From the NCBI GenBank assembly GCA_001303705.1, contig LJUI01000071.1:1-12864 (forward strand): DNA of 12,864 nt, given 5' to 3'. The notes below the pieces were generated by a model. The model saw nothing but the letters and a program-made list of their open reading frames with translations, had not been told where the DNA came from and ran no database searches. Shown here in pieces: positions 1 through 12,864 of this stretch. The position numbers and the translations under genes are program-made. The DNA comes from a candidate division TA06 bacterium SM23_40. Lineage in GTDB: Bacteria > LJUI01 > SM1-40. How positions within the stretch are numbered: position 1 is the first letter of the stretch; the number at the start of each line of letters is the position of its first letter.

Positions 1-1
1 G

Positions 2-697
2 ATGGCGAAGAAGAAGCGGATCACCAAGAAGGAACTGAAACAAGATAAGTTCGCCCTCGCGGCCGTCGAGACGATGGACTATGCGCGACAGCACCTTCCA
101 TACCTCATTGGAGGACTTATCGTGGTTGTAGTCCTCGTCGTCGGCGCAGTGGGGTTCATGCGCAGCTCGGCGGAAGCGCGGACCAGAGCTGAGACAGCGC
201 TTGCGCTCGCCAACCTCTCGTATATGCAGGGGAACCTGGAGAGCGCGATTGCACAGTACGATGAGATCTTGAGGAAGTGGGGGAGGACGAAGCAGGCACG
301 GCATGCGCGTTACTATAGAGCCAGTGCGAATACGCTATTAGGGAACTACGCGGCAGCGATCGAGGACTACCGGGAGTTCGTCGAGTCAAGCGGGCGGGAT
401 GAACTACTGGCCCCTGCGGCCCTGCGCGGTATCGCGGTCTGCTGGGGGGACCAGGGATTATATCGGGAGGCCGCACGGGCCTACGAAGAAGTCGCTGATA
501 AACATCCTGCGAGCATCTACGCCGCGTCCAGCCTGCTTGCTGCAGGCAGAAGTTATGCGATGGCAGGCCTTGATGATGAGGCAGCGAGGATCTATCAGCG
601 GGTGATCGACGAGTACCCGGAGAGCGCTGAGAGCCAGGAGGCGGAGGGCAGGGTGGCCTATATCGAGGGCAGACATATCCCGAAACTATCTCCCTGA
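2..697 (+). CDS. Membrane-anchored tetratricopeptide-repeat protein (YfgM/YbgF-like layout)
   Basis: A 231-residue protein with a short, very basic N-terminus (AKKKRITKKELK), one hydrophobic helix at about residues 33-52, and a helical body of TPR-type repeats. Repeats can be read at about 64-93 (NLSYMQGNLESAIAQYDEIL), 101-130 (ARYYRASANTLLGNYAAAI), 137-168 (LRGIAVCWGDQGLYREAARA) and 174-205 (AASSLLAAGRSYAMAGLDDE). The basic start followed by a helix predicts an inner-membrane protein with the repeats outside. Such proteins act as scaffolds or chaperone partners in envelope assembly, but the exact partner cannot be read here. The Met at base 2 looks like a true start because the basic N-terminus is typical of the family, although its ribosome site lies outside the window. 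Ends in TGA. Confidence 0.85.
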   Translation: MAKKKRITKKELKQDKFALAAVETMDYARQHLPYLIGGLIVVVVLVVGAVGFMRSSAEARTRAETALALANLSYMQGNLESAIAQYDEILRKWGRTKQARHARYYRASANTLLGNYAAAIEDYREFVESSGRDELLAPAALRGIAVCWGDQGLYREAARAYEEVADKHPASIYAASSLLAAGRSYAMAGLDDEAARIYQRVIDEYPESAESQEAEGRVAYIEGRHIPKLSP

Positions 698-939
698 GTC
701 TTCACGGTGTAGGGACTGTTCGCTGCACATCGCATTAGGGCCGGAAGATCACTGGAACAAGGGGGGCGGCGAGGCGTATAGATAGGTAGCAGGTCAGAGC
801 TGAAGCAGGCGGCAGGCCTCGTACCTCTGTCAGGGTAGAACGAGCTGTATCGCCGTTTGGTTGAGGCCTTTCGGCCGGGATGGCCAGGGATGGGAGTACG
901 GTATCGTCCAGACTCACACAATCTCAGGAGGTAGGAGTG

Positions 940-1398
940 ATGGCAGAAGAACGACCCGAATCGCAGGTGACAAAAGCCGATCCGTTGAAGCGATTCCTTG
1001 CATTCCTCATCGACGCAGTGATTGTCTTCGTCCTGACGTTGATACCGATTATCGGGGGGCTCATAGGCGCTGCCTATATGGTCTTCAGGGATGGCTTCGA
1101 ATTCACGTTCATGAAGGGAAGGAGCTTGGGGAAGAAGGCGATGAGATTGAAGCCCGTCCTGACCGAGGATCAGCGTGTCTGCGATCTCCCGACCTCATTC
1201 AAGAGGAACTGGATACTCGCCATCGGCACTGTGATAGCGATCATCCCGGTGATCGGGTGGGCCTTAGGTGGAGTCATCACACTGCTCGCCTATCTGGTCG
1301 AGGGGATCCTGGTGCTCAGCAGCCCGGATGGCAAGCGTATCGGGGATAACCTGGCCAACACGGTGGTCATCGAAGAAGTCCGTGAGGGGCAAGAGTAG
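940..1398 (+). CDS. RDD-family integral membrane protein
   Basis: A 152-residue membrane protein. The frame is open from 880, but the ATG at 940 is chosen because a full AGGAGG sits at 926-931, eight bases upstream. RDD features are the Arg-18/Asp-25 pair at the start of the first helix (LKRFLAFLIDAVIVFVL), the loop GRSLGKKAMRLKPV (60-73) and the closing motif DGKRIGDNLANTVVIEE (130-146). Hydrophobic segments lie at about 19-49 and 91-127. The two share a similar centre (IPIIGGLIG and IIPVIGWALGG), which hints at an internal two-fold design. RDD proteins are widespread and mostly uncharacterised; some have been linked to ion exchange, so no substrate is assigned. The gene ends nine bases from the stop of the converging minus-strand gene. 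Confidence 0.8.
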   Translation: MAEERPESQVTKADPLKRFLAFLIDAVIVFVLTLIPIIGGLIGAAYMVFRDGFEFTFMKGRSLGKKAMRLKPVLTEDQRVCDLPTSFKRNWILAIGTVIAIIPVIGWALGGVITLLAYLVEGILVLSSPDGKRIGDNLANTVVIEEVREGQE

Positions 1399-1414
1399 AG
1401 CCGCCCACTACTCT
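1392..1414. terminator. Inverted repeat spanning two convergent stop codons, possible bidirectional terminator
   Basis: AGAGTAG (1392-1398) and CTACTCT (1408-1414) form a perfect 7-bp inverted repeat with a 9-base loop. The TAG stop of the RDD gene lies in one arm and the TAG stop of the minus-strand gene (read from CTA) lies in the other. Neither side has a strong T run, so a classical intrinsic terminator is not proven. Position and symmetry suit a shared stop signal for convergent transcripts. Confidence 0.4.
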
Positions 1415-1914
1415 CCGTCTTGTGTTCCGCTCTCTATTTCGAAATCGGGAGCTCGGAAGTACGGGGAGCCATCGTAGACCGTGATGACGGTGTCTGCGCG
1501 ATCCTGGTAGAATGCGTACAGGCAGATGGTATCGCCCGGGCAGAGAGTCCGTTCAGGGCACGGGAACTCCGGCTGGTCGCAGTCCAACCAGTATGTCGAA
1601 TACCAGCCCGCGCCGAAGTCTTCGAGCAAATGCTCGCACGCCTGGCTCCCGTAGTGAGTGATCGTCTCCCAGATCGTATAGCGACACGTATAGAACCAGT
1701 CGTTCTGAGGGTGACTGATGAACACCTGAACGCCATTCAGGGGCTCGCCGTCTACCCTCACTCTCCCATAGACCATGGGTGGACGTAGTCCGGGTCAGAC
1801 AAATATATCGAGGCAGTTGAACTGAGGACACCCGCTCTTCTCGATCGCGTGCATCGACGGCGCAGCTGCAATCGAGAGGAGCAGGGCACATAGCCCGAAG
1901 ACGCGGTACATCAT
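1408..1914 (-). CDS. Small secreted protein of unknown function with one in-frame TGA at codon 40
   Basis: Reading from the ATG at 1914, the frame has a clear signal peptide (MMYRVFGLCALLLSIAAAPSMHA), then IEKSGCPQFNCLDIFV, then TGA at 1797-1795. The same frame continues as PGLRPP and a further 122 residues (MVYGRVRVDGEPLNGVQVFI...) to TAG at 1408. The downstream part is Cys- and aromatic-rich (CDQPEFPCPERTLCPGDTIC), and its start resembles a carboxypeptidase-regulatory-like beta-sandwich strand. The start is well supported: AGGAAGG lies at 1930-1924, and the ATG overlaps the stop of the beta-helix gene as ATGA, implying translational coupling. The TGA could be a nonsense mutation, a sequencing error or a recoded codon. 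An alternative frame here reads LSDPDYVHPWSMGE, so two compensating indels are also possible. A restart at Met 1776 lacks a ribosome site. Function unknown; probably exported with the beta-helix protein. Confidence 0.6.
1756..1788 (-). other. SECIS-like hairpin just downstream of the in-frame TGA (candidate only)
   Basis: On the minus strand, CCCAT (1779-1775), loop GGTCT (1774-1770) and ATGGG (1769-1765) form a 5-bp stem. It extends outward with single mismatches to about 1788 and 1756, for about eleven pairs including three G-T. The apical loop starts 20 bases after the TGA at 1797-1795 and begins with GG. Bacterial SECIS elements are known to place an apical loop with a guanine in its first two positions roughly 16-37 bases after the UGA. 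The fit is real, but the model is loose and chance matches occur. Confidence 0.25.
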
Positions 1915-3620
1915 TCTGAGATTCCTTCCTCCCGCCACGTCCGTGGCATTTCTTCCTGCCAGTCGAAAGGTAAGCAGCCTCCGGGGGAGAGTGTTTGCGT
2001 CAGCACGTCGCTCTGGGCTTCCGTGTGGAATGTGGAACCCAAGAAGGTTCCATTGACGACGTCGAAGCTGAAAGACGCACTATCCCAGATGGATGACATC
2101 GAAGTTCCGATCTTCCCGATATACAGGTACGTGCCGAGAGGAGCTCCTTGCGGCACCAGATGACTAACCTCGAGCGTGACAAACGAGTCGGCAGGGGCCA
2201 CGAATTGCGTTGGAGTAAGTGCGGGCACGAGCGGCCCCTCCGGAATTCTCACCGCGGCTGCGAACAGGCCCTCATGATCCTCTTCTGTGATATTACTCAT
2301 CTGGGCAGCATACGTGAGTTCCTCACCTCGAAGGAGCACGGTCGAGGTGGGGAAGAGATCGAGGAGTACGAGTGGTGGCGCCTCCAGCTCCCAGGGATCG
2401 AAGTCGATATGGCTTCCGACGCTCTCTCCCTGGCCTCGCGGATTTGACAGCTGATGATATGGCCCTGTGGAATCGCCCCACCAGTTACCGGTGGCATCGA
2501 CATCATCGAGGACCGGGAGCCAGTTGTACACGGCGTCGCCGTCGTTTTCATATAGAACGCAGTTGTGTATGTGATTGCCGCCGGCACAGACGACGCCTCC
2601 TATCGACGATCCGGACGCATTGTGTGAGATGCGGCTGGCATCGAGGTTCAGGTTACCCTGCGAGAAGATGGCTCCCCCGCGCTGGCCGACCCGGTTGTCC
2701 GTAAAGACCGTGCCATTCACTATCACGGTGGACGTAGCATCACTGTACAGACCACCACCATTCCTGGCACTATTGGCGACAAACTTGTTGAGGATGAGTG
2801 TCACCGAGCTGGTGTCGGTGATCCCCATCCCTCCACCCCGATCCACGGGACTCACGTTCTCAGCAAATCCGTTCCGCTCGATCAACACGGAGGTGGATCG
2901 GACAATACTCGCCCCTCCTCCGAGGACGGCCGCGTTGTTGCTGATCACGTTGTCACGTATGATAGCGCTGCCCTCTTCGACAGCGATGCCACCGCCGCGG
3001 CAGGTCGAATGGTTGCCTCGTACGGCATTCTCCACAATGAGCGGTGCTGCGCCCACACCGACGTATATCCCGCCCCCGGACTCGAACGCCCCATTCCATC
3101 GGATCTGGTTTGCGATTATTGAGGGCGAGCCCCCGAGACAGGCAATACCACCGCCGCTCATTGTACCTGGAGCGGCGTGGAAGACGGTATTCTTCATGAT
3201 GATGTTGTTCCGAATGGTGGGCGAGGCATCGATACACAAAATGCCCCCTCCGAACGAGTCGGGGGAGGCTGGGGAACCGCCTCTGATCATGAACCCCTCG
3301 ATTACGGTGATGCTATCCGATCCCTCACAGTACAGGACCCTGCCGAAGCCATGCGCCCGGATGCAGGTCACCTCTGGCCCGGCTTCGCTTGTCAGGTAGA
3401 CTCCGTTGCGGACAGCTATGTCATGCTCATGGTAGACGCCCGGCGCCACCAGTATCGTATCGCCGTACATCATCTGTTCCATTGCGTCGGCGATCGTTGG
3501 ACTGTCACCGGGCACACGTATGATTGTGGCATGAATCGCTGGGAAAGAACAACAGATGACCGTGGCTACGCTAAGCACCACAGTGCGCAGAGATATCGCT
3601 TTTCCCTGGCACGGCTGCAT
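1911..3620 (-). CDS. Secreted right-handed parallel beta-helix repeat protein with C-terminal beta-sandwich region
   Basis: A 569-residue exported protein. The ATG at 3620 is chosen because it gives a good signal peptide (Met-1 to about Ala-31, hydrophobic core RTVVLSVATVICCSF); the frame stays open to a TTG at 3749, so the start is not certain. After ATIIRVPGDSPTIADAM, a typical entry to right-handed beta-helix proteins, come about eight coils. Each is marked by GGG at about residues 124, 156, 182, 209, 234, 262 and 288 and GG at 315 and 341, a period near 26 residues. The helix ends in the signature ATGNWWGDSTGPYHQ (376-390) and HIDFDPW (404-410). Residues about 415-525 look like an Ig-type beta-sandwich. 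No catalytic residues of a known polysaccharide lyase are evident, so a surface or adhesive role, or carbohydrate binding, is inference. Its stop overlaps the next gene's start (ATGA). Confidence 0.85.
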   Translation of the reverse strand: MQPCQGKAISLRTVVLSVATVICCSFPAIHATIIRVPGDSPTIADAMEQMMYGDTILVAPGVYHEHDIAVRNGVYLTSEAGPEVTCIRAHGFGRVLYCEGSDSITVIEGFMIRGGSPASPDSFGGGILCIDASPTIRNNIIMKNTVFHAAPGTMSGGGIACLGGSPSIIANQIRWNGAFESGGGIYVGVGAAPLIVENAVRGNHSTCRGGGIAVEEGSAIIRDNVISNNAAVLGGGASIVRSTSVLIERNGFAENVSPVDRGGGMGITDTSSVTLILNKFVANSARNGGGLYSDATSTVIVNGTVFTDNRVGQRGGAIFSQGNLNLDASRISHNASGSSIGGVVCAGGNHIHNCVLYENDGDAVYNWLPVLDDVDATGNWWGDSTGPYHQLSNPRGQGESVGSHIDFDPWELEAPPLVLLDLFPTSTVLLRGEELTYAAQMSNITEEDHEGLFAAAVRIPEGPLVPALTPTQFVAPADSFVTLEVSHLVPQGAPLGTYLYIGKIGTSMSSIWDSASFSFDVVNGTFLGSTFHTEAQSDVLTQTLSPGGCLPFDWQEEMPRTWREEGISE

Positions 3621-3827
3621 CCTCGATCCCCCGGGACGTACCAGTCGCAGCGAGAGAGCCACATCTCGCAGCGACACCGCAGTAGGCAAACTCGCAGTCC
3701 CGCCCCTCCGATCCCGAGGCTTGCTCACACGCGCTGACGGCCGCACCAACGGAGGAGCTAAGTGGCCCTGAATAAATCACATCTGCTGTCGCCAGTGCTC
3801 ATGTCGCGGTTGTCATCACGGAGAAGG

Positions 3828-3856
3828 ATTTTAGCATAGAGCTTTCAGTCTGTCAA
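3828..3856 (-). promoter_or_regulatory. Strong sigma70-type promoter for the beta-helix gene pair
   Basis: On the minus strand, TTGACA (3856-3851) and TAAAAT (3833-3828) are separated by exactly 17 bases. TG precedes the -10 box with one base between, the extended -10 arrangement. This is a perfect -35 box and five of six consensus bases in the -10 box. Transcription would start near 3821 and run towards the beta-helix gene, about 200 bases before the chosen ATG. Confidence 0.65.
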
Positions 3857-3861
3857 GGGTG

Positions 3862-3884
3862 TTCTGCCCGCGGACAGGGCAGAA
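3862..3884. repeat. Perfect 8-bp inverted repeat next to the -35 box
   Basis: TTCTGCCC (3862-3869) and GGGCAGAA (3877-3884) flank a 7-base spacer. The repeat lies five bases upstream of the -35 box of the beta-helix promoter, so it could be an operator. It could instead be a terminator hairpin for the gene ending at 4028, though it is 143 bases past that stop and no T run follows on either strand. Confidence 0.5.
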
Positions 3885-4027
3885 ACAGAGCGCCCGCTTG
3901 GGGGAGAACTGCAGCATAATGCAGCGGCTGGTTCGGTATGAGCGGGTCGGGTCGTGCCCAGAGAGAACCGGCAGCAGACGTACGGTGGCTTGAGCGCAGC
4001 ATCAGTATGTGTCAGTGAAGTTCATAG

Positions 4028-4399
4028 TCAGATAACGGAGGGAGTACGCTCTTTCCAATCATCTTCCCAGACCGGGTGGTCGCCTAACCGTACTGAGAAT
4101 CGAGGCCCCCCCGTGGTGACTACCCTCGATACTACCTCCCATATCCTGTCTTCCACGCTCCGAAGGCGATTTCTGTAGTCATCCCTCACTGCAACCATGA
4201 AGTGGCGCGGGAAGCCGGGGCCGCTCTCCGCAGTTGTCATGGTGATCCACGGCTCGCCGAGGAGCTGGGTCTGGGCCTCTATGATGGTAGTACGTCCTGC
4301 CTCCTCGCCCAGGTACACATAGATGGTGATCAGCTCTGAGGTGTCAGGCAATGAATCCCTCCTCCCGTCTGAACCAATCCGGCTCCGTGAGTGAGGCAT
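4028..4399 (-). CDS. Small protein of unknown function in the cytochrome gene cluster
   Basis: A 123-residue protein without signal peptide or membrane helix. The ATG at 4399 is preferred over the GTG at 4423 because GGGAGAG lies just upstream with normal spacing. The body alternates strands and helices: LITIYVYLGEEAGRTTIIEA, then a charged helix NRLRSVEDRIWEVVSRVV, then FSVRLGDHPVWEDDWKE, which would suit a compact alpha/beta fold. I do not recognise the family. It follows the membrane cytochrome by 60 bases in the same direction, so it is probably co-transcribed, but no haem or metal motif links it to electron transfer. Its N-terminal 20 residues are polar and probably disordered. Confidence 0.6.
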   Translation of the reverse strand: MPHSRSRIGSDGRRDSLPDTSELITIYVYLGEEAGRTTIIEAQTQLLGEPWITMTTAESGPGFPRHFMVAVRDDYRNRLRSVEDRIWEVVSRVVTTGGPRFSVRLGDHPVWEDDWKERTPSVI

Positions 4400-4459
4400 C
4401 TGTACTCTCCCGCGGATCCGCACACCGGTCGGCTCTCTGGCCAGTGGAGCGCACGGGCG

Positions 4460-5170
4460 TCACAGGGTCGATAAGTATGCTATCAGCTCGTCGATCTCCT
4501 TCTCAGTGAGCGAGGCTCTGAAAGATGGCATGTTCCCGAACGGGTTGATCAGCTGCTGCCTGATATTCTCTGGTGTCGCCGGCCTTCCGCTCTGAGGGAG
4601 CGTTTCCCTCGTAAGGACTTCTCTCAGTCCGGGGCCCAGTTTCCCCTGATCGCTGTCGGCATAGTGGCAGTAAGAGCACTTGCGAGCGAAAAGCATCCGA
4701 CCGTTCTCCACCTCAGGAGAGAGGCGGGATGCGGCACCTTCCTGTGGGGGTGTCGGTTGGCCGCCCGCCCCGACAAGGAAGAAGTACCCTGCAGAGGTGG
4801 TGTAGACCACGAATGCGAGGACGAATACGGCCAGCCCCAGGGAGGGGACGAATCTCATGAACTCCCGGTAGAACCGGACGATGGCGATCTTGAGGACGAG
4901 GACGATGAATAGAGTGAGAGCCAGTACTCCGTGAAAGACCGCTCTCACGGATAGCCCTTCGCCCGCCATCTTGACGTATGCAAGACAGAAGTAGCTGATG
5001 ACGAGGAGCAGTACGAGGAAGATGCCGCCGAAGATCTTGTGGAGACGCCTTAACACGACTGGACTCATCTTCCTCTCGGCTCTGCCCATCAGAGCTAGCA
5101 TTAGGATCACGGCCACCAAACCAGCGGCCAAAAAGACCGTCGCCAGTATCGACTTGGACAGCAGTGCCAT
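4460..5170 (-). CDS. Four-helix membrane protein with C-terminal monohaem cytochrome c domain
   Basis: A 236-residue fusion. The N-terminal half has four hydrophobic helices at about 7-28, 46-66, 77-98 and 108-133. His-44 (RRLHKIFGG) and His-80 (AVFHGVLAL) sit at the edges of helices 2 and 3, positions where cytochrome b561-like proteins may bind haem b; that role is inference. A Pro/Gly linker (GAGGQPTPPQEG) leads to a class I cytochrome c domain with haem motif CSYCH at 165-169 and probable axial Met-214 (FGNMPSF), ending in a typical helix (EKEIDELIAYLSTL). The cytochrome domain would face the periplasm. Likely role: electron transfer across or along the membrane. The start is supported by GGAGGG four bases before the ATG. 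It follows the lipoprotein cytochrome by 38 bases. Confidence 0.85.
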   Translation of the reverse strand: MALLSKSILATVFLAAGLVAVILMLALMGRAERKMSPVVLRRLHKIFGGIFLVLLLVISYFCLAYVKMAGEGLSVRAVFHGVLALTLFIVLVLKIAIVRFYREFMRFVPSLGLAVFVLAFVVYTTSAGYFFLVGAGGQPTPPQEGAASRLSPEVENGRMLFARKCSYCHYADSDQGKLGPGLREVLTRETLPQSGRPATPENIRQQLINPFGNMPSFRASLTEKEIDELIAYLSTL

Positions 5171-5208
5171 CTATCCCTCCGCTGCGCCTTTTCCACTCTT
5201 ACCGGGGT

Positions 5209-5640
5209 CTATTCCTCTATCGGCGCTGGCTTCACGGATGCCACGTACGCCGTGAGGTCAGCGAGTTTCTGGTCGTCCCAGGCGAGCGCCTCGCCCTCCA
5301 GGGGATTGACGATGCACCAGTTGTTTACCTGGCTCAGAGTCATGACGCGCGTTGCCATGCCGAAGTACTTGGGATACTTCGAGCCGAGGTCATCAAAGGC
5401 GCGAATGGTCATATCCCCCATCTTGCCACCCTTTGTGCCCCCTTCCATGTGGCAGGAATTGCAGGTCATTCCGCTCGTTCCCAGGCTCTCGTCATAGAAG
5501 AGCTCTTTGCCGTGCTCTACCGATGCCGCGAGCTCTGCCGTGGGGTCGACCTCCATAGCCTCCTCTTCCTGTTTTGCGCAGGCAAACATGATGAGGGCCA
5601 GAAGCACGAATGCCGAGATGATCACCGTAGCCTTCTTCAT
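5209..5640 (-). CDS. Monohaem cytochrome c lipoprotein, SoxA/TsdA-like
   Basis: A 143-residue exported protein: Lys-Lys start, hydrophobic core, and Cys-21 in a lipobox-like MFAC, so it is probably lipid-anchored. The haem c motif is CNSCH at 60-64. Downstream, LSQVNNWCIVNPLEGEALAW (102-121) and a closing helix (KLADLTAYVASV) resemble the SoxA/TsdA branch of cytochromes c. There a cysteine about 43 residues after the haem-motif His serves as the distal ligand in thiosulfate dehydrogenase. Cys-109 lies 45 residues after His-64, so His/Cys ligation is plausible; Met-95 and Met-100 are alternatives. The likely role is periplasmic electron transfer, possibly in sulfur chemistry. The start has an excellent GAAAGGAGG eight bases upstream. 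First gene of a probable operon with the membrane cytochrome. Confidence 0.85.
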   Translation of the reverse strand: MKKATVIISAFVLLALIMFACAKQEEEAMEVDPTAELAASVEHGKELFYDESLGTSGMTCNSCHMEGGTKGGKMGDMTIRAFDDLGSKYPKYFGMATRVMTLSQVNNWCIVNPLEGEALAWDDQKLADLTAYVASVKPAPIEE

Positions 5641-5820
5641 CGGTTTTGCCTCCTTTCATGGGCGACACGATCGTGCAGTTCTCCCGGAGCCTCACCCTCC
5701 TTCAGCGACGGACCCGGCGTCCCGAGGTGTCGATGTCAGGAGCTCGACGATGGCATCATTCGTCTCAATCTACGGCGCCTAATCTAAACTCAGACAAAGC
5801 ACGCAACTGCCGATGTTGAA

Positions 5821-5848
5821 ATGATATCCGATTCCGGGGACCTGTCAA
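5821..5848 (-). promoter_or_regulatory. Sigma70-type promoter for the cytochrome operon
   Basis: On the minus strand, TTGACA (5848-5843) and TATCAT (5826-5821) are spaced by 16 bases: a perfect -35 box and five of six bases of the -10 box. Transcription would start near 5814, leaving a leader of about 174 bases before the cytochrome lipoprotein start at 5640. It lies in the only gap between that gene and the upstream membrane-protein gene. Confidence 0.55.
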
Positions 5849-5867
5849 GCGCAAAGTACAATTGCGC
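5849..5867. repeat. 6-bp inverted repeat abutting the -35 box
   Basis: GCGCAA (5849-5854) and TTGCGC (5862-5867) flank a 7-base spacer and directly touch the -35 box of the cytochrome promoter. It also lies 42 bases past the stop of the upstream minus-strand gene. It could therefore be an operator or a weak terminator; no T run follows. Confidence 0.35.
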
Positions 5868-5908
5868 CGCTTCATCCTACATGGTTCCCAGCTGCGCGTC
5901 TGTGTGAT

Positions 5909-6649
5909 CTATGTCACGATTGCCGATGCGGTCTGATCGAACGGATTTGTCCGCATGGCCAGAGAGAAGAGATAGGGGTAGTTGTCCCTGAGGTACTTCA
6001 TATAGTCGAGCCACTGCCGGACCAAGAGCACATAGGCTCTCTTGATATCACCGGCGATGTGTGCGTGGTCAGTGTCGGGCAACGCCCCCAGGTCGTCCCT
6101 GTGGGCCAGTTCCTCTGTCAGATGAAAGACTGCGCGGAGGAGGTCGGTAAATGCCTCGTGTTCAAGGAGATTGGGATTCTCCAACAGGCGCAGCAGGAAA
6201 TCCCTTCTGTCAATGAGAAAGGTCCGCAGGTCCTGCAGGTTGACCTGCCTGATCTCAACTCCATAATCATATTTCCCGAGGCGTCGTCGGACATCGGCAA
6301 ACTCTCTCTCGGGCCAATCGCTCTGCACGACGAGGTCATTCTTGATCCGGTCCAGATTGGGATCGAAGTCTGAGAAATAAGCCAGCGCTCGGGTCCCCAC
6401 CTCGCTGAAGAACGTCCCGATGACCATATTGAGTTTCTCCAGCCGGGCGCGCCGCTCTCGCTCGCTCAGGAGACGGTGTATGATCAGCGTCACGAGCAGG
6501 ACTTCGACCGGCACAAATGCAACGTCTCCCACCATGTAGATGAATATATGGTGCGCATCGTGGAACATCGTGTAGTGAAGGATGTACAGGACTGCAGAGA
6601 GCAGTACGAGGCTCAGGCCCAGCACAATCTGCCAACGGAAGCCTCTCAT
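5909..6649 (-). CDS. Two-helix membrane protein with cytoplasmic helical domain, unknown function
   Basis: A 246-residue protein with two membrane helices near the N-terminus (about 7-27 and 36-58). They are separated by a short His-rich turn, HYTMFHDAHH, holding His-25, 30, 33 and 34. A charged segment follows (HRLLSERERRARLEKLN, 58-74), probably the start of a coiled coil. The remaining 170 residues are a soluble, mostly helical domain with LIDRRDFLLRLLENPNLLEHEAFTDLLRAVFHLTEEL at about 145-181. I recall similar uncharacterised proteins in anaerobic bacteria and archaea, but no function is established. The turn could bind a metal; that is a guess from composition. The start is supported by AGGAGGG eight bases upstream. 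It lies upstream of the cytochrome operon but is separated from it by a 268-base gap with its own promoter. Confidence 0.75.
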   Translation of the reverse strand: MRGFRWQIVLGLSLVLLSAVLYILHYTMFHDAHHIFIYMVGDVAFVPVEVLLVTLIIHRLLSERERRARLEKLNMVIGTFFSEVGTRALAYFSDFDPNLDRIKNDLVVQSDWPEREFADVRRRLGKYDYGVEIRQVNLQDLRTFLIDRRDFLLRLLENPNLLEHEAFTDLLRAVFHLTEELAHRDDLGALPDTDHAHIAGDIKRAYVLLVRQWLDYMKYLRDNYPYLFSLAMRTNPFDQTASAIVT

Positions 6650-6987
6650 GGTATGGCACCCTCCTGTTGAATGGCCGGGTGGCGCTCCGAGTATCCAATG
6701 GCACCCGCCGCATCGAGCGGACCGGCTGACTCAGTACCATCCGCCACGCGGTGAAGACGGTCGTGCATCGCGCACGACACGCCCAGCGCTGATATGGCTA
6801 GGGCACCTCCTCTCGCTAGCGATAACCGCGTTGACTCCGACGCTGTTCCCGATCACGGGATAGCCAGGACATTCTCCGGGGGCTGGCCCGACCCGGATCT
6901 CTCTCCTGGACAGGAATCTCCCTATGGGCTCAGGATTACGAGAACTATAGCGACCAGAGCTATGGCGGTCAAGGGGGAATCGAGTCT

Positions 6988-7011
6988 GGCGCGTGTGGAG
7001 GACCACGCGCC
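6988..7011. repeat. 8-bp inverted repeat upstream of the transporter promoter
   Basis: GGCGCGTG (6988-6995) and CACGCGCC (7004-7011) form a perfect inverted repeat with an 8-base spacer, ten bases upstream of TTGACA at 7022. Both flanking genes are transcribed away from here, so it cannot be a terminator for either. An operator, perhaps for a metal- or redox-sensing regulator of the transporter, is the likeliest reading, by inference. Confidence 0.45.
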
Positions 7012-7021
7012 CAAAAGGAGC

Positions 7022-7051
7022 TTGACACGCCGTACGTGGCTGATCTACCAT
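7022..7051 (+). promoter_or_regulatory. Probable promoter of the cation diffusion facilitator gene
   Basis: TTGACA (7022-7027), an 18-base spacer and TACCAT (7046-7051): a perfect -35 box with a four-of-six -10 box. Transcription would begin near 7058, about 42 bases before the GTG at 7100. This fits that start and argues against starts further upstream. Confidence 0.45.
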
Positions 7052-7099
7052 CCTGCGACCCCCGGCCTCACTGCTTGGCCGGTCGGAGGAAGGAATTCG

Positions 7100-8323
7100 G
7101 TGGACAGAGGCGAGAAGGTTGCAATCCTGGCCGTTGTCGTCAACCTGCTTCTCTTTGGCCTGAAATACATCTTTGCAGAGCTTTCCGGCAGCATCGGCCT
7201 GAAGGCGGAGGCTTTCGATTCACTCTCGGACGTGGTGGCATCGGCCACGGTCTTCGGAGGTCTGAAGCTGGCGAAACGCAAGACGGATCTCTTTCCGTAT
7301 GGGCTGTACAAGATGGAGAACCTCGTCGCCGTCCTCGTGGCGTTCGCCATCTTCTTTGCAGGCTACAAAATAGTAGTGGAGGCTACGACGGAGAGGCCTG
7401 CCTCACTGCAAAATGTGGGGTGGGCGGTAGCGAGCGTCGTCTGCGCGATAGTGATCGCGTACGGATTCTCGCGATACGAGGCGAGGGTGGGCAGGGAGAT
7501 CAACTCGCCTGCTCTGACGGCTGATGCGGCTCATATCAGCATCGATGTGTTCGCGCACGGCGTAGTGCTGGTGGGGCTACTCTCGAGCCTTGCGGGTATC
7601 AACCTCGACAGGATCGCCGCGTTCGTCGTCGTACTGTTGATCTTCTGGGCCGGCGGCAGAATCTTTCTGAGCGGCATCAGGGTATTGCTGGATGCCTCCC
7701 TGGACTACAAGACGCTGAGGCTGGCCGAGGAGTTGATATCGCGAGAGGCTGAGGTGATCCAGATCCAGGACCTCGTGGGGCGGAGTTCCGGACGCTATAC
7801 CTTCATCGAGGCCAACATCGTGCTGAAGACGCGCGACCTTCATGAGGCGCATTCGGCGGCGGACCGGATCGAGAAGAGCATCAAAGAAGAGATAGCCAAT
7901 GTCGACAAGGTTCTCATTCACTATGAGCCCATGGAGAAGGAAAACCTCGTATATGCCGTGGCTCTGGACGACGTCGACGGGCAACGTCTGTCCGATCACT
8001 TCGGAGATGCTCCTCACTTCATGCTGGTGACGGTGCGGGCGAAGGATAAGCAGGTGATCGACGAGCAGATTGTCGAGAATCCCTTCGTCGGAGTAGAAAA
8101 AGGGAAGGGGATATTAGTCGCCGAGTTCCTGGAAAGGCAGGCTGTCGACGTCTTCCTCGCAAAACAGCCGTTCAAGAGCAGAGGCCCTGCATATGTCTTT
8201 TCCGCTGCCGCCATCGATATCCATCAGACAGATGAGGAGACGGTGGAGAAGGCCTTAGAAGGTCTCGGGATCTCTGTCAGCAGCCTCGATGCAAGTCATC
8301 AGGGGCGCTCGGAAGACGACTGA
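7100..8323 (+). CDS. Cation diffusion facilitator (FieF/YiiP type) fused to a NifX/NifB-like cofactor-binding domain
   Basis: A 407-residue fusion. GTG at 7100 is chosen because GGAGGAAGGA lies at 7085-7094 and the protein then begins as CDF proteins do (DRGEKVAILAVVVNLLLFGLKY). The membrane part (about 1-200) carries Asp-40 and Asp-44 (DSLSD) in helix 2 and His-145 and Asp-149 (HISID) in helix 5. This Asp/Asp/His/Asp set is the transport site of E. coli FieF, which exports zinc and iron in exchange for protons. Residues 203-277 form the usual cytoplasmic alpha/beta domain. An added domain follows (about 284-395: VYAVALDD, RLSDHFGDAPHF, ENPFVGVEKGKGILVAEFLE). It matches the dinitrogenase iron-molybdenum cofactor family, whose members carry Fe-S or Fe-Mo-S clusters. 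Likely role: metal efflux with a metal- or cluster-sensing domain; substrate is inferred. Confidence 0.88.
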   Translation: MDRGEKVAILAVVVNLLLFGLKYIFAELSGSIGLKAEAFDSLSDVVASATVFGGLKLAKRKTDLFPYGLYKMENLVAVLVAFAIFFAGYKIVVEATTERPASLQNVGWAVASVVCAIVIAYGFSRYEARVGREINSPALTADAAHISIDVFAHGVVLVGLLSSLAGINLDRIAAFVVVLLIFWAGGRIFLSGIRVLLDASLDYKTLRLAEELISREAEVIQIQDLVGRSSGRYTFIEANIVLKTRDLHEAHSAADRIEKSIKEEIANVDKVLIHYEPMEKENLVYAVALDDVDGQRLSDHFGDAPHFMLVTVRAKDKQVIDEQIVENPFVGVEKGKGILVAEFLERQAVDVFLAKQPFKSRGPAYVFSAAAIDIHQTDEETVEKALEGLGISVSSLDASHQGRSEDD

Positions 8324-8612
8324 TGAGGACCGGCGAATGATGGGTGAGCATGGGGGTCGTCTGAGACAGGATCTTGTGCTCCTCTCCATGCTCGCGCTCG
8401 AGAAATCGGTGAAGTCGAATGCAGGCCTTCTGTTGTCCGGACGAATCCGAGAGGCGTTCGTCCTGAAAGTGGGCACGGCCGATAGGTTGACTTTGCGGCA
8501 TGGCGATCGTGGCGGTGGCGGGGTAGTGTGGCGCTATCAGAAGTGAGAGTCTGACCTGAGGTAGCCGGAAGATGAGTCTGTCAGGCTGAAATAGGAGAGG
8601 GGGCGAAGAGCG

Positions 8613-9569
8613 ATGAAAAAGGAACTCAAGACTCTGCGGTGGAGACCGCGGTGGGTCACCCACCTCGGCTGTATTAAAGGATGTCTCGAGTACCTTGGTG
8701 TGGACGTTTCCGATGCATGGGTGTTCGGGGCGACGGGGCATGCGTTCGTCCTCAACATACACGATGTAGTCTGCCCGAGCGGTCCAACCGCCTGGCGCAC
8801 GGAGATGCTCTTCAAGTTGGGGAGGAATATCGGGTACACTACGGACGGAGTTCTCGGCTTCAAATCGGAGAGTGACTTCGCAGAGAAGCAAGAGCAGGCC
8901 TGGCAGCATGCCAGGAGCTCGATAGATGCTGGCATACCATGCTATGGCTGGGAGCTCGACGTGCCGGAATACTACGTTGTCTATGGATACGACGATGAGG
9001 GGTATTATTTCTCGGGCCCGCTTTGTGATGAGAGCAAGAACCCCAAGCCGTGGAAGGAGCTCGGGGACACCGAGATTGGCGTACTGGAGATGTACAGTAT
9101 AAAGAAGACCGAGCCCACCGATGATATCACTGTGGTCAAGCAGGCGCTCGAATTTGCGCTGGAGCTCGCAGACAGCCCGTCCAAGTGGATATTGCCCAAG
9201 TACAGGGCCGGTCTCGGAGGATTCGACAACTGGATGCATGCCGTACAGGGCGGCACGGCCCATGGCTTCGGGATGGCCTACAATGCCGCGGTCTGGGGAG
9301 AGTGTCGCGAGTTCGCGGTGGACTTCCTGAGAGAGGCTAAGGAACGGATCGATGGCACGGTCGGTTCAGCGTTTGATGAGGCATTAGGTCACTACGAAGT
9401 GGTGGCAAAGAACCTGCACGCGCTCGCTGAAGCATTTCCATTCCCCCCGAAAGGGGAGGAGATCGAGGACGAAGATCGCCGAGCTCATGCGCTGAAACAC
9501 TTGAAAGACGCTCGGCAGGCAGAGGAATCAGGATTACGCGCACTTCGCAAGATTATAGAGCAGCTCTGA
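8613..9569 (+). CDS. BtrH-like N-terminal domain protein (papain-fold-like, uncharacterised)
   Basis: A 318-residue soluble protein with no signal peptide. The first 165 residues fit the BtrH N-terminal family: HLGCIKGCLEYLGV (17-30), VFGATGHAFVLNIHD (37-51) and PCYGWELDVPEYYVVYGYDD (109-128), followed by EGYYFSGPL. BtrH itself transfers an acyl side chain in butirosin synthesis. Relatives have a cysteine-protease-like fold, with Cys-20 or Cys-24 the candidate nucleophile and His-43 a possible partner; none of this is proven here. The rest (about 166-318) is helical (KQALEFALELADSP, GFDNWMHAVQGG), like the DUF4872 region often attached to this domain. No biosynthetic neighbours are present, so a role in antibiotic synthesis is unsupported. 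The ribosome site (AGGAGAGG, 8593-8600) is somewhat far from the ATG. The 289 bases upstream hold no convincing gene or promoter. Its stop lies 11 bases from that of the converging permease. Confidence 0.7.
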   Translation: MKKELKTLRWRPRWVTHLGCIKGCLEYLGVDVSDAWVFGATGHAFVLNIHDVVCPSGPTAWRTEMLFKLGRNIGYTTDGVLGFKSESDFAEKQEQAWQHARSSIDAGIPCYGWELDVPEYYVVYGYDDEGYYFSGPLCDESKNPKPWKELGDTEIGVLEMYSIKKTEPTDDITVVKQALEFALELADSPSKWILPKYRAGLGGFDNWMHAVQGGTAHGFGMAYNAAVWGECREFAVDFLREAKERIDGTVGSAFDEALGHYEVVAKNLHALAEAFPFPPKGEEIEDEDRRAHALKHLKDARQAEESGLRALRKIIEQL

Positions 9570-9603
9570 GGAGAATGATCTCATAGCGGACCCATCATCC
9601 TCC
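9570..9603. terminator. Imperfect hairpin across convergent gene ends, weak terminator candidate
   Basis: GGAGAATGAT (9570-9579) can pair with ATCATCCTCC (9594-9603) with one mismatch and a 14-base loop, spanning the junction of the convergent genes ending at 9569 and 9581. The right arm lies inside the permease coding end and there is no T run, so this is only a candidate. Confidence 0.25.
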
Positions 9604-11425
9604 GTCGCTCCCCCAGGAGTACAACATCCCGCAGGGCCTCCTCACTTCTGGCAGCCATCCACCTCTGTTCGAAATGGGGATCACGTACTATCTGCGCTAT
9701 CGCCGCCAGCGCGCGGAGATGAAAGTTACGTTCATCTTTCGTTCCGACGAGAACGAAGACAGCGTGAACGTCCGGTGCCGATTTGGAGAATTCAGCTCCT
9801 TCCCTGCAACGAGCCATCAGGATCTGAAATGTGCGCTCTCCCTCGATGATGATGTGCGGGATCGCGAGGTGGGGCGTGAGTGCGGTACTGCTCTCCTTCT
9901 CTCTCTCCTGAAGGAATCTGAACAGAGTATCTGCCTCGACATGTAGATTCGGCGCCATCTTATCGGCGGCCAGCCAGAATAGGTCTTCTGCTCCCATCCG
10001 CTTCTCGATATCCAGAACGATACCCCGCTCAATCACACTATCGAATCGGTCACCGACGAGATCATCTCGTTCTCTGATGATCTCTTTCAGCTCAGTCTCG
10101 AGCGAATGAGTGGTGAGTTCTCGTGCCGTGATCCGCTCGACGAGATGGAGGAGTGCATACTCCCTGCCTGTCCTGATTCTTCCATAGAACCAATAGACGA
10201 ACAGACCGCCGATGACGATAATGAGGCTGGCGAAGAGTGCCTCTCTGCCCATGCCGAAGAGAAGGACGCCGAAGCCGATGATCCCGATGATCTGTATCCA
10301 GGGATAGAGGGGTGCGCGGAAGAGCGGCTGGTAGTTCTGGAGACGGCTCTCCCTCAGGATGATCATCGAGAGACAGGCGAATAGATAGGTGAGGATGAGG
10401 ACAGTCGAGGCTACCTTTACGAGGACGTCCAGCCGCAGAAAGAGCACCAGGATCGTGAACGCGCCCGTGACTGAGAGCGAAACGTACGGCGTCCTGAACC
10501 TGCGCCCGATCCTCTGGAGGAATTCGGGGAGGAGCCCGTCTCTGCTCAAGGCGAGCGGGTATCTGGAGGCGGCCATGATCCCAGCGTTGGCTGCAGAGAT
10601 GAACGCAAGAATGGCGGCGATGCTCACGAGGATCCTGCCCCATGAACCCATGAATGCGGCCGCTCCATCGGAGATGGGGGTGAGGGAATTGTCGAGGTTT
10701 GCGGCGCCGAGGACTCCGGTCGTTACGAAGACGACCACTATGTACAGAAGGCTCACGACAAGGAGGGTGAGGATCATCCCGAGGGGTATGACCCGCCCGG
10801 GCTCCTTTATCTCTTCCGCAACGCTCGCAACCTTCAACAGACCTCCATACGAGACAAAGACGAAGCCCGCAGTGGAGAGTATGGCAAGGGCGCCTCTGGG
10901 AGCAAACGGTTCGAAGTGATGGAGCTGCACCGCGGGCAGGCCGCGAGCAGCATACAGCAGCAGGACAGCGAGGACGCCGGCTACGAGAATCACCTGCGTT
11001 CTGCTGGCCACGCCGATTCCGAGGAGATTGATCGCGACGAATGCAAGACAGAAGAGCAGAGCCACGACGTGCATGTCGATGGCCACGAATTGAGACACAA
11101 CCGCGCCCAATCCGACCAATGCGAGCGCGCCCTTCAGAGAAAGGGAAAACCACATGAGGAGTCCGTCAGCCGTACCGACTGCGGGCCCCATTGTGCTTCT
11201 GACGTAGAAGTACGTCCCTCCGGCCTTGGGCATCGCTGAGAGCAGTTCGGCTTGGCTCAGCATTCCCGTGATCGCCAGGAGCCCGGCCAGAAGGTACGAT
11301 ACGAAGACGGCAGGGCCGACCTGGGCGTGGGCCAGCCCCGGGAGCACAAACAGCCCTGAACCGATCATGGCCCCAGCGGCCAGGGAGAAGACATGGAGCA
11401 GACTGAGCTCTCTTTCGAGTTTCAT
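9581..11425 (-). CDS. APC-superfamily amino-acid permease fused to a PTS EIIA (fructose/mannitol-type) domain
   Basis: A 614-residue fusion. Residues 1-420 form a typical twelve-helix amino acid/polyamine permease: helix 1 carries the broken-helix motif GAMIGSGLFVLPG (18-30), and KAGGTYFYVRSTMGP (67-81) and EEIKEPGRVIP (204-214) are family signatures. After a charged linker (421-461), residues about 462-610 resemble a PTS EIIA type-2 domain. His-524 in HLAIPHI (519-525) is placed like the phosphorylated histidine of that family, and NFHLRALAAIAQIVRD (567-582) matches its conserved helix. Permeases of this kind import or exchange amino acids. The EIIA part suggests control by phosphorylation from a PTS or nitrogen-PTS relay, which is inference. 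The ATG at 11425 has only a fair ribosome site (AGGTAGG). No clear promoter was found; the repeat cluster at 11552-11657 lies upstream. Confidence 0.88.
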   Translation of the reverse strand: MKLERELSLLHVFSLAAGAMIGSGLFVLPGLAHAQVGPAVFVSYLLAGLLAITGMLSQAELLSAMPKAGGTYFYVRSTMGPAVGTADGLLMWFSLSLKGALALVGLGAVVSQFVAIDMHVVALLFCLAFVAINLLGIGVASRTQVILVAGVLAVLLLYAARGLPAVQLHHFEPFAPRGALAILSTAGFVFVSYGGLLKVASVAEEIKEPGRVIPLGMILTLLVVSLLYIVVVFVTTGVLGAANLDNSLTPISDGAAAFMGSWGRILVSIAAILAFISAANAGIMAASRYPLALSRDGLLPEFLQRIGRRFRTPYVSLSVTGAFTILVLFLRLDVLVKVASTVLILTYLFACLSMIILRESRLQNYQPLFRAPLYPWIQIIGIIGFGVLLFGMGREALFASLIIVIGGLFVYWFYGRIRTGREYALLHLVERITARELTTHSLETELKEIIRERDDLVGDRFDSVIERGIVLDIEKRMGAEDLFWLAADKMAPNLHVEADTLFRFLQEREKESSTALTPHLAIPHIIIEGERTFQILMARCREGAEFSKSAPDVHAVFVLVGTKDERNFHLRALAAIAQIVRDPHFEQRWMAARSEEALRDVVLLGERRRMMGPL

Positions 11426-11551
11426 GCCAGCCTACCTGTGTGAGATCCGCGTGGCGGTCGTCGTTCGCGTTTCGAAAACCAGCGGTGCACGCCAGCATCG
11501 GTGTGGACCGTGCAGGTGAGCATCGCTGTAGTCCCCGCAGGGAGACGCCCT

Positions 11552-11585
11552 GGAGGGGCGCATCTCAAGGAGGGGCGCATCTCAA
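11552..11585. repeat. Perfect 17-base tandem duplication
   Basis: GGAGGGGCGCATCTCAA occurs twice head to tail (11552-11568 and 11569-11585), followed by the first two bases of a third copy. It lies in the 243-base gap between the TPR lipoprotein gene and the permease, upstream of the permease. It may be a slippage product or a pair of binding sites; the exact identity of the copies suggests recent origin or selection. Confidence 0.8.
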
Positions 11586-11587
11586 GG

Positions 11588-11615
11588 GCGAGATGTCGTC
11601 ACGACGACATGTCGC
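11588..11615. repeat. 28-base near-perfect palindrome, operator or hairpin
   Basis: ATGTCGTC (11593-11600) and GACGACAT (11603-11610) are separated by two bases. Beyond a single G-G mismatch, GCGA (11588-11591) and TCGC (11612-11615) extend the symmetry to 12 paired positions per side out of 13. The tiny centre suits a dimeric regulator's DNA site better than an RNA hairpin. It lies 163 bases upstream of the permease start and 53 bases past the stop of the TPR lipoprotein gene. Confidence 0.65.
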
Positions 11616-11636
11616 TTGCTGGAGGTTTCGCTCCCG

Positions 11637-11657
11637 GCAGAGACGGACAATCTCTGC
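11637..11657 (-). terminator. Hairpin just after the TPR lipoprotein stop, possible terminator
   Basis: GCAGAGA (11637-11643) and TCTCTGC (11651-11657) form a perfect 7-bp stem with a 7-base loop, beginning 11 bases past the lipoprotein stop on the minus strand. Placement suits a 3'-end structure, but no T run follows, so termination may be factor-dependent. Confidence 0.4.
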
Positions 11658-11668
11658 GTGTTTGGGCC

Positions 11669-12637
11669 CTATTGGCCGCCGAGTTCTTTCAACCGTTCCA
11701 GCCGTTCCGGCTCGTTGGCGACGTGCCACTCATCCATCGAGAGGATGTCATAGGCGCGTTTGAAGTTGTCGCGCGCCTCCTCGTCTCTGCCCAGGAGAAG
11801 CAGACACTCACCGAGCTCCTCGAAGACGTATCCGCTGGGTTCGAGGTCCTTCTCCTCGATCTCTGCCCGGAGCGCCGTCTGGATCGCAAGGGCCTCCTCG
11901 ATCCTCCCCAGGGATCGGTATGTCCTGGCGAGGGTCCACTTCGCGATCCTGGTGCCGCGCTCATCGTTCTGTTCCTCGCGCCATCTCAGGGATTTTTCGA
12001 ACAACTCCAGGGCCCTGTCATACTCACCCAGATCGTGATATGTCCACCCGGTGTTGTTGTACAGAGGTCCCAGCCATTTCTTTGCCCGTTCGTCCGTCGT
12101 CTTCTCCGTCAGTTCGATCGCCTTCTCAGCCCATCCCAGTTGTCTCTCGGGCGGCTCTGCGATCGCAAGCATATGCGCTGCGTCGATGGCATAGTAGTCC
12201 TCCCCGTGTGCCTGGCCGAGTTCCAACGCCTTGAGGAAATACGGTATCGCTTTCTCGGGCTTGCCGGAGGAGTTGTACACTCTACCTCGCTCGAGGAGGT
12301 ACCTGATTCTTGCCACGAGGAGGTCATCTGTCAGAAGCGTCTCGACGGTATCGAGGGTCGCGTGTGCCTCCTCGAACTGTCGCTGCAGCCCCTGGGTGCG
12401 CGCGATCTGCGTCATGAGCTGAGCGTAGTACGATATGTCTCCGGACGCCTTGGCCTTGGGGACCAGCTCGCGGAACTCGATCTCGGTCTGCTGAGGGTTA
12501 GCATAGTCCCACAGGGCATCGAAATCGGGGAGAGGCTCCAGCTCCTGTCTCGAGCGCGAAGCAGTCGCGCATCCTCCCATGATAATGACGGTCACGCAGA
12601 GCGTGACAATGCCGAGAGAAACGAGTATGCTCTTCAT
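11669..12637 (-). CDS. TPR-repeat lipoprotein
   Basis: A 322-residue lipoprotein. The ATG at 12637 is chosen because AGGAGGGAG lies six or so bases upstream; that ribosome site would fall inside the coding region if the in-frame ATG at 12652 were used. The signal peptide (MKSILVSLGIVTLCVTVIIMGG) ends at Cys-23 in a lipobox-like MGGC. The body is helical with TPR motifs at about 70-103, 111-144 (YLLERGRVYNSSGKPEKAI), 189-222 (LGPLYNNTGWTYHDLGEYDR), 232-258 (AKWTLARTYRSLGRIEEAL) and 267-300 (SGYVFEELGECLLLLGRDEE). Such proteins are protein-protein scaffolds at the outer membrane. The partner is unknown and neither neighbour suggests one. The 172 bases between this gene and the right-edge fragment hold only short open frames. 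Confidence 0.85.
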   Translation of the reverse strand: MKSILVSLGIVTLCVTVIIMGGCATASRSRQELEPLPDFDALWDYANPQQTEIEFRELVPKAKASGDISYYAQLMTQIARTQGLQRQFEEAHATLDTVETLLTDDLLVARIRYLLERGRVYNSSGKPEKAIPYFLKALELGQAHGEDYYAIDAAHMLAIAEPPERQLGWAEKAIELTEKTTDERAKKWLGPLYNNTGWTYHDLGEYDRALELFEKSLRWREEQNDERGTRIAKWTLARTYRSLGRIEEALAIQTALRAEIEEKDLEPSGYVFEELGECLLLLGRDEEARDNFKRAYDILSMDEWHVANEPERLERLKELGGQ

Positions 12638-12809
12638 CTGCTCCCTCCTCATGGTATGCCTTCTAACTCGATCCTTCAGCAGGGCCTGGCTCGGGAAACG
12701 GATTCCCCTTTTCGACGGCGCGTCGGATAGCCTGCATCGCCTTCCCAATGGGCAGTCCCGCCCCCTCAGACTTTGGCCTGCCCGCACGGTACGATCACCA
12801 GGAAATCTC

Positions 12810-12864
12810 TCACTTGCGCCTTCCCTTTGCACGAGTGCTTCGCCTCTTCGGACGAGTACTCCGT
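12810..12864 (-). CDS. Possible basic C-terminal tail of a gene entering from beyond the window
   Basis: One minus-strand frame at the right edge reads RSTRPKRRSTRAKGRRK and stops at TGA (12812-12810). A Lys/Arg-rich tail with the repeated STR(P/A)K pattern is common at the ends of DNA- or RNA-binding proteins. With only 17 residues visible, neither the family nor the reality of the gene can be established. Confidence 0.3.
   Translation of the reverse strand, partial: RSTRPKRRSTRAKGRRK

Follow-up and report, generated by a model that had tools for sequence, protein, structure and literature searches.

A probable orphan selenoprotein gene in a candidate division TA06 bacterium, with an in-frame TGA and a hairpin type shared with recognised selenoprotein genes

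Does the single TGA at codon 40 of an otherwise open 168-codon frame break a gene, or does it encode selenocysteine (Sec)? The frame lies in the window (the whole 12,864-nucleotide stretch analysed here, contig C14 of a 2.88 Mb draft assembly in 189 contigs from a deep-branching bacterium). Selenoproteins have mostly been found through Cys homologues or general SECIS models (reviews PMC9312934, PMC12013277), and orphans such as this candidate will probably be overlooked or taken for truncated genes in annotations. Based on the coding signal, the selenocysteine machinery of the genome, and a hairpin type common to its recognised selenoprotein genes, we consider it likely that the frame is a single gene for an exported, Cys-rich protein, 168 residues long, in which residue 40 is selenocysteine.

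A single coding frame across the in-frame TGA

The strong start originally predicted for this gene was found again: a ribosome site (GGGAGGAAGGA, with a 5-nt anti-SD match) directly precedes the ATG at 1914, which shares an ATGA overlap with the terminal TGA of the upstream gene, and a signal peptide can be read from the translation (Table 1). The upstream beta-helix gene matches NCBIfam TIGR04247 at 2.8e-9, far below the cut-off, along with a weak POMP repeat match; the TTG listed as its start probably lies too far upstream. Translation of the candidate (MMYRVFGLCALLLSIAAAPSMHA-IEKSGCPQFNCLDIFV-(TGA40)-PGLRPPMVYGRVRV...) agrees with the predicted single TGA, after which 128 sense codons lead to a TAG at 1410-1408. 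The mature part of the protein contains 8 Cys in addition to the proposed Sec40, which is set in the context CLDIFV-U-PGLR.

We trained a codon log-odds model on the genome's own long ORFs. It gave the candidate frame +5.0 for the 39 codons that precede the TGA and +14.7 for the 128 that follow. The other two minus-strand frames were negative on both sides, opposite-strand frames reached at most +1.3 over the whole gene, and all three frames were near neutral right at TGA40. The halves before and after TGA40 are a single coding frame, and the UGA sits in frame within it, as in bacterial selenoprotein genes. Paired frameshifts, suggested by an alternative frame reading SDPDYVHPW, are made unlikely by these frame-specific scores, and that alternative frame stops again soon after.

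Table 1. Features of the candidate locus (window positions) and recognised selenoprotein genes of the same genome (positions prefixed by sequence label)
Feature	Location	Strand	Description	Hairpin after TGA
Candidate selenoprotein gene	1408-1914	minus	168 codons plus TAG stop; predicted exported	
In-frame TGA, codon 40	1797-1795	minus	proposed selenocysteine codon; context GTC-TGA-C	
SECIS-like hairpin	1765-1779	minus	stem 1779-1775 / 1769-1765 (5 pairs), loop 1774-1770 (5 nt, GGUCU); 20 nt from TGA to loop	CCCAT-GGTCT-ATGGG
Putative signal peptide	1846-1914	minus	residues 1-23; cleavage probably follows ...SMHA	
Downstream ORF from internal ATG	1408-1776	minus	122 aa; second gene in a two-gene reading	
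Upstream gene	1911-3749	minus	exported right-handed beta-helix protein, NosD-like repeats; weak profile matches	
SelD			CAG-U-ASK; Pfam support	TCGTGCA-GGTTC-TGCACGA
Peroxiredoxin	L041:7676-8410 (TGA at 7964), also L035	plus	FTFV-U-PTEL, peroxidatic Cys position; Pfam support	GGCAGC-GGTC-GCTGCC
HdrA, first	L052:2536-3825	minus	DCSI-U-ILxPK	CGGATGTC-GGTC-GACATCCG (in one of the two HdrA genes)
HdrA, second	L052:7122-9641	minus	DCSI-U-ILxPK	GGATGTC-GGTC-GACATCC (in the other HdrA gene)
TlpA/redoxin-like exported protein	L045:2-679 (TGA at 478)	minus	STT-U-PGC (UxxC); contig edge; Pfam support	GCAGAGGA-GGC-TCCTCTGC
Omp28-like exported protein	L006:1715-2865 = L022:1715-3229	plus	LFTNYA-U-TGC (UxxC)	CCAACA-GGG-TGTTGG

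Selenocysteine machinery and recognised selenoprotein genes

Machinery for both synthesis and insertion of selenocysteine is present in the candidate's own genome. The original prediction had proposed a search for selA, selB, selC and selD as a check, their absence being the main point that would speak against it; SelA (558 bits), SelB (392 bits) and SelD (374 bits) were all recovered above cut-off, together with a tRNA-Sec (anticodon tca) just upstream of selD on contig C58, and the SelB and SelA genes are neighbours on contig C5. The tetranucleotide composition of the window contig is ordinary for this genome, its similarity to the remaining contigs being mid-range, and the contig is not an obvious contaminant. 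Elsewhere in the assembly, contig L077 (C157) has a clearly lower tetranucleotide correlation (0.72) and is possibly a contaminant or mobile element.

In-frame TGAs were identified in six recognisable proteins, namely SelD, a peroxiredoxin, two HdrA, an exported TlpA/redoxin-like protein and an exported Omp28-like protein (Table 1). The name HdrA and the Sec position of these two proteins are presumed; Pfam finds the expected FAD/ferredoxin domains in both and a C-terminal FlpD domain in the longer one. The Omp28-like gene lies directly downstream of selD and matches Pfam Omp28 at 1.9e-7, just under the cut-off. Since no paper in the literature collection searched combines “Omp28” and “selenoprotein”, this UxxC protein may represent an undescribed selenoprotein family. 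Molybdopterin oxidoreductases of the formate dehydrogenase type gave no match in this genome. Given in-frame TGAs at catalytic positions alongside the machinery, which is the standard evidence, we infer that this organism inserts selenocysteine in these other genes.

A common hairpin type follows these TGAs. All six recognised genes have at least 5 Watson-Crick pairs closing a loop of at most 5 nt that starts with GG, 17-32 nt after the TGA, and the loop is GGU[C/U] in four of the six, as in the candidate. The two HdrA genes lie on one contig and have near-identical hairpins, and the TlpA/redoxin-like gene has an 8-bp hairpin 17 nt after its TGA. The candidate resembles the peroxiredoxin in local context (FV-U-P and GTC TGA CC in both, with a GGUC loop after 17 nt in the latter), and the base after the TGA is C in these two genes and in the TlpA-like gene. 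The peroxiredoxin clearly belongs to the AhpC/TSA family, its Sec occupying the peroxidatic position, whereas the candidate shows no AhpC/TSA match; the common FV-U-P is probably due to chance. The GTC-TGA-C context also occurs in E. coli fdhF. The exported TlpA/redoxin-like and Omp28-like proteins likewise combine a signal peptide, Sec and a GG-loop hairpin, and exported selenoproteins are thus not exceptional in this organism; they differ from the candidate in carrying UxxC and in belonging to a recognisable family, or a partly recognisable one in the case of the Omp28-like protein.

The candidate hairpin and alternative readings of the TGA

The bSECIS model for bacterial selenoproteins requires a loop of 3-9 nt, a stem of 4-16 bp, a G in the first two loop positions, a distance of 16-37 nt after the UGA, and an energy of -7.5 kcal/mol or lower (PMC13188914). 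The GGTCT-loop hairpin noted in the original prediction was confirmed, and it agrees with the stem, loop, G-position and spacing terms of this model, with a stem that is short. How its energy compares with the published cut-off depends on the stretch that this cut-off refers to, the values being -4.4 kcal/mol for the bare hairpin and -13.5 with the lower stem. In unconstrained folding, a competing structure without the hairpin reached -15.3, i.e. 1.8 kcal/mol better, and the 58 nt after the TGA were no more stable than shuffled sequences (z = 0.24). Rfam gave no match, even at E = 10. It is the loop and the position of the hairpin that are significant; its stability is not. A weak hairpin alone does not exclude function, however, since the local hairpin of the Omp28-like gene is about equally weak (-4.7 kcal/mol), while those of the other recognised genes range from -8.9 to -11.9.

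To estimate how often such hairpins occur, we sampled 775 kb, or about 27% of the assembly, and counted as GG hairpins those that lie 16-37 nt after the triplet and in which 5 or more Watson-Crick pairs close a loop of up to 5 nt beginning with GG. GG hairpins follow 1.3% of 23,664 TGAs, 1.2% of TAGs and 1.2% of TAAs, and were found at 8 of 516 long-ORF ends; the GGU[C/U] type follows 0.15% of TGAs and was found at none of the 516. The candidate hairpin belongs to both types. When in-frame coding on both sides was also required, seven sites passed, six TGA and one TAG. The TGA sites correspond to five recognised selenoproteins and the candidate, SelD, with a short part upstream of its TGA, failing, and the TAG site, the only TAG or TAA success, resembles the junction of two long genes rather than a broken gene. 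Scaling this single success to the number of TGA hairpins, one would expect about 2 false TGA sites among GG hairpins and about 0.25 among those with a GGU[C/U] loop. Hairpin rarity nonetheless overstates the case, because the hairpin itself had drawn attention to the site. With a site picked partly for its hairpin and a false-positive rate resting on few counts, we do not go beyond calling the selenocysteine reading likely.

Among the alternatives, a recent nonsense mutation converting a sense codon to TGA, and leaving either a fresh pseudogene or a gene truncated in this strain, survives best, yet we regard it as unlikely. It is compatible with the otherwise intact frame, the orphan protein and a position 40 devoid of redox motif, but needs a chance TGA exactly 20 nt before a loop type this scarce, one that also marks selenoprotein genes of the same genome, and the scan offers no comparable broken gene at a TAG or TAA. 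An assembly or base-calling error, whereby the codon is in truth a sense codon or the site is flanked by a pair of compensating indels, would be conceivable in a draft of this kind; codon usage, however, shows no frame change across the site, and the same hairpin coincidence would again be required, making an error quite improbable. The original assessment that a nonsense mutation or base error was at least as probable as selenocysteine insertion now looks too cautious: insertion, then considered possible, is backed more strongly by the machinery and by six genes with the same loop type and spacing, without being proven.

We give as little credence as to a sequence error to the existence of two genes, i.e. 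a 39-residue leader ending at the TGA and a 122-residue protein starting from ATG 1776, perhaps translationally coupled. Although this in-frame ATG lies only 6 codons past the TGA, no ribosome site precedes it (best anti-SD match of 3 nt, vs 5 at 1914), the first ORF would consist of little beyond a signal peptide, and the second, Cys-rich, would be left without one. Readthrough by general recoding or a suppressor tRNA found no support and is scarcely credible, because long ORFs end in TGA more often than in any other stop codon (83 of 165 complete ones in the codon-model set and 281 of 516 in the 775-kb sample), in agreement with the earlier view that general recoding is unlikely.

Homologues, predicted structure and possible role of Sec40

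No homologue or paralogue of the candidate protein was detected in its own genome, in 386 genomes across the domain, or in the two phyla (82 and 40 genomes) that look closest when judged by methionyl-tRNA synthetase, an enzyme that matches there at best at 59%. Pattern scans of genome and viral contig collections, and searches of plasmids, phages and the PDB, yielded only short chance matches, and Pfam and NCBIfam gave no match up to E = 10. This absence is not surprising, because the genome is the sole member of its phylum in the searched collection, but it also means that there is no Cys/Sec pair, which would be the strongest test. Compared with bacterial bSECIS selenoproteins (PMC13188914), the candidate is alike in its in-frame UGA, followed within 16-37 nt by a small hairpin whose loop opens with G (GGU), and in the selA, selB, selC and selD genes of its genome, and unlike in its short stem and in having no Cys homologue, known family or canonical redox motif. 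A thioredoxin-fold or peroxiredoxin selenoprotein was considered and rejected, with no family profile match and no CxxU, UxxC or TxxU motif at Sec40. Single-sequence AlphaFold produced a mostly stranded model with a mean pLDDT of 46, too poor to place Sec reliably, and Foldseek returned no match at E 0.001 or better; hence we do not claim any fold.

Insertion of Sec at UGA40 is probable given the shared hairpin type. Translation would start at 1914, coupled to the upstream beta-helix gene, and SelB carrying Sec-tRNA-Sec would bind the downstream hairpin (CCCAU-GGUCU-AUGGG), such that Sec is inserted at UGA40 instead of termination. Without selenium, the product would be a useless 39-residue stub. 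The finished protein would be exported, and Sec40 would then lie close to Cys29 and Cys34, where the first predicted beta strand ends. The proximity of these two Cys in the sequence leads us to guess that Sec40 may act with them as a redox residue or metal ligand. More tentatively, and with some doubt, the protein might represent a lineage-specific family of exported selenoproteins that are small and rich in Cys, are predicted to fold as all-beta and lack CxxU and UxxC, and in which Sec chemistry is not of the thioredoxin type; Sec could for instance serve in a metal site or form a selenenylsulfide with Cys29 or Cys34.

The candidate is thus a probable, if not proven, orphan selenoprotein with no known relative. 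If the selenocysteine reading is true, the known selenoproteins gain an orphan exported member, from the only genome of its phylum in the collection. It also suggests a practical way of ranking orphans, in which the hairpin is calibrated on the genome's own recognised selenoproteins and TAG and TAA sites serve as controls.

A syntenic locus was also sought through a neighbouring gene (6794-8323, plus strand), which encodes a cation-efflux transporter with a Nitro_FeMo-Co (NifX-like) domain fused to its C-terminal end. In the genome collection this transporter had a single, distant match, on an Aminicenantes contig at 38% identity. Other genes of the window include a pair encoding exported cytochrome c proteins (4460-5640, minus strand; DUF6529 plus cytochrome c, and SoxA/TsdA-type) and an amino acid permease that carries a fused PTS EIIA-type domain at its C-terminus (9581-11425, minus strand).
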